Positions 1 through 64,000 of a DNA stretch of 64,000 nucleotides are shown piece by piece. The position numbers and the translations under genes are program-made. Each line of letters starts with the position of its first letter. The stretch's first letter is position 1. The stretch comes from Streptomyces sp. SAT1 (GTDB taxonomy: Bacteria; Actinomycetota; Actinomycetes; Streptomycetales; Streptomycetaceae): the NCBI RefSeq assembly GCF_001654495.1, contig NZ_CP015849.1:4935501-4999500 (forward strand). Direction: 5' to 3'. The notes below the pieces were generated by a model. It saw nothing but the letters and a program-made list of their open reading frames with translations, had not been told where the DNA came from and did no database searches.

Positions 1-472
1 CGGTCATCCGCAGCCGCGGCCCGGGGCCGTCGACCCGGAGGTGGCTGAGGATGTGCTCGGCAGCGGCCCGGCGCACCCCGTCCACGATGGCGGTGGTGCG
101 GGAGGTCTCCACCACGCTGCCGCCCTGGAGCAGCGCGCTGAACCCGGTGTCGTGCTGGTCGACGAAGGCCAGGTAGCGGTCGAGGGCGCGGGCCAGGCGG
201 GGCAGCAGCGGGCCGGTGCGCGGCTCGTCGAAGCAGTGCCGCAGCTCCTCGGCGGCGGAGCGCAGCGCGGCCTCGTACAGCTGCTGCTTGCCGCCGGGGA
301 AGTACCGGTACACCAGCGGCCGCGACACCCCGGCGGCCTCCGCCACGTCGTCCAGCGAGACCTCCTCGGGCGCCCGGTGCGCGAAGAGGGACAGCGCCGC
401 TTCGAGCAGTTGGGCGCGCCGTTCCTCGACGCTGAGGCGGCGGTAGGCGGGGGTCGGGGCGGCGGGGCTCAT
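1..472 (-). CDS. TetR-family transcriptional regulator (C-terminus cut by window edge)
   Basis: The reading frame begins with ATG at 472 and is still open at base 1, so only about the first 157 residues are seen. Residues 20-65 form a TetR helix-turn-helix: an alpha-helical lead, then SLDDVAEAAGVSRPLVYRYF, the classic recognition helix ending in YRYF, followed by the usual GGKQQLY turn. The rest is the start of the ligand-binding helical domain, which does not identify a ligand. It lies 86 bp downstream of the AurF-type oxygenase on the same strand and may be co-transcribed, so local regulation of that gene is a reasonable inference. Confidence 0.9.
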   Translation of the reverse strand, partial: MSPAAPTPAYRRLSVEERRAQLLEAALSLFAHRAPEEVSLDDVAEAAGVSRPLVYRYFPGGKQQLYEAALRSAAEELRHCFDEPRTGPLLPRLARALDRYLAFVDQHDTGFSALLQGGSVVETSRTTAIVDGVRRAAAEHILSHLRVDGPGPRLRMT

Positions 473-558
473 GACCAGCAGCGTAATCGGTGGCGGCCCG
501 TCCCGGCCGTCCCGATCGGGCCGCTCACGCGCCCGCTCCCGCGCGTCGCCGCGACCGG

Positions 559-1497
559 TCACGCCAGCAGGCCCGAGGACCGCCACAGCTGCCGCCCGAC
601 GCCCCGCAGCACCCCGATGTCGTCGAGGAAGTCGGTGAGCCGCCTGGCACCCGTCTGCATGATCTCGCGCCGGTGCCCGCTGGCCTTCACCTGGGCCATG
701 GCCTCGCGCTTGTCCAGGCCCACGTTCGGATAGACCTCGGGGTTCACGAAGGCGAGCGAGAAGACCCGGGCGAACTCGCCGGAGGTGACCCGGGTGAACT
801 CCTTGGACCACTTCGGCGCGGTCACCATCTGGCGGCGCAGCTCCTCACGGGCGTAGCGCACGTGCCGGGCCTCCTCCACGACGTGGATGCGGGTGACCCC
901 GCGGACCAGCGGCTGTATCCGCTCGTCGGGGAAGGTCAGGCGCTGCATCCAGTCGAGCACCTCCTCGCCCAGCAGGGTGGCGGTGAAGGAGCCGGGGGTG
1001 GTGGAGATGGTCTTGAAGAGCCGGCCGAGGTGCCGGTGGACCGGGCTCACCGGGTACCAGGGGGTGCCGCCGCGGGTGATCAGACGGGCGAACATCTTCG
1101 AGTGCCGGCACTCGTCCTCGATCTCGGTCAGGGCGTAGCGCACGTGCGCGCTGGTGACCGCCTTGTCGTAGACGTGCCGCACGAGCAGCTGCATCAGGAT
1201 CAGCTCGAACCAGATGCCGAGGGAGGCGAGCGCGGCGGCCTCGTGCCGGGAGAGCAGGATCCGCTGCTCCTCGCTCATCCGCTTCCACAGCGGGGTGTCG
1301 TACAGCGAGACCAGCTCCGGCGGCCAGAACCACTTGCCCTCCTCGAAGGGCGCCTCCCAGTCCAGCTCCTTGTCCGGGTCGAAGGAGTGCTTGGCGGAAG
1401 AGTCGAGCAGCCGCTCGGCCACCTGCTCCCGGTCCTTGAGCAGGCCGAGCGCGTCGCGCAGTCCGGCGAGCGCCTCGGCTTCCGTCACGGTCGTCAT
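559..1497 (-). CDS. AurF-like diiron N-oxygenase family protein
   Basis: A 312-residue soluble protein of the AurF/ferritin-like diiron oxygenase type, the family that includes the p-aminobenzoate N-oxygenase of aureothin biosynthesis. Helical metal-ligand motifs are visible: EIEDECRHS (E...E..H) near residue 130, EEVLDW near 182 and VVEEARHVRYA near 208. Length matches the family. The start at 1497 is preceded by an AGGTGG ribosome site. No biosynthetic cluster surrounds it, only the TetR gene downstream, so the substrate cannot be named; many actinobacterial members are uncharacterised. Confidence 0.85.
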   Translation of the reverse strand: MTTVTEAEALAGLRDALGLLKDREQVAERLLDSSAKHSFDPDKELDWEAPFEEGKWFWPPELVSLYDTPLWKRMSEEQRILLSRHEAAALASLGIWFELILMQLLVRHVYDKAVTSAHVRYALTEIEDECRHSKMFARLITRGGTPWYPVSPVHRHLGRLFKTISTTPGSFTATLLGEEVLDWMQRLTFPDERIQPLVRGVTRIHVVEEARHVRYAREELRRQMVTAPKWSKEFTRVTSGEFARVFSLAFVNPEVYPNVGLDKREAMAQVKASGHRREIMQTGARRLTDFLDDIGVLRGVGRQLWRSSGLLA

Positions 1498-1534
1498 GGC
1501 TGTCCACCTCGTCGTACGGGAATGCGGCTGGACC

Positions 1535-1553
1535 GACTGGTTACCCGGCAGTC
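1535..1553. promoter_or_regulatory. Candidate operator upstream of the AurF-like gene
   Basis: A short inverted repeat, GACTG-N9-CAGTC, lies 38 bp upstream of the oxygenase start. Its size and place fit a TetR-type operator, but the arms are only 5 bp. No promoter boxes are convincing around it. Confidence 0.2.
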
Positions 1554-1628
1554 AGTTCCTTCGCCTCTTATGAGACTGCGTGTCAGCAAGCCCGTCAATC
1601 CCTCGCGCACGACGTGTCGGCCCGGTGC

Positions 1629-3104
1629 CTACGACTCCGGCGCCGCCGGTGTCCGCAGCACCGCCTCCATCACCGCCTTCGCGATCGGCGCCGCCGTACC
1701 GCCGCCGCTGATGTCACCGCGCCGCGCCGAGGCGTCCTCCACCACCACGGCCACCGCCACCCGCGGATCCAGGTCCTCCGCGCCCTGCGCCCAGGAGACG
1801 AACCAGGCGTACGGCGTGCCCGCGTTGCCCACCCCGTGCTGCGCGGTGCCCGTCTTGCCGCCCACCACGGCGCCCGGGATCGCCGCGTTGCGGCCGGTGC
1901 CGTAGCTCACCACGTCGCACATCAGCTCCCGCAGCCGCTCCGCCGTCGTCGCCCGCATCACCTGCCGCACCGGCCGCGACCCGGCCGCCGACACCGTCGC
2001 CCCGCCGCTGCGCGTGGTCCGCTCCACGAGATACGGCACCCGCACCTGGCCGCCGTTCGCGACCGCCGCCGCCACCATCGCCATCTGCAACGGCGTGGCC
2101 CGCGTGTTGTACTGCCCGATGGACGACAGCGCGAGCTGCGCCCGGTCGGCGGGCGCGTCGAACGTGCTCGGCGCCACCGCGAAGGGCACCTTCAGATCCG
2201 GGTCGTCGAAACCGAAGCCCCGCGCCGCCTCCCGCATCCCCCGCGCGCCGACGTCCACGCCGAGCTTGGCGAACACCGTGTTGCACGACCAGGCGAAGGC
2301 GAAGCGCAGCGAGGCGTCCTCGCAGTCGTCGGCCTCGTTGACCAGCCGCGTGGTGCTGCCCGGCAGCCGGTAGGGGTCCGGCGAGTCGGTCGGCGCGTCC
2401 AGGTCCGTCACGACCCCCGAGTCCAGCGCCGCCGCCGCGGTCACCACCTTGAACGTCGAACCCGGCGGATACGTCTGCCGCACGGCCCGGTTGAGCATCG
2501 GCTGCTCCGGATCGTCGTTCAGCCGCGCCCAGGCCGCCTCGGTCGCGGGCCCGTTCCCGGACAGCTCCGCCGGGTCGTACGACGGGGTCGACACCAGCGC
2601 CAGGATCCGGCCCGTGGCCGGTTCCACCGCCGCCACCGCCCCCTTGCGCGCCCCCAGCCCCTCGAAGGCCGCCCGCTGCGCCGCCGCGTTCAGCGTCGTC
2701 ACCACGTCGCCGCCCGCGGGCTGCCCGCGCGTGAAGTCGTTCCACAGCGGGAACCCCGCCAGCATCGGATCGGTCCCCGCCAGCACCCGGTCCTCGGAGC
2801 GCTCCAGATACGTGGTGCCGTACAGCTGCGAGGCGAAGCCGGTGACCGGGGCGTACAACGGGCCGTCGGCGTACGTGCGTTCGTAGCGGAGCTGCTCGCC
2901 GGTGTCCCGGGAGCCGGTCACCGCCCGCCCGCCGACCAGGATGTCGCCGCGCGGCTGCTGGTAACGGGCGATGGCCGGGCGGCGGTTGGCCGGGTTGCCG
3001 CCGTAGGACCGGCCCTGGAGCACCTGGAGCCAGGCCGTGTTCACCAGCAGTGCCACCAGCAGGACCAGGCAGAAGACGGCGGCGTGCCGGATGTGCCGGG
3101 TCAC
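1629..3104 (-). CDS. Class B penicillin-binding protein (peptidoglycan D,D-transpeptidase), PbpA/FtsI family
   Basis: A 491-residue transpeptidase that cross-links peptidoglycan outside the membrane. One N-terminal membrane anchor (residues 7-25) precedes a PBP dimerisation region and the transpeptidase domain with all three active-site motifs: the SxxK serine motif in PPGSTFKVV, the SxN motif in SCN, and KTG in GGKTGTAQ near the C-terminus. The GTG start at 3104 overlaps the stop of the small ORF upstream by 4 bp (GTGA). It is paired with a RodA/FtsW glycosyltransferase, the standard SEDS-bPBP unit. This is not the oriC-proximal copy, because no PASTA kinase or PP2C phosphatase is adjacent. 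Confidence 0.93.
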   Translation of the reverse strand: MTRHIRHAAVFCLVLLVALLVNTAWLQVLQGRSYGGNPANRRPAIARYQQPRGDILVGGRAVTGSRDTGEQLRYERTYADGPLYAPVTGFASQLYGTTYLERSEDRVLAGTDPMLAGFPLWNDFTRGQPAGGDVVTTLNAAAQRAAFEGLGARKGAVAAVEPATGRILALVSTPSYDPAELSGNGPATEAAWARLNDDPEQPMLNRAVRQTYPPGSTFKVVTAAAALDSGVVTDLDAPTDSPDPYRLPGSTTRLVNEADDCEDASLRFAFAWSCNTVFAKLGVDVGARGMREAARGFGFDDPDLKVPFAVAPSTFDAPADRAQLALSSIGQYNTRATPLQMAMVAAAVANGGQVRVPYLVERTTRSGGATVSAAGSRPVRQVMRATTAERLRELMCDVVSYGTGRNAAIPGAVVGGKTGTAQHGVGNAGTPYAWFVSWAQGAEDLDPRVAVAVVVEDASARRGDISGGGTAAPIAKAVMEAVLRTPAAPES

Positions 3105-3289
3105 CGCGGGCCTCCCCGCCCGGACCGGTCGCGGACCACGGTGAGGCCGCCGCCCCTCCGACCGCCCCGCGCACGGCGGGCGGGGGCGGGCCGTCGGCTG
3201 GGCCGGGGGCGGCTCGTGGTGGTGGACGCAGGGTCTGTCCGGGGGCGGCTCGCGGCGGGGGCCGGCCGGGTCGGTCGGGTGCCGGTCAT
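3101..3289 (-). CDS. Possible 62-residue basic linker ORF coupled between rodA-like and pbp genes
   Basis: An ORF that starts with an ATGA overlap on the RodA stop and ends with a GTGA overlap on the PBP start, exactly filling the 181-bp gap between the two genes. The product begins MTGTRPTRPAPAASRP and is almost entirely Arg, Pro, Ser, Thr and Gly, with no fold, signal or membrane segment. Genes of this pair usually abut directly. It may be a real coupled peptide, a bridge that only keeps ribosomes translating to the PBP start, or chance in GC-rich DNA. Confidence 0.35.
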   Translation of the reverse strand: MTGTRPTRPAPAASRPRTDPASTTTSRPRPSRRPAPARRARGGRRGGGLTVVRDRSGRGGPR

Positions 3290-4692
3290 GGGGCCACCGT
3301 CCCGTCGTACTGGCGCCGGGCCACGTGGCTGACGCGGATCAGGAGGGCCACGATCGCCCAGTTGGTGACCACCGAGGAGCCGCCCTGGGCCAGGAAGGGC
3401 ATCGCCATGCCGGTCAGCGGGATCAGGCCGGTCACCCCGCCCGCGATCACGAACACCTGGAGCGCCACGATCGAGGCGAGCCCCACCGCCAGCAGCCGCC
3501 CGAAGGGGTCGCGCAGGGCGAGGCCGGCCCGGTAGCCGCGCTCGACGAGCAGGGCGTACAGCAGGAAGACCGCGGACAGCCCGGCCAGGCCCAGTTCCTC
3601 CCCGGCGGTGGCCAGGATGAAGTCCGACTTGGCCGCGAAGCCGACCAGGATCGAGTGGCCGAGCCCGAGGCCGGTGCCGAGCACCCCGCCCGCCGCGAAC
3701 GAGAACAGCGACTGGGCGACCTGGCCGGGGCCCCGCCCCGCCTCGATCGTCGCGAACGGGTGCAGCCACTCCGCGACCCGGCTGTGCACATGCGGCTCCA
3801 GCCAGCCGACGGCGAACGCCCCGGCCGTGGCGAGCAGCAGCCCGAGCGCGATCCAGCCGGTGCGGCCGGTGGCGATGTACAGCATCACCACGAACAGCCC
3901 GAAGAACAGCAGCGAGGTCCCCAGGTCCCGCTCCAGCACCAGCACCCCGACGCTCAGCAGCCAGATCGCGACCACCGGCCCGAGCACCCGCCCGGTGGGC
4001 AGCTGCACCCGCCACACCCGGCGGCCGGTATAGGCCAGCGCGCTGCGGTTGGCGGCGAGGTACGCGGCGAAGAACACCGCGAGCAGCACCTTGGCGAACT
4101 CGCCCGGCTGGAAGGAGAACCCGCCGAAGCGGATCCAGATGCGGGCGCCGTTCACCGCCGGGAAGAGGATGGGCAGCGTGAGCAGCCCGAGCGCGGCCAC
4201 CACGCAGACGTACGCGTACCGCTGGAGCCAGCGGTGGTCGCGCAGCACGAACACGACCAGGGTGAACAGCGCCACGCCCAGCGTCGACCACACCAGTTGC
4301 ACCGGCGCCGCCCGCTCGCCCGGCGTCTCCAGGTCCAGCCGGTAGATCAGCACCAGGCCGAGCCCGTTCAGCAGCACACCGATGGGCAGCAGCAGCGGGT
4401 CGGCGTACGGCGCCCGCAGCCGCACCGCGCCGTGCGCGAGCAGCGCCAGCACGCCGAGCCCGGCGCCGTAACCGGCGGCGCCGGGCGGGATCGTGCCGTG
4501 CCTGGCCAGGCCGACGGCGCAGTAGCCGTACACGGACAGCAGGACGGCGAGGACGATCAGGGCGAGTTCGACACCGCGCCGTCGGGGCAGGCGCGGCGCG
4601 CCCGGCGCGGACGGGTCCGCCGCCGCGGTGGCTCCCGTGGTTCCGGCGGTTCCCGTGGTTCCGGTGGTCCCGGTCATTCCGGCCTCGGTCAT
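3286..4692 (-). CDS. RodA/FtsW/SpoVE-family peptidoglycan glycosyltransferase
   Basis: A 468-residue SEDS polytopic membrane protein that polymerises lipid II into glycan strands. A 35-residue Thr/Gly-rich cytoplasmic tail precedes about 10-12 hydrophobic segments. Family landmarks include GARIWIRFGGFSFQPGEFAK (the catalytic-loop region with the essential acidic context) and MPFLAQGGSS near the C-terminus. ATG 4692 is used; ATG 4677 is an alternative with its own GAGG site. A TAGATT hexamer at 4699-4704 lies only a few bases before 4692, so the message could be leaderless. It works with the class B PBP downstream. Confidence 0.92.
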   Translation of the reverse strand: MTEAGMTGTTGTTGTAGTTGATAAADPSAPGAPRLPRRRGVELALIVLAVLLSVYGYCAVGLARHGTIPPGAAGYGAGLGVLALLAHGAVRLRAPYADPLLLPIGVLLNGLGLVLIYRLDLETPGERAAPVQLVWSTLGVALFTLVVFVLRDHRWLQRYAYVCVVAALGLLTLPILFPAVNGARIWIRFGGFSFQPGEFAKVLLAVFFAAYLAANRSALAYTGRRVWRVQLPTGRVLGPVVAIWLLSVGVLVLERDLGTSLLFFGLFVVMLYIATGRTGWIALGLLLATAGAFAVGWLEPHVHSRVAEWLHPFATIEAGRGPGQVAQSLFSFAAGGVLGTGLGLGHSILVGFAAKSDFILATAGEELGLAGLSAVFLLYALLVERGYRAGLALRDPFGRLLAVGLASIVALQVFVIAGGVTGLIPLTGMAMPFLAQGGSSVVTNWAIVALLIRVSHVARRQYDGTVAP

Positions 4693-4735
4693 GCCGGGAA
4701 TCTACCGAAAAGATGCATATCGGACGTCGTGCGGG

Positions 4736-5281
4736 TCAGCACCAGCGTGGCGCGGGCCCGACGTTGTCGATGTAGCGGGCCGAACCCCAGGCCCAGGTGC
4801 CGTCCGCGAGGAGGTACCACAGGTGGTTGCCGTCCACGTTCGCGCCGTTCGTCTTGCAGTAGATCCAGACCGTCTCGCCCTGGCGGGCCACCCGGAGGAC
4901 CTGGCTGCCCCGGTCCGGCCGCGAGCGCAGCGCGAGCCCGCCCCGGGCGGTGACCCGGCCCCGGTAGAAGCGGGTGGCGCTGTCCGGCGTGCCGCTCTGC
5001 GCGGGGGGCGTGGCGGCGGGCGAGGCGCTGGATGTGGGGGAGGCCGCGGGTGCGGGCGAGGTGGTGGACGTGGGTGAGGCGGCCGGTGCGGGGGCGGTGG
5101 CGGCCGCGGGGCCGGGGGTGCCCGCCGGGGTGGCGCGGCCGTCCTCGTCCGCGACGGCGGGCGCGACGGCGGCGGCCAGCAGCACACCGGCGGCGGCCGT
5201 CACGGCGAGCCGGGCGAGCGCGGTGCGCGGGGAGCGCGGGGAGCGGGGCGAGTGGGGCGAGTGCGGGGAACGCGAGGACAC
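4736..5281 (-). CDS. Secreted protein with C-terminal bacterial SH3-like domain
   Basis: The GTG at 5281 is chosen because it sits behind a strong GGAGG site; the frame is open further upstream. The 181-residue product has an N-terminal signal sequence (hydrophobic core LAVTAAAGVLLAAAVAPA), a long Ala/Pro/Ser/Thr-rich linker, and a C-terminal SH3-like domain of about 70 residues (RVTARGGLALRSRPDRGSQV ... WYLLADGTWAWGSARYI). Such domains often bind cell-wall peptides. No catalytic domain is present, so a wall-associated or signalling-ligand role is inference. Confidence 0.75.
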   Translation of the reverse strand: MSSRSPHSPHSPRSPRSPRTALARLAVTAAAGVLLAAAVAPAVADEDGRATPAGTPGPAAATAPAPAASPTSTTSPAPAASPTSSASPAATPPAQSGTPDSATRFYRGRVTARGGLALRSRPDRGSQVLRVARQGETVWIYCKTNGANVDGNHLWYLLADGTWAWGSARYIDNVGPAPRWC

Positions 5282-5411
5282 GGACGACCTCCAGTGGGGC
5301 GGCGAAGTCCAGGAAAGCGGACTTGTCTGACTTGCCGTCACCTTAGGAGCGCATCGGCCGGGGTCGTCCCGCCACGCTGCGGAGGCGGGGAGGACGTCAC
5401 CTGAAATGCCG

Positions 5412-6740
5412 TCAGGCGGGGTCGCCCGGCGCTTCCGTGCCTGCTTCCGGCCCTCCGGCCGCCGCCGGGGCCCCGGGGACCTCCGGCGGGCTCTGCGGCA
5501 GCGTCAGGGTCGCCACCGCCCCGCCGTCCGCCGCGTCGGCGAACTCCAGCCGGGCGCCCAGCACCTCCGCCTGGCCGCGCGCGATCGTCAGCCCGAGCCC
5601 GTGCCCCGTCGCGCCGCCCTCGGTGCGGAACCGCTGCGGCCCGTGCTCCAGCAGATACGCGGGGAAGCCGTCGCCGTGGTCGCGCACGGTCACCACCGGA
5701 CCGTCCACGGTCAGCACCACCGGCGGCCGGCCGTGCCGGTGCGCGTTGGCCACCAGATTGCCCAGCACCCGTTCCAGCCGCCGCCGGTCCGTCTCCACGT
5801 ACACGTCCCGTACGACCCTGACCCGCGTGCCGTCCCCGGCCGCCGCGTCCGCCGCGCGCACCGCCCGCCGCGCCACCGTGCTCAGGTGCTCGGCGTCCAG
5901 GGCGGCCCGCTCCCGCCCGGTGTCGAGGCGGGAGATCTCCAGCAGGTCCTCGGTGAGCGTGCGCAGCGCCGCCACCCGGTCGCGCACCAGCTCCGTGGGG
6001 CGGCCCGGCGGCAGCAGCTCGGCCGCCGCGTGCAGCCCGGTCAGCGGAGTGCGCAGCTCGTGCGCCACGTCCGCGGTGAAGCGCTGCTCGGCCAGCAGCT
6101 TGCCCTGGAGCGAGGCGGCCATCGAGTCCAGCGCGGCGGCGACCGCGGCCACCTCGTCCTGCGGGCGCGAGCGGTCGCGGGTCAGCGGGTCGTTCACCCG
6201 CGCGTCCAGGTCGCCGGTGCTGATCCGGCGGGCCACCAGCGCCGTCGCGTGCAGGCGCCGGGTCACCCGGGTCACCGCGAACGCGCCCACCAGCAGCGTC
6301 GCCCCGATCGCCAGACCGGACGACCACAGGATGGCGTTGTCCAGACCGGCGATGGTGTGCGCCTGCTGCGAGTAGTCGACCTCGACGGCCAGCACCCGCC
6401 CGTGGTCGGCGGGGCCGGCCGCCCACATCGTGGGCCGCCCGTGGTGCCGTCCGACCACCGTGCCGCGCTGTCCGCTCGCGGCCAGCCGGCGCAGCGACGG
6501 CGGCAGCCCCTCGGGGTCGACGCCCGCGCCGGGCAGTGGGGTGTCCCCGGACTCGAACGCGCTCGTGGCGTCCTTCAGCCGGGTCAGCGCCAGCTCACGG
6601 GCCTGGCCGACGGTCTGGTCGGTCACCGAGACATGCACGAGGATGCCGAGCAGCGCGGCGAGCGCGCAGCACATCACCGTGATGAAGGCCGCGGCCTTCG
6701 CGCCCAGCGACCCGGCCCACCGGGGCAGCGCCACCCTCAT
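5412..6740 (-). CDS. Sensor histidine kinase (HAMP, HisKA, HATPase), no partner regulator nearby
   Basis: A 442-residue membrane kinase. Two membrane segments (about residues 14-36 and 140-160) flank an extracytoplasmic sensor region. A HAMP segment follows, then the dimerisation domain with the phosphoacceptor His227 in FTADVAHELRTPL, and the ATP-binding domain with the N box (NLVANAHRHG) and G1 (RDHGDGFP). Start and upstream lipoprotein stop overlap as ATGA, so the two are translationally coupled. No response regulator gene is adjacent on either side, which is unusual for this class. The C-terminal tail is a disordered Pro/Ala/Gly stretch. Confidence 0.93.
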   Translation of the reverse strand: MRVALPRWAGSLGAKAAAFITVMCCALAALLGILVHVSVTDQTVGQARELALTRLKDATSAFESGDTPLPGAGVDPEGLPPSLRRLAASGQRGTVVGRHHGRPTMWAAGPADHGRVLAVEVDYSQQAHTIAGLDNAILWSSGLAIGATLLVGAFAVTRVTRRLHATALVARRISTGDLDARVNDPLTRDRSRPQDEVAAVAAALDSMAASLQGKLLAEQRFTADVAHELRTPLTGLHAAAELLPPGRPTELVRDRVAALRTLTEDLLEISRLDTGRERAALDAEHLSTVARRAVRAADAAAGDGTRVRVVRDVYVETDRRRLERVLGNLVANAHRHGRPPVVLTVDGPVVTVRDHGDGFPAYLLEHGPQRFRTEGGATGHGLGLTIARGQAEVLGARLEFADAADGGAVATLTLPQSPPEVPGAPAAAGGPEAGTEAPGDPA

Positions 6741-7537
6741 CGGCCGCTCTCGCCCGGCAGCGCGGACGGGGTGAGGCCGGGGGCCGGAGCCGGGGTCTCG
6801 GTGGGGGCGGGCCGGGGCACGGGCGACGGCGGGGCGGTGGGCGCCGGGGTGCGCGCCCGCGTCGGCTTGTGCGGCCCGGTGCGCAGGAACTCGTCCCGGG
6901 TGAACACCATCGCCCGCTGGTCCGCGTCCCAGGACCAGCTGGTGCGGTACTCGTACCCGGCGATCCCCGCGGGCGAGCGGATGATCACGGCCCGCCCGGC
7001 CAGTTCCACGCCGATCACCGCGTCGTCGTTGGCGAACACCTGGACGAGCCGGTGCCCCTCGAAGGTGTAGACGCGCACGGCCGTCTGGTTGGTGGGGTAG
7101 AGGCGGAAGCCCAGCGTCAGGTCGTCGCGTCCGTCACCGGTCAGGTCGCGGTAGTACGGCCGCAGCACGGGGCAGTCGCCGTGGCCGGGCCCCGCCCCGC
7201 ACGCGGCCAGCCGGGCGCCGGTGTCCCGGTACGGGGCCTTGGCGCCCTTGTAGTCGCTCGGATGCGCGGCGATCTCGGCGCGTACGACGGCCACCGGGTC
7301 GACCTCGCGGATGTCGTCGCCGGGGGCGGTGATCCCCTTGACCGTCTCGATCTGCACCTCGTCGTACGGCCAGGCGGGGCTGGCGGCCGGGCGCAGCGAG
7401 GGCCACAGCCGGGCCGGGCTGACGGCGGTCTCGGTGCTGCCAGCGGCCCGCAGTCCGCCCGCGTCGCCGCAGCCCGCCGCCGTGGCCAGCAGCAGGGCGA
7501 CGACGGCGGTGACGCGGGCGGGACGCTTGCGGAACAC
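6737..7537 (-). CDS. Putative lipoprotein coupled to the histidine kinase
   Basis: A 266-residue exported protein. A signal peptide ends in a lipobox-like LATAAGC, predicting lipidation at Cys23. The body contains an FG-GAP/calcium-loop-like element (DLTGDGRDDLTLGF) and ends in a 40-residue Pro/Thr/Ala-rich tail. The GTG start at 7537 has a GGAG site 5 bp upstream. A lipoprotein directly upstream of a sensor kinase resembles the CseA-CseC arrangement, where the lipoprotein tunes kinase activity; that role here is inference from the overlap. Confidence 0.8.
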   Translation of the reverse strand: MFRKRPARVTAVVALLLATAAGCGDAGGLRAAGSTETAVSPARLWPSLRPAASPAWPYDEVQIETVKGITAPGDDIREVDPVAVVRAEIAAHPSDYKGAKAPYRDTGARLAACGAGPGHGDCPVLRPYYRDLTGDGRDDLTLGFRLYPTNQTAVRVYTFEGHRLVQVFANDDAVIGVELAGRAVIIRSPAGIAGYEYRTSWSWDADQRAMVFTRDEFLRTGPHKPTRARTPAPTAPPSPVPRPAPTETPAPAPGLTPSALPGESGR

Positions 7538-7721
7538 TGTTCTCCGAAGGGGACGGGGGTCGGGGCGGCGCCGGGACGGTGGCCCGCCCGGAGACGGGAC
7601 CCGCGCCTCCGGGCCTCGTCCACCATATTCGTATTATTCGTACGGACGTCCTTTTTGCGGAGCGGACGGTCCCTGGGTCTGCTCGGCCTGCTCGGCCTGC
7701 TCCGCTTTGCGGGGCGGGCGG

Positions 7722-8237
7722 CTACTCGGCCGGTTCCCCCAGTTCCTCCAGCAGCCGGACCGTCGCCAGCCCCGCCCGCAGATAGTCGGCGAACAGCTCG
7801 TTGTGCAGCGCCCACGGCGAGCGGCGGGCGCGGATCAGCCCGATCGCCTCGTCTGCCCCGCTGCCCCGGAGCATCAGCGCGTGCCCGACGACCAGGCCCG
7901 AGCGGTTGTACCCGGACCAGCAGCGCACCAGGACCCGCCGGCCCTCGTCCAGCGCGGCGCAGGCGGCCTCGGCGAGCCGCATCACCCCGGCCAGCTGCGT
8001 GGCGTCCAGCGGTCCGTCCGGGATCGGCCACACCTGGTGGGGGACCCCGGTCCCCGGACCGTGGCCGGGCAGCCTGAGCAGCGTCTGCACCAGGTCGAAC
8101 TCGTCGCGCACGACGACCGGAGCCGACCGCCCTGAGTCGTCCCGCACCTCGTGTCCGCCCATCCACAGGCCGGGCACGATCTCGTTCCACGGGCTCTCCG
8201 GAGCCGGCACCAAGGGTTGTGTTCCACCGGTCGGCAA
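7722..8237 (-). CDS. Dual-specificity-type protein phosphatase
   Basis: The TTG at 8237 is taken as start because GGGGAGG lies 7 bp upstream, giving 171 residues; a GTG at 8210 is an alternative. The conserved catalytic loop is VLVRCWSGYNRSGLV, matching the CxxGxxRS P-loop of cysteine phosphatases, and the N-terminal segment SPWNEIVPGLWMGGHE is typical of the actinobacterial subgroup. A general-acid Asp is likely in VWPIPDGPL. It is predicted to be soluble. It stands alone, divergent from the NERD gene, and the substrate is unknown. Confidence 0.8.
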   Translation of the reverse strand: MPTGGTQPLVPAPESPWNEIVPGLWMGGHEVRDDSGRSAPVVVRDEFDLVQTLLRLPGHGPGTGVPHQVWPIPDGPLDATQLAGVMRLAEAACAALDEGRRVLVRCWSGYNRSGLVVGHALMLRGSGADEAIGLIRARRSPWALHNELFADYLRAGLATVRLLEELGEPAE

Positions 8238-8339
8238 CGGCGCACCTCCCCAACTCCCCGCCCACGGCTCCTCAAAGGTAGCCGCGTTCTTGCCCCGGGA
8301 GCACCCCGCCTGTTCCCATGGTCGTAGGGGTGATGGTGG

Positions 8340-9233
8340 ATGAGCGCACCACGTCGAGAGCCCGGACAGCCCGGACAGCCCGGAGAGCCCGAACGGATCG
8401 GACAGCCCGGACAACCCGGCGGGAGCGGCCCGGAGCGCCTGCGGGTCGTACCGGGCGGCCGTCACGAGCCGGACCGGCTCCACGTCTGCGCGGGCGACGG
8501 CCGTACCGCAGCCTGGTACGACCGGGACGCGGCCCGGGTGCACCTCCTGGCCGAGGACGCCCGGGAGGACGTGCTGGAGGCGCTCGGCCCCTTCCTCGCC
8601 GGGCCGGTCGCGGTGGGTCCGCCGTCCGTCCCCACCCGCGCCGACCTGGCCCGGCTGAGCCTGCACCCCGACGACGACCTGGCACCCAACCGCCCCGGCG
8701 AGGCCCTGCTCGTCGCCCTCGAACGGGACCCGGCCCCCGCCCACCGCCTGCGCGCCGACCCGCGCCGCCGGGCGCTCGCGGCGGAGCGCGCGGCGGGCGA
8801 GGCGCTGGACCGGCTGGAGGGCGCCGGCTGGCGTGTCCTGCACTCCGTGCCGCTGCCCGGCGGCGACCGCATCCACCATCTGGCGATCGGCCCCGGCGGG
8901 CTGTTCGCCGTGCACAGCGTGTACGCCCGCAAGCAGCGCGTCCGGGTGGCCGACCCGGCGGTCGCGCTGGGCCGCCACGAGCCGCAGCCCCTGATCCGGC
9001 GCGTCCGCGCCGCCGCGGACCGGGCCTCCTTCGCCCTCACCGCCGAGGTGCACCCGCTGCTGGCCCTGGCCGCCCCCGCCGTCCTCAGGATCACCGCCCC
9101 GCCGCGCGGGGTGCGCGTGCTGCGGGACGCGGACCTGGAGAGCCTGGCCCGCCTGGGCGGCGTCCTGAAACCGGCGGACGTGGAGGCCCTGCACGCGATG
9201 GCCCGGGACCGCGCCACGTGGACCCGGGTCTGA
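8340..9233 (+). CDS. NERD-domain (nuclease-related) protein
   Basis: A 297-residue protein with a Gly/Pro/Gln-rich first 35 residues and a NERD domain centred on residues 140-220: an AAGEALDRLEGAGWRVLHSV helix-strand and then HHLAIGPGGLFAVHSVYARK, which corresponds to the DHLVIGPGGVFVI core of the family. The family is related to restriction-type nucleases, but the expected acidic Asp before the GPGG turn reads as His here, so activity is doubtful. The ATG at 8340 follows GGTGG. Function is not known. Confidence 0.72.
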   Translation: MSAPRREPGQPGQPGEPERIGQPGQPGGSGPERLRVVPGGRHEPDRLHVCAGDGRTAAWYDRDAARVHLLAEDAREDVLEALGPFLAGPVAVGPPSVPTRADLARLSLHPDDDLAPNRPGEALLVALERDPAPAHRLRADPRRRALAAERAAGEALDRLEGAGWRVLHSVPLPGGDRIHHLAIGPGGLFAVHSVYARKQRVRVADPAVALGRHEPQPLIRRVRAAADRASFALTAEVHPLLALAAPAVLRITAPPRGVRVLRDADLESLARLGGVLKPADVEALHAMARDRATWTRV

Positions 9234-9257
9234 TCCGGGTCTGATCCGGGTCTGATC
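9225..9257 (+). repeat. Three perfect 11-bp tandem repeats over the stop codon
   Basis: The unit CGGGTCTGATC occurs three times head to tail, starting inside the last codons of the NERD gene. Because 11 is not a multiple of 3, the three TGA triplets fall in three different frames. Confidence 0.85.
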
Positions 9258-9282
9258 CGGGCCCGAACGGCGCTTGCCGGGG

Positions 9283-10164
9283 CTACGGCACCGCGTGCGC
9301 CCGCGCCGGATCCAGCAGCGGGGCCAGCAGGTCCCCGTGGTGGCGGACCCGGTCCGCGATGTCCCCGGCCTCGAAGCGGAGCTGCCGGGGCGCCCGGCAC
9401 CCGGCGACCTCCTCCCAGGTCACCGGGGTGGAGACGGTGGGATGCGCCCGCGCGCGCAGGGTGTAGGGCGCGGCGGTCGTCTTGCGTGCCGCGTTCTGGC
9501 TCCAGTCGACGAAGACCTTGCCCGGCCGCAGCTTGCGCGTCATGCGGTGCAGCACCAGATGCGGCATCGCCCGCTCCGCCTCCACGGCCAGCTCCTTGGC
9601 GTACGCGGAGGTCCGCTCGCCGGAGGCGCCGCGCACGGCGGCCAGCAGGTGCAGCCCCTTGGACCCGGAGGTCTTCGCGTACGCCTCGATCCCGTCCGCG
9701 GCCAGCCGCTCGCGCAGCCAGAGCGCCACCTCGCAGCAGTCGGCCACGGTCGCGGGCGGCCCCGGATCGAGGTCGAACACGATCCGGTCCGCCTCCTCCG
9801 GGGCCCCGGCCCGCCACTGCGGGGTGTGGAACTCCGTCACCAGGTTGGCGGCCCACATCAGGCTCGGCAGATCCTGCACGAGCACCATCCGGGCCGGTCC
9901 CGCCGTGCGCGGCACCTCGGCCGTCGTCACCCACTCGGGCGTACCGGGCGGCACGTTCTTGGTGAAGAAGACCTGGCCGTCGGGGCCGTCCGGATACCGC
10001 AGGAAGGACACCGGCCGGTCCCGCAGATGGGGGAGCAGCACCTCGGCGACGGTCGCGTAGTAGTGCAGCACCTCGCCCTTGGTGAACCCGGTCGCGGGAT
10101 ACAGCACCTTGTCCAGATTGCTGAGCGCGAGCCGGCGGCCCTCCACGTCCGTGATCGGCGCCAT
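9283..10164 (-). CDS. LigD-type polymerase/primase domain protein (NHEJ)
   Basis: A 293-residue stand-alone polymerase domain of the LigD/archaeo-eukaryotic primase family. It fills gaps at double-strand breaks during Ku-dependent end joining. Visible landmarks are LSNLDKVLYPATGFTKGEVL at the N-terminus, the catalytic FDLDPG (metal-binding Asp pair) near residue 135, the phosphate-binding KTSGSKGLHL, and VFVDWSQNA with the third acidic residue. No ligase or phosphoesterase domain is attached, so sealing must come from another protein. It is divergent from ku across about 60 bp. No ribosome site is obvious before ATG 10164. Confidence 0.93.
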   Translation of the reverse strand: MAPITDVEGRRLALSNLDKVLYPATGFTKGEVLHYYATVAEVLLPHLRDRPVSFLRYPDGPDGQVFFTKNVPPGTPEWVTTAEVPRTAGPARMVLVQDLPSLMWAANLVTEFHTPQWRAGAPEEADRIVFDLDPGPPATVADCCEVALWLRERLAADGIEAYAKTSGSKGLHLLAAVRGASGERTSAYAKELAVEAERAMPHLVLHRMTRKLRPGKVFVDWSQNAARKTTAAPYTLRARAHPTVSTPVTWEEVAGCRAPRQLRFEAGDIADRVRHHGDLLAPLLDPARAHAVP

Positions 10165-10226
10165 ACGATAAGAAAAGCATGTACTTCAGATGAAACCGAA
10201 CACATCCGGCCCGGAAGGTGCTGCAC

Positions 10227-11342
10227 GTGCGATCCATCTGGAACGGCGCCATCTCGTTCGGCCTGGTCAGCATCCCGATCAAGCTGGTGAACGCCACCGA
10301 GAACCACACCATCTCCTTCCGCCAGATCCACACGGAGGACGGCGGCCGGATCCGCTACCGCAAGGTGTGCGAACTGGAGGACCGCGAGGTCGGCCAGGGG
10401 GAGATCGGCAAGGGGTACGAGGACGCGGACGGCAGCATCATCCCGATCACCGACGAGGACCTGGCCCATCTGCCGCTGCCGACCGCGCGGACGATCGACA
10501 TCGTGGCGTTCGTCCCGGCCGACCGGATCGACCCGCTCCGGCTGGAGCACTCCTACTACCTGGCGGCGGGCGGGGCCCCGGCCGCCAAGCCGTACACGCT
10601 GCTGCGCGAGGCGCTCAAGCGCAGCAAGCGGGTGGCCGTCGCGAAGTTCGCGCTGCGCGGGCGCGAGCGGCTGGGCATGCTGCGGGTGGTGGACGACGTC
10701 ATCGTCATGCACGGCCTGCTCTGGCCGGACGAGATCCGCGCCCCGCAGGGCGTGGCCCCGGAGACCGACGTCACCGTCCGGGACAAGGAACTGGACCTCG
10801 CGGACGCGCTGATGGACACCCTCGGCGAGGTCGACCTGGAGGACCTGCACGACGAGTACCGCGAGGCGCTGGAGGAGGTCGTCGCGGCGAAGGCGGCCGG
10901 CGAGGCGCCGCCCGAGACCCCCGGACCGGCCCCCGGCGGCAAGGTGCTCGACCTGATGGCCGCCCTGGAGAACAGCGTGCGGGCGGCCAAGCGGTCCCGG
11001 GGCGAGGAAGCGGGGGAGGACGCGGAGGAGGAGGCCGCGGACGGGGGCGGCCAGGAGGCGGAGGCCGAGGTCACGCACCTCCCCCGGCGCAAGAGCACCC
11101 GCGGCGCCCCGAAGAAGGCGGCGGCCGGGAAGGCGTCCGGGTCGCGTACCGGGAAGTCCGCGTCCCCGGCGAAGAAGACGGCTTCCGGCGGGAAGAAGAC
11201 GGCCGCCAAGACCGCGTCCGGAGCGAAGGCGGGACGGTCGGACACCAAGGCGGGCCAGGCGAAGAAGACGGCGTCCTCCGCCGGGACGGCCGCCAAGAAG
11301 AGCCCGGCGAAGAAGACGGCGGCCCGCAAGCGCACGGCCTAG
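10227..11342 (+). CDS. ku: Non-homologous end-joining protein Ku
   Basis: Bacterial Ku homodimer subunit that encircles broken DNA ends and recruits LigD. The GTG at 10227 gives the family-typical MRSIWNGAISFGLVSIP beginning and has a GGAAGG site; an earlier GTG at 10218 would add three residues. The beta-barrel bridge core covers about residues 1-250. The last 80 residues are a Lys/Ala-rich, histone H1-like tail with repeated KKTA motifs, a lengthening seen in some actinobacterial Ku proteins and thought to aid DNA binding. It is divergent from the polymerase-domain gene. Confidence 0.96.
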   Translation: MRSIWNGAISFGLVSIPIKLVNATENHTISFRQIHTEDGGRIRYRKVCELEDREVGQGEIGKGYEDADGSIIPITDEDLAHLPLPTARTIDIVAFVPADRIDPLRLEHSYYLAAGGAPAAKPYTLLREALKRSKRVAVAKFALRGRERLGMLRVVDDVIVMHGLLWPDEIRAPQGVAPETDVTVRDKELDLADALMDTLGEVDLEDLHDEYREALEEVVAAKAAGEAPPETPGPAPGGKVLDLMAALENSVRAAKRSRGEEAGEDAEEEAADGGGQEAEAEVTHLPRRKSTRGAPKKAAAGKASGSRTGKSASPAKKTASGGKKTAAKTASGAKAGRSDTKAGQAKKTASSAGTAAKKSPAKKTAARKRTA

Positions 11343-11390
11343 CGCACCGCCGTCTCCCGCTGCCTCCTGCCCGCTCACGCGCACACGCGC

Positions 11391-13181
11391 TCATGCGCTC
11401 CGGGGAAGGCGCCGCAGCGCCAGTACGGCGTTGTGGCCGCCGAACCCGAACGAGTTGCTGAGCACGAGGTCGCCGCGCTCCGGCAGGGCGCGCGGGGCCC
11501 CGGTCACCACGTCGAGGTCGATCTCCTCGTCCAGCCGGGCGCAGCCCACGGTGGGCGGCACGACCCCGTTGTGCAGGGTGAGCACCGCGGCGACGGCCTC
11601 GACCCCGCCCGCGGCACCCTGGAGGTGCCCGAGGTGTCCCTTGAGCGCGGTGACCGGCACCTCGCCGCCGCCCGCTCCGAGCACCGCCCGCAGTGCCCCG
11701 GCCTCGGCGAGGTCGCCCTCGGCGGTGGCGGTGGCGTGGGCGTTGACATGGACGACGTCGACGAGGTGCGCGCCGGCGTCCCGGACGGCCCGGCGCAGCG
11801 CGAGGGCGACGCCGCTGCCCGAGGGGTCGGGCGCGGCCATGTGGTGGGCGTCGGCGGAGAGTCCCCAGCCGGCGGCCTCGCAGTAGATCCGGGCGCCCCG
11901 GGCGCGGGCGTGCTCCTCCGCCTCCAGGACCAGGATCCCGGCGCCCTCGCCGTTGACGAACCCGGCCCGGTCCGCGGCGAACGGCCGCGAGGGCGAGGTC
12001 CCGTCCTCCAGGCCCAGGTCGGACAGGGCGCGCATGGCGGCGAAGGAGGCCATGATCGCCGGGGTGACGACCGCTTCGGCGCCGCCGGCCAGGGCCACGT
12101 CGACGCGGCCGTACCGTATCCGGTCGATGGCCTGCCCGATCGCCTCGGTGCCGGAGGCGCAGGCGCTGGTCACGGTGCGGGCCTCGCCGGTGATGTGCAG
12201 GTCGAGGGAGACCTGTGAGGCGGCCTGCGAGGGCACGGTCATGGGGGTGGTGAGCGGGGAGACGGCGCGCGGGCCCTTGTCGCGCAGCTTGCGGTCGCCG
12301 CCGACGAGGACGGAGGCGTCGCCGAGGATCGCGCCGAGGCTGACGCCGACCCGCTCCGGGTCGAGTCCGCTCTCGCGGGTGCCGCCCTCGGTGAACCCGG
12401 CGTCGCCCCATGCCTCGCGCGCGGCGAGCACGGCGAACTGGGCGGCCCGGTTCATCCGCCGGGCCGCGGCCCGGGGCAGCAGTCCGGCCGGGTCCACGGG
12501 CACGACACCCGCGGTGCGCACCGGCAGCTCGGCGAACTCCTCGTCCGGCAGTTCCCGTATCCCGTGCCGCCCGTCGAGCAGCCCCTGCCACAGCTCGCCC
12601 GTCCCGGTGCCCAGGGGGGTCATGGCACCGAGACCGGTCACGACGACCCGCCGCGGCCCGGCCTCCGAGGGACGGCGGGCCGGCCGCGCGTGATGGCGTA
12701 CGACGTATCCGGCGTGATCGGCGTCGGCGGCCCAGCCGCGCACGGCGTCGTCGGTCACGGTCTCCGTGGTCCGGGAGTCCAGGTCGCGGTGCCAGCGGCC
12801 CCACCGCCGCTGGTACGTCACCTCGACGCCCTCCGGGTCGACGGCGCGCAGCCGGGTGACGGTGTCGCCGTCCCGGAACTCGACGGCGTCCAGCCGCGGC
12901 GAGGACACGGCGGGCACGGCCGCGGCATCCACCCGCCGCCCGGCGACGACCACCTCCTGCCCCCGCGCCAGGACCTCTTCCCGGTCCGGACCGCCCAGCG
13001 GCGGGCGCAGCGTCACCCGGATCGTCTCCGGTGATTCGGGCAGCGTGTGCAGCACGGCACACCACTGCCGCCGTTCGGCCTCGTCCCGCGAGAGGGCGAC
13101 CAGATCACCGGGGACGACCTCGGCGGCGGTCACTGCGTGGGGGGTGAGGGGGACTTCTGGCAGCTCGGACGAATGGGACAT
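11391..13181 (-). CDS. Beta-ketoacyl-ACP synthase family protein with N-terminal extension
   Basis: A 596-residue protein. From residue about 168 (RRVVVTGLGAMTPLG) it is a full FabF-type ketosynthase with the catalytic Cys in VTSACASGTEA, the first His in VNAHATATAEGD, Lys and the second His in LKGHLGHLQGAAG, and the closing NSFGFGGHNA. The HAT in place of the usual HGT, and the KGHLGH, are divergent. Residues 1-167 are an extra domain I do not recognise, partly beta-rich and containing YQRRWGRWHRDLD. ATG 13181 has an AGGA site about 12 bp upstream. No ACP or other synthase gene is adjacent, so its product is unknown. Confidence 0.85.
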   Translation of the reverse strand: MSHSSELPEVPLTPHAVTAAEVVPGDLVALSRDEAERRQWCAVLHTLPESPETIRVTLRPPLGGPDREEVLARGQEVVVAGRRVDAAAVPAVSSPRLDAVEFRDGDTVTRLRAVDPEGVEVTYQRRWGRWHRDLDSRTTETVTDDAVRGWAADADHAGYVVRHHARPARRPSEAGPRRVVVTGLGAMTPLGTGTGELWQGLLDGRHGIRELPDEEFAELPVRTAGVVPVDPAGLLPRAAARRMNRAAQFAVLAAREAWGDAGFTEGGTRESGLDPERVGVSLGAILGDASVLVGGDRKLRDKGPRAVSPLTTPMTVPSQAASQVSLDLHITGEARTVTSACASGTEAIGQAIDRIRYGRVDVALAGGAEAVVTPAIMASFAAMRALSDLGLEDGTSPSRPFAADRAGFVNGEGAGILVLEAEEHARARGARIYCEAAGWGLSADAHHMAAPDPSGSGVALALRRAVRDAGAHLVDVVHVNAHATATAEGDLAEAGALRAVLGAGGGEVPVTALKGHLGHLQGAAGGVEAVAAVLTLHNGVVPPTVGCARLDEEIDLDVVTGAPRALPERGDLVLSNSFGFGGHNAVLALRRLPRSA

Positions 13182-13510
13182 AAGTGCACTGCTTCCTGTG
13201 ACCCGAGGTGTCGTTCGGTGGACCATTCGAGTGAAAGGGACAAACAGCCGAAAAACTACGGAAATAGACGTGGGTCCCAAACAGGACGGATGTACGAATA
13301 CCCACAACTCCCATGAACACCCCAGGAGTTGCCCGCCCACAGCACCCCCGCCTGTGCGCCAGGTCACTGCCGCACGCCGGGGCGAGGTGATGCCGTGTGA
13401 CCTACGGCACGTCAGATGCGTCGGGGAGGCCGGAGACGGCCGTGGCGGAGAAAACCGGATGAGGACTCGGCTCCCCACGGGCTACGTTGATCGTGCTCGA
13501 AGGGGGAACC
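13182..13510. other. Divergent intergenic region, ketosynthase / DUF7873-like gene
   Basis: About 330 bp between divergently read genes. Its AT content is locally higher around 13230-13320. It must hold promoters for both genes, but I see no convincing box pair, repeat or RNA. Confidence 0.4.
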
Positions 13511-14242
13511 GTGACCAAGCTGAATCAGATCATCGCCGTGGAGAAGGGCGTCAAGAGCAAAGCGCTCCAGGACAGTGCGGCGGCGCACCAGAAGGTGCAG
13601 AAGCCGGTGCTGCTCGCCGGGATCTCGCGGACGTACCAGCCGAAGGACGAGGAGGGCGAGCAGCTGCCGCCCGAGTCCTCGCGGGTGCAGGTGAAGGCCG
13701 AGGAGATCCTGCGGGACATGTCGGCGTCCCTGACGCGGCTGTTCGACGTGACCGCGACGAAGGACTGGGCGAACCGCACGGCGTGCGCGGACGTCACGGT
13801 GGACGGCCGGACGATCCTCGCCGAGGTCCCGGTCGGCTACCTCCTCTTCCTGGAGAAGCAGCTCACCGAGCTGCACGCCTTCGTCAAGAAGCTCCCGGTG
13901 CTGGACGCGGCCGAGTCCTGGTCGCTGGACCCGTCGACGGACTGGTGGAAGACCGACCCGGTCCGCACGATCCGTACGAAGAAGGTGCCGCGCAACCACG
14001 TCAAGGCGGAGGCCACCGAGAAGCACCCGGCCCAGGTCGAGGTGTACTACGAGGACGTGCCGATCGGTTACTGGACCACGGTGAAGTTCTCCGGCGCCCT
14101 GCCCGCCCGCCGGGTGAACGAGCTGCTGGAGCGGGTGGAGAAGCTCCAGCAGGCGGTGAAGTTCGCCCGCGAGGAGGCCAACGGCACGGAGATCACCGAC
14201 CAGCGGACCGGGGAGGCGGTGTTCGGCTACCTGTTCGCCTGA
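13511..14242 (+). CDS. Conserved actinobacterial protein of the DUF7873 type
   Basis: The GTG at 13511 follows AGGGGGAACC and gives 243 residues starting MTKLNQIIAVEKGVKSKA. The protein is soluble, charged and without signal or membrane segments. Notable conserved-looking pieces are LLAGISRTYQPKDEEGEQLP, TRLFDVTATKDWAN and the C-terminal helix VNELLERVEKLQQAVKFARE. I recognise it as a conserved Streptomyces family, probably the one named DUF7873, without known function. A strong terminator follows at 14269-14290. Confidence 0.75.
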   Translation: MTKLNQIIAVEKGVKSKALQDSAAAHQKVQKPVLLAGISRTYQPKDEEGEQLPPESSRVQVKAEEILRDMSASLTRLFDVTATKDWANRTACADVTVDGRTILAEVPVGYLLFLEKQLTELHAFVKKLPVLDAAESWSLDPSTDWWKTDPVRTIRTKKVPRNHVKAEATEKHPAQVEVYYEDVPIGYWTTVKFSGALPARRVNELLERVEKLQQAVKFAREEANGTEITDQRTGEAVFGYLFA

Positions 14243-14268
14243 CCGGGCGACGGGCAGCCCCATGATCG

Positions 14269-14290
14269 CCCCCGCGTGCGAGCGCGGGGG
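14269..14290 (+). terminator. Intrinsic terminator after the DUF7873-like gene
   Basis: A perfect 8-bp GC stem (CCCCCGCG / CGCGGGGG) with a 6-base loop starts 26 bp after the stop codon. No T-run follows, as is common in Streptomyces. Confidence 0.75.
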
Positions 14291-14453
14291 TGCGTGAAGG
14301 ACGCGGACCGGATCGAGGACCGGTGCGCGCCATGAGCGCAAGCTGAAACTGACGTTCAGCCTGACTCGCACGGCCGCGGCGATGACCGTGACCGTGCTCA
14401 GCCTCAGACTCTCGCTCCAGCTTCAGCATTCGCCACCGATCGCCGGTGGGACC

Positions 14454-14559
14454 GAGTACGGACGACCGTCGCCGGATGCGAGTTCGAATCTCGCCTGCAC
14501 TTCTCCGCGGTGCGGTAGTTCAAAGGAAGAACACGGAGGCTTGAACCCGATCCGTACTC
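14454..14559 (+). ncRNA. Circularly permuted tRNA-like RNA
   Basis: Read in order, the plus strand gives: 14454-14462 GAGTACGGA (outer helix); 14477 T, equivalent to U48; 14478-14494 a perfect T-arm, GCGAG-TTCGAAT-CTCGC; 14495-14501 CTGCACT (3' acceptor strand); 14502-14508 a 7-base loop; 14509-14515 GGTGCGG (5' acceptor strand); TA as positions 8-9; 14518-14532 a canonical D-arm, GTTC-AAAGGAA-GAAC, with A14, A15, G18G19 and A21; and 14551-14559 TCCGTACTC, which pairs all nine bases with the first segment. The acceptor strands pair 7 of 7 (two G-U). The anticodon arm is not convincing: 14533-14555 can form a local bulged hairpin with a CTTGAAC loop, but that competes with the outer helix. Hairpins follow at 14565-14577 and 14603-14628. 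It could also be decayed tRNA pieces, but the long-range pairing argues against that. Confidence 0.6.
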
Positions 14560-14602
14560 TTCAAACGCCATCGGCGTGCGCATGGGGTGGCATCCCCGGG
14601 GG

Positions 14603-14628
14603 CCCGGGAGCTGGATACGTCTCCCGGG
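14603..14628. terminator. Strong hairpin, probable terminator
   Basis: An 8-bp perfect stem (CCCGGGAG / CTCCCGGG) with a 10-base loop. It lies 44 bp after the permuted tRNA-like RNA on the plus strand and 150 bp past the presenilin-like stop on the minus strand, so it could serve both. Confidence 0.55.
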
Positions 14629-14763
14629 TCCCGCCGCGCTTCCGGGTCCCGCCGTGCTTCCGGGACCTGTCGCGTTTCCGGGGCCTGTCGCGTTTCCGTG
14701 GGCTGTGGCGTTCCGCCCCGCCGTCCGTTCCGCCCCGCCGTCCGTTCCGGCCCGCCGTCCGTC
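14626..14763. repeat. Two adjoining short tandem-repeat blocks
   Basis: About five imperfect 18-bp units of the type GGGTCCCGCCGCGCTTCC (14626-14715) are followed by three 16-17-bp units of the type CCGCCCCGCCGTCCGTT. They fill the space between the hairpin and the presenilin-like stop codon. No coding role is apparent. Confidence 0.7.
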
Positions 14764-14777
14764 TGCCCGCCGCGCGC

Positions 14778-15842
14778 TCACACGAGGCGGGCCACCAGCG
14801 GGCCCGTGTCCTCGCCGTGCTCGCGGGCGTCACGCCGGGCCAGCCCGGGGGACGCCCCGGTCCCGACCACCCGCCCTTCGCACAGTACGACCCAACTGCC
14901 CGCCGGTAGATCCTCGTTCAGCCCGCCCGCCGGTCCCGTCGGCAGCGTCGCGGCGACCGCCGCGGCCAGCGCGGCGTCCGGTTCCGCACCGGCGGCGTTC
15001 GCCCGCCGGGCCGGGCCCGCGGCACCGGCCCGCCACTCGGCGGTGGTCCGCTCACCGCCCGCCCGCCGCGACCACACCAGGTGCTGCACCACGATCAGCG
15101 GCCCCAGCGCGGTCAGCAGCGGAAAGCCCTCCGTCAGCGCGCCCACCGCGAACAGCACGCTGATCGCACTGGTGACGACGACCCCGACGGCCCCCGCCAG
15201 CAGCGCCGCCGGGCGCCCGTACGCCTTCGCCGCGACCAGTGGGAACAGCACGAGCAGCAGCAGGTCCCCGAGACCGACCGCGACCGGATGCGCGCCGCCG
15301 GTGAGCGCGAGCAGCGGGGCGAACGGCCGCCCGCGCACCTGCGCGAAGAAGTCGCCGGTGACATCCGTCAGCGTGGTGGCGACCAGGTCGTAGCAGGTCA
15401 ACGCGGCTGCCAGCGCCGCGACATGGGCCGAGCGCATCCCGCTCTGCGCCCACAGGTTCGCCACCCCCACCACCGCCACGGCCAGCACCACATCGGTCCC
15501 GGCGCGCACCCCGGCCGACAGGTCCGCGACGGCGGCCCCCGCGGTCAGCGCGGTCGCCGCCAGCGCCAGGCACCACGCCCAGCGCCCCGAGCACAGCGGC
15601 GCCAGCGTGAACTGCAGGGCCACGCAGAACACCAGCCCGAACAGCGCAGACACCCACGCGCCCGGCAGCGCGCCGTACAGCAGCGGGGCCACGACCACCC
15701 CGACGCACAGCACGGCGACGTCCGCCGGGGCGTACACCCCGACCGGCGGCCTGGGCATCGCGACCTTGGCCAGATAGCCGCCGGCCACCGCCATCAGCAG
15801 GGCCACACAGCAGCTCAGCGCCACCAGGGCGGTTCCGCTCAC
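14778..15842 (-). CDS. Presenilin/signal-peptide-peptidase-like intramembrane aspartyl protease
   Basis: A 354-residue protein with about eight or nine membrane segments over residues 5-290. Two motifs define GxGD intramembrane proteases and both are present within membrane segments: Tyr151-Asp152 in LTCYDLVATT and Gly190-Leu-Gly-Asp193 in VAVGLGDLLLL. The third family element (PAL) is not clear; PAALL at 211 or ALGPL near 256 are candidates. The last 50 residues (SWVVLCEGRVVGTGASP...) form a small soluble domain like the DUF5678 fold. The GTG start overlaps the upstream ligase stop by 4 bp (GTGA). Third gene of the operon with the 22-residue peptide and the PaaK-like enzyme. Proteolytic activity is inference from the motifs. 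Confidence 0.72.
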   Translation of the reverse strand: MSGTALVALSCCVALLMAVAGGYLAKVAMPRPPVGVYAPADVAVLCVGVVVAPLLYGALPGAWVSALFGLVFCVALQFTLAPLCSGRWAWCLALAATALTAGAAVADLSAGVRAGTDVVLAVAVVGVANLWAQSGMRSAHVAALAAALTCYDLVATTLTDVTGDFFAQVRGRPFAPLLALTGGAHPVAVGLGDLLLLVLFPLVAAKAYGRPAALLAGAVGVVVTSAISVLFAVGALTEGFPLLTALGPLIVVQHLVWSRRAGGERTTAEWRAGAAGPARRANAAGAEPDAALAAAVAATLPTGPAGGLNEDLPAGSWVVLCEGRVVGTGASPGLARRDAREHGEDTGPLVARLV

Positions 15843-17392
15843 GCGCCGCTCCCCTCCTCGGCGGCCGGTGCGCCGCCGCGCGCGGCCACGGCCGGGGTGC
15901 GCGCCGCCCGGTCCGCGCCGCCGGACGGCCGGGCCGCCGTCTCGAAGCTGTGCTCGCGCAGATCGGCGCGCAGCGCGGTGGTGGGCGGCATCGCCGACCG
16001 GTCGTCGTACAGCACCAGGCCCGCCAGCGGCAGTCCCGCCGCCGCCGCGCGCTCCTCCAGCCGGGCGCGCAGCGCGGCCGCGGGCAGGGACGGCACGAGC
16101 AGGTGCAACAGCGCGCCGCCGTCCGCCTGTTCGGTCAGCGCGTAGCGGGCGGGCAGCGGCACCTCGGGCTCCGCCTCGATGAGGTCGAGCAGGTCGCGGG
16201 TGGTGACGGCGGCGCTGAGCGGGCCGGTCCAGCGGCCCAGGATCTCCGAGGTGGCGGGCAGATGGGCGAGCGCGCAGCCGGGCGCGGCGGCGGGCAGGCG
16301 GACCAGGTCGCCGGTGGCGTAGCGCAGCAGCAAGGTGCACTCCCGGTAGGGGACGTAGGGGGTGTGCACGATCACGCCGGTGCCGCCGGGCGGGGTCGGC
16401 TCCCAGGTCAGCGGGTCGAGCACCTCCAGATGCCCGAACTCGGCGGTGTGGTGCAGATGCCCCTGGTCGCACGGCGTGCCCCCGGAGGGCAGCGTCTCGG
16501 TCATCAGGTACGAGGTCGCGACGGACGCCCCGAACACGGCCTCGGCGCGCTCGCGCAGCGGCCGGGACAGCACCTCGCCGCCCACCCCGATGCTGCGCAG
16601 CCCGAAGTCGGCGGGCCGCCAGCCGTCCCGCTCGGCCCGGTGCACCAGCGCGGAGAGATACGAGGCCGAGGTGCTGAGATGGCTGATCTGCCCGTGCTTG
16701 CCCGGCAGCCCGAGCGGCGCGGCGAGCCGGTCCAGCGCCTGCGCCGCCTCCAGTGTGCCGAACTGGACGAAGGAGGCGCCGACCCGGGTCGTGGACTCCT
16801 CGGCGTTGAGCAGCGGCAGCGTGGCGCGCGAACAGCCGGCGTAGGCGAGCGTGTCCCGCGGGCCCAGGCCCATGCCGAGGGCGGCCGAGATGGTGCTGAG
16901 CGCGATGGTGATGTCGAGTTCGGCCCGTGAGTACCAGACCGCGGTGGGTGTGCCGCTGGTCCCGGTGGTCAGCGCCATCAGCGCGGGCCGCGCCGCGGCC
17001 GAGACGAAGGCGCCCGGCATGCCGCGCAGCGCCTTCTTGGGAGTGACGGGCACCCGCGACCAACTGCCGGACCCGGAGCCGTCGTCACCGTACGGGTCGA
17101 GTGTGCCGGGATCGAGGCCGAGCTCCCCGAACAGGTGCCGGTAGTAGGCGGTGTGCTCCGCCGCCGCCCGCGCGGTGGCCCGCAGGCTCCGCCGGGTGAC
17201 CGTGCGCCGCACCTCGGGGTCGATCTGCCCCGCCTGCCCCGGCAGCAGCGCCGAGTCGGCGCCCGGCGCGCCGAACTCCTCCAGGGTGGCGGCCAGGTCA
17301 CGGGCGATCCGCTCCAGGTCCCCGGGCCGGATCCGGCTGTTGCGCAGTACGGCCATGCCGTACCGGAGCTGACTGAGGGCGGTGCCGAACAA
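15839..17392 (-). CDS. PaaK/LuxE-like adenylate-forming enzyme
   Basis: The TTG at 17392 is chosen because an AGGAGG site lies about 7 bp upstream, giving 517 residues. The phosphate-binding loop of the ANL superfamily is LTTGTSGTPTAVW at about residue 170. GVGGEVLSRPLRERAEAVFG, SYLMTETLPSGGTPC and LLRYATGDLVRLP match the remaining phenylacetate-CoA ligase/acyl-protein synthetase core motifs. Such enzymes activate a carboxylate as an acyl-AMP and pass it to CoA, a protein or an amine. It sits between a tiny peptide gene and a membrane protease, so activation of a peptide or fatty acyl group is a possible role; the substrate is unknown. Confidence 0.8.
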   Translation of the reverse strand: MFGTALSQLRYGMAVLRNSRIRPGDLERIARDLAATLEEFGAPGADSALLPGQAGQIDPEVRRTVTRRSLRATARAAAEHTAYYRHLFGELGLDPGTLDPYGDDGSGSGSWSRVPVTPKKALRGMPGAFVSAAARPALMALTTGTSGTPTAVWYSRAELDITIALSTISAALGMGLGPRDTLAYAGCSRATLPLLNAEESTTRVGASFVQFGTLEAAQALDRLAAPLGLPGKHGQISHLSTSASYLSALVHRAERDGWRPADFGLRSIGVGGEVLSRPLRERAEAVFGASVATSYLMTETLPSGGTPCDQGHLHHTAEFGHLEVLDPLTWEPTPPGGTGVIVHTPYVPYRECTLLLRYATGDLVRLPAAAPGCALAHLPATSEILGRWTGPLSAAVTTRDLLDLIEAEPEVPLPARYALTEQADGGALLHLLVPSLPAAALRARLEERAAAAGLPLAGLVLYDDRSAMPPTTALRADLREHSFETAARPSGGADRAARTPAVAARGGAPAAEEGSGA

Positions 17393-17520
17393 GGAGAGCC
17401 CTCCTGACGGGCCGACGGGCGACGGGCCGACCTGCCGGTCGCGGTGGACGGACGGAGAACCGGACACCGGGCGCGCACCGCGCCCGCCGCCACCTCGTCC
17501 CCGTCCGTACCGGGCCGGAA

Positions 17521-17589
17521 TCAGGCCATGTGCGCGAACATCGCGGCGGACAGGGTGCTCAGGGCGTACTTCACGTAGTGCTTCACCAT
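17521..17589 (-). CDS. 22-residue peptide gene at the head of the operon
   Basis: A short ORF with an excellent GAGGAGG ribosome site 8 bp before its ATG. The product begins MVKHYVKYAL and ends MFAHMA: a basic, aromatic N-terminus followed by a small-residue hydrophobic helix. It is 128 bp upstream of the PaaK-like start on the same strand, and the presenilin-like gene follows. No larger ORF in the frame has a good start. It could be a leader peptide, a precursor of a secreted signal, or the substrate of the two enzymes. I do not recognise the sequence. Confidence 0.6.
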   Translation of the reverse strand: MVKHYVKYALSTLSAAMFAHMA

Positions 17590-17925
17590 GGTCGGAACCT
17601 CCTCGCGGGGCGCCACCGGTCGGGCGGCGCATGCCTGTTGACGAACGAGCAGCCGAACGCACTGCCGACCGGATCCGGCCGGAAGCAGCCGCAGTCTAGA
17701 AACGTTCATGAGTCCCGCACCAGACGTGATGCGCGGATAAATCGCCTGAACACTCGATTATTTATGGAACCTCTGAGTCCGTATGCGGCCATGGGTGAGA
17801 ATGGCCGCCATCGCCGTCGACCCCGGTCACGGTGACGATCGTGCGACGTGTTCTCGTCGCGTCGCACGGCGGGCGTGAAGGCAGGGGGCCGGCACGCCAG
17901 ACTCGCTCCAGTGGGGGGTAATTCC
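17590..17925. other. Divergent promoter region, peptide operon / TerD fusion gene
   Basis: About 335 bp between the minus-strand peptide operon and the plus-strand TerD gene. A stretch near 17745-17770 is unusually AT rich for this genome (ATTATTTAT), and a minus-strand TAGACT hexamer (17694-17699) could be a -10 box for the peptide gene. No matching -35 box is clear. Confidence 0.35.
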
Positions 17926-20223
17926 GTGCAAGAGATGATCAAGGGCGCGAACGTGTCGCTGGCGGCCCTGAGCGGGGACATCAGCTCCGTGATCGTCGGT
18001 CTGGGCTGGGGGAGCCCGACCGGCGAGGGCGACGCGGACGTCTCGGTCCTGCTGCTCGACGCGAACGGCAAGGTCCGCAGCGACGCCGACTTCTACTTCT
18101 ACAACAACCCGGTGGCCGCCGACGGAAGCGTGCAGCTGCTGGGCAAGACCCCGACCGCCGACGGCAGCGAGGACCGGATCAGCTTCGACCTGTCCGCCGT
18201 CCCGGCCGAGGTCGACCGCGTGGTCGTGGCGGCGAGCCGGTACGGCCGGGCCCGCTTCGGCGAACTCGAAGGCGTACGTCTGACCCTGGCGGACGGCTCC
18301 GGCGAGGAGCTGCTCCGCTTCGCGGTCGACGGCGTCGACTCGGTGAGCGCGCTCATCTTCGGCGAGCTGTACCGCCGGGGCGAGGACTGGAAGTTCCGCG
18401 CCGTCGGCCAGGGGTACGACAGCGGACTCGCCGGTCTGGCCACGGACTTCGGGGTCGACATCGACGACGACGCCGACGCGGTGGAGGCGCAGGAGGCGCA
18501 AGAGGCCCAGGCGGCCCAGGAGTCTCAGGAGGCGCAGGAGGCCGTCGAGAACATGCCGGGGGGCGGGGCTGCCGAGGCCGCCGTAGGGGGCGAGGCCGCC
18601 GTAGGGATCGAGGACGCCGGGAGCGGCCGGGGCGGGGAGAACGGCCGGGGCGGGGAGAGCGCGGCCGCGAGCACCGAGGCCCCGGCCCCGGCCCCGGCCA
18701 CGGGCCCGGTCCCGGTCCCCGCTCCGGCTCCGGCCTCGGCCTCCGCGGAGCCGCTGGCAGCCGTCCCGGCCCCGCGCCGGCCGGATGACGCCGTGCCGGA
18801 CGCGTCCGGCACCCGCGCCCCGGCCTCCGCCCGGCCGCGCACGGCGAAGAAGAAGGTCACCCTGCCCAAGGTGGTCAGGAAGTCCCTCGCCGAGAACGAC
18901 TCCTGGCGGGGCGCCCGGCTCTTCCCGGTGTCCGCGCTCAAGAGCGACCGCGACCGCGAGACGCGCGCCACCTCGGTGCTGCTGTCGGTGATGGCCCAGG
19001 TGCCGGAGTTCGGCAGACGGCTCACCGCGGGGTTCGGCGCCCCGGCGGGCCGGATGGAGACCTTCACCGAGGTCACGCTGCCGCACGGCGACTCACCGCG
19101 CCGCCCCGACGGCGTCGTCCGGGTCGAGCGGGCCGGCAAGCTGTGGACGGCGCTGGTGGAGACCAAGACCAACGGCAACGCCCTCAGGGCCGAGCAGGTC
19201 CAGGCGTACATGGACATCGCCGCCCGCCGCGGCTACGAGGCCGTGATCACCCTCTCCAACGACGTGGCCCTGGAGGGCAGTCCGCTCGTCGACGTGAAGA
19301 TCGACCGGCGCCGCAAGCACAAGGTGGCGCTCAGGCACCTGTCCTGGGCGGAGGTCGCCCACCACGCCCAACTGCTCATCCGGCACGAGGGCGTCGGCAA
19401 CGCCGCCCACGCCTGGCTCCTCCAGGAACTGCTGCACTACCTCCAGCACGAGAACTCCGGCTGCCACGGCTTCCAGAACATGGGCCCCGCCTGGGTCCCC
19501 GTACGCAACGGCATCGACGACGAGACCCTGTGCCACGGCGACCCGCGCGCCCTGGAGGTGGTGGAGAGCTGGGAGCGGCTGATCCGGCAGGTGTGCCTCG
19601 GACTGGGCGGCGAACTCGGGCACAAGGTGCTGCCCGTCCAGCGGACCGGGCGCGGCACGGACCCGGGGGAGCGGCGCGGCGCCCTCGCCGACCGGCTCTG
19701 CCGGGACGGGCGGCTCCGGGCGGAGCTGCGCATCGAGGGGACGCCCGGTGTCCTCGCCGTCACCGCCGACCTGCGCACCGGAAAGCTGCGTACGTCCATC
19801 GAGCTGCCGGCCCCCGAGCAGGGCTACCCGCTGTCCTGGGCGAAGCGGCTCGTGCGGTGCCTGGCCGACGCACCGGCCGACCTCCATGTCGAGACCCTCG
19901 TCGAGGGGCAGTCGGGCGGCGGTCCCCGGGGCACGCTGGAGCGGCTGCGGCCCGAGCCCGCCGACCTGCTGCCGAAGGACGGCGGCAGCCGCATCACCGG
20001 CTTCCGGCTCTCCCTGCTCAAGAGCATGGGCAGCACGCGCGGCAACGCCGAGTCCGGCTTCATCCGCAGCGTCGACGACGCGGTGCACCGCTTCTACACC
20101 ACCGTGGTCGTGCACGTGGAGCGGGCGGTTCCGCGCCAGGGCGCCGTTGCCGCCCGGAAGGCGACGGCCGCGACGGCGGCTACGACAACGGCCACGACGG
20201 CGGCCGCGGCGACGGCCGGCTGA
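17926..20223 (+). CDS. TerD domain fused to a PD-(D/E)XK nuclease-like domain
   Basis: GTG 17926 follows GGGGGG and gives 765 residues. Residues 1-180 are a TerD domain (MIKGANVSLAAL..., calcium-binding DADVSVLLLDANGKV, FYNNP, GEDWKFRAVGQGYDSGLAGL). A 110-residue Ala/Glu/Pro-rich linker follows. About residues 310-480 resemble a PD-(D/E)XK nuclease, with PDGVV, then the ExK in ALVETKTNGN, then AEQVQAYMDIAARRGYEAVITLSND. The last 250 residues are not recognised and end in an Ala/Thr run. TerD proteins belong to stress and phage-response systems; such nuclease fusions have been proposed from comparative genomics. A defence role is inference. Confidence 0.8.
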   Translation: MQEMIKGANVSLAALSGDISSVIVGLGWGSPTGEGDADVSVLLLDANGKVRSDADFYFYNNPVAADGSVQLLGKTPTADGSEDRISFDLSAVPAEVDRVVVAASRYGRARFGELEGVRLTLADGSGEELLRFAVDGVDSVSALIFGELYRRGEDWKFRAVGQGYDSGLAGLATDFGVDIDDDADAVEAQEAQEAQAAQESQEAQEAVENMPGGGAAEAAVGGEAAVGIEDAGSGRGGENGRGGESAAASTEAPAPAPATGPVPVPAPAPASASAEPLAAVPAPRRPDDAVPDASGTRAPASARPRTAKKKVTLPKVVRKSLAENDSWRGARLFPVSALKSDRDRETRATSVLLSVMAQVPEFGRRLTAGFGAPAGRMETFTEVTLPHGDSPRRPDGVVRVERAGKLWTALVETKTNGNALRAEQVQAYMDIAARRGYEAVITLSNDVALEGSPLVDVKIDRRRKHKVALRHLSWAEVAHHAQLLIRHEGVGNAAHAWLLQELLHYLQHENSGCHGFQNMGPAWVPVRNGIDDETLCHGDPRALEVVESWERLIRQVCLGLGGELGHKVLPVQRTGRGTDPGERRGALADRLCRDGRLRAELRIEGTPGVLAVTADLRTGKLRTSIELPAPEQGYPLSWAKRLVRCLADAPADLHVETLVEGQSGGGPRGTLERLRPEPADLLPKDGGSRITGFRLSLLKSMGSTRGNAESGFIRSVDDAVHRFYTTVVVHVERAVPRQGAVAARKATAATAATTTATTAAAATAG

Positions 20224-20230
20224 CCGCGCC

Positions 20231-20280
20231 CGGCCCCTCCCGGCCCCTCCCGGCTCCTCCCGGCTCCTCCCGGCCCCTTC
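20231..20280. repeat. Five 10-bp tandem repeats (CGGCYCCTCC)
   Basis: Five units of CGGCCCCTCC or CGGCTCCTCC directly after the TerD fusion stop; the last is degenerate. The minus strand is G rich in short runs and could form a quadruplex. Confidence 0.8.
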
Positions 20281-20489
20281 GCCGGGGGGGCGCCCGGATA
20301 GGGAAACCCCTCTCCCTCGTCGCAGTGCCTGGCCGCCCCCCTCGCCGGATCCCGACACTCGTGCGTCGGCTCCGCTCCGCCGAGGGGCGGGGCCGACAGC
20401 ACCCGCAGGTGCCCGCCGCCGCCGTACTCACCGCCGCACGCCCCGGCGGCGGGCACCCCCTGCACGAGGCGAAAGGAACCCCCCGTCCT

Positions 20490-22688
20490 ATGGACATACG
20501 AAGAGCCGCGCGACTTCTCACGGTCACTCTGGCCTGCGTGTCCGCGTCCGCCATCGCCCTGCCCGCCGCCCTGGCGGCCCCGGGGTCGCAGCCGCATCCG
20601 CATCCCTCCGCCCCGGCCGCCGGGCCGGGCGCCTTCGCCGCGGCCCCGTTCACGGCCGACCCGGCACCCGCCGTCCGCAGCCGCGTCGAGGACAACGCCC
20701 GCAAGGTCCTCGCGGACCACGCGGGCGCCGCCCACCGCGCCGCCGGGGACGCCTTCTCGGTCCGCAACCTGGTGGTGGACCGGGACGGTTCCGCCACCGT
20801 CCGCTTCGACCGTACGTACAAGGGGCTGCCGACCTACGGCGGCGACGTCGTCGTGCACCTGAAGAAGGACGGCACCTACGCGTCGCTGGCCACCGGCGCG
20901 CAGACGTCCCCGACGGTGTCCACCGAGCCCGAACTGCCCGCCTCCCGCGCCGCGAAGGTGTCGAGGGCGGCGTTCGAGGGCCGCGTCGACTCGGTTTCCG
21001 CCTCGCACCTCGCGGTGCGCATGCAGGGCAGCGACGCCGCCCTCGTCTGGGAGACCGTCGTCAGCGGCGTACGCCAGGACCAGACGCCGAGCCGGCTGCA
21101 CGTCCTGGTGGACGCCCGCACCGGCAAGGTCGTACGGACCAGCGACGAGGTCGACACCTTCGCCGCCCGGCAGACCGCCGGACCGGCGGGTACGGCCCGC
21201 GCGACGGGGTCCGCCCCCGCGCAGGCCGGCGCCGCCGCGGCCACCGCCACCGGCCGGTCGATCTACAGCGGCCAGGTCTCCCTGGACGTCAGCCAGTCCG
21301 GCAGCGGTTACTCCATGCAGGACCCGGTGCACGGCAACGGCTACACGACCAACCTCAACCACGCGACCAGCGGCACGGGTTCGGTCTTCACCAGCTCCAG
21401 CGGCACCTTCGGCAACGGCACCAACAGCGACCCCGCCTCGGCCGGCGTGGACGCGCACTACGGCGCCGCGAAGACGTTCGACTACTACAAGAACGTCCAG
21501 GGCCGCAACGGCATCTTCGGCGACGGCCGGGGCGTGCCGTCGCGCACCCACTACGGCAACGCCTACGTGAACGCCTTCTGGGACGGCTCCCAGATGACGT
21601 ACGGCGACGGCCAGGGCAACTCCCGCCCGCTGGTCGAACTCGACGTCGCCGGGCACGAGATGAGCCACGGCGTCAGCGGCGCGCTCACCGGCTGGGACGA
21701 GACCGGTGAGACCGGCGGCATGAACGAGGGCACCAGCGACATCTTCGGCACCATGGTCGAGTTCTACGCCGACAACCCGGTGGACACGCCCGACTACACC
21801 ATGGGCGAGCTCATCAACATCAGCGGCGACAACCGCCCGCTGCGCTACATGTACAACCCGTCCCTGGACGGCCAGTCGCCCAACTGCTGGAACAGCAGCA
21901 ACGGCAGCCTGGACCCGCACTACTCGATGGGCCCGCTCAACCACTGGTTCTTCCTGCTGGCCGTCGGCAGCGGCGACCACGGCTACGGCAACAGCCCGAC
22001 CTGCAACAGCTCCACGGTGGCCGGCATCGGCAACGACAAGGCCGCCAAGATCTGGTACAAGGCGCTGGCCTCCTACGCCAACAGCAGCGAGAACTACCAC
22101 CAGGCCCGGATCGACTCGCTGAAGGCCGCCGCCGACCTGTACGGCGCGCACTGCACCGAGTACAACACCGTCGAGGCCGCCTGGGCGGCGGTCAGCGTCA
22201 CCGGCGCCGACCCGGTCCCCGGTCCCGGCAACTGCGGCGGCCAGCCCGGCTCGCCGACGGTGACCAGCCCCGGCAACCAGAACGGCACGGTGGGCACCGC
22301 GGTCTCCCTCCAGATCCAGGCGAGCGACCCCGGCGGCAAGACGCTCAGCTACAGCGCCACGGGCCTGCCCGCGGGGCTGTCGATCGACTCCTCCACCGGC
22401 AGCATCACCGGCACGCCGACCACCGCAGGCACCTTCTCGGTGACCGTCACGGCGAAGAACACCGACAACGCCACCGGCTCGGCCTCCTTCACCTGGACCA
22501 TCACCGGCGGCGGCACCCCGCCGCAGGGCTGCGGCAACCTGCCGGCCTGGAGCGCGACCACCGCCTACGCACCGGGCGACCAGGTCTCGTACAACGGCCA
22601 CAAGTGGTCCTCGCAGTGGTACTCGACCGGCGCCGAACCGGGCGCGCCCGGCTCCTGGGCCGTCTGGACGGACCAGGGCGCCTGCTGA
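20490..22688 (+). CDS. Secreted M4 (thermolysin-like) metalloprotease with chitin-binding domain
   Basis: A 732-residue exported protease. The parts in order are a signal peptide (1-30), an FTP/PepSY-type propeptide to about 220, a Thr/Ala linker, the catalytic domain with zinc motif His389-Glu-Met-Ser-His393 and the third ligand Glu413 in GMNEGTSD, the active-site-region His in DPHYSMGPLNHWF, a putative-Ig repeat (SPTVTSPGNQNGTVG..., about 590-675), and a C-terminal CBM5/12 chitin-binding module (LPAWSATTAYAPGDQVSYNG ... WAVWTDQGAC). The signal-bearing ATG at 20490 is the start; its GGA site is about 12 bp upstream. It probably degrades chitin-associated protein outside the cell. Confidence 0.93.
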   Translation: MDIRRAARLLTVTLACVSASAIALPAALAAPGSQPHPHPSAPAAGPGAFAAAPFTADPAPAVRSRVEDNARKVLADHAGAAHRAAGDAFSVRNLVVDRDGSATVRFDRTYKGLPTYGGDVVVHLKKDGTYASLATGAQTSPTVSTEPELPASRAAKVSRAAFEGRVDSVSASHLAVRMQGSDAALVWETVVSGVRQDQTPSRLHVLVDARTGKVVRTSDEVDTFAARQTAGPAGTARATGSAPAQAGAAAATATGRSIYSGQVSLDVSQSGSGYSMQDPVHGNGYTTNLNHATSGTGSVFTSSSGTFGNGTNSDPASAGVDAHYGAAKTFDYYKNVQGRNGIFGDGRGVPSRTHYGNAYVNAFWDGSQMTYGDGQGNSRPLVELDVAGHEMSHGVSGALTGWDETGETGGMNEGTSDIFGTMVEFYADNPVDTPDYTMGELINISGDNRPLRYMYNPSLDGQSPNCWNSSNGSLDPHYSMGPLNHWFFLLAVGSGDHGYGNSPTCNSSTVAGIGNDKAAKIWYKALASYANSSENYHQARIDSLKAAADLYGAHCTEYNTVEAAWAAVSVTGADPVPGPGNCGGQPGSPTVTSPGNQNGTVGTAVSLQIQASDPGGKTLSYSATGLPAGLSIDSSTGSITGTPTTAGTFSVTVTAKNTDNATGSASFTWTITGGGTPPQGCGNLPAWSATTAYAPGDQVSYNGHKWSSQWYSTGAEPGAPGSWAVWTDQGAC

Positions 22689-22803
22689 CCCGTACCGGAC
22701 AGTGAACGAGCAACACCCTTGCCCGGCCGGGCCGTTGGTCTCCCCACCAGCGGCCCGGCCGCATGTCCGGCCGCACCCCTGCCCGGCCCACTCCGCCTCC
22801 CTC

Positions 22804-22840
22804 ATTGGTCTTGACCTTTCACCGGGAGCGGTCCTACATT
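22804..22840 (+). promoter_or_regulatory. Promoter of the LAL regulator overlapping a DasR-like (dre) box
   Basis: TTGACC (22811-22816) and TACATT (22835-22840), 18 bp apart, make a good vegetative-type promoter. The -35 box is the right half of the palindrome GGTCTTGACC; the 16-mer 22804-22819 agrees with the known DasR dre consensus at 12 of 16 positions by my count. Repression in the absence of chitin-derived amino sugars is inferred. Confidence 0.55.
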
Positions 22841-23007
22841 CGGCGCGGTGTGAATGGCAGGTCCATGATCAGCAACGGCGCGTGTACCCGCACCCGTACG
22901 CGCTCCGGTGCAGGCGCCCGTACGCGCACGCGTCACCAGACCCGCGCCCGTACCCGCTCCTGACGTACCTGAGTCATGGACGAGGCTGTGTCCGGAAGGG
23001 CTTGCGG
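22841..23007 (+). other. Leader of the LAL gene with a possible Arg-rich short ORF
   Basis: The leader between the promoter and ATG 23008 contains a 32-codon ORF (22865-22963) starting MISNGACTRTRTRS, one third Arg, with only a weak AGG site. Together with 22689-22803, which shows nothing else, this is a 319-bp gap without a confident gene. Confidence 0.3.
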
Positions 23008-26000
23008 ATGACCGAGCCGACCACCCTGCCGACGGACGGCCCGGCACGACGGCGGCCGCCCGCCGTCGCCCGCGGCGCCCTCTGCGACACCGTCCGGGCC
23101 CAGCTGACCGACCGCGGTGGCGTGCTCCTCACCGGACCCGCGGGCATCGGCCGCACCACCGTCGTCACCGAACTGGTCACCGAGGCGAGCGCCCGCGGCC
23201 ACCGGGTCCTGCGCTGCTCGCCGTCCCCGGCCGAGCGGCACAGCCCCTACCTCGGCCTCATCGACCTGCTGTCCTCGCTCGACGACGACGCCCTCGGCGG
23301 ACTCGCCCCCCACGAGCGGGCCGTGCTCGAAGCGGCGCTGCTGCGCAGTGCGCCGGGCGCGCCGGACCCGGGGGACCCTGGGGGCCCGGGGGGCTTCCCC
23401 GGCGGCGGGAGCGGCCTCGTGGCGGGAACGGGCCTCGCGGCGGGGACGGGGCTGGTCGCAGGGGCAGGGGCAGGGGCAGGAGCAGGGGCGGGGCTGGTCG
23501 GGAGGTCCGCTGCGGCGGCGGGAATCCTTCCACCCGCCATGGTCCTCCCGCCCGCCATGGTCCGTCCGTCCGCCATGGACCTTCCGTCCGGCGTGGCCCT
23601 CCCGTCCCCGATGACCCGTCGGGCCACCGAGGCCGGCCCGGCCACCGCGACCGCTCCGGCCACCGACCGCGACGCGCTCGTCCTGCGCATCGCCGTCCGC
23701 AAGGCCCTCACCCGGCTGAGCGCCGACGGGCCGCTCCTGCTGGTCGTCGACGACGCGCAGTGGCTGGACGCGCCGACCGCCGACATCCTCCGGTTCCTCG
23801 CCCGGCGCTGCGGCCCCGGCCCCGACCCGCGCCCCCGTGTCCTCGTCGCCCTGCGCACGGGCATGTCAGGGGACGGCCCCGGACACCCCGGCGACCGCGC
23901 GGACGGCACCGGGAGCGCGCGCGAGGCACAGGAGCTGTGCCCGCCGCCGGCCCGCAGGATCCCCGTACCGCCGCTCACCGCCCACGAGACCGCCGAACTG
24001 CTCGACGCGCACGACCAGCCCTCCTGGCCGCGACCGCTCCTCGCCCGCCTGCACCGGGCCAGCGGCGGCAACCCCCGTACCGCCCTGGAGCTGAGCGCCG
24101 CCCTCGACGAACACGTGCGCATCCACGGCGCCGACCTGCCAGGGCCCACCGACCCGCTGCCCGTCCCGGACTCCCTGCGCCGCCCGCTCCTGGACCGGAT
24201 CGACGCCCTGCCCGCCGGCGCCCGGCGCACCCTGGTCACCGCAGGCGCCGCCGTCCGCCCCACCGTGGAACTGCTGCGCCGCGCCGGGCGCCCGCACGCC
24301 GAGTCCGACGTGGACACCTGCGTACGCCACGGCCTGCTGGACCTCCCGCGGACCTCCGACCACGGCGCCCTCAGGTTCCTGGACCCGCTGACCCCCGTGG
24401 TGCTCCGCACGGTGACCCCCTACGACCAGCTGAAGAAGACGCACCGGGCGCTCGCCGACGCCTCCGACGACCCCGTCGAACGCGCCCACCACATCGCCCG
24501 GCTCGCGGCGGGCCCCGACCCGGCCGTGGCCGCCGGCCTGGACGCCGCCGCCCGCATCGCCCGCCGCCGCGGCGCACCCAGGACCGCGGCGCGACTCGGC
24601 CGGATGGCCGCCGAGTACACGCCCGCCGGCCAGACAGGCGTCGACATCGACCGCCGCCTGACCGCCGCCGAGGACGGCATCGAGGCCGGCGACTTCGACT
24701 TCGCCCGCCAGCTCGCCTACGAGGTCCTGGGCGAGGCGGACCGCCCCGCCGACCGGGTACGCGCCTGGAACGTGGTCATCGACTCCTGTGGCCAGGCGAT
24801 GGCCGAGATCGCCGACGTCTTCCCGGAGGCCGTACGTGACGCGGGACGCGACCCCGGTCTGCTCGCCCAGCTCCACTACCGGATGAGCTGGCGCGCCTGG
24901 ATGGTCGGCGGCTGCGCGGCCCGCGCCCGGGAGCACGCCGTACGCGCCGCCGAACTCGCCGCCCGCACCGGCGACCGCCGCACCGAACTCATGGCCCTCA
25001 CCCAGCAGGCCGCCCTGGAACTCTTCCTCGGCCTGCCTCAGGCCGAGGCCACCCTCGTCGCCGCCCTGGCCGCACCGCACGACGTGCACGCCATGACGCA
25101 CCACAACGGGCCCGTCTACCTCAAACACCGCTTCCACCTGGTACGCGACGAACTGGACGAGGCCCGCGCCGAACTGCGCACCCTCGTCTACACGCTGCGC
25201 CAGCGCGGCTCGGCCGACAGCCTCAGCCAGTGCCTCAACGGCCTCGCCCAGGTCGAACTCCTGCGCGGCCGCTGCCGACCGGCCCTCGCCCTCGCCCGGC
25301 AGAGCCTGCGCATCACCGAGGAGGCCGGGCTCAGCCAGGGCCCCGCCTGGTACACGCTCGCGCTCGCCGAGACCGCGGGCGGCACCCTCGGCCAGGCCCT
25401 CGCCGCGGCCGAGAGCGCCCGCCGGCACAGCGAGGACGACGACGACCGGCTCTTCCTGCCCCGCGCCCTGCACGCCGAGGGCCGGATCAGGCTCTTCGGC
25501 GGCCAGCCCCACCAAGCGGCCGAACTCCTCGCCCGCACCGGCTCGCTGGAGACCGCCCAGGGCCAGCGCGACCCCGCCACCCGACGCTGGCACGCCGACC
25601 TCGCCGAGGCCCTGGCCCTCACCGGCGCCACCGACGAGGCCCGCGCGGTCATCGCCCGCGCCCGCCGCCAGGCCGAACGCCTCGGCCGCCCCGGCGTCCT
25701 CGCCACCCTCGACCGCGCCGCCGCCACCGTCGACGCCGCCCGCGGCGACCTCGACCGCGCGGTCACCGGCCACGAGAGGGCCGCCGCCCGCCTCCACGCC
25801 GCCGGCTACCCCCTCGAAGAGGCCCGCACCCGCCTCGCCCTCGCCCGCCTCCACCGCCGCCGCGCCGACGAACCCGCCGCCCGCACCGCCTTCGCCGACG
25901 CCCTGCGCGTCTTCACCCGCGCCGGCGCCCGCTCCTGGGTCACCCTCACCCGCACCGAACGCGACCGCCCGGTCCCCACCCCCCTCCCCGAGACCCCCTC

Positions 26001-26199
26001 CTGGTCCGAACACCTCACCTCCACCGAACGCAACGTCGTCACCCGAGCCGCCCAGGGCGCCACCAACCGCCAGATAGCCACGGGCCTGGCCCTCAGCGTC
26101 AAGACAGTGGAAGCAGCCCTGACCCGCGCCTACCGGAAACTGGGCGCGCAGTCGCGGGTGGAGATCACTCGGATCATCCTGGGCGGGGCCGGGGGCTAG
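23008..26199 (+). CDS. Large LuxR-family (LAL) ATP-binding transcriptional regulator
   Basis: A 1063-residue STAND-type regulator. ATG 23008 has a GGAAGGG site. The Walker A motif is GVLLTGPAGIGRTTVV (residues 33-50) and Walker B is LLLVVDDAQWLDAPT near 245, within an AAA-type ATPase. Between them is a Gly/Ala/Pro-rich low-complexity insert (about 115-200) with repeated PPAMV units. A long TPR-like helical region follows, and the C-terminus is a LuxR helix-turn-helix (LTSTERNVVTRAAQGATNRQIATGLALSVKTVEAAL). LAL proteins respond to carbon or secondary-metabolism cues. The dre-like promoter and the upstream chitin-binding protease suggest a link to chitin use. Confidence 0.92.
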   Translation: MTEPTTLPTDGPARRRPPAVARGALCDTVRAQLTDRGGVLLTGPAGIGRTTVVTELVTEASARGHRVLRCSPSPAERHSPYLGLIDLLSSLDDDALGGLAPHERAVLEAALLRSAPGAPDPGDPGGPGGFPGGGSGLVAGTGLAAGTGLVAGAGAGAGAGAGLVGRSAAAAGILPPAMVLPPAMVRPSAMDLPSGVALPSPMTRRATEAGPATATAPATDRDALVLRIAVRKALTRLSADGPLLLVVDDAQWLDAPTADILRFLARRCGPGPDPRPRVLVALRTGMSGDGPGHPGDRADGTGSAREAQELCPPPARRIPVPPLTAHETAELLDAHDQPSWPRPLLARLHRASGGNPRTALELSAALDEHVRIHGADLPGPTDPLPVPDSLRRPLLDRIDALPAGARRTLVTAGAAVRPTVELLRRAGRPHAESDVDTCVRHGLLDLPRTSDHGALRFLDPLTPVVLRTVTPYDQLKKTHRALADASDDPVERAHHIARLAAGPDPAVAAGLDAAARIARRRGAPRTAARLGRMAAEYTPAGQTGVDIDRRLTAAEDGIEAGDFDFARQLAYEVLGEADRPADRVRAWNVVIDSCGQAMAEIADVFPEAVRDAGRDPGLLAQLHYRMSWRAWMVGGCAARAREHAVRAAELAARTGDRRTELMALTQQAALELFLGLPQAEATLVAALAAPHDVHAMTHHNGPVYLKHRFHLVRDELDEARAELRTLVYTLRQRGSADSLSQCLNGLAQVELLRGRCRPALALARQSLRITEEAGLSQGPAWYTLALAETAGGTLGQALAAAESARRHSEDDDDRLFLPRALHAEGRIRLFGGQPHQAAELLARTGSLETAQGQRDPATRRWHADLAEALALTGATDEARAVIARARRQAERLGRPGVLATLDRAAATVDAARGDLDRAVTGHERAAARLHAAGYPLEEARTRLALARLHRRRADEPAARTAFADALRVFTRAGARSWVTLTRTERDRPVPTPLPETPSWSEHLTSTERNVVTRAAQGATNRQIATGLALSVKTVEAALTRAYRKLGAQSRVEITRIILGGAGG

Positions 26200-26405
26200 A
26201 CGGGCGGTTTGCTCGCGTGGGCATCGAGCCATGGGCCTTCGCGATTGCTCTGACCTCCTGCGAGGTCCTGGGGCCAACGCCGCTCGTGAACCTGGTGATC
26301 GGCAGTCGCTGTGCCCCTTAGACGGCAGTGAGCCGTAGTCGCACCGAAGCCTGCACAGCTGCGGCGCTCTGCTCGGCAGAGGCGGAGGCAGCCTCCGTTT
26401 AATCA
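26200..26405. other. Junction between core gene and lower-GC island
   Basis: After the LAL stop the base composition drops. No gene, repeat or attachment-site duplicate of the nearby tRNA could be recognised. A ribosome site for the next gene is also lacking. Confidence 0.4.
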
Positions 26406-28250
26406 ATGTCATACGGTCCTATTAATCTCTCCGGCATGGGACTTGGAGATGTGACGCGCGCAGGCGTACTGGCTGCCGTGGAGGAGTGCAGGAGCCTGGG
26501 GCGTGAGGCATTCCGCCGCCGGTACGGCTTCGGCCGGGCCGCGGCATACGAGCTGGTGTTGGACGGTCACCGCTACGACTCGAAGGCCATCGTCGGGGTG
26601 GCGCACCTGTATTCGGTCGGCGATCTGCTTCAGGCCGCCGACTTCAGTGGGGGTGCGCGCACAGTGGCGCATCGTCTGCGTGCGCTTGGCTTCGCGGTGG
26701 AGGACAAGGCCGCTGTCGAGGAGCCGACGCAGGCACTGCCCCAGATGGTGCTTCAGCCTCGTGGTACGGCCCGGGATCGCGGCCCGCGCAACTTCGCCAA
26801 GTCCGTACGGCAGGGCATTCGGATCACGGATATCAAGGACGTGCTCGGCGACCAGGCGGATGTCCTGGGCAACCTGTACAGGGACGGCGTCGCCCGGCTG
26901 TGGGGCTCCACTCCCACCACGCAGACCAACAACGAAAAGGTCAGGGCTCTTCGGAACAGGCGCGTCGGCGACGACGTGTTCTTCTATGCGGAGAATCACT
27001 TCATCGCCCGCGCCCGCATCCTCCACCTGTTCGACAGCGCGCCCGTGGCCCAGGCCGTCTGGGGGACCGACGATGGTGACGCCACTTGGGAACACATCAT
27101 GGCGCTGGGGGACATCGAGGAGTTCCGCACACGCGTCTTCGCCGCTCCCGTACTGCGAAGCCTGAACATTCCGGTACCGCTGCGGACCCTCGCCCTTCGG
27201 TCCTCGGAGGACTACCGCCGCGTTGTCCCGTTCTTTCCGGAGCGAAGCCGGTCTGCTACCGCCAAGCCTCCGGTAGCACCTCCTGCTCAGCCGTCCCGCC
27301 TCACCTCCGCCCAGCTACTGGAGCGGTTCGGCTCCCTCAACACCCATCGCCACCCGGAGAACAAGGCCCCCAGCCGCCACCAGCCTTTGGCGTTGCTTTG
27401 GGCAGTCGCTCGGATCGCAACGGGAAAGCCGCGCCTGACGCCATGGGCCAGCTTCCGCGCGGAGGTCGGTCCGCTCCTTGCAGAGTTCGGACTGCCCGGT
27501 TTCAAGGTGACCCCGGAATACCCGTTCTGGCATCTGCGGGGCAGTGGTATGTGGGAGGTGCACGGTATGGCGAACGGGACCGCTTCCATGCCGCAGGTGG
27601 GAATGTTCAACACGGTCCAGCCCGTAGCGGGTCTCACTAGTGCTGCTGCCGAACTGCTTCAAAACCCGATGACTCGCCTGGAAGCCGTGGTCAAGCTGTG
27701 TGGCACCTATCTTGCCGACGTCGATCGCCGTCAGTTGCTCGGCCGGGCGGGCCTTGAGGGATACGCCACGGCGGACGGGTTGCCCGCCGACAGCGAGGAC
27801 GGCCCCGGCGGGGACGGTGGCGCCGACGAGACAGCCGGTACGGAGCGGAGCACCGGTCCGGCAGCACGGCGCGACGTCTCCTCCTCACGACCGGTCCGAG
27901 ACCCTGCGATCGTGAGCAAGGTCAAGAGACTGCACGGCAACGCTTGTCAGGTATGCGGCGCCTGCCTGTGGTACAAGAGCAGGCCCTACAGCGAAGCGGC
28001 CCATATCCGCGGCCTCGGGTCCCCGCATGATGGACCGGACGAACTGCAGAACCTGCTCTGCCTGTGCCCCAATCACCACGTCCTCTTCGACGGGCTGGAG
28101 ATCTACATCGATGTCGACGACATGGTGAAGTGGACCCGTGATGGCGAGCCTCTGAGACGTCTGCGCCGACACGGCGAGCATCAGATCGACGAGACATACC
28201 TCCAATACCACCGGACGTTGTGCGAACTCAACGGCCTGACCATGAAGTAG
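26406..28250 (+). CDS. Type IV restriction-like HNH endonuclease with modified-DNA reader domains
   Basis: A 614-residue protein resembling ScoMcrA architecture. Residues 11-95 match the ScoMcrA-type head (DVTRAGVLAAVEECRSLGRE..., YDSKAIVGVAHLY). About 128-270 look like an EVE/PUA-type reader (NFAKSVRQGIRITDIKD ... VGDDVFFYAENHFIARARILH). About 300-420 resemble the phosphorothioate-binding SBD (RHPENKAPSRHQPLALLWAV... FWHLRG). The C-terminal HNH nuclease has CQVCGAC, EAAHIRG, ELQNLLCLCPNHHVLFD. Restriction of modified incoming DNA is the inferred job. Start uncertain (ATG 26406 or 26436, neither with a ribosome site). The GC content and codon use are lower than in the neighbours, suggesting transfer. 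Confidence 0.85.
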   Translation: MSYGPINLSGMGLGDVTRAGVLAAVEECRSLGREAFRRRYGFGRAAAYELVLDGHRYDSKAIVGVAHLYSVGDLLQAADFSGGARTVAHRLRALGFAVEDKAAVEEPTQALPQMVLQPRGTARDRGPRNFAKSVRQGIRITDIKDVLGDQADVLGNLYRDGVARLWGSTPTTQTNNEKVRALRNRRVGDDVFFYAENHFIARARILHLFDSAPVAQAVWGTDDGDATWEHIMALGDIEEFRTRVFAAPVLRSLNIPVPLRTLALRSSEDYRRVVPFFPERSRSATAKPPVAPPAQPSRLTSAQLLERFGSLNTHRHPENKAPSRHQPLALLWAVARIATGKPRLTPWASFRAEVGPLLAEFGLPGFKVTPEYPFWHLRGSGMWEVHGMANGTASMPQVGMFNTVQPVAGLTSAAAELLQNPMTRLEAVVKLCGTYLADVDRRQLLGRAGLEGYATADGLPADSEDGPGGDGGADETAGTERSTGPAARRDVSSSRPVRDPAIVSKVKRLHGNACQVCGACLWYKSRPYSEAAHIRGLGSPHDGPDELQNLLCLCPNHHVLFDGLEIYIDVDDMVKWTRDGEPLRRLRRHGEHQIDETYLQYHRTLCELNGLTMK

Positions 28251-28557
28251 GGCATCTCTCGTACCTCCGCGAAGGCCCTACTGCCCCGTTCCGACAGAGC
28301 CCGTCGAGGGGCAGCAGCAGGAAACAGGAGGTGACGGACCGGACCGCGAACGAATCGCTGCGCGGGTCCGAGCGAGCCGTACAGAATCCGAAACGTCGGA
28401 TTGTTCATTTCTGGTCCACGGATGGTCTACGCATTGCTCAGTGAATGCACGCTGGTGACGGAACTTTTTCGCGCGACTTCCCTTTACCAACGGCGCTACC
28501 TGACGGTTTTGAAGGTATCCGGCTTCTGTCCAGGGACCTTATGGTTCGCACAGCGCG
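28251..28557. other. Convergent intergenic region without recognised gene
   Basis: About 307 bp between the convergent HNH and membrane-protein genes. It is AT richer than the average here, with TTTTT and TTTT tracts near 28465 and 28507. No strong hairpin or coding signal was found. Confidence 0.4.
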
Positions 28558-29190
28558 TCAAGCGGAGCTGGTGGTCCGGGGGTGTTCGGAGGCGAGCAGA
28601 TGCTCAAGGTCCCTCCGCTCGTTGCTGAGGGCAGCGAGCATTTGGAGGCGAGTGCGTTCGAAGTCAGGATCGACCTCGACGCCGAGGTCATGTCGCAGCG
28701 TGACCCGGAGCAGGTACACGCCGTCGGACAACGGGCCGCCGAACCAGGCATTCGCCCGGTCGTATGCCCTGTCAAGGTTTGCGCTGCTCGGCAATTGCTT
28801 GACTATGGAGTACCCGACCCCGAGCGCCCTGTTGAGCGCGGAGGCTACTTCGAGAACATCCTTCGCCAACGCCATTTGAGCCTGTGAATATTCCTCTGCC
28901 CAAGCCTCTTTGGCTGCGTCGAGGGCTGTCGGCTCGATGCTTTCAGCGCGTTCAGCTGCTCGAACCGCGTCTCGGGCTGCGACCCGATAGGCGCGAGCCG
29001 CGGTGTTCAGACGCGCGTAGAGGTCACGCCTTGCCTGCTGTGCTTGGGCATGTCGTTCCTCCGCCCGCTGACGATCAACACGCTCGTTCTGCTGCCGGAC
29101 GGCGTGCCGACTGATCACTGCTCCGCCCAGCGTTCCACCCAGCGTTCCTCCAACGCTGATGAGCGTGACGGCAAGTGCGGTCACATCCAT
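28558..29190 (-). CDS. Membrane-anchored coiled-coil protein of unknown function
   Basis: ATG 29190, behind a GGGGGA site, gives 210 residues; a longer frame exists upstream without support. One N-terminal membrane segment (VTALAVTLISVGGTLGGTLGGAVI) is followed by an Arg/Glu/Gln-rich helical stretch (RQQNERVDRQRAEERHAQAQ) and further helices to the C-terminus, predicting a cytoplasmic coiled coil. No enzymatic motif. I do not recognise a family. It lies in the lower-GC patch between the restriction-like gene and tRNA-Arg, so an accessory or defence role is possible but unproven. Confidence 0.65.
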   Translation of the reverse strand: MDVTALAVTLISVGGTLGGTLGGAVISRHAVRQQNERVDRQRAEERHAQAQQARRDLYARLNTAARAYRVAARDAVRAAERAESIEPTALDAAKEAWAEEYSQAQMALAKDVLEVASALNRALGVGYSIVKQLPSSANLDRAYDRANAWFGGPLSDGVYLLRVTLRHDLGVEVDPDFERTRLQMLAALSNERRDLEHLLASEHPRTTSSA

Positions 29191-29404
29191 GCGATCCCCC
29201 AACTCATCTGTCCATCTGCCAGGACCAGCGACTGCCGGCGATGGCGCGCCACTTTCGCCAGCACCTGTCACCAGCGCTGGTCGTACGACCAGAACGACGA
29301 CAGCGAGGGTAGGGCTCCTTGATTCCAATGAGGATCGCCGCCTGCGGCGTGGCATCGCGGCCCTCAGGTGTCAGGTTCGAGCAGCACTCGCCTGCCCGAA
29401 CGCG

Positions 29405-29440
29405 AAAACCCCAACCTCAGCGTCTCCACTGATGTCGGGG
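29405..29440 (-). terminator. Terminator of tRNA-Arg
   Basis: On the minus strand a 12-base stem (one mismatch, one G-U) with an 8-base loop is followed by TTTT, starting 23 bp after the tRNA 3' end. This is one of the few classical U-tract terminators in the window. Confidence 0.75.
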
Positions 29441-29462
29441 TCTTCAGGCACCTCACAAGGGG

Positions 29463-29534
29463 TGCCCCCGGCAGGATTCGAACCTGCGCACACGGCTCCG
29501 GAGGCCGTTGCTCTATCCCCTGAGCTACGGGGGC
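29463..29534 (-). tRNA. tRNA-Arg (anticodon CCG)
   Basis: A complete 72-base cloverleaf: acceptor GCCCCCG pairing with CGGGGGC, D-arm GCTC/GAGC, anticodon stem ACGGC/GCCGT with loop CTCCGGA (anticodon CCG, reading CGG), 4-base variable loop, T-arm GCAGG-TTCGAAT-CCTGC, discriminator A. CCA is not encoded. Its 3' end faces the lower-GC island, the usual geometry for integration into a tRNA gene. Confidence 0.97.
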
Positions 29535-29708
29535 GTGTCGGCTGCGCTTCCTGCGCGGCGACGGGTAGAACACTACCAGCTCCAGGGGGGTGGTCATGAA
29601 CGTTTTGGCGGGGGCGGGGGCGTCCACCTGGGAGTGGGGGGTCCCCCGGACGGGGTGGAAGTGGGGAAAACCCGGACGCGGTGGCCGGGGGCGACCTACT
29701 CTCGAGTT

Positions 29709-30182
29709 GTGCCAGGGGCTTCCGGCCGGGTGCTTGTTGTGGACGACAACAAGGTCATCCGGCAGCTGATCAGGGTCAATCTCGAGCTAGAGGGTCTCGA
29801 GGTCGTGACCGCGGCCGACGGTGCCGAGTGTCTGGATGTCGTCCATCAGGTGCGGCCCGATGTGATCACGCTCGACGTCGTCATGCCCCGGCTCGACGGG
29901 CTCACGACCGCCGCGCGGCTCCGCGCCGATCCCCGTACCCGTGACCTTCCGCTCGCCATCGTCAGCGCCTGCTCCCGGGGTGAGGTCGAGGCCGGTGTCG
30001 ACGCCGGCGTCGATGCCTTCCTCTCCAAGCCCTTCGAGCCGTCCGAACTCGTACGCCTCGTGCTCCAGTTGGTGCACGGGCGGGGGAGAGGGCAGCAGCC
30101 CGGCAGCGCCGGGGGTGAGGGGGCCGGGCCCGGCGGCGGCGCGGACGGGGACGCCGAGCGCGCCGGGCGTCGGCGTAGTTAG
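29709..30182 (+). CDS. Stand-alone response regulator receiver protein
   Basis: GTG 29709 gives 157 residues beginning MPGASGRVLVVDDNKVIRQ. It is a CheY-like receiver with the acidic pair DD in LVVDDNK, the phosphorylated Asp in VITLDVVMPRLDGL, the Ser/Thr switch in IVSACS, and the conserved Lys in FLSKPFEP. The C-terminal 35 residues are a Gly/Arg-rich disordered tail, with no DNA-binding domain. No kinase is adjacent. It occupies the usual place between tRNA-Arg and nrtL in the Streptomyces gene order I know. Partner unknown. Confidence 0.9.
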   Translation: MPGASGRVLVVDDNKVIRQLIRVNLELEGLEVVTAADGAECLDVVHQVRPDVITLDVVMPRLDGLTTAARLRADPRTRDLPLAIVSACSRGEVEAGVDAGVDAFLSKPFEPSELVRLVLQLVHGRGRGQQPGSAGGEGAGPGGGADGDAERAGRRRS

Positions 30183-30374
30183 GACGAGAACGAGGAGCAG
30201 GGGGCCCGCCGTCGTTCGGTTTCCGGCCGCGCAGTCCTCGCTGTCCGCCCCTTGAGCTGGAAGCGGGGTACTTCGTCCCCTTCCGCCCCCGCATGACCAT
30301 TCCGGCGTCCACATCGCGATACCCCGCGCAAACCGGCTCGCCTACCCACCCCCCTCCTCCCCTACGCTTGTCCC

Positions 30375-31469
30375 GTGACCCCCGTCGAGCTCTCCCGCAC
30401 CGTGTTGCACGCGGTGCGTCGTGCTGTCGACGCGGGGGAGCTGAGCGTGAGCGTTCCGGAGCGGGTTGTCGTCAAGCCGCCGGGGCCGGGCGGGTGCGGG
30501 GACTACGCCACCACCGTCGCGCTCCAGCTCGCCCGGCCCGCCGGACAGAGCGCCCTGCGCGTCGCCGGAGTGCTGCGCGACCGGCTCGTCCTCGTCGACG
30601 GCATCCGGGACGTCTCCGTGACCGGGCCCGGGTTCCTCAACATCAGCCTCCGTGCGGACCGGGCCGGGGCCGCCTCCGTCCGCCTCGTGTCCGACATCCT
30701 CCGCAGCGGTCCGTCGTACGGGTACGGGGAGGGGGAGAGCAGCCGTTCCCCCCGCGTCCTGCTGCGGTGCGCCGCCGAGCCGCGTGCCCTCGTCGTCGGT
30801 GAGGTGCTGGCCCGGCTGCTGGCGGCCCAGGGGAGCCAAGCCCGCATCGAGGTCGCGGGCGGGGGGGAGGGGGAGCGCCAGGGCGATCGGTGCGTCCCGG
30901 TGCCGGACGCCGACGACCGCGTCATCGACGTACGGCCCCTCCCCGTCGCCCCCGCCGACCGCGACGCACTCCTCTCGCTCGGGCACGACGCCGGGCGCTG
31001 GGCGCTGTTGTATCCCGCCGGGCGCGACCGGGTCCGGGTCGGGGACGAGCACCTCGCGCAGCGCGAGAGCAACCCGCTCTTCCGGGTGCGCTACGCCCAC
31101 GCCCGCACCCGCGCCCTCCTGCGCAACGCCGCCGACCTCGGCTTCGCCCCCGAACCCGGACACACCGACATCACCGGCCGCACCGACGTCACCGGCCGCA
31201 CCCGCACGGCGGACCCCCTCCTCACCGCCCTCGCCGACCACCCCCGCGTCCTCGCCCAGGCCGCCGCGCACCGTGCCCCGGACCGGCTGGCCCGGCAGCT
31301 CGTGGCCGTCGCCGACGGGCTGTGGCCGCTGCTGCCGACGGTGCTGCCGGTCGGGGAGGAGAAACCCTCGGCCGCCCACCGTGCCCGGCTCGCCCTCGCC
31401 GAAGCCGCCGGGACGGTGCTGGCCGGTGGCCTGTCCCTGCTCGGCATCGACGCACCCGATCACCTCTGA
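30375..31469 (+). CDS. nrtL: ArgS-related anticodon-binding protein NrtL (catalytic domain lost)
   Basis: A 364-residue paralogue of arginyl-tRNA synthetase. The N-terminal additional domain (GDYATTVALQLARPAGQS..., GPGFLNISL) and the C-terminal DALR anticodon-binding domain (NPLFRVRYAHARTRALLRNAADLGF ... LAEAAGTVLAGGLSLLGI) are present, but the HIGH and KMSK signatures of the Rossmann catalytic core are absent, so it cannot charge tRNA. A tRNA-binding or regulatory role is inferred. It lies upstream of lysA and close to tRNA-Arg. GTG start at 30375. Confidence 0.9.
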   Translation: MTPVELSRTVLHAVRRAVDAGELSVSVPERVVVKPPGPGGCGDYATTVALQLARPAGQSALRVAGVLRDRLVLVDGIRDVSVTGPGFLNISLRADRAGAASVRLVSDILRSGPSYGYGEGESSRSPRVLLRCAAEPRALVVGEVLARLLAAQGSQARIEVAGGGEGERQGDRCVPVPDADDRVIDVRPLPVAPADRDALLSLGHDAGRWALLYPAGRDRVRVGDEHLAQRESNPLFRVRYAHARTRALLRNAADLGFAPEPGHTDITGRTDVTGRTRTADPLLTALADHPRVLAQAAAHRAPDRLARQLVAVADGLWPLLPTVLPVGEEKPSAAHRARLALAEAAGTVLAGGLSLLGIDAPDHL

Positions 31470-31505
31470 GTGAGTAGTCAGAGAAGCCGGAGAGAACTGA
31501 CCGAC

Positions 31506-32897
31506 ATGAGCCGTTCCGCACACCCCGCCGGGCCCCGTCACGCCGATGTCCTGTCCGAGGGGCACTACGCCGCCCCGCCGGCCGATCTCAACAGCCTCGA
31601 CCCCAAGGTCTGGGCGCAGACCGTCACGCGGGACGCGGACGGGGCGGTGACCGTCGGCGGGGTGTCCGTCGCCCGGCTCGCCGAGGAGTTCGGCACGCCC
31701 GCCTACGTACTCGACGAGGCCGACTTCCGGGCGCGGGCGCGCGCCTGGCGCACCGCCTTCGGGCAGGACGCCGACGTGTTCTACGCCGGGAAGGCGTTCC
31801 TGTCGCGGGCCGTCGTGCGCTGGCTGGCGGAGGAGGGGCTGAACCTGGACGTCTGCTCCGGCACCGAACTGGCCACCGCCCTGTCGGCGGGGATGCCGGC
31901 GGACCGGATCGCCTTCCACGGGAACAACAAGTCCGCGGCGGAGATCGAGCGGGCCGTGGGCGCCGGGGTCGGGCGGATCGTGCTCGACTCGTTCCAGGAG
32001 ATCGCGCGGGTCGCGCACATCGCGCAGTCGCTGGGCAGGCGGCAGCGGGTGCAGATCCGGGTCACCGTGGGTGTCGAGGCGCACACCCACGAGTTCATCG
32101 CCACCGCGCACGAGGACCAGAAGTTCGGCATCCCGCTCGCCGGGGGGCAGGCCGCCGAGGCGGTGCGGCGGGCGCTGAAGCTCGACGGGCTCGAACTGAT
32201 CGGCATCCACAGCCACATCGGCTCGCAGATCTTCGACATGTCCGGCTTCGAGGTCGCCGCGCACCGCGTGGTCGGGCTGCTCCGGGAGATCCGCGACGAG
32301 CACGGGGTGGAACTGCCCGAGATCGACCTCGGCGGCGGCCTCGGCATCGCGTACACCAGCGACGACGACCCGCGCGAGCCGCACGAGATCGCCAAGGCGC
32401 TCACCGAGATCGTCACCCGCGAGTGCGAGGCCGCGCGGCTGCGCACGCCCCGGATCTCCGTCGAGCCGGGCCGCGCCATCGTCGGCCCGACCGCCTTCAC
32501 CCTCTACGAGGTCGGCACGATCAAGCCGCTGGAGGGGCTGCGCACCTATGTGTCCGTCGACGGCGGCATGTCCGACAACATCCGTACGGCGCTGTACGAC
32601 GCCGAGTACAGCGTCGCCCTCGTGTCGCGGACGAGCGACGCCGAGCCCCTGCTGGTCCGGGTCGTCGGCAAGCACTGCGAGAGCGGGGACATCGTGGTCA
32701 AGGACGCGTTCCTGCCGGCCGACCTCGCGCCCGGCGACCTGATCGCCGTGCCCGCCACCGGCGCGTACTGCCGCTCGATGGCCAGCAACTACAACCACGC
32801 CCTGCGCCCGCCGGTCGTCGCCGTCGGGGACGGCGCGGCGCGGGTCATCGTCCGCCGGGAGACGGAGGACGACCTCCTCCGCCTCGACGTCGGATGA
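31506..32897 (+). CDS. lysA: Diaminopimelate decarboxylase
   Basis: Last step of lysine synthesis: meso-diaminopimelate to L-lysine, PLP-dependent. 463 residues from ATG 31506 (GGAGAG site). The PLP Lys is in [10 protein letters not shown]; phosphate and substrate motifs are [32 protein letters not shown], and the partner-subunit active-site Cys in KHCESGD and Tyr in ATGAYCRSM. It begins a run of aspartate-family genes with hom, thrC and thrB. Confidence 0.97.
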
Positions 32898-33073
32898 GGC
32901 GCCCGCGCGGGTGCCCCGAGTTCCGTCGGCCGGGGAAGGCGCCGGAAGATCTCCGTCGTCCGGCCGCGCGAAAATGAAATATACGTCTCACGATCCGGAC
33001 AAATGGCAGAAACTCCGGTCCGGTGAGTGAGACTGGTCCAACCGTAGACGGTATGAGGAAACGAGGTCGGATG

Positions 33074-34420
33074 ATGCGTACGCGTCCGCTGAAGGTGGCG
33101 CTGCTGGGCTGTGGGGTTGTCGGCTCAGAGGTGGCGCGCATCATGACGACGCACGCCGACGACCTCACGGCCCGGATCGGGGCCCCGGTGGAACTGGCCG
33201 GGGTCGCCGTCCGGCGCCCCTCCAAGGTGCGCGAGGGCATCGACCCCGCCCTCATCACCACCGACGCCACCGCCCTCGTCAAACGCGGCGACATCGACGT
33301 GGTCATCGAGGTCATCGGCGGGATCGAGCCCGCCCGCTCCCTGATCACCACCGCGTTCGAGCACGGCGCCTCCGTCGTCTCCGCGAACAAGGCCCTCCTC
33401 GCCCAGGACGGCGCCGCCCTGCACGCCGCCGCCGAGACGCACGGCCGCGACCTGTACTACGAGGCCGCCGTCGCCGGCGCCATCCCGCTGATCCGCCCGC
33501 TGCGCGAGTCCCTCGCCGGGGACAAGGTCAACCGGGTGCTCGGCATCGTCAACGGCACCACGAACTTCATCCTCGACAAGATGGACTCGACCGGCGCCGG
33601 CTACCAGGAGGCCCTGGACGAGGCGACCGCGCTCGGCTACGCGGAGGCCGACCCGACCGCCGACGTCGAGGGCTTCGACGCCGCGGCCAAGGCCGCCATC
33701 CTCGCCGGGATCGCCTTCCACACGCGCGTACGGCTCGACGACGTGTACCGCGAGGGCATGACCGAGGTCACCGCCGCCGATTTCGCCTCCGCCAAGGAGA
33801 TGGGCTGCACCATCAAGCTGCTCGCCATCTGCGAGCGGGCGGCCGACGGAGCCTCCGTCACCGCGCGCGTGCACCCCGCGATGATCCCGCTCAGCCACCC
33901 GCTGGCCTCGGTGCGCGGCGCGTACAACGCGGTGTTCGTCGAGTCGGAGGCCGCCGGGCAGCTGATGTTCTACGGGCCCGGCGCGGGCGGCGCGCCCACC
34001 GCCTCCGCGGTCCTCGGCGACCTCGTCGCCGTCTGCCGCAACCTGCGCGGCGGGGCCACCGGGCCCGGCGAGTCCGCGTACGCCGCGCTGCCCGTCTCGC
34101 CCATGGGCGAGGTCGTCACGCGGTACCACATCAGCCTGGACGTCGCCGACAAACCGGGCGTCCTCGCCCAGGTCGCCACCGTGTTCGCCGAGCACGGGGT
34201 GTCGATCGACACCGTCCGGCAGCAGGGCAGAAATCAAGGCAGCGGCGACGCGGTCGCCGTCGTTCAGGGCGGTGGTGGGCGACGGGAGGGCGGCGAGGCG
34301 TCCCTCGTCGTCGTCACCCATCGAGCGTCCGACGCCGCCCTCACCGGCACCGTCGCGGCGCTGCGCAGCCTCGACACCGTGCGGGGCGTCGCCAGCATCA
34401 TGCGGGTTGAAGGAGAGTAA
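33074..34420 (+). CDS. hom: Homoserine dehydrogenase
   Basis: Reduces aspartate semialdehyde to homoserine with NAD(P)H, the branch point to threonine and methionine. ATG 33074 has a GAGG site 7 bp upstream (33071 and 33053 are alternatives); 448 residues. The Rossmann motif is VALLGCGVVGSEV, the catalytic region includes YYEAAVAGAIPLIRPL and VNGTTNFIL, and GYAEADPTADVEGFDAAAK binds substrate. The C-terminal 90 residues form an ACT domain (HISLDVADKPGVLAQVATVF), the usual site of threonine feedback. thrC starts 6 bp after its stop. Confidence 0.97.
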   Translation: MRTRPLKVALLGCGVVGSEVARIMTTHADDLTARIGAPVELAGVAVRRPSKVREGIDPALITTDATALVKRGDIDVVIEVIGGIEPARSLITTAFEHGASVVSANKALLAQDGAALHAAAETHGRDLYYEAAVAGAIPLIRPLRESLAGDKVNRVLGIVNGTTNFILDKMDSTGAGYQEALDEATALGYAEADPTADVEGFDAAAKAAILAGIAFHTRVRLDDVYREGMTEVTAADFASAKEMGCTIKLLAICERAADGASVTARVHPAMIPLSHPLASVRGAYNAVFVESEAAGQLMFYGPGAGGAPTASAVLGDLVAVCRNLRGGATGPGESAYAALPVSPMGEVVTRYHISLDVADKPGVLAQVATVFAEHGVSIDTVRQQGRNQGSGDAVAVVQGGGGRREGGEASLVVVTHRASDAALTGTVAALRSLDTVRGVASIMRVEGE

Positions 34421-34426
34421 CCAGCA

Positions 34427-35485
34427 ATGACCCACCAGTGGCGCGGAATCATCGAGGAGTACCGGGACCGGCTGCCGGTGTCCGACAGCACGCCCGTCGT
34501 GACGCTCCGCGAGGGCGGTACGCCGCTCGTGCCCGCGCAGGTGCTCTCCGAGCGCACCGGCTGCGAGGTGCACCTCAAGGTCGAGGGCGCGAACCCGACC
34601 GGGTCCTTCAAGGACCGCGGCATGACCATGGCCATCTCCAAGGCGAAGGAGGAGGGCGCCAAGGCGGTCATCTGCGCCTCCACCGGCAACACCTCCGCCT
34701 CCGCCGCCGCGTACGCGGTGCGGGCCAAGATGGTCTCCGCCGTGCTCGTGCCCCAGGGCAAGATCGCGCTCGGCAAGATGGGCCAGGCGCTGGTGCACGG
34801 CGCCCAGATCCTCCAGGTCGACGGGAACTTCGACGACTGTCTGACGCTGGCCCGCGAGCTGAGCGACAACTACCCGGTGGCGCTGGTCAATTCGGTCAAC
34901 CCGGTACGTATCGAGGGGCAGAAGACCGCCGCCTTCGAGATCGTCGACATGCTCGGCGACGCCCCCGACATCCATGTCCTGCCGGTCGGCAACGCGGGCA
35001 ACATCACCGCGTACTGGAAGGGCTACCGAGAGTACGCCGCCGACAAGGTCTCGACGAGGACCCCGCGCATGTGGGGCTTCCAGGCGTCCGGCAGCGCGCC
35101 GATCGTGCGCGGCGAGGTCGTCAAGGACCCCTCCACGATCGCCACCGCCATCCGGATCGGCAACCCGGCCTCCTGGTCGTACGCGCTGGCCGCGCGCGAC
35201 GAGTCCGGCGGCGCCATCGACGAGGTGACGGACCGTGAGATCCTGCGCGCCTACCGGCTGTTGGCCGCGCAGGAGGGCGTCTTCGTGGAGCCCGCGTCCG
35301 CCGCGTCCGTCGCCGGTCTGCTGAAGGCCGCCGAGCAGGGCAAGGTGGACCCGGGGCAGCGGATCGTCTGCACGGTCACCGGCAACGGGCTCAAGGACCC
35401 GGACTGGGCCGTCGCCGGCGCCCCGCAGCCGGTCACCGTCCCGGTCGACGCGGCCACGGCCGCCGAGCGGCTGGGCCTCGCCTGA
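34427..35485 (+). CDS. thrC: Threonine synthase
   Basis: PLP enzyme that converts O-phosphohomoserine to threonine. 352 residues; a GGAGAG site overlaps the end of hom and places it in the same operon. The PLP Lys lies in [14 protein letters not shown]; the phosphate-binding loop is [14 protein letters not shown], and [15 protein letters not shown] is the fold-II signature. A strong hairpin follows at 35533. Confidence 0.97.
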
Positions 35486-35532
35486 CCCTCGGGGACGTCC
35501 CGTTGCCCGGCCCCCGGAGGTGGTGTCGGGCG

Positions 35533-35560
35533 GCCCGCGCGGCGTACGCGCCGCGCGGGC
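35533..35560 (+). terminator. Terminator of the hom-thrC unit
   Basis: A perfect 12-bp GC stem with a TACG tetraloop, 48 bp after the thrC stop. It separates thrB from hom-thrC transcriptionally. Confidence 0.8.
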
Positions 35561-35953
35561 GGCACGCGGGGCTCGCGGGGGAGGTGCGCGCGGTACGTGC
35601 GCGGGTCCGCCCGGCCGCCCTCGGGTGCCCGCGCGGGCGACGCCCGCCTCTGCCGGGCCGCGCAACCCCGTGACCTCCCGGCGCGTCCTCACCCGGGAAC
35701 CCCTGGCAGGGGGCACGGGAAGGCTCGCGACACGCATCGTGCGCCTCCTGTGCGCCCTATGTCGCCACTGAACCTTCCTTCGATAGGCTGTGAGGAACCC
35801 GCCCACCGCATATGCCCTCGCATGACGCGGTGCCGTGCCGTTCCCCGCGGCCCCGAGGGTCCCTTCGGGTCCGTCCCGTGTCCGTCTCGTGTCCGTCGAA
35901 ACGCGGTCGAATGTCACTCGACCAGCACGCAGCTCAAGGAGAGTCAACGAGCG
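35561..35953 (+). promoter_or_regulatory. thrB upstream region with candidate -10 box
   Basis: With the terminator this is a 468-bp gap. TAGGCT at 35784-35789 fits a vegetative -10 box; no good -35 partner is visible. The remaining sequence shows no ORF or RNA structure I can support. Confidence 0.35.
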
Positions 35954-36871
35954 ATGGCCGGTCCAGCGTTCCGCGCCGCCGCCGTCCGGGTGCGCGTCCC
36001 CGCCACCAGCGCCAACCTCGGGCCGGGCTTCGACGCCCTCGGCCTCGCGCTGGGGCTCTACGACGACGTCGTGGTGCGGGTGGCCGACTCCGGGCTGCAC
36101 ATCGACATCGCGGGTGAGGGCGGCGAGACCCTGCCCCGGGACGAGAAACACCTGCTCGTACGGTCGCTGCGCACCGCCTTCGACGTGCTCGGCGGGCAGC
36201 CGCGCGGCCTGGAGATCGTCTGCGCCAACCGCATCCCGCACGGCCGCGGCCTGGGCTCCTCCTCCGCCGCCATCTGCGCCGGCATCGTCGCCGCCCGCGC
36301 CGTGACCATAGGCGGCGAGGCCCGCCTCGACAACGCGGCCCTGCTGGAGCTGGCCACCGAGATCGAGGGCCACCCGGACAATGTGGCGGCCTGTCTGCTC
36401 GGCGGGTTCACGCTGTCCTGGATGGAGTCCGGCGCCGCCCGCGCGATCAGGATGGAGCCCTCCGATTCCATCGTTCCGGTGGTTTTCGTGCCCGCGAAAC
36501 CCGTCCTGACCGAGACCGCGCGCGGCCTGCTGCCGCGCACCGTGCCGCATGTCGACGCGGCCGTCAACGCGGGCCGTGCCGCCCTGCTCGTGGAGGCCCT
36601 GACCCGGCGCCCCGAGCTGCTGCTGCCCGCCACCGAGGACCGCCTCCACCAGGAGTACCGCGCGCCGGCCATGCCGGAGAGCACGGCGCTGGTGGAGCGG
36701 CTGCGCGGGGACGGCGTCCCCGCGGTCATCTCCGGCGCCGGGCCCACGGTGATGGCGATGGCCGACGTGGACACCGCCGACAAGGTGGAACGCCTGGCGG
36801 GCACCGGCTGGGCCGCCAACCGGCTGAGTCTCGACCTGACCGGCGCCTGTGTGCTCCCGCTGGCGGGCTGA
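35954..36871 (+). CDS. thrB: Homoserine kinase
   Basis: GHMP kinase that phosphorylates homoserine for threonine synthase. 305 residues from ATG 35954, with an AAGGAG site somewhat far upstream. The N-terminal RVRVPATSANLGPGFDALGLAL and the ATP-binding GHMP motif IPHGRGLGSSSAAICAGI are clear, as is GHPDNVAACLLGG. It has its own leader rather than being coupled to thrC. Confidence 0.97.
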   Translation: MAGPAFRAAAVRVRVPATSANLGPGFDALGLALGLYDDVVVRVADSGLHIDIAGEGGETLPRDEKHLLVRSLRTAFDVLGGQPRGLEIVCANRIPHGRGLGSSSAAICAGIVAARAVTIGGEARLDNAALLELATEIEGHPDNVAACLLGGFTLSWMESGAARAIRMEPSDSIVPVVFVPAKPVLTETARGLLPRTVPHVDAAVNAGRAALLVEALTRRPELLLPATEDRLHQEYRAPAMPESTALVERLRGDGVPAVISGAGPTVMAMADVDTADKVERLAGTGWAANRLSLDLTGACVLPLAG

Positions 36872-37285
36872 CACGCGATTGCCGGATGTGGAGAGGGGGA
36901 ATGTTTGTTGGATCCGGTAGTGTTAATCTCAAGTCTGCACCCGACCCCACCATGGCGAGGTGCTTCGTGTCCCCGTTCGGGACCAACCTTCTTCCGGGAG
37001 CTCCCCAAGCCACTCTGTGTTCCGTACGCCGTACCCGGGCAGTACGCCGTACGCGGACGCTGAGCGGTCCACAGGGCACGCTCCGGAAACGGTGCTACCA
37101 CGCCACGTGACGCCGTGACACCAGGTGCCACGTCCTGTCGCGGCAGCGCCACTCATCTGATATCTCTTCCGCCGCTTTGGCGGACCACCGCCCCGGCACG
37201 GTCCACACAGCAAGGACCGAAGCCGGACAGCACAACCGGTCGCCGAGCCAGACAGGCCGACGTCCGCTCCAGGGAAGGACCCTTC
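36872..37285 (+). promoter_or_regulatory. Long rho leader with candidate promoter and upstream ORF
   Basis: 414 bp upstream of rho. TTGTTG (36905-36910) and a TAGTGT/GTTAAT region (36918-36926) are promoter-like near its start, predicting an untranslated leader of about 350 bases. Within it a 52-codon ORF (36952-37110) starts MARCFVSPFGTNLL. Autogenous attenuation of rho through its leader is known in other bacteria; the same here is inference. Confidence 0.4.
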
Positions 37286-39352
37286 GTGAGCGACACCACC
37301 GATCTGATGGGCGCACGTGTCGAGGAGACCGCTGCCGCGCCCGCCACGGACGCCTCCGCGCCTGCCACCGGTGCCGGCTCCCGGCGTCGCCGTGGCACCG
37401 GCCTCGAGGGCATGGTGCTGGCCGAGCTTCAGCAGGTCGCCTCGGGCCTCGGCATCAGGGGCACCGCGCGGATGCGCAAGAGCCAGCTGATCGAGGTCAT
37501 CAAGGAGGCGCAGGCCCAGGGGGGCGCCCCCGCGAAGGCCGCGCCCGCCACCGGTGAGGCCACCGAGACCAAGCCGAAGCGCCGCACGACCTCCCGCACC
37601 CGTACGGGCGACGACAGCGCCGCCGCGGGCAAGAAGGCCGCCGAGGCGCCCGCCGAGAAGGCCGTGGCGCAGCAGCAGATCGAGATTCCCGGCCAGCCGG
37701 CTGGGGGCCCCGCCCTGGTCGAGCGAAGCCGAGAGCTTGGGGGAGACGACGCCCCCGCCGAGCGGCGCCGGCGCCGTGCCACCGCCGAGGCGGGCAGCCC
37801 GGAGACGGTCACCGCCGAGGCGAAGAGCGAGCCGAAGGCCGACGCCAAGGCCGACGCCTCCGCTCAGCAGTCGCAGCAGGCCCAGGGCCAGCAGGGCGAC
37901 GCCAAGGGCGACGCGGGCGAGAGCGGCGAGAACCGCCGCCGCGACCGCCGCGAGCGCGGTCGTGACCGCGACCGCGACCGTGACCGTGACCGGCGCAAGG
38001 GCGACGACCAGCAGGGCCAGCGTCAGCAGGGCCAGCAGCAGGGCGGCGGCCGCCAGGACCGGCAGGACCGCCAGGACCGTCAGGACCGGAACAACGGCCC
38101 GCAGGACGACGACGACTTCGAGGGCGGCCGTCGCGGCCGCCGTGGCCGCTACCGCGACCGCCGTGGCCGTCGCGGGCGCGACGACGTACAGGAGCCGCAG
38201 ATCGCCGAGGACGACGTCCTGATCCCGGTCGCGGGCATCCTGGACATCCTCGACAACTACGCGTTCATCCGGACCTCCGGCTATCTGCCCGGCCCGAACG
38301 ACGTGTACGTCTCCCTCGCCCAGGTCCGCAAGAACGGCCTGCGCAAGGGCGACCACGTCACCGGTGCCGTGCGCCAGCCCAAGGACGGCGAGCGCCGCGA
38401 GAAGTTCAACGCGCTGGTCCGCCTCGACTCCGTCAACGGCATGGCGCCCGAACACGGCCGCGGCCGCCCGGAGTTCAACAAGCTGACCCCGCTCTACCCG
38501 CAGGACCGGCTCCGCCTGGAGACCGAGGCGGGCGTGCTGACGACCCGGATCATCGACCTGGTGTCGCCGATCGGCAAGGGCCAGCGCGGTCTGATCGTGG
38601 CCCCGCCGAAGACCGGCAAGACCATGATCATGCAGGCGGTCGCCAACGCGATCACGCACAACAACCCCGAGTGCCACCTGATGGTCGTCCTCGTCGACGA
38701 GCGTCCGGAAGAGGTCACCGACATGCAGCGGTCGGTGAAGGGCGAGGTCATCTCCTCGACCTTCGACCGCCCGGCCGAGGACCACACCACGGTCGCCGAG
38801 CTGGCCATCGAGCGCGCCAAGCGCCTGGTGGAGCTGGGCCACGACGTGGTCGTCCTGCTGGACTCGATCACCCGCCTGGGCCGTGCGTACAACCTCGCCG
38901 CCCCGGCGTCCGGCCGCATCCTCTCCGGTGGTGTCGACTCGACCGCGCTGTACCCGCCCAAGCGCTTCTTCGGCGCCGCGCGCAACATCGAGGACGGCGG
39001 TTCGCTGACCATCCTCGCGACCGCGCTGGTGGACACCGGGTCCCGCATGGACGAGGTGATCTTCGAGGAGTTCAAGGGCACCGGCAACATGGAGCTCAAG
39101 CTCGACCGGAAGCTCGCCGACAAGCGCATCTTCCCGGCGGTGGACGTGGACGCGTCCGGCACCCGCAAGGAGGAGATCCTGCTGAACTCCGAGGAGCTGG
39201 GCATCGTCTGGAAGCTGCGCCGGGTGCTGCACGCGCTCGACCAGCAGCAGGCGATCGAGCTGCTCCTCGACAAGATGAAGCAGACCAAGTCGAACGTCGA
39301 GTTCCTGATGCAGATCCAGAAGACGACGCCGACCCCCGGCAACGGCGACTGA
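37286..39352 (+). CDS. rho: Transcription termination factor Rho
   Basis: Hexameric RNA translocase that ends transcription. GTG 37286 has a GGAAGGA site; 688 residues. The N-terminal helix domain ([20 protein letters not shown]) is followed by a 210-residue Arg/Asp/Gln-rich insert typical of high-GC actinobacteria (RDRDRDR and QDRQDR runs). Then come the RNA-binding cold-shock domain ([21 protein letters not shown]), Walker A ([12 protein letters not shown]), Walker B ([16 protein letters not shown]) and the Q/R loops. Residues 140-154 derive from a dispersed repeat. The gene ends in an intrinsic terminator. Confidence 0.97.
37701..37745 (+). repeat. In-frame copy of a Streptomyces intergenic repeat inside rho
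   Basis: 45 bp (15 codons) with the pattern CTGGGGGCCCC...CGAGCGAAGCCGAGAG, ending GCTTGGGGGAG. It matches, with 8 bp added in the loop, the two copies at about 45397 and 45491. It encodes [15 protein letters not shown] in the disordered part of Rho. Confidence 0.7.
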
Positions 39353-39376
39353 TCCGCGTCCGCCGCGACCGACGAC

Positions 39377-39408
39377 GAAGGGCCGTCCCCGCAAGGGGGC
39401 GGCCCTTC
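39377..39408 (+). terminator. Intrinsic terminator of rho
   Basis: An uninterrupted stem of GAAGGGCC and TCCCC against GGGGG and GGCCCTTC, closed by a GCAA tetraloop, 24 bp after the rho stop. Confidence 0.85.
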
Positions 39409-40139
39409 GCCGCGTCGCGACGGACCGGGGCCGCCCTCGGGGCTGCGCTCCGCTTTCCGGGCTGCGCCCGGCCTTCCGGGGCTGGGGCGGCGCCCCGGCT
39501 GCCGCGCCGTGGCTTCTGGTACGGGCGCACAGCGGCCCCGCCCGCCCGTGGCGAAGCCCTCGGATTCGACCGGTGGCCCCGGCCACGCGCGCGGGCCGGG
39601 AGCCAGGTGCGCGGGCCGGGTGTGCGGGCCATGGCCGGGGCCCGAGGTGCCGGCCGGAACCGGCAGCCGGGCACAGTCTGGGGTCGGGCGTCTCGCGCTC
39701 CGCGACCCTCGGCCGCCGCCCCGCGACACCCGGCTGCACCGTCCCACGAGCCCTGGCCGCCCCGCACCCCGCGACCCCCGGGCGTACCGTCCTCCGCGAC
39801 ACCGGGCCGTGCCGCGCAGCGAGCCCCAGCCGTGCCGCACCGCGCGATCAGGTCGCCCCGCACCCCCGCGCCCCGACCATGCGACACCCCCCCAGGACAA
39901 GAACCGCACTGCCCGAGCCCCGTCCAGCGCCCCTCCCCAGAGGACCTTCACTCCGCAGACAGCCCTCTCCCGAAGCCCCCGCCCCGAGACCTTCCCCACA
40001 GGTCCAGGTGCAACCTTTGCCCCGGTTACCTCGTCTGACCGGGAAGAGCGACGATGGTGCGGTACGGGCGCATTCGGCCGGGCCGGGCCTGACCCTGGCG
40101 ACGAGGGGTAACCGACCCGAGACGAGAGCTGAGGAGCAC
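39409..40139. other. Large GC-rich intergenic region between rho and the LCP gene
   Basis: About 730 bp without a supportable gene on either strand; long frames exist but read as low-complexity Pro/Arg/Ala. Short imperfect inverted repeats rich in GGGCTGCGCCCGG occur near 39440-39490. The last 150 bp should contain the LCP promoter; I cannot place it. Confidence 0.45.
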
Positions 40140-41285
40140 ATGTCCGCCCAGAGCACGCCGGGCCCCGGTATACCGGGGAAGAGGCCCGGGACCGACAGCC
40201 CCCGCCGCAAGGGCGCCGGAGGCCGCCGCCGCAAGCCGCCCGCGGGGCGCCGCAGGGGGCTGCTGGTCGCGGCCTGGACCACCGCGGGGATCGTGGTGCT
40301 CGGCGGCACCGGCGCCGGCTATCTGTACCTCAAGCTCAACGGCAACCTGAAGACGGTCGACATCAACCAGGCCCTCGGCGCCGACCGGCCCTCCAAGGCC
40401 GACAACGGCTCCGAGAACATCCTGGTCCTCGGCTCGGACACCCGCGCCGGCGGCAACAAGAAGCTGGGCGGCGGTACGGACGACGGCAGCGCCCGCTCGG
40501 ACACCGCGATGATCGTGCACGTGTACGAGGGCCACAAGCGGGCCAGCGTGGTCTCCATACCCCGCGACACCCTCGTGGACCGCCCCGAGTGCACCGACAC
40601 CCAGGGCACCGCGCACCCGGCCGCACACCGTGCGATGTTCAACGAGTCGTACGGCACCGGCGGCGCCGCCTGCGCGGTGAAGACCGTGGAGTCGCTGACC
40701 GGGCTGCGGATGGACCACTACCTGGAGGTCGACTTCAGCGGCTTCCAGAAGCTCATCGACGACCTCGGCGGGGTCCGGGTCACCACCACGAAGGCCATCG
40801 ACGACCCCAACAGCCACCTGAACCTCACCGCGGGCACCCACACCCTGGACGGGCGGCAGGCGCTCGGTCTGGTCCGCACCCGGCACGGCGTCGGCGACGG
40901 CTCCGACCTGGGGCGCATCCAGCTCCAGCAGGCGTTCGTGAAGGCACTGACCGACCAGGTCAAGCAGGTCGGGGTGTTCACCAGCCCCAAGAAGCTCTAC
41001 GACCTCGCCGACACCGCGACCAAGGCGGTCACCGCCGACTCCGACCTCGGCTCGGTGAACTCGCTGATCTCCTTCGCCGACGGCCTCAAGGGCATCAGCT
41101 CCAGCCGTATGACGATGGTCACCATGCCGGTGCGGTACGACCCGGCCGACCCCAACCGCGTGCTCATCGAGGAGAGCAAGGCCCAGCAGGTCTGGACGGC
41201 CCTCAAGGCCGACCGGCCGATCCCCCGCGCGGCCACCGAGGGCACGGCGACCGGCGAGGCCAAGGGCGTCGTCAGCGGCTCCTGA
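40140..41285 (+). CDS. LytR-CpsA-Psr (LCP) family cell-wall ligase
   Basis: Attaches teichoic-acid-type or other glycopolymers to peptidoglycan at the outer face of the membrane. 381 residues; ATG 40140 has a GAGGAG site. A basic cytoplasmic tail (RRKGAGGRRRKPPAGRRR) precedes one membrane segment (LLVAAWTTAGIVVLGGTGAG). The LCP domain shows NILVLGSDTR, RSDTAMIVHV, SVVSIPRDTLVD, DHYLEVDFSGFQKLIDDLGG and ALGLVRTRH, the conserved Arg/Asp set that binds the polyprenyl pyrophosphate. The C-terminal tail is short. Confidence 0.95.
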   Translation: MSAQSTPGPGIPGKRPGTDSPRRKGAGGRRRKPPAGRRRGLLVAAWTTAGIVVLGGTGAGYLYLKLNGNLKTVDINQALGADRPSKADNGSENILVLGSDTRAGGNKKLGGGTDDGSARSDTAMIVHVYEGHKRASVVSIPRDTLVDRPECTDTQGTAHPAAHRAMFNESYGTGGAACAVKTVESLTGLRMDHYLEVDFSGFQKLIDDLGGVRVTTTKAIDDPNSHLNLTAGTHTLDGRQALGLVRTRHGVGDGSDLGRIQLQQAFVKALTDQVKQVGVFTSPKKLYDLADTATKAVTADSDLGSVNSLISFADGLKGISSSRMTMVTMPVRYDPADPNRVLIEESKAQQVWTALKADRPIPRAATEGTATGEAKGVVSGS

Positions 41286-41456
41286 GGACCGCCCCCGCGG
41301 CCAGGGGCGAGCCGCCCCCGCCGCCGGGAACAAATGGCCGCACCCCCCGGTTTGGGGAGATGGCACCAGTCCTGGCAGACTGGTACGTCGGCTCCGGTTC
41401 ACGCCCCCCGCACCCCGCGGCGGCGACCCGGCGCCCTCCCGAACATAGGAGACACC

Positions 41457-41681
41457 TTGAAGCGCGACATCCACCCCGAGTACGTCGAGACGCAGGTCAG
41501 CTGCACCTGCGGCGCGTCGTTCACGACCCGCAGCACCATCGACTCCGGCACCATCCGGGCCGAGGTCTGCTCCGAGTGCCACCCGTTCTACACGGGCAAG
41601 CAGAAGATCCTCGACACCGGTGGCCGTGTGGCCCGCTTCGAGGCCCGCTTCGGCAAGGCTGCCGCCGGCTCCAAGAAGTAG
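41457..41681 (+). CDS. rpmE: Ribosomal protein bL31 (zinc-binding form)
   Basis: 74 residues from a TTG at 41457 with AGGAG 5 bp upstream: [19 protein letters not shown]. Cysteines in SCTCG and CSECHPF form the zinc site that marks the C+ type of L31, the zinc-replete form. It precedes prfA, as in related actinobacteria. Confidence 0.97.
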
Positions 41682-41791
41682 CGAGCCCCAATCCGCCGGT
41701 CCACGGCCGCACCCCCTCACCGGGGCGCGCCCGGGACCGGCGTTTTTGGTCGCCCGCCCTTCCCCTCCCCACGCAGTAGCAGGAGCCCAAG

Positions 41792-42868
<1,077 letters not shown>

Positions 42869-42953
42869 GGCACACCCGGCCGCGGCGGCGCCCGGAGCAC
42901 CACGGCAGGGACGTACGGACGTACGGACGAACCACCAAGCACGGAGGACCAGC

Positions 42954-43835
42954 GTGCAGCAAGAATCCGGGGGGCGACCCCCAGGCCCCCGCAGCGTGCT
43001 GCTCGCGGAGGTGGCGCAGGCCACCCAGCGGCTGGCCGACGCCGGTGTGCCCTCGCCGCGCAACGACGCCGAGGAGCTCGCCGCGTTCGTGCACGGCGTC
43101 AAGCGCGGCCAGCTGCACACCGTGAGGGACGCCGACTTCGACGCCCGGTACTGGGAGGTCGTCGCCCGGCGCGAGCAGCGCGAGCCGCTCCAGCACATCA
43201 CCGGACGCGCCTACTTCCGCTATCTGGAGCTCCAGGTGGGCCCCGGTGTCTTCGTGCCCAGGCCGGAGACCGAGTCCGTGGTCGGCTGGGCGATAGACGC
43301 GGTACGGGCCATGGACGTGGTCGAGCCGTGCATCGTCGACCTGTGCACCGGCTCGGGCGCCATCGCGCTGGCGCTCGCCCAGGAGGTGCCGCGCTCGCGC
43401 GTGCACGCCGTGGAGCTGAGCGAGGACGCGCTGACCTGGACCCGCAAGAACGTGCGGGGCTCCCGCGTCGACCTGCGCCAGGGCGACGCCCTGGCCGCCT
43501 TCCCCGACCTGGACGGCCAGGTCGACCTGGTCATCTCCAACCCGCCGTACATCCCGCTCACCGAATGGGAGTACGTCGCCCCCGAGGCCCGCGACTACGA
43601 CCCCGAGCTGGCGTTGTTCTCCGGTGAGGACGGTCTCGACCTGATCCGCGGCATCGAGCGCACCGCGCACCGGCTGCTGCGTCCCGGCGGGGTCGTCGTG
43701 ATCGAGCACGCCGACACCCAGGGCGGGCAGGTGCCGTGGATCTTCACCGAGGAGCGGGGCTGGGCCGACGCCGCCGACCACCCCGACCTCAACAACCGGC
43801 CGAGGTTCGCCACCGCCCGCAAGGCGCTGCCGTGA
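42954..43835 (+). CDS. prmC: Release factor glutamine N5-methyltransferase
   Basis: Uses SAM to methylate the GGQ glutamine of release factors. GTG 42954 has a CGGAGG site; 293 residues. The N-terminal helical substrate domain ends at REPLQHITGRAYF; the methyltransferase domain has the SAM loop VDLCTGSGAIALALA and the catalytic NPPY in DLVISNPPYIPLTEWE. Adjacent to its substrate gene prfA. It is often annotated hemK. Confidence 0.96.
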   Translation: MQQESGGRPPGPRSVLLAEVAQATQRLADAGVPSPRNDAEELAAFVHGVKRGQLHTVRDADFDARYWEVVARREQREPLQHITGRAYFRYLELQVGPGVFVPRPETESVVGWAIDAVRAMDVVEPCIVDLCTGSGAIALALAQEVPRSRVHAVELSEDALTWTRKNVRGSRVDLRQGDALAAFPDLDGQVDLVISNPPYIPLTEWEYVAPEARDYDPELALFSGEDGLDLIRGIERTAHRLLRPGGVVVIEHADTQGGQVPWIFTEERGWADAADHPDLNNRPRFATARKALP

Positions 43836-43899
43836 GCCGCGCGCAGCCCACCCCCAGGACGCCAGACCAGCAGTACGTGTACGAGGAGGCCCGCTGACA

Positions 43900-44547
43900 A
43901 TGGCACGGCGATACGACACCAACGACGCGACCGACCGCGCGACGGGTCTGCGCGAGGCCGCGTCCGCCGTCCGCCGGGGCGAACTCGTGGTGCTGCCGAC
44001 CGACACGGTCTACGGCATCGGCGCCGACGCGTTCTCCTCCGAGGGCGTCAGCGACCTGCTCGCCGCCAAGGGCCGCGGCCGCGCCATGCCCACGCCCGTG
44101 CTCATCGGCTCCCCGAACACGCTGCACGGCCTGGTCACGGACTTCTCGGAGATGGCCTGGGAGCTGGTGGACGCGTTCTGGCCCGGCGCCCTCACGCTCA
44201 TCGCCCGGCACCAGCCGTCCCTCCAGTGGGACCTGGGCGACACCCGGGGCACGGTCGCCGTGCGCATGCCGCTGCACCCGGTCGCCATCGAACTGCTCAC
44301 CGAGTTCGGCCCGATGGCCGTCTCCTCGGCGAACCTCACCGGCCACCCCGCGCCGGAGACCTGCGACGCCGCGCAGGAGATGCTCGGCGACTCCGTCTCC
44401 GTCTACCTGGACGGCGGCCCCACCCCCGGCAATGTGCCGTCGTCCATCGTCGACGTCAGCCGCGAGGTGCCCGTGCTGCTGCGCGCGGGCGCGCTGTCGG
44501 CCGAGGAGCTGCGCAAGGTGGTACCCGACCTCGAGGTGGCGAATTGA
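43900..44547 (+). CDS. L-threonylcarbamoyladenylate synthase (Sua5/YrdC family)
   Basis: Makes threonylcarbamoyl-AMP from threonine, bicarbonate and ATP for the t6A37 modification of ANN-decoding tRNAs. 215 residues, YrdC domain only. Motifs: GELVVLPTDTVYGIGADAFS at the N-terminus, AKGRGRAMPTPVLIGS (a variant of the KxR...P motif), FWPGALTLI and VAVRMPLHPVAIELL, and SSANLTGHPAP. It follows prmC by 64 bp with the same orientation. Confidence 0.95.
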   Translation: MARRYDTNDATDRATGLREAASAVRRGELVVLPTDTVYGIGADAFSSEGVSDLLAAKGRGRAMPTPVLIGSPNTLHGLVTDFSEMAWELVDAFWPGALTLIARHQPSLQWDLGDTRGTVAVRMPLHPVAIELLTEFGPMAVSSANLTGHPAPETCDAAQEMLGDSVSVYLDGGPTPGNVPSSIVDVSREVPVLLRAGALSAEELRKVVPDLEVAN

Positions 44548-44635
44548 CGGCCCCCCGCTTCCCCGAGCCCCCGGCGCCCGTCCCGGCCCCGGCCGTGTCC
44601 GGACGGGGCCGTCCCCGCGCACAGGGGGGACCCCC

Positions 44636-45295
44636 ATGCGTGGCATAGGCGTGGCGGACGAGGCGGGGTTCCCGGCGCGGCCGGAACCGGCCCCCGACAC
44701 CTTCCGCATCCTCCACGTCAGCACCGGCAACGTGTGCCGCTCGCCCATCACCGAGCGGCTGACCCGGCATTTCGTGGCGGACCGGCTGGGCGAGGCGGCC
44801 GGCGGCGGGCTGATCGTGGAGAGCGCGGGCACCTGGGGCCACGAGGGCGCCCCGATGGAGACCAACGCCGAGACGGTGCTGGCCGACTTCGGCGCGGACG
44901 CCTCCGGCTTCACCGGCCGGGAGCTGCTGGACGAGCATGTGATCCGCGCCGACCTGGTGCTCACCGCGACCCGCGACCACCGGGCGCAGGTCATCTCCAT
45001 GGGGCACTCGGCCGGGCTGCGCACCTTCACGCTCAAGGAGTTCACCCGCCTGGTGAAGGCGATCGACCCGGCCACGCTGCCGCCGCTGGAGGACGGCGTG
45101 GTCGAGCGCGCCCGCGCGCTGGTGCGGGCCGCCGCCGCGCTGCGCGGCTGGCTGCTGGCGCCGAGCGTGGAGGCCGACGAGGTCTACGACCCCTATGGCG
45201 CCCCGCTGCCGTTCTTCCGCTCGATCGGCGACGAGATACACGAGGCGCTGGACCCGGTCGTGACGGCGCTGACGGGGGTCGCCGCGCGGGCCTGA
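44636..45295 (+). CDS. Low-molecular-weight protein tyrosine phosphatase fold, nucleophile Cys replaced by Ser
   Basis: 219 residues from ATG 44636 with a GGGGGGA site. The LMW-PTP P-loop is LHVSTGNVCRSPITERL: the position of the catalytic Cys in CX5R is Ser29 (AGC), while Cys34 and Arg35 are kept. The C-terminal DP motif that carries the general acid (DEVYDPYG) is present. Since Ser does not normally replace the thiolate, this is probably a pseudophosphatase or a binder of phospho-ligands. I believe this Ser occurs in other Streptomyces copies, but that is from memory. Confidence 0.88.
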   Translation: MRGIGVADEAGFPARPEPAPDTFRILHVSTGNVCRSPITERLTRHFVADRLGEAAGGGLIVESAGTWGHEGAPMETNAETVLADFGADASGFTGRELLDEHVIRADLVLTATRDHRAQVISMGHSAGLRTFTLKEFTRLVKAIDPATLPPLEDGVVERARALVRAAAALRGWLLAPSVEADEVYDPYGAPLPFFRSIGDEIHEALDPVVTALTGVAARA

Positions 45296-45334
45296 CGGGC
45301 CGCACGGGCCCCGGCCGGCGCCCGGCGGCGCCCT

Positions 45335-45569
45335 AGGGCCTGTCGTCAAATTGCCGTCGTCCGCCCGGAGGGCGGGCCTCGCGGCGTCAGGTGCGTGCTC
45401 TGGGGGTCCCCCCTGCTCGGAGAGCTTGGGGGAGTGCCGGGCCCTGGCCCGCGTACTGGACGTACTCGGGTCGGGTCTGGGTGCGGCGAGTGGGGGTCCC
45501 CCCTGCTCGAAGAGCTTGGGGGAGCGTGCATGGCGTCGCGGGGCAGGCGGAAATTTGACGACAGGCCCT
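45335..45569. mobile_element. Small inverted-repeat element (MITE-like)
   Basis: A 235-bp unit bounded by perfect 18-bp inverted repeats, AGGGCCTGTCGTCAAATT at the left and its complement at the right. Inside are two direct copies of a palindromic module, GGGGGTCCCCCCTGCTCG followed by GAGAGCTTGGGGGAG, near 45397-45434 and 45491-45524. It has no ORF of its own. It fills the gap between the LCP-unlinked phosphatase-fold gene and glyA. A non-autonomous insertion, mobilised in trans, is inferred. Confidence 0.7.
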
Positions 45570-45682
45570 CGGGGCCCAGGCCGTCCCCGCGACGGCTCAG
45601 CGGCCGCGCGCAGCGGCCCCGGCGGGCCTACATTGGACGTACGCACTGGACGTACGTCACCGTCGACCGCCCGGAGTCCGCC

Positions 45683-46921
45683 ATGCCGGTCATGCCCGCC
45701 CTGGAGACCGATGTCCTGCGGCGGCAGGACCCGCAGGCGGCCGACCTCGTGCTGGGCGAGCTGGCCCGGCAGTCCACCACGCTCCAGCTGATCGCGGCGG
45801 AGAACTTCACCTCGCCCGCGGTGCTCGCCGCGCTCGGCTCGCCGCTCGCCAACAAGTACGCCGAGGGCTACCCGGGCGCCCGCCACCACGGCGGCTGCGA
45901 GATCGTGGACGCCGCCGAACGGCTCGCGATCGAGCGCGCCAAGGCGCTGTTCGGCGCCGAGCACGCCAACGTCCAGCCGCACTCGGGCTCCTCCGCCGTG
46001 CTGGCCGCCTACGCGGCGCTGCTGCGGCCCGGCGACACCGTGCTCGCCCTCGGCCTGCCGGACGGCGGGCACCTCACCCACGGCTCGCCCGCGAACTTCT
46101 CCGGCCGCTGGTTCGACTTCGTCGGCTACGGCGTCGACGCCGAGAGCGGCCTCATCGACCACGAGCAGGTGCGCGCCCTGGCCCGTACGCACCGCCCCAA
46201 GGCGATCGTGTGCGGCTCGATCGCCTACCCGCGCCACATCGACCACGCGTTCTTCCGCGAGGTCGCCGACGAGGTGGGCGCCTATCTGATCGCCGACGCC
46301 GCGCACCCGATCGGCCTGGTGGCCGGGGGAGCGGCGCCCAGCCCGGTGCCGTACGCCGACGTGGTGTGCGCCACCACGCACAAGGTGCTGCGCGGGCCGC
46401 GCGGCGGGATGATCCTGTGCGGGAGCGAGCTGGCGGAGCGGGTGGACCGGGCGGTGTTCCCGTTCACCCAGGGCGGCGCCCAGATGCACACCGTCGCGGC
46501 GAAGGCGGTGGCGTTCGGCGAGGCGGCGCGGCCGGCGTTCGCGGCCTACGCCCACCAGGTGGTCGCCAACGCGCGGGTGCTGGCCGCGTACCTGGCGGCG
46601 GAGGGCCTGGCCGTGACCACCGGCGGCACCGACACCCATCTGATCACCATGGACCCGGCGCCCCTCGGCATCGAGGGGCGCACCGCGCGCGGGCGCCTGG
46701 CCGCCGCCGGGATGGTCCTGGACTGCTGCGCGCTGCCGCACTCCGGTGCCCGCGGGCTGCGCCTGGGCACGGCCGCGGTGACCACGCAGGGCATGCGGGA
46801 GGAGGAGATGGCGCGGATCGCGGTGCTGCTGGGCAAGGTGCTGCGCGGTGAGCTGGACGCGGCGCGGGCCCGGGACGACGTGCGCGCGCTGACCGCCGCG
46901 TTTCCGCCGTATCCGTCCTGA
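45683..46921 (+). CDS. glyA: Serine hydroxymethyltransferase
   Basis: PLP enzyme interconverting serine and glycine with transfer of a one-carbon unit to tetrahydrofolate. 412 residues from ATG 45683 with a GGAG site. Motifs: LIAAENFTSPAVLAALGSPL, KYAEGYPGARHHGGCEIVD, NVQPHSGSSA, and the PLP Lys in CATTHKVLRGPRGG. All are intact. Streptomyces genomes usually carry a second copy elsewhere. Confidence 0.96.
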   Translation: MPVMPALETDVLRRQDPQAADLVLGELARQSTTLQLIAAENFTSPAVLAALGSPLANKYAEGYPGARHHGGCEIVDAAERLAIERAKALFGAEHANVQPHSGSSAVLAAYAALLRPGDTVLALGLPDGGHLTHGSPANFSGRWFDFVGYGVDAESGLIDHEQVRALARTHRPKAIVCGSIAYPRHIDHAFFREVADEVGAYLIADAAHPIGLVAGGAAPSPVPYADVVCATTHKVLRGPRGGMILCGSELAERVDRAVFPFTQGGAQMHTVAAKAVAFGEAARPAFAAYAHQVVANARVLAAYLAAEGLAVTTGGTDTHLITMDPAPLGIEGRTARGRLAAAGMVLDCCALPHSGARGLRLGTAAVTTQGMREEEMARIAVLLGKVLRGELDAARARDDVRALTAAFPPYPS

Positions 46922-47092
46922 ACCGGGCGGAAGCGGCCTGGGCGGGCCGGTGCCGGGTAGGCGCGAAAAGCGGGTCCGGGCCCGCGCTGCGGCGGGAGTG
47001 CAACCAACGTCGCTACCCGGAAGTCCCCATACATATGCTCGCGTCGCTAGGGTGTGAGGCTGAGATGGCCAGCGAGACCTGTGGGGAAGCCT

Positions 47093-48481
47093 GTGCGTGA
47101 ATACCTGCTGACGCTCTGCATCACGGCCGCGGTGACGTACCTGCTGACCGGGCCGGTGCGCAAGTTCGCGATCGTGGCGGGGGCGATGCCGGAGATCCGG
47201 GCGCGTGACGTGCACCGGGAACCCACTCCGCGGCTCGGCGGTATCGCGATGTTCTTCGGGATGTGCGCCGGACTGCTGGTCGCCGACCACCTCACCAACC
47301 TCAACGAGGTCTTCGAGAAGTCGAACGAGCCGCGCGCGCTGCTCTCCGGGGCCGCGCTGATCTGGCTGATCGGTGTCCTGGACGACAAGTTCGAGATCGA
47401 CGCCCTGATCAAGCTGGGCGGCCAGATGATCGCCGCCGGTGTGATGGTCATGCAGGGTCTGACGATCCTGTGGCTGCCGGTCCCGGGTGTCGGCACGGTC
47501 GCGCTGACCCAGTGGCAGGGCACCCTGCTGACGGTGGCGCTGGTCGTCATCACCATCAACGCGGTCAACTTCGTCGACGGCCTGGACGGTCTGGCGGCCG
47601 GCATGGTGTGCATCGCCGCCGCCGCGTTCTTCATGTACGCCTACCGGATCTGGTACTCGTACGGCATCGAGGCCGCCGCCCCGGCCACCCTGTTCGCGGC
47701 CGTGCTGATGGGCATGTGCCTGGGATTCCTGCCGCACAACATGCACCCGGCGCGGATCTTCATGGGCGACTCGGGCTCGATGCTGATCGGCCTGGTGCTG
47801 GCGGCCGGCGCGATCTCGGTGACCGGGCAGGTCGACCCGGACGTGATGAAGCTGTTCTCGGGGTCCGAGCGCAACGCGGTGCACCAGATGGTGCCGGTCT
47901 ACATCCCGCTGCTGATGCCGCTGACCATCATCGCGATCCCGGCCTCCGACTTCGTCTTCGCGGTGGTGCGCCGCACCTGGCGCGGGCAGTCGCCGTTCGC
48001 CGCGGACCGCGGCCATCTGCACCACCGGCTGCTCCAGATCGGCCACTCGCACAGCCGGGCCGTGCTGATCATGTACTTCTGGGCGGCGCTGATCGGCTTC
48101 GGCGCGCTCGGCTACTCGGTCAACTCGGCCTCCATGTGGATCGTGCTGGGCATCGTGCTGCTCAGCTTCTTCGGGCTGGTGCTCCTGCTGCTGCCGCGGT
48201 TCACGCCGCGCGCCCCGCGCTGGGCCGAGCAGTTCGTGCCGCCGCGCTACCGCCGCCGCCGGGCGGCGGTCCAGACCCCGGCCGCGGAGGCGCGCACGGA
48301 GGCGTCCGCCCCCGCCGCCGAGGCGGCCGGGGCCGGTGAGGCGCACGCGTCCTCCGGTGCGCAGGAGGCGCCCGTGCGTCCGGCGCCGGTCGGTGCCACG
48401 GCGGCCCGGGTCAACGGAGCGACCGCCGTGGGACCCCGATCGCGTGTTCTCGACGGACGCAATGCCGGAACGTCACGCTGA
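47093..48481 (+). CDS. Polyprenyl-phosphate N-acetylglucosamine-1-phosphate transferase (MraY/WecA family)
   Basis: Transfers a sugar-1-phosphate from a UDP-sugar to polyprenyl phosphate, starting glycopolymer synthesis at the membrane. GTG 47093 with GGGGAAG upstream gives 462 residues with about ten membrane segments. Catalytic motifs: GVLDDKFEIDAL (DD pair), INAVNFVDGLDGLAAG (NxxNxxDGxDGL), RIFMGDSG and the WecA-type His loop GHLHHRLLQIGHSH. The C-terminal 80 residues are a disordered Ala/Glu/Pro tail. It precedes the ATP synthase operon. Confidence 0.94.
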   Translation: MREYLLTLCITAAVTYLLTGPVRKFAIVAGAMPEIRARDVHREPTPRLGGIAMFFGMCAGLLVADHLTNLNEVFEKSNEPRALLSGAALIWLIGVLDDKFEIDALIKLGGQMIAAGVMVMQGLTILWLPVPGVGTVALTQWQGTLLTVALVVITINAVNFVDGLDGLAAGMVCIAAAAFFMYAYRIWYSYGIEAAAPATLFAAVLMGMCLGFLPHNMHPARIFMGDSGSMLIGLVLAAGAISVTGQVDPDVMKLFSGSERNAVHQMVPVYIPLLMPLTIIAIPASDFVFAVVRRTWRGQSPFAADRGHLHHRLLQIGHSHSRAVLIMYFWAALIGFGALGYSVNSASMWIVLGIVLLSFFGLVLLLLPRFTPRAPRWAEQFVPPRYRRRRAAVQTPAAEARTEASAPAAEAAGAGEAHASSGAQEAPVRPAPVGATAARVNGATAVGPRSRVLDGRNAGTSR

Positions 48482-48782
48482 CGCCCAAGGTAAGAATCTG
48501 ACTAAAGCGTTGCCTGTTCATGGGTGACCAAAGCGGCTTAATACCAGACACATCGCCCTGGATTTTGCACAGACGGGCGGTGTCACTCTCATGTGTGACA
48601 GCCAGCACACCTACTTGGTAAAGACCGCATCAAATAGTTTGTGATACCGTTCACGAGAACCCCGGACAGAGCCGAAGGACCCGGATGCATGGGCCCCTTG
48701 GCGATGAGGTTCCTCTCTCGGACCGGGGACTACGCTCGTCCATGACGACACCCTGCCCCCCTGTGAAAGCGGAGTTGCCGCC
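48482..48782 (+). promoter_or_regulatory. Promoter region of the ATP synthase operon
   Basis: 301 bp with locally raised AT content (48530-48660). TTGGTA at about 48614 and TGATAC at about 48640 are box-like, but their spacing is too long for a standard promoter. No RNA structure is evident. Confidence 0.35.
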
Positions 48783-49220
48783 ATGCCGTCCAATGACGTC
48801 CGGAACCTACTGCACACCGCCGTGCCCACCGCCGCCGTCGGTGTGGTCGCTGTGGCGGTCAGTGGTGCGGTCGCCGGAGGCAAGGGCGCGATCGGGGCGC
48901 TTGTCGGGGTGGTGCTCGCCATCCTCTACATGGGGATCGGTCTCCATGTGCTCCAGTGGACGGCGAAAACGCTTCCGCAGCTCTTCCAGGCCATGGGCCT
49001 CATGCTCTATGTCGCCCAACTGCTGCTGCTCTTGATCTTCTTGGCCCTCTTCAAGGGCACCTCGCTGTTCAATGCGAAGGCGTTCGCGTTCTCGCTCGTC
49101 GTCGCGACCGTCGTATGGATGGCCGCACAGGCGCGCGCGCACATGAAGGCCAAGATCTTCTACGTCGAACCGGACTCCGAGAAGAGCGAGAAGTCCGAGA
49201 AGACCGGGTCTTCGTCGTGA
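48783..49220 (+). CDS. atpI: ATP synthase accessory protein I
   Basis: 145 residues with four hydrophobic segments and a charged C-terminal tail of Lys/Ser/Glu repeats (SEKSEKSEKT). Its position immediately before atpB in the operon identifies it; AtpI proteins help assemble the c ring. The sequence itself is poorly conserved. Confidence 0.88.
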   Translation: MPSNDVRNLLHTAVPTAAVGVVAVAVSGAVAGGKGAIGALVGVVLAILYMGIGLHVLQWTAKTLPQLFQAMGLMLYVAQLLLLLIFLALFKGTSLFNAKAFAFSLVVATVVWMAAQARAHMKAKIFYVEPDSEKSEKSEKTGSSS

Positions 49221-49445
49221 GGGGTAGGCCCGGGATAAAGGCGTGTGAGATCTCCTGCTATCGTCCGGTGCCAACTGCGGCATCGCGGGCGCGGGCATCT
49301 GAGCTGACGCCTGCTCGATCGCGGGGCTCGATGCCCGCCGGCCGCCACCACATCCGTCACACCAGTCCGGTGCCGACCCGCGGCTGCCCGCCGCGCCGAC
49401 ACAACGAGGTTGCCGTACCCATGCGCCACGCTGAAGGAGCCCGCG

Positions 49446-50581
<1,136 letters not shown>

Positions 50582-50625
50582 ACCGCGGCGGACGACCCAC
50601 CCCATTAGGGAAAGGCACTGATGAC

Positions 50626-51189
50626 ATGCAGCTGACACAGCAGCTGGTGCAGCTGGCGGCGGAGGAGCAGCAGAACCCTCTCATCCCGCCCGGCCCCGAG
50701 CTGGTCATCGGCCTCGTCACCTTCGCCATCGTCTTCTTCTTCCTCGGGAAGAAGCTCCTGCCGAACATCAACAAGGTTCTGGAGGAGCGCCGCGCGGCGA
50801 TCGAAGGCGGTATCGAAGAGGCCGAGGCCATGAAGGTCGAGGCCCAGAGCGTCCTCGAGCAGTACAAGGCCCAGCTCGCCGAGGCCCGGCACGAAGCCGC
50901 GCGCCTGCGCCAGGAGGCGCAGGAGCAGGGTGCCGCGCTCATCGCCGAGATGCGGGCCGAGGGCCAGCGCCAGCGCGAGGAGATCGTCGCCGCCGGCCAC
51001 GCCCAGATCGAGGCCGACCGCAAGGCCGCCGCTTCCGTGCTCCGCCAGGACGTCGGCAAGCTCGCCACCGAGCTGGCCGGCAAGCTCGTCGGCGAGTCCC
51101 TCGAGGACCACGCCCGGCAGAGCCGCGTGATCGACCGCTTCCTCGACGGGCTCGACGAGGCCGCTTCCACGGCCGAGGCGGCTCGATGA
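50626..51189 (+). CDS. atpF: ATP synthase Fo subunit b
   Basis: Peripheral stalk subunit. 187 residues: one N-terminal membrane helix (ELVIGLVTFAIVFFFLGKKLLP) and a long charged coiled coil (VLEERRAAIEGG ... QSVLEQYKAQLAEARHEAARL). Its stop overlaps the atpH start as ATGA. Confidence 0.97.
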   Translation: MQLTQQLVQLAAEEQQNPLIPPGPELVIGLVTFAIVFFFLGKKLLPNINKVLEERRAAIEGGIEEAEAMKVEAQSVLEQYKAQLAEARHEAARLRQEAQEQGAALIAEMRAEGQRQREEIVAAGHAQIEADRKAAASVLRQDVGKLATELAGKLVGESLEDHARQSRVIDRFLDGLDEAASTAEAAR

Positions 51190-52007
51190 CAGCGCACGGA
51201 GCGAGCCGTGAGGCTCTGAGCGCCGCGCGTGAGCGTCTCGACGCGCTGACGGACTCCACGTCCGCCGACTCCGTGCGCCTCGCCGACGAGCTGGCCGCGG
51301 TCACCGCGCTGCTCCACCGCGAGGTCGGCCTGCGCCGGGCCCTCACCGACCCGGCGCAGTCCGCGGACGCCAAGGCCGCGCTGGTCCAGCGCCTGCTCGG
51401 CGGCCAGGTCGGCGGCGCGACCGTGGACCTGGTGTCCGGCATGGTGCGCTCGCGCTGGTCGCAGTCGCGGGACCTGGTGGACGCGCTGGAGGAGCTGGCG
51501 GACATCGCCGACCTCACCACCGCGCAGCGGGGCGGCACGCTGGACGACGTGGAGGACGAGCTGTTCCGGTTCGGCCGGATCGTCTCCTCCAGCACCGAAC
51601 TGCGCGCCGCGCTGACCGACCGGGCCGCGGGCCCCTCGGCCAAGACCGAGCTGCTGCACCGGCTGCTCGGCGGCCGGGCGAAGCCGGTCACCGAGCGTCT
51701 GGTCACGCGCCTGGTGAGCGCCCCGCGGGGACGTAGCCTGGAAGCGGGCCTCGAGTCCCTGTCCAAGCTCGCCGCGGAGCGGCGCGACCGCATGGTCGCC
51801 GTCGTCACCTCGGCGGTCCCGCTGAGCGACGGCCAGAAGCAGCGCCTCGGCGCCGCCCTCGGCCGCCTCTACGGCCGCCAGATGCACCTGAACCTCGACG
51901 TGGACCCCGAGCTGGTCGGCGGAATCCGGGTGCAGGTCGGCGACGAGATCATCAACGGCTCGCTCGCGGACCGGCTGGAGGACGCCGCCCGCCGCATGGC
52001 GAGCTAG
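51186..52007 (+). CDS. atpH: ATP synthase F1 subunit delta
   Basis: Links the peripheral stalk to the top of F1. 273 residues, longer than the 180-residue enterobacterial form but normal for actinobacteria. The C-terminal block (RMVAVVTSAVPLSDGQKQRLGAALGRLYGRQMHLNL ... GGIRVQVGDEIINGSLADRL) is the family signature. ATGA overlap with atpF. Confidence 0.97.
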   Translation: MTAHGASREALSAARERLDALTDSTSADSVRLADELAAVTALLHREVGLRRALTDPAQSADAKAALVQRLLGGQVGGATVDLVSGMVRSRWSQSRDLVDALEELADIADLTTAQRGGTLDDVEDELFRFGRIVSSSTELRAALTDRAAGPSAKTELLHRLLGGRAKPVTERLVTRLVSAPRGRSLEAGLESLSKLAAERRDRMVAVVTSAVPLSDGQKQRLGAALGRLYGRQMHLNLDVDPELVGGIRVQVGDEIINGSLADRLEDAARRMAS

Positions 52008-52148
52008 CAGCACCGCAACACGCAAGACGTACACGACGGCCCTGGTTGGGCCGTGCAGAGGATTCACCTCTTATCGGGGGGAGTCCCGAACTCGTGGCAC
52101 ACCCCCCAAGTGAAACTTCGGGCCCAACAAGGAGAGCAGGGAACCCAG

Positions 52149-53741
52149 ATGGCGGAGCTCACGATCCGGCCGGAGGAGATCCGGGACGCGCTGGAGAACT
52201 TCGTCCAGTCGTACAAGCCGGACGCGGCCTCGCGCGAGGAGGTCGGTACGGTCACCCTTGCCGGCGACGGCATCGCGAAGGTCGAGGGCCTGCCCTCGGC
52301 CATGGCCAACGAGCTGCTGAAGTTCGAGGACGGCACCCTCGGCCTCGCCCTCAACCTCGAGGAGCGCGAGATCGGTGCCATCGTCCTCGGTGAGTTCAGC
52401 GGCATCGAGGAGGGCCAGCCGGTCACCCGCACCGGCGAGGTCCTGTCGGTCGCCGTGGGCGAGGGCTACCTCGGCCGCGTGGTCGACCCCCTCGGCACCC
52501 CGATCGACGGCCTCGGCGAGATCGAGACCGAAGGCCGCCGCGCCCTCGAACTGCAGGCCCCCACGGTCATGCAGCGCAAGTCGGTGCACGAGCCGATGGA
52601 GACGGGCTACAAGGCCGTCGACGCGATGACCCCGATCGGCCGCGGCCAGCGCCAGCTGATCATCGGCGACCGCCAGACCGGCAAGACCGCCCTGGCCGTC
52701 GACACGATCATCAACCAGCGCGACAACTGGCGCACCGGCGACCCGAACAAGCAGGTCCGCTGCATCTACGTCGCCATCGGCCAGAAGGGCTCCACCATCG
52801 CGTCGGTCCGCCGCGCGCTGGAGGAGAACGGCGCGCTGGAGTACACGACCATCGTCGCGGCCCCGGCCTCCGACCCGGCCGGCTTCAAGTACCTGGCGCC
52901 CTACACCGGCTCCGCCATCGGCCAGCACTGGATGTACCAGGGCAAGCACGTCCTGATCATCTTCGACGACCTGTCGAAGCAGGCCGACGCCTACCGTGCC
53001 GTCTCCCTGCTGCTGCGCCGCCCGCCGGGCCGCGAGGCCTACCCGGGTGACGTCTTCTACCTGCACTCCCGTCTGCTGGAGCGCTGCGCCAAGCTCTCCG
53101 ACGACATGGGCGCCGGTTCGATGACCGGTCTGCCGATCGTCGAGACCAAGGCCAACGACGTCTCGGCGTTCATCCCGACCAACGTCATCTCCATCACCGA
53201 CGGCCAGTGCTTCCTGGAGTCCGACCTGTTCAACGCCGGCCAGCGGCCCGCGCTGAACGTCGGTATCTCCGTCTCCCGAGTCGGTGGCTCCGCCCAGCAC
53301 AAGGCGATGCGCCAGGTCTCCGGCCGACTGCGCGTGGACCTCGCCCAGTTCCGTGAGCTGGAGGCGTTCGCCGCCTTCGGTTCCGACCTGGACGCGGCCT
53401 CCAAGGCCCAGCTGGAGCGCGGTCAGCGCATGGTCGAGCTGCTGAAGCAGAACCAGTACCAGCCGATGGCCACCGAGGACCAGGTCGTCTCCGTGTGGGC
53501 CGGCACCAACGGCCGTATGGACGACGTCCCCGTCGCCGACATCAGCCGCTTCGAGAAGGAGCTGCTGGAGTACCTGCACCGCAAGGAGCAGGGCCTGATG
53601 ACCTCCATCAAGGAGGGCGCCAAGATGTCGAACGACACGATCCAGGCGATCGACGACGCCGTCGCCGAGTTCAAGAAGCAGTTCGAGACCTCGGACGGCA
53701 AGCTGCTCGGCGACGACACTCCGGCCGCTGCCGCCAAGTGA
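52149..53741 (+). CDS. atpA: ATP synthase F1 subunit alpha
   Basis: Non-catalytic nucleotide-binding subunit. 530 residues from ATG 52149. Walker A is [15 protein letters not shown], and the ring-interface Arg lies in [17 protein letters not shown]. The N-terminal beta-barrel follows [16 protein letters not shown] 141-bp gap separates it from atpH. Confidence 0.98.
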
Positions 53742-53762
53742 CGTAAGGAAGGGACCTGACTC

Positions 53763-56128
<2,366 letters not shown>

Positions 56129-56240
56129 ACTCGTTGAGTTCGTGTGAGGGGGCGGGCGCGTCCCGCCCCCTCACGCACGCCCACTAGACTTGTTTCCGAC
56201 ACCCGGTGATCCCACCGGGTGGTGACCCGAGGAGCCACCC

Positions 56241-56618
56241 TTGGCTGCTGAGCTGCATGTCGAGCTGGTCGCCGCCGACCGTCAGGTCTGGTCCGGCGAG
56301 GCCACCCTGGTCGTCGCGCGCACCACGTCCGGCGACATCGGCGTCATGCCCGGTCACCAGCCGCTGCTCGGTGTGCTGGAGTCGGGCCCGGTGACCATTC
56401 GTACGAGTGAAGGCGCGACGGTCGTCGCCGCGGTGCACGGCGGTTTCGTCTCGTTCGCCGACAACAAGCTGTCGCTGCTGGCCGAGATCGCCGAGCTCTC
56501 CGACGAGATCGACGTCCAGCGCGTGGAGCGGGAGCTCGAGCGCGCGAAGACGGAGGGCGATGCCACCGCCGAGCGCCGCGCGGACGTCCGCCTGCGAGCG
56601 GCGACGGCGGTGCGCTGA
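56241..56618 (+). CDS. atpC: ATP synthase F1 subunit epsilon
   Basis: Rotor subunit that couples F1 to the c ring and inhibits ATP hydrolysis. 125 residues from a TTG at 56241 with GAGGAG upstream. The N-terminal beta sandwich shows GVMPGHQPLLGVLESG; the C-terminal helices are charged (VERELERAKTEGDATAERRA). Last gene of the operon, followed by a strong terminator. Confidence 0.96.
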   Translation: MAAELHVELVAADRQVWSGEATLVVARTTSGDIGVMPGHQPLLGVLESGPVTIRTSEGATVVAAVHGGFVSFADNKLSLLAEIAELSDEIDVQRVERELERAKTEGDATAERRADVRLRAATAVR

Positions 56619-56644
56619 ACCAGCGACACCATGTGATGACACCA

Positions 56645-56692
56645 CTCAGCCGCGGCCGGTACCGGAGCAATCCGGGACCGGCCGCGGCTGAG
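56645..56692 (+). terminator. Terminator of the ATP synthase operon
   Basis: A perfect 16-bp GC stem (CTCAGCCGCGGCCGGT and its complement) with an inner CCGG/CCGG pairing, 27 bp after the atpC stop. Confidence 0.85.
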
Positions 56693-56742
56693 GTGGATGC
56701 GGGTGTTTTTTCCGTTCCATTACCTAGGAGACGAGGAGGTCG

Positions 56743-57195
56743 GTGCCGATGGTCCTCGCTCTGACTGTGTGCTCGGTCGTGGTCGCGCTCGTGGTGGTGG
56801 GACTGTTCGTCTTCGGTCTGCGGCGCAGACTGATCCAGCGTTCCGGCGGCACCTTCGACTGCTCTCTGCGCTGGGACGTGCCGGAGGAGCCCGACACCAG
56901 TGGCAAGGGCTGGAGCTACGGTGTGGCCCGCTACAACGGCGACCGCGTGGAGTGGTACCGGGTCTTCTCCTACGCGCCCCGCCCGCGGCGCACGCTGGAG
57001 CGGGCGTCCATCGAGGTGGCCGGCCGCCGGCGGCCCGAGGGCGAGGAGGAACTCGCCCTGCTGTCCGACGCGGTGATCCTCACCTGTCTGCACCAGGGCA
57101 CCCGGGTCGAACTGGCCATGAGCGAGGACGCGCTCACCGGCTTCCTGGCCTGGCTGGAGGCGGCCCCGCCCGGCCAGAGGGTGAACGTCGCGTAG
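56743..57195 (+). CDS. DUF2550 membrane protein
   Basis: 150 residues from GTG 56743 with GAGGAGG upstream. One N-terminal membrane segment (VLALTVCSVVVALVVVGLFVFGL), then a soluble domain (GGTFDCSLRWDVP ... GWSYGVARYNGDRVEWYRVFSY ... FLAWLEAAPPG) that I recognise as DUF2550, conserved next to atpC in actinobacteria. Biochemical function unknown. Confidence 0.9.
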   Translation: MPMVLALTVCSVVVALVVVGLFVFGLRRRLIQRSGGTFDCSLRWDVPEEPDTSGKGWSYGVARYNGDRVEWYRVFSYAPRPRRTLERASIEVAGRRRPEGEEELALLSDAVILTCLHQGTRVELAMSEDALTGFLAWLEAAPPGQRVNVA

Positions 57196-57250
57196 AGCGA
57201 CGTTCAGGGCCCCGCTGGAGGGGGGTCCCCCGCGAAGAGGCAGGCATGAA

Positions 57251-57286
57251 GAAGCTCCCCCCGGTCCGCCGTCCGGGGGGAGCTTC
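57251..57286. terminator. Bidirectional terminator between DUF2550 gene and chitinase
   Basis: A perfect 14-bp stem (GAAGCTCCCCCCGG / CCGGGGGGAGCTTC) with an 8-base loop, 30 bp from the chitinase stop and 55 bp from the DUF2550 stop; it serves the convergent pair. Confidence 0.85.
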
Positions 57287-57315
57287 GGTGTGTCACAGGG
57301 GCTGCGGGCTTGTGC

Positions 57316-59148
<1,833 letters not shown>

Positions 59149-59222
59149 GCGCGCCTCCTTGTCGGGGGAAGAATGTCAGGGGCATGACTGAGCCTTCACG
59201 CCCCGCGGTGCTGCGAGAGTAG

Positions 59223-59259
59223 AAAGGTCTGGACCAGAGGTCAATAGGTCTGGACCAAT
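59223..59259 (-). promoter_or_regulatory. Two DasR-type (dre) boxes of the chitinase promoter
   Basis: The 12-mer AGGTCTGGACCA occurs twice (59225-59236 and 59246-59257), 21 bp apart centre to centre, or two helix turns. These are the direct repeats known from Streptomyces chitinase promoters and match the dre palindrome bound by DasR, which is released by glucosamine-6-phosphate. Confidence 0.9.
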
Positions 59260-59274
59260 GCACCGCCGGTTCGA

Positions 59275-59916
59275 CTAGATACCCAACTCCTGCGCGAGAA
59301 CGGCGGCTTGAACCCGACTCCGCAGCCCGAGCTTGCCCAGCAGACGGCTGACGTGCGTCTTCACCGTCGCCTCCGCCATCGAAAGACGCAGCGCGATCTC
59401 GGCGTTGGACAGCCCCTCCCCGAGGCACGAGAGCACCTCGCGCTCCCGGCGCGTCAGCGACTCCAGCGCCGCCGGAGGCTCGGCCGGCCCGGCCGGCGCC
59501 CGCGCCGCGAACTCGGCGATCAGCCGCCGGGTGACCGCCGGCGCGATCAGCCCCTCGCCGCGCGCCACCGTCCGCACCGCGGTCAGCAGGTCCCGCGCCT
59601 CGGTGTCCTTCAGCAGGAACCCGGCGGCCCCGGCCCGCAGCGCCCCGAACACATACGCGTCGAGGTCGAAGGTGGTCAGCACCAGCACGTCCGCCAGCCC
59701 CTCGCCGGTCACCAGCGCGGTCGCCGACACCCCGTCGAGGCGCGGCATCTGCACATCCATCAGCACCAGGTCGGGCCGCAGCTCCCGGGCCAGCTCGACC
59801 GCCCGCTCGCCGTCCGCCGCCTCGCCCACCACCTCGATGTCGGGCGCGCTGCGCAGGATCAGCACGAGCCCGGCCCGTACGGCGGACTGGTCCTCGGCGA
59901 CGACGACACGGATCAC
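59275..59916 (-). CDS. chiR: Response regulator, NarL/LuxR type (ChiR)
   Basis: GTG 59916 follows AAGGAGG; 213 residues. The receiver has VVVAEDQSAVRAG, the phosphorylated Asp in LVLMDVQMPRLDG and Lys in FLLKDTEARDL. A LuxR-type helix-turn-helix (LTRREREVLSCLGEGLSNAEIALRLSMAEATVKTHVSRLL) ends the protein. It overlaps the kinase stop by 4 bp (GTGA) and lies just upstream of the chitinase. ChiR activates chiC in S. coelicolor; the same role follows from position. Confidence 0.93.
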   Translation of the reverse strand: MIRVVVAEDQSAVRAGLVLILRSAPDIEVVGEAADGERAVELARELRPDLVLMDVQMPRLDGVSATALVTGEGLADVLVLTTFDLDAYVFGALRAGAAGFLLKDTEARDLLTAVRTVARGEGLIAPAVTRRLIAEFAARAPAGPAEPPAALESLTRREREVLSCLGEGLSNAEIALRLSMAEATVKTHVSRLLGKLGLRSRVQAAVLAQELGI

Positions 59917-61091
59917 GCGGAGCCTCCTTGGGACCCGGTCAGCGGCAGCACGGCCCGCACGGTCCACCGCCCGTCCTCCGGGCCGGCGCCGAATGTGCCG
60001 CCCAGCAGCACGGCCCGCTCCCGCATCCCGATCAGGCCGGTGCCCGAACCCGGCGCGCGCGGGGCCTCCCGGCCGGTGTACGGGCTGCTGACCTCGATAC
60101 GCAGGGCGTCGTCCCGTTCCCGGACGCTCACCCGCACGGGCCCCTCGCCGCCGTGTTTGAGCGCGTTGGTCAGCGACTCCTGCACGATCCGGTACGCGGC
60201 CAGCTCCACCGGGGCGGGCACCTTCCCGTGGCCGGCGCCGAGGACGACGTCCAGACCGCCGGCGCGGGCGGAGGCGACCAGCGCGGCGAGGCCGTCCAGG
60301 GTGGGGACCGCCGCCGGGGCGTCCCCGTCCGGGCCGTCGCGCAGCAGCCCGATGAGCCGCCGCATCTCCGTGAGCCCGTCGACGCTGTTCTCCCGGATGA
60401 CGGCGAGGGCGTCCCGGCTGGTCGCCGGGTCGTCCAGGGAGAGCGCGGCGGTGGAGTGGATGGCGATGGCCGACAGATGCCCCGCGACCATGTCGTGCAG
60501 CTCCCGTGCCATCCGCGCCCGCTCGGCCGCGACCGCCTGGACGCGGTCCGCCTCGGCGAGCAGCGCGGTCTGCTCGGCGCGCAGCCGGGCGGCCTCGGCC
60601 GCCTCGCGGTGGTTGCGCACGCTCCAGCCGGTGGCGGCCGGGCCGAACGTCACGATGCCGGTGACGACCCCGATCAGCAGGGCCTCGGGGACCCGCCACA
60701 CCGCGAGCGGCACCAGCGTGGCGGCCACCGTGACCAGACCGGTGACCCACAGCACCCGCCGGGCCCAGGCCGCGGCGGAGTAGAGCACGCCCGCGTACAC
60801 GAGGTCGGTGAACATCACCAGGGTGGCCAGGCTGCCCTGGGTGACCGTGTCGCAGGCCACCGCGGCGGTGCCGGTCAGCAGGGCCGTGCGCGGGCGGGTG
60901 CGGCGCAGCACCTCGCAGCCCGCGGTCACCGCCAGCGGCAGCAGCACCGGCAGGCGCCCGGCCCACAGCACGAGCGGGTCGCCCGGGGTGCGCACGCCCA
61001 GGCCCAGGCCCCACAGCAGCAGTCCGCCGAGCAGCCCGGCCAGCGCGATCGCGAGGTCGTCGCGGTGCGGGCGGGCGGGTCCGAGGGCCAT
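59913..61091 (-). CDS. chiS: Sensor histidine kinase, HisKA_3 type (ChiS)
   Basis: 392 residues from ATG 61091 (GTG 61106 is an alternative). Five or six N-terminal membrane segments occupy residues 13-155. The phosphoacceptor His is in RMARELHDMVAGHLSAI, typical of the NarX-type family, and the ATPase domain has VQESLTNALKHGGEGP and GSGTGLIGMRER. Translationally coupled to the regulator. Partner and context identify it as ChiS; the signal is presumably chitin-derived. Confidence 0.92.
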   Translation of the reverse strand: MALGPARPHRDDLAIALAGLLGGLLLWGLGLGVRTPGDPLVLWAGRLPVLLPLAVTAGCEVLRRTRPRTALLTGTAAVACDTVTQGSLATLVMFTDLVYAGVLYSAAAWARRVLWVTGLVTVAATLVPLAVWRVPEALLIGVVTGIVTFGPAATGWSVRNHREAAEAARLRAEQTALLAEADRVQAVAAERARMARELHDMVAGHLSAIAIHSTAALSLDDPATSRDALAVIRENSVDGLTEMRRLIGLLRDGPDGDAPAAVPTLDGLAALVASARAGGLDVVLGAGHGKVPAPVELAAYRIVQESLTNALKHGGEGPVRVSVRERDDALRIEVSSPYTGREAPRAPGSGTGLIGMRERAVLLGGTFGAGPEDGRWTVRAVLPLTGSQGGSA

Positions 61092-61240
61092 GCGTCCATC
61101 CAACACGGCCCGGCGGCCGGGCGCCTGGTCCCGCGGAACGGTCCGCGCGTACATCGAAGGATGCAGTCGCACCTCGTCACCGCCGACGACGCACGGGCCC
61201 CGGCAGGCGGCGACGCTGGTGGGGAGTGAGAGGAGCAATC

Positions 61241-61936
61241 GTGATCGTCGGACTGATCGTCGCCTGCGAGGCCGGCTTCTGGGTCCTGCTGGCCGCGGGC
61301 CTGGCCGTCCGCTACCTGCTGAAGCGGCGCCGGCTGAGTGTGGCACTGCTGCTGGCCGAGCCGCTGCTGGAGGTGGTGCTGTTCGCCGTCACCGCCGTCG
61401 ACCTCAAAAACGGCGCCGAGCCGGGCTGGGAGCACGGTCTGGCCGCGCTGTACATCGGCTTCACCGTCGCCTACGGGCACTCCACGGTCCGCTGGCTCGA
61501 CGGCCACGCCGCCCACCGCCTCGGCGGCGCGCCCCGGCCGCCGAAGCCGCCCCGGTACGGTCTGGCGCGCGCCCGCCACGAGGGGCGGCTGTGGCTGCGC
61601 ACCCTGCTCGCCTCGGCGGTCGCCCTCGCCCTGCTCCAGGCGGCGATCCGGTACGTCGGCGACGGCGCGGGCACCGATCCGCTGCGCGCCTGGCAGACGA
61701 CCGTGCTGCGGATCCTCGTGATCCACGGCCTGATCGCCCTGACCTACCTGGTCTTCCCGAAGAAGGGCCCGAAGGGGGGCCCGAAGACCCCGGAGGCGGT
61801 GCCGGGGGAGGCCCCGGCGGGGGAGCCCTCGGAGGGTGAGTCCCCGGCAGGGGAGGGGACCGGCTCCCTCAGCGCTCGCCGCCCGGCACCCACAGCACGT
61901 CACCGGTCTCCTTGTTCGCCGTCCGGGCGAGAATGA
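61241..61936 (+). CDS. Integral membrane protein of unknown function
   Basis: GTG 61241 with AGGAG 5 bp upstream gives 231 residues. Four or five hydrophobic segments are seen (VGLIVACEAGFWVLLAAGLAV, LLAEPLLEVVLFAVTAV, LAALYIGFTVAYGHS, LLASAVALALLQAA, LRILVIHGLIALTYLVF) followed by a Lys/Pro/Glu/Gly-rich tail. Its last 22 codons overlap the end of the adenosyltransferase gene on the other strand by 68 bp. No known function; divergent from chiS. Confidence 0.78.
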   Translation: MIVGLIVACEAGFWVLLAAGLAVRYLLKRRRLSVALLLAEPLLEVVLFAVTAVDLKNGAEPGWEHGLAALYIGFTVAYGHSTVRWLDGHAAHRLGGAPRPPKPPRYGLARARHEGRLWLRTLLASAVALALLQAAIRYVGDGAGTDPLRAWQTTVLRILVIHGLIALTYLVFPKKGPKGGPKTPEAVPGEAPAGEPSEGESPAGEGTGSLSARRPAPTARHRSPCSPSGRE

Positions 61937-62441
61937 ACAGCAGGTCGGAGAGGCGGTTGAGGTAGGTCGCGGTGAGCGGGTTCATCGTCTCGCCGTGCAC
62001 CTCCAGCGCGGCCCAGGTGGACCGCTCGGCCCGGCGGACCACCGTGCACGCCTGGTGCAGCAGGGCCGCGCCGGGGCTGCCGCCGGGCAGGATGAAGGAG
62101 CGGAGCTTGTCCAGCTCCGCGTTGAAGCGGTCGCAGTCCTCCTCCAGCCGGTCGATGTAGAACTGCTCGACCCGCAGCGGCGGGTACTGCGGGTTCTCCA
62201 CGACCGGGGTGGACAGGTCGGCGCCCACGTCGAACAGGTCGTTCTGCACCCGGGTGAGCACCTCGGCCACGGGGGCGTCCAGGGCGCCGAGCGCGAGGGC
62301 GGTGCCGATCACGGCGTTCGCCTCGTTGGCGTCGGCGTACGCCGAGATCCGCAGGTCGGTCTTGGCGGTCCGGCTCATGTCGCCGAGGGCGGTGGTGCCC
62401 TGGTCGCCGGTCCTGGTGTAGATGCGCGTCAGATTGACCAT
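61869..62441 (-). CDS. Cob(I)alamin adenosyltransferase, PduO type
   Basis: Transfers adenosyl from ATP to cob(I)alamin to make coenzyme B12. 190 residues, typical length. N-terminal ATP loop IYTRTGDQGTTALGDMSR, then DANEANAVIG, LFDVGADLSTP, and the signature FILPGGSPGAALLHQACTVVRRAER. ATG 62441. Downstream of the ABC transporter genes on the same strand. Confidence 0.95.
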   Translation of the reverse strand: MVNLTRIYTRTGDQGTTALGDMSRTAKTDLRISAYADANEANAVIGTALALGALDAPVAEVLTRVQNDLFDVGADLSTPVVENPQYPPLRVEQFYIDRLEEDCDRFNAELDKLRSFILPGGSPGAALLHQACTVVRRAERSTWAALEVHGETMNPLTATYLNRLSDLLFILARTANKETGDVLWVPGGER

Positions 62442-62454
62442 GACGCCAGCGTAG

Positions 62455-63204
62455 TTACGCCCCGGCGGTACGGAACACCCGTGTGCCCGCCGTCACGGAG
62501 AGCGCGGCGAAGCCCACGGCCACCAGGACCCCGTACAGCATGTGCGCGCCGGTGTACTCGCCGACGTAGGCGTCGCGCACCGCGTCCACCAGATAGCGGA
62601 ACGGGACGAAGTGCGAGAGGACGTCCAGCCAGGCGGGGGCCAGGCTCATCGGGAGCATCAGGCCGGACAGCAGCATCGACGGCATGGACACGGCGTTGAT
62701 CAGCGGGCCGAACTGCTGCGGGGTGCTGACCTTCATCGCCACCGCGTAGGACAGCGAGGCGAGCGCGACGGTGAGCAGGGCGACGAAGCCGAAGCCGATC
62801 AGGACGCCGGCCAGCGGCGCCCGCAGGCCCATCACCAGCGCGGCCAGCACCAGCAGCACGGCCTGGAAGAGGAAGACGGTGGTGTCCCGCAGCACCCGGC
62901 CGAGCAGCAGCGCGAGCCGGCTGACCGGGGTCACCCGCATCCGCTCCACCACCCCCTGCCCCTTCTCGATGATGATCATGAATCCGGCGAACAGGGCGCC
63001 GAACAGCCCCAGTTGGAGCAGCAGTCCGGGGACGAGCACCTGCCAGGAGCTGCCGCCGCCGCCCAGCGGCAGCCCGGTGAGCAGCGGTCCGAAGAAGAGC
63101 AGGTAGAGCAGCGGGGTGAGGACGCCGAAGAGGAGCGCGAAGCGGGAGCGCAGGGACTGGCGCAGATAGCGGCCGTAGACGAGGGCCGTGTCGTGGAGCA
63201 GCAT
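62455..63204 (-). CDS. ABC-2 type transporter permease
   Basis: 249 residues with six hydrophobic segments (LLFGVLTPLLYLLFFGPLLTG, LLQLGLFGALFAGFMIIIE, TTVFLFQAVLLVLAALVMGL, GVLIGFGFVALLTVALASLS, MLLSGLMLPMSLAPAW, GVLVAVGFAALSV) and the coupling element ERMRVTPVSRLALLLGRV of DrrB-like exporters. It lies 45 bp downstream of its ATPase gene. Drug or lipid efflux is the usual job of such pairs; the substrate is not evident. Confidence 0.92.
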   Translation of the reverse strand: MLLHDTALVYGRYLRQSLRSRFALLFGVLTPLLYLLFFGPLLTGLPLGGGGSSWQVLVPGLLLQLGLFGALFAGFMIIIEKGQGVVERMRVTPVSRLALLLGRVLRDTTVFLFQAVLLVLAALVMGLRAPLAGVLIGFGFVALLTVALASLSYAVAMKVSTPQQFGPLINAVSMPSMLLSGLMLPMSLAPAWLDVLSHFVPFRYLVDAVRDAYVGEYTGAHMLYGVLVAVGFAALSVTAGTRVFRTAGA

Positions 63205-63249
63205 GAGGGATGTCCTGGGTGGGTGCGTGGGCCGTCGGGGGCCGGGTGG

Positions 63250-64000
63250 TCAGACGGCGACGGGGGCGGTGCCTGCGGCCGGGGCGGGGCTGCGGCCGGT
63301 GACGGCGAGGAAGGTGTCCTGGAGCGAGGCGTCGATCGAACCGCCGTACTCCAGCTTGAGCGCGCTCGGTGTGCCCTCCGCGACGACCCGGCCCCCGTCG
63401 ACGACGACCAGCCGGTCGGAGAGGGCGTCCGCCTCGTCGAGGTAGTGGGTGGTCAGGAAGACGGTCGTGCCGTGCTCGTCGCGCAGCCGCCGGACCAGGT
63501 CCCACAGGTCGGCGCGGCTGCCCGGGTCCAGGCCGGTGGTCGGCTCGTCGAGGAAGAGCACGCGCGGGCGGTGGGTGAGGGCCATCGCGATGTCGAGCCG
63601 GCGGCGCTGGCCACCGGAGAGCGCGGAGGTCTTGCGGTCGAGCAGTTCGGTGAGGTCCAGGTCGCGGGCCAGTTCCGCGGTCCGCTCGACGGCGCGTCCC
63701 TTGGGCAGGCGGTACATCCGGCCCTGGGTGACCAGCTCCTCCCGCACGGTGATCTGGCCGTCGACCCCGCCGGACTGCGCGACATAGCCGCAGGCGAGCC
63801 GGACCCCGGCCGGGTCGGTGGCCAGGTCGTGGCCCGCGACGACGGCGGTGCCGCCGGTCGGCGCGAGCAGGGTGGTGAGCATCCGCAGGGTGGTCGTCTT
63901 GCCCGCGCCGTTGGGCCCGAGGAATCCGAGGATCTCGCCCTGCCGGACGGTGAGGTCGATTCCGCGCACGGCCTCGACCGGGCCGCGCTTGGTCTGGAAG
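63250..64000 (-). CDS. ABC transporter ATP-binding protein, DrrA type (N-terminus beyond window)
   Basis: The frame is open through base 64000, where it reads FQTKRGPVEAVRGIDLTV, so perhaps 10-15 residues are missing. Walker A is GFLGPNGAGKTTTLRML, Q-loop GYVAQSGG, signature TSALSGGQRRRLDIA, Walker B RVLFLDEPTTGLD, and the switch His in FLTTHYLDEAD. A C-terminal 60-residue extension resembles the DrrA regulatory domain. Pairs with the permease downstream. Confidence 0.93.
   Translation of the reverse strand, partial: FQTKRGPVEAVRGIDLTVRQGEILGFLGPNGAGKTTTLRMLTTLLAPTGGTAVVAGHDLATDPAGVRLACGYVAQSGGVDGQITVREELVTQGRMYRLPKGRAVERTAELARDLDLTELLDRKTSALSGGQRRRLDIAMALTHRPRVLFLDEPTTGLDPGSRADLWDLVRRLRDEHGTTVFLTTHYLDEADALSDRLVVVDGGRVVAEGTPSALKLEYGGSIDASLQDTFLAVTGRSPAPAAGTAPVAV

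Follow-up and report, generated by a model that had tools for sequence, protein, structure and literature searches.

The tRNA-like element at 14454-14559 of the window, that is, of the whole 64,000-nt stretch of Streptomyces sp. SAT1 DNA that was analysed, is a real, conserved structured RNA. It forms one module of a longer RNA located directly after a gene for a DUF7873 protein, and the gene and the RNA constitute a two-part unit, the distribution of which is independent of Ro60 (TROVE). The preferred reading, to which a probability of about 0.6 is given, is that this unit makes a Y-RNA-like ribonucleoprotein with a new protein partner, in which tRNA-shaped heads would bind or decoy proteins that recognize tRNA. 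The first-pass annotation had described the element as a circularly permuted tRNA-like RNA, which is the right description, the order being held among relatives, and had placed it in the intergenic region before a presenilin operon. That location is better given by the preceding DUF7873 gene, the RNA being genetically linked to it.

The T-arm, both acceptor strands, the D-arm, the U at 14477 and the outer helix that had been reported for the module were all found by direct reading of the letters (Table 1). A normal anticodon stem had been considered not evident, but an anticodon-like stem has been found; its strands run on into the outer helix, with no 7-nt anticodon loop. The hairpin 14533-14537/14551-14555, which had been proposed as a competing structure, is able to pair when read from the sequence. 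ARAGORN made no tRNA or tmRNA call at the module, its only tRNAs in the window being at 29461 and 48213, and Rfam at gathering thresholds gave nothing there, tmRNA included. The folding energy of the unit alone was ordinary (z -1.06, with 27 of 200 shuffles equally good). The evidence for the reality of the RNA is comparative.

Table 1. Features of the DUF7873 gene and of the RNA that follows it (positions in the window).
Feature	Position	Strand	Remarks
Gene of the 243-aa DUF7873 protein, GTG start codon, TGA stop codon at 14240-14242	13511..14242	+	Pfam PF25283, 394 bits; proposed protein partner
Non-coding RNA, inferred extent, ends unmapped	14269..14631	+	Taken, with the help of alignments, to run from the hairpin nearest the stop codon through the terminal hairpin
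5' hairpin CCCCCGCG/CGCGGGGG	14269..14290	+	Read directly; inspection by eye shows a similar one in Streptomyces relatives
Short hairpin, 6 bp, 14368-14373/14392-14397	14368..14397	+	At the place of module 1 in many relatives
Conserved core block (CTCAGACTCTCGCTCCAG...)	14403..14450	+	Alignments
Outer helix, 5' strand	14454..14462	+	Pairs 9/9 with 14551-14559; 96.9% of cells paired (25 copies)
Anticodon-like stem, first strand (transcript order)	14468..14474	+	6/7 pairs with 14534-14540
T-arm GCGAG-TTCGAAT-CTCGC	14478..14494	+	100% of cells paired (25 copies)
Acceptor stem, 3' strand	14495..14501	+	7/7 with 14509-14515, two G-U; 100% of cells paired
Acceptor-closing loop TCTCCGC	14502..14508	+	No encoded CCA; TCT directly after the acceptor
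Acceptor stem, 5' strand	14509..14515	+	Pairs with 14495-14501; covariation set
D-arm	14518..14532	+	Stem 14518-14521/14529-14532; GG at 14525-14526; 100% of cells paired
Anticodon-like stem, second strand (transcript order)	14534..14540	+	Partner of 14468-14474
Outer helix, 3' strand	14551..14559	+	Partner of 14454-14462; covariation set
TTCAAACG, window form of the TTAAACG element, just 3' of the outer helix	14560..14567	+	One inserted base relative to the consensus
Terminal hairpin, loop GGATACG at 14613-14619	14600..14631	+	Present in relatives

A DNA search of 61 genomes has revealed a match in 24 of them. Covariation was analysed in 25 module copies taken from 26 loci, L026 (a 38-base match that local blast did not recover) being left out; the alignment was made with MAFFT on the sequence, unfitted to structure, and 3' ends were trimmed to bring the outer-helix columns into register. 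Among the 625 cells formed by 25 pairs in 25 copies, 98.9% were paired, and both sides had changed at 18 of the 25 pairs. The number of double-changed cells was 135, against a shuffle mean of 44.3 and with none of 500 shuffles as high, and pairing fell to 38-48% when the partners were slid by 1-3 columns. The weakest measure, further pair types, gave 42 against 38.1 expected, with 23 of 500 shuffles as high. The pairings of the acceptor and outer helices, on which the original proposal had been staked beforehand, are kept in relatives through compensatory changes in these 25 copies. Both the alignments and the descriptor scan described below found the identical permuted order in relatives, and not a linear tRNA.

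A mechanical descriptor composed of T-arm, 3' acceptor strand, 5' acceptor strand and D-arm was scanned over the 750 nt that follow DUF7873; the loci came from the best 80 of 312 viral relatives and the best 80 of at least 547 genome relatives. At least one match was present downstream of DUF7873 in all 80 genome loci and in 66 of 78 viral loci, the best 80 having been kept per set and two viral loci excluded (L119, with an in-frame stop in the match, and L142, which is cut off), while short loci such as L153, with 128 nt downstream, were kept. Controls gave matches in 0/157 mononucleotide-shuffled sequences, 2/157 reverse complements, 3/157 upstream stretches, 0/158 stretches within the gene and 3/150 stretches at 1000-1750 nt downstream. 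Two matches per locus were found in just over half of the genome loci (41 of 80) and of the viral loci (40 of 78), although a few of the second ones (for example in L098) may be due to chance.

The RNA to which the module belongs is longer, and in about half of the related loci it bears two modules, about 150 nt apart; in the window, a 6-bp hairpin stands in the place of module 1. The T-arms of the two modules are 143-184 nt apart in 80 two-module loci, which include near-identical ones such as L110/L111, L138/L152 and L155/L156. The anticodon-like stem lies outside the descriptor and thus provides an independent test, with strands re-partnered among loci as control: all five of five pairs were formed in 54/80 copies of module 2 and 42/80 copies of module 1, compared to about 14-15% after re-partnering. 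For the outer helix re-partnering discriminated weakly (module 2, 78/80 versus 72%; module 1, 57/80 versus 70%), so that this helix was rested on covariation, and for module 2 only. Of the 80 two-module loci, 68 have a TTAAAYG element in the 70 nt that follow module 2, and one has it after module 1. The terminal hairpin with a GGATAYG loop was present in 51/80 genome and 16/74 viral loci, with 5/156, 1/155 and 1/151 in the controls. A long-range central helix of the core around module 1 was not supported, the mean stem being 7.7 compared to 7.4 after re-partnering.

The linkage to DUF7873 was analysed with a covariance model of module 2 (R1) run on whole genomes, matches of at least 64 bits forming the strong class. 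Among 61 relatives, the genomes with such a match were the genomes with DUF7873 (32 in each case). A survey of 199 genomes of the same genus, in which matchless genomes beyond 20 itemised ones were counted from tallies, found DUF7873 in 93 and the RNA at E≤1e-12 in 91, all of them within the 93; the other two carry the RNA at 56 bits. Some R1 match at E≤0.001 was found in 47 of the 61 relatives, and matches below 64 bits were read as copies of module 1, TROVE-linked Y RNAs (by their coordinates) and tandem tRNA pairs, one such pair and three TROVE places having been inspected. DUF7873 is not widespread in the phylum: only 7 of 396 genomes sampled across it carry the gene, all of them belonging to the genus of the window. 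Among 14 control genomes, a DUF7873 match was obtained in Deinobacterium chartae alone, and this genome was likewise the only one with a TROVE match. A deletion in locus L275 (genome G592) appears to fuse the middle of the DUF7873 gene to the RNA core, and module 2 remains there with 78.7 bits.

DUF7873 also turned up in 73 of the 50,697 phage records. In phages of Arthrobacter, Gordonia, Rhodococcus, Pseudanabaena, Rhizobium, Klebsiella and Vibrio, and also in Nonomuraea, the gene is followed by modules. Of 13 named loci, 12 have at least one descriptor match within 800 nt, a Microcoleus phage having none, and the match of Pseudanabaena phage PA-SR01, one of the 12, is 611 nt past the stop and may be unrelated. 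In the IMG/VR contigs, 67 of 80 loci (a count that includes L119, with its stop set by hand, and L142) have an R1 match on the same strand within 1000 nt downstream, and 113 of 127 matches lie there. The 13 remaining loci include two that are cut off too soon (L142 and L153), three with descriptor matches (L106, L127 and L147), two with module-like arms seen by eye that have altered T-loops or long acceptor loops (L123 and L151), and an ambiguous one (L154). Four others (L104, L105, L126 and L144) are apparently without an adjacent RNA, L144 having a match further downstream on the opposite strand, and the last locus, L132, has its matches before the gene. Several records carried other RNA features near these loci. 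The gap after DUF7873 in the Microcoleus phage (L084:3950-4159) contains a HEARO RNA match of 129 bits, with no detectable module. A 'suppressor tRNA' (TTA) annotated in Klebsiella phage vB_KpM_FBKp24 (L272:3018-3097) shares its stretch in part with the RNA, which has probably been misread as a tRNA there. Gordonia phage Phendrix (L078:1072-1600) has a tmRNA match of 89 bits inside a tRNA array, with no tmRNA among its listed features, and Arthrobacter phage Mimi (L077:2165-2195) has a sub-threshold abiF RNA match (33 bits, cut-off 37), also in a tRNA array.

A permissive Rfam search gave a single good match, YrlA (RF02553), over 14455-14561, with 34.9 bits and an E value of 6.4e-6 against a gathering score of 69. 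Two TROVE-linked Y RNAs of relatives were also below the YrlA cut-off (39.8 and 38.0 bits), and sub-threshold YrlA matches were found after DUF7873 in 5 of 8 phage loci and likewise beside TROVE matches in relatives. The bacterial Y RNAs of the YrlA type match the unit end to end, and consequently the permuted order of the module is the YrlA order; this answers the earlier doubt about an established bacterial case of this form. Y RNAs are known as partners of Ro60. In PMC8394870, YrlA is described as having two parts, a stem built by its 5' and 3' ends and a tRNA-like domain that bears the D, T and acceptor arms; it is modified by DusA and TruB, Rsr sits on the basal stem, and the tRNA-like domain is said to bind PNPase. 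Like YrlA, the RNA after DUF7873 has a module ordered as T-arm, loop-closed acceptor and D-arm, with both ends below the anticodon-like stem and flanks that form an outer stem, and it is found in bacteria and phages. Unlike YrlA, it tracks DUF7873 rather than Ro60, is two-module in about half of the related loci and has its own conserved core, UUAAAYG element and terminal hairpin.

The AlphaFold model of DUF7873, obtained from an 86-sequence alignment, showed long helices and long strands (pLDDT 92.3, pTM 0.77). The protein is mildly acidic, with a pI of 6.47 for the window protein and a median of 6.4 among 86 sequences (range 5.1-8.7), which gives no support for RNA binding. Pfam assigns no function to DUF7873, and no family was found in PHROGs, NCBIfam or PADLOC, two proteins having been tried in PADLOC. 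Foldseek searches of the PDB and viral libraries with the model gave nothing at E≤1e-3; one viral row, the uncharacterised A0A7M1RW91 of uncultured phage cr118_1, had a probability of 1.00, a TM of 0.43 and an E value of 0.026. The best E value in a PDB sequence search was 0.06. TolC, the best VIA match (Z 7.3, rmsd 13.8 over 154 residues), was within the described noise of the tool and was rejected.

The DUF7873 protein would most likely bind the RNA, itself presumably transcribed, through the core and the flanking conserved elements, in the role that Ro60 has for Y RNAs, and the particle would present one or two tRNA-shaped heads. Judging by YrlA, these heads may attract proteins that recognize tRNA, with two conceivable outcomes: an RNA-processing enzyme could be tethered, as a Y RNA tethers PNPase, or the heads could compete with tRNA for a tRNA-cutting nuclease. 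For YrlA, PMC7790460 suggests that the tRNA-like domain could be a competitive inhibitor of an anticodon nuclease. DUF7873 and its RNA would then, rather probably, be an undescribed one- or two-headed particle, related to that of the Y RNAs but free of Ro60, which would capture or redirect tRNA-recognising enzymes in Streptomyces, its relatives and phages of hosts from three bacterial phyla. No paper naming DUF7873 or describing this RNA was found in a search that covered mostly literature outside subscription journals and the primary Y-RNA papers. Phage Y RNAs are already in print: PMC12282133 mentions Y RNAs in mycobacteriophages and a suspected one beside an Rsr-like protein in a Listeria phage, and according to PMC7765460 a Vibrio jumbo phage has a Ro60-related protein. 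If the preferred reading is true, the tRNA-like head is a transferable module, usable with a different protein family than Ro60, and a testable function would be supplied for DUF7873, a family without an assigned one.

Among the alternatives, it is possible, at a much lower level of confidence, that the RNA, stabilised by DUF7873, is a one- or two-headed, anticodon-less tRNA mimic which sequesters nucleases that cut tRNA or defence proteins that bind it. The missing anticodon loop and the competitive inhibition proposed for YrlA agree with such a decoy, as does the finding of a conventional tRNA gene within 3 kb in 41 of 80 viral loci (three or more in 21), a frequency uncompared with the rest of the same contigs. 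However, just 8 of the 80 bacterial loci lie within 4 kb of a tRNA, and the two proteins tried in PADLOC had no match. The recurrence in phages, with about half of the viral loci near tRNA genes, makes the nuclease-inhibition proposal directly testable.

A cis-acting 3' untranslated element of the DUF7873 mRNA, autoregulating or protecting the message, is doubtful. It would account for the 80 genome loci in which the RNA immediately follows the gene and shares its strand, and a consensus scan for sigma-70-type promoters over 13300-14800 gave no promoter-like site, the sole terminator-like site being on the other strand. Nevertheless, separable modules, closed acceptors and a conserved core are more than a terminator needs, R1 matches of L132 lie upstream of the DUF7873 gene, and in the record of phage vB_KpM_FBKp24 a promoter annotation of unstated origin stands in the interval from DUF7873 to the RNA (L272:2802-2833). 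The words promoter, tRNA and transcript were not found in PMC9700779, a paper on this phage.

That the RNA is an ordinary Ro60-bound Y RNA with the Ro60 gene elsewhere, DUF7873 being a bystander, is improbable and has been largely refuted. The module plan is shared with TROVE-linked Y RNAs, and TROVE is present in 48 of 91 genomes with the RNA; yet it is absent from the other 43, occurs at a similar rate in genomes without the RNA (46 of 108, Fisher p 0.16), has no match in the one-contig genome of the window, and was found in only one of 8 named phage records, being absent in 7. Weaker R1 matches lie about 1.2 kb from TROVE matches, and when the TROVE surroundings were scanned on both strands with an acceptor loop of up to 40 nt, descriptor modules were found in 14 of 20 loci. 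Three motifs met repeatedly at the TROVE-linked Y RNAs (GGTGCGMAGG, TACTTC and a 3' GAUCUCGG-like element), which may represent the Ro60 site, were derived here after those sequences had been viewed. At least two of the three were present in 15 of 20 TROVE loci and in none of 157 DUF7873 loci, 11 of which had one motif, in a test that was more lenient for the TROVE loci (best of four stretches) and in which the window itself was judged by eye. This set replaced GYGGUUAY, which had been considered as the Ro60 motif and matched 1 of 19 TROVE-linked modules. As the RNA has a Y-RNA-like build and lacks the TROVE and motif features, it was set apart as a variant and not classified as a Y RNA.

Some observations concern the TROVE loci themselves. 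Five of the 14 module-bearing ones (L034, L041, L044, L045 and L046), and also L262 and L263, have two YrlA-type modules about 160-250 nt apart, and those two-module loci that were scored fall under the Rfam YrlA cut-off, so that Rfam would miss them. An ARAGORN tRNA-Met at L263:2078-2150 covers a TROVE-linked YrlA-type module and is likely a misreading.

A permuted or two-piece tRNA gene whose product would mature through RNase P and 3' processing is very improbable. The T-arm, D-arm, acceptor and U48 are canonical, and ACCA follows the acceptor in 25 of 80 module-1 copies, but the anticodon loop and any ARAGORN call are missing, no CCA is encoded in the window, and 68 of 80 module-2 copies have TCTN or TCCN after the acceptor. 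CCA can be added after transcription, and its absence from the gene alone is not decisive. Processing into a two-piece tRNA, as first proposed, is unsupported, with acceptor loops of 4 to 67 nt among viral relatives and no encoded CCA. In permuted two-piece tmRNA, the 3' tRNA part comes ahead of the 5' part, and a spacer separates the acceptor ends; the RNA described here differs from it in the canonical D-arm and in receiving no tmRNA call from ARAGORN or Rfam. Permuted tRNA genes of algae and archaea have their halves in reversed order, whereas here there is no anticodon loop and the break lies in the long outer helix. Such genes are mentioned in PMC10085705.

A relic of two tandem ordinary tRNA genes, the inner halves of which would only seem permuted, has next to no likelihood: a tandem tRNA-Asn pair of the window genome does score 48.6 bits with R1, but the module has no flanking tRNA, carries an anticodon-like stem and belongs to a class (R1 of at least 64 bits) confined to DUF7873 genomes among the 61 relatives, and the relic is refuted by the covarying outer helix. 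This pair (L261:416-567, at 2.19 Mb, with a 4-nt spacer) mimics the module and also reaches 36.9 bits with YrlA, tandem tRNA pairs being thus a false-positive class for any YrlA search.

Two other RNA features were recorded on the forward strand of the window. A tRNA-Gly (acc) called by ARAGORN at 48213-48291 is unlisted by Rfam at threshold and is possibly false, and the L31 ribosomal protein leader of Actinobacteria was found by Rfam at 41388-41435 with 50.3 bits.
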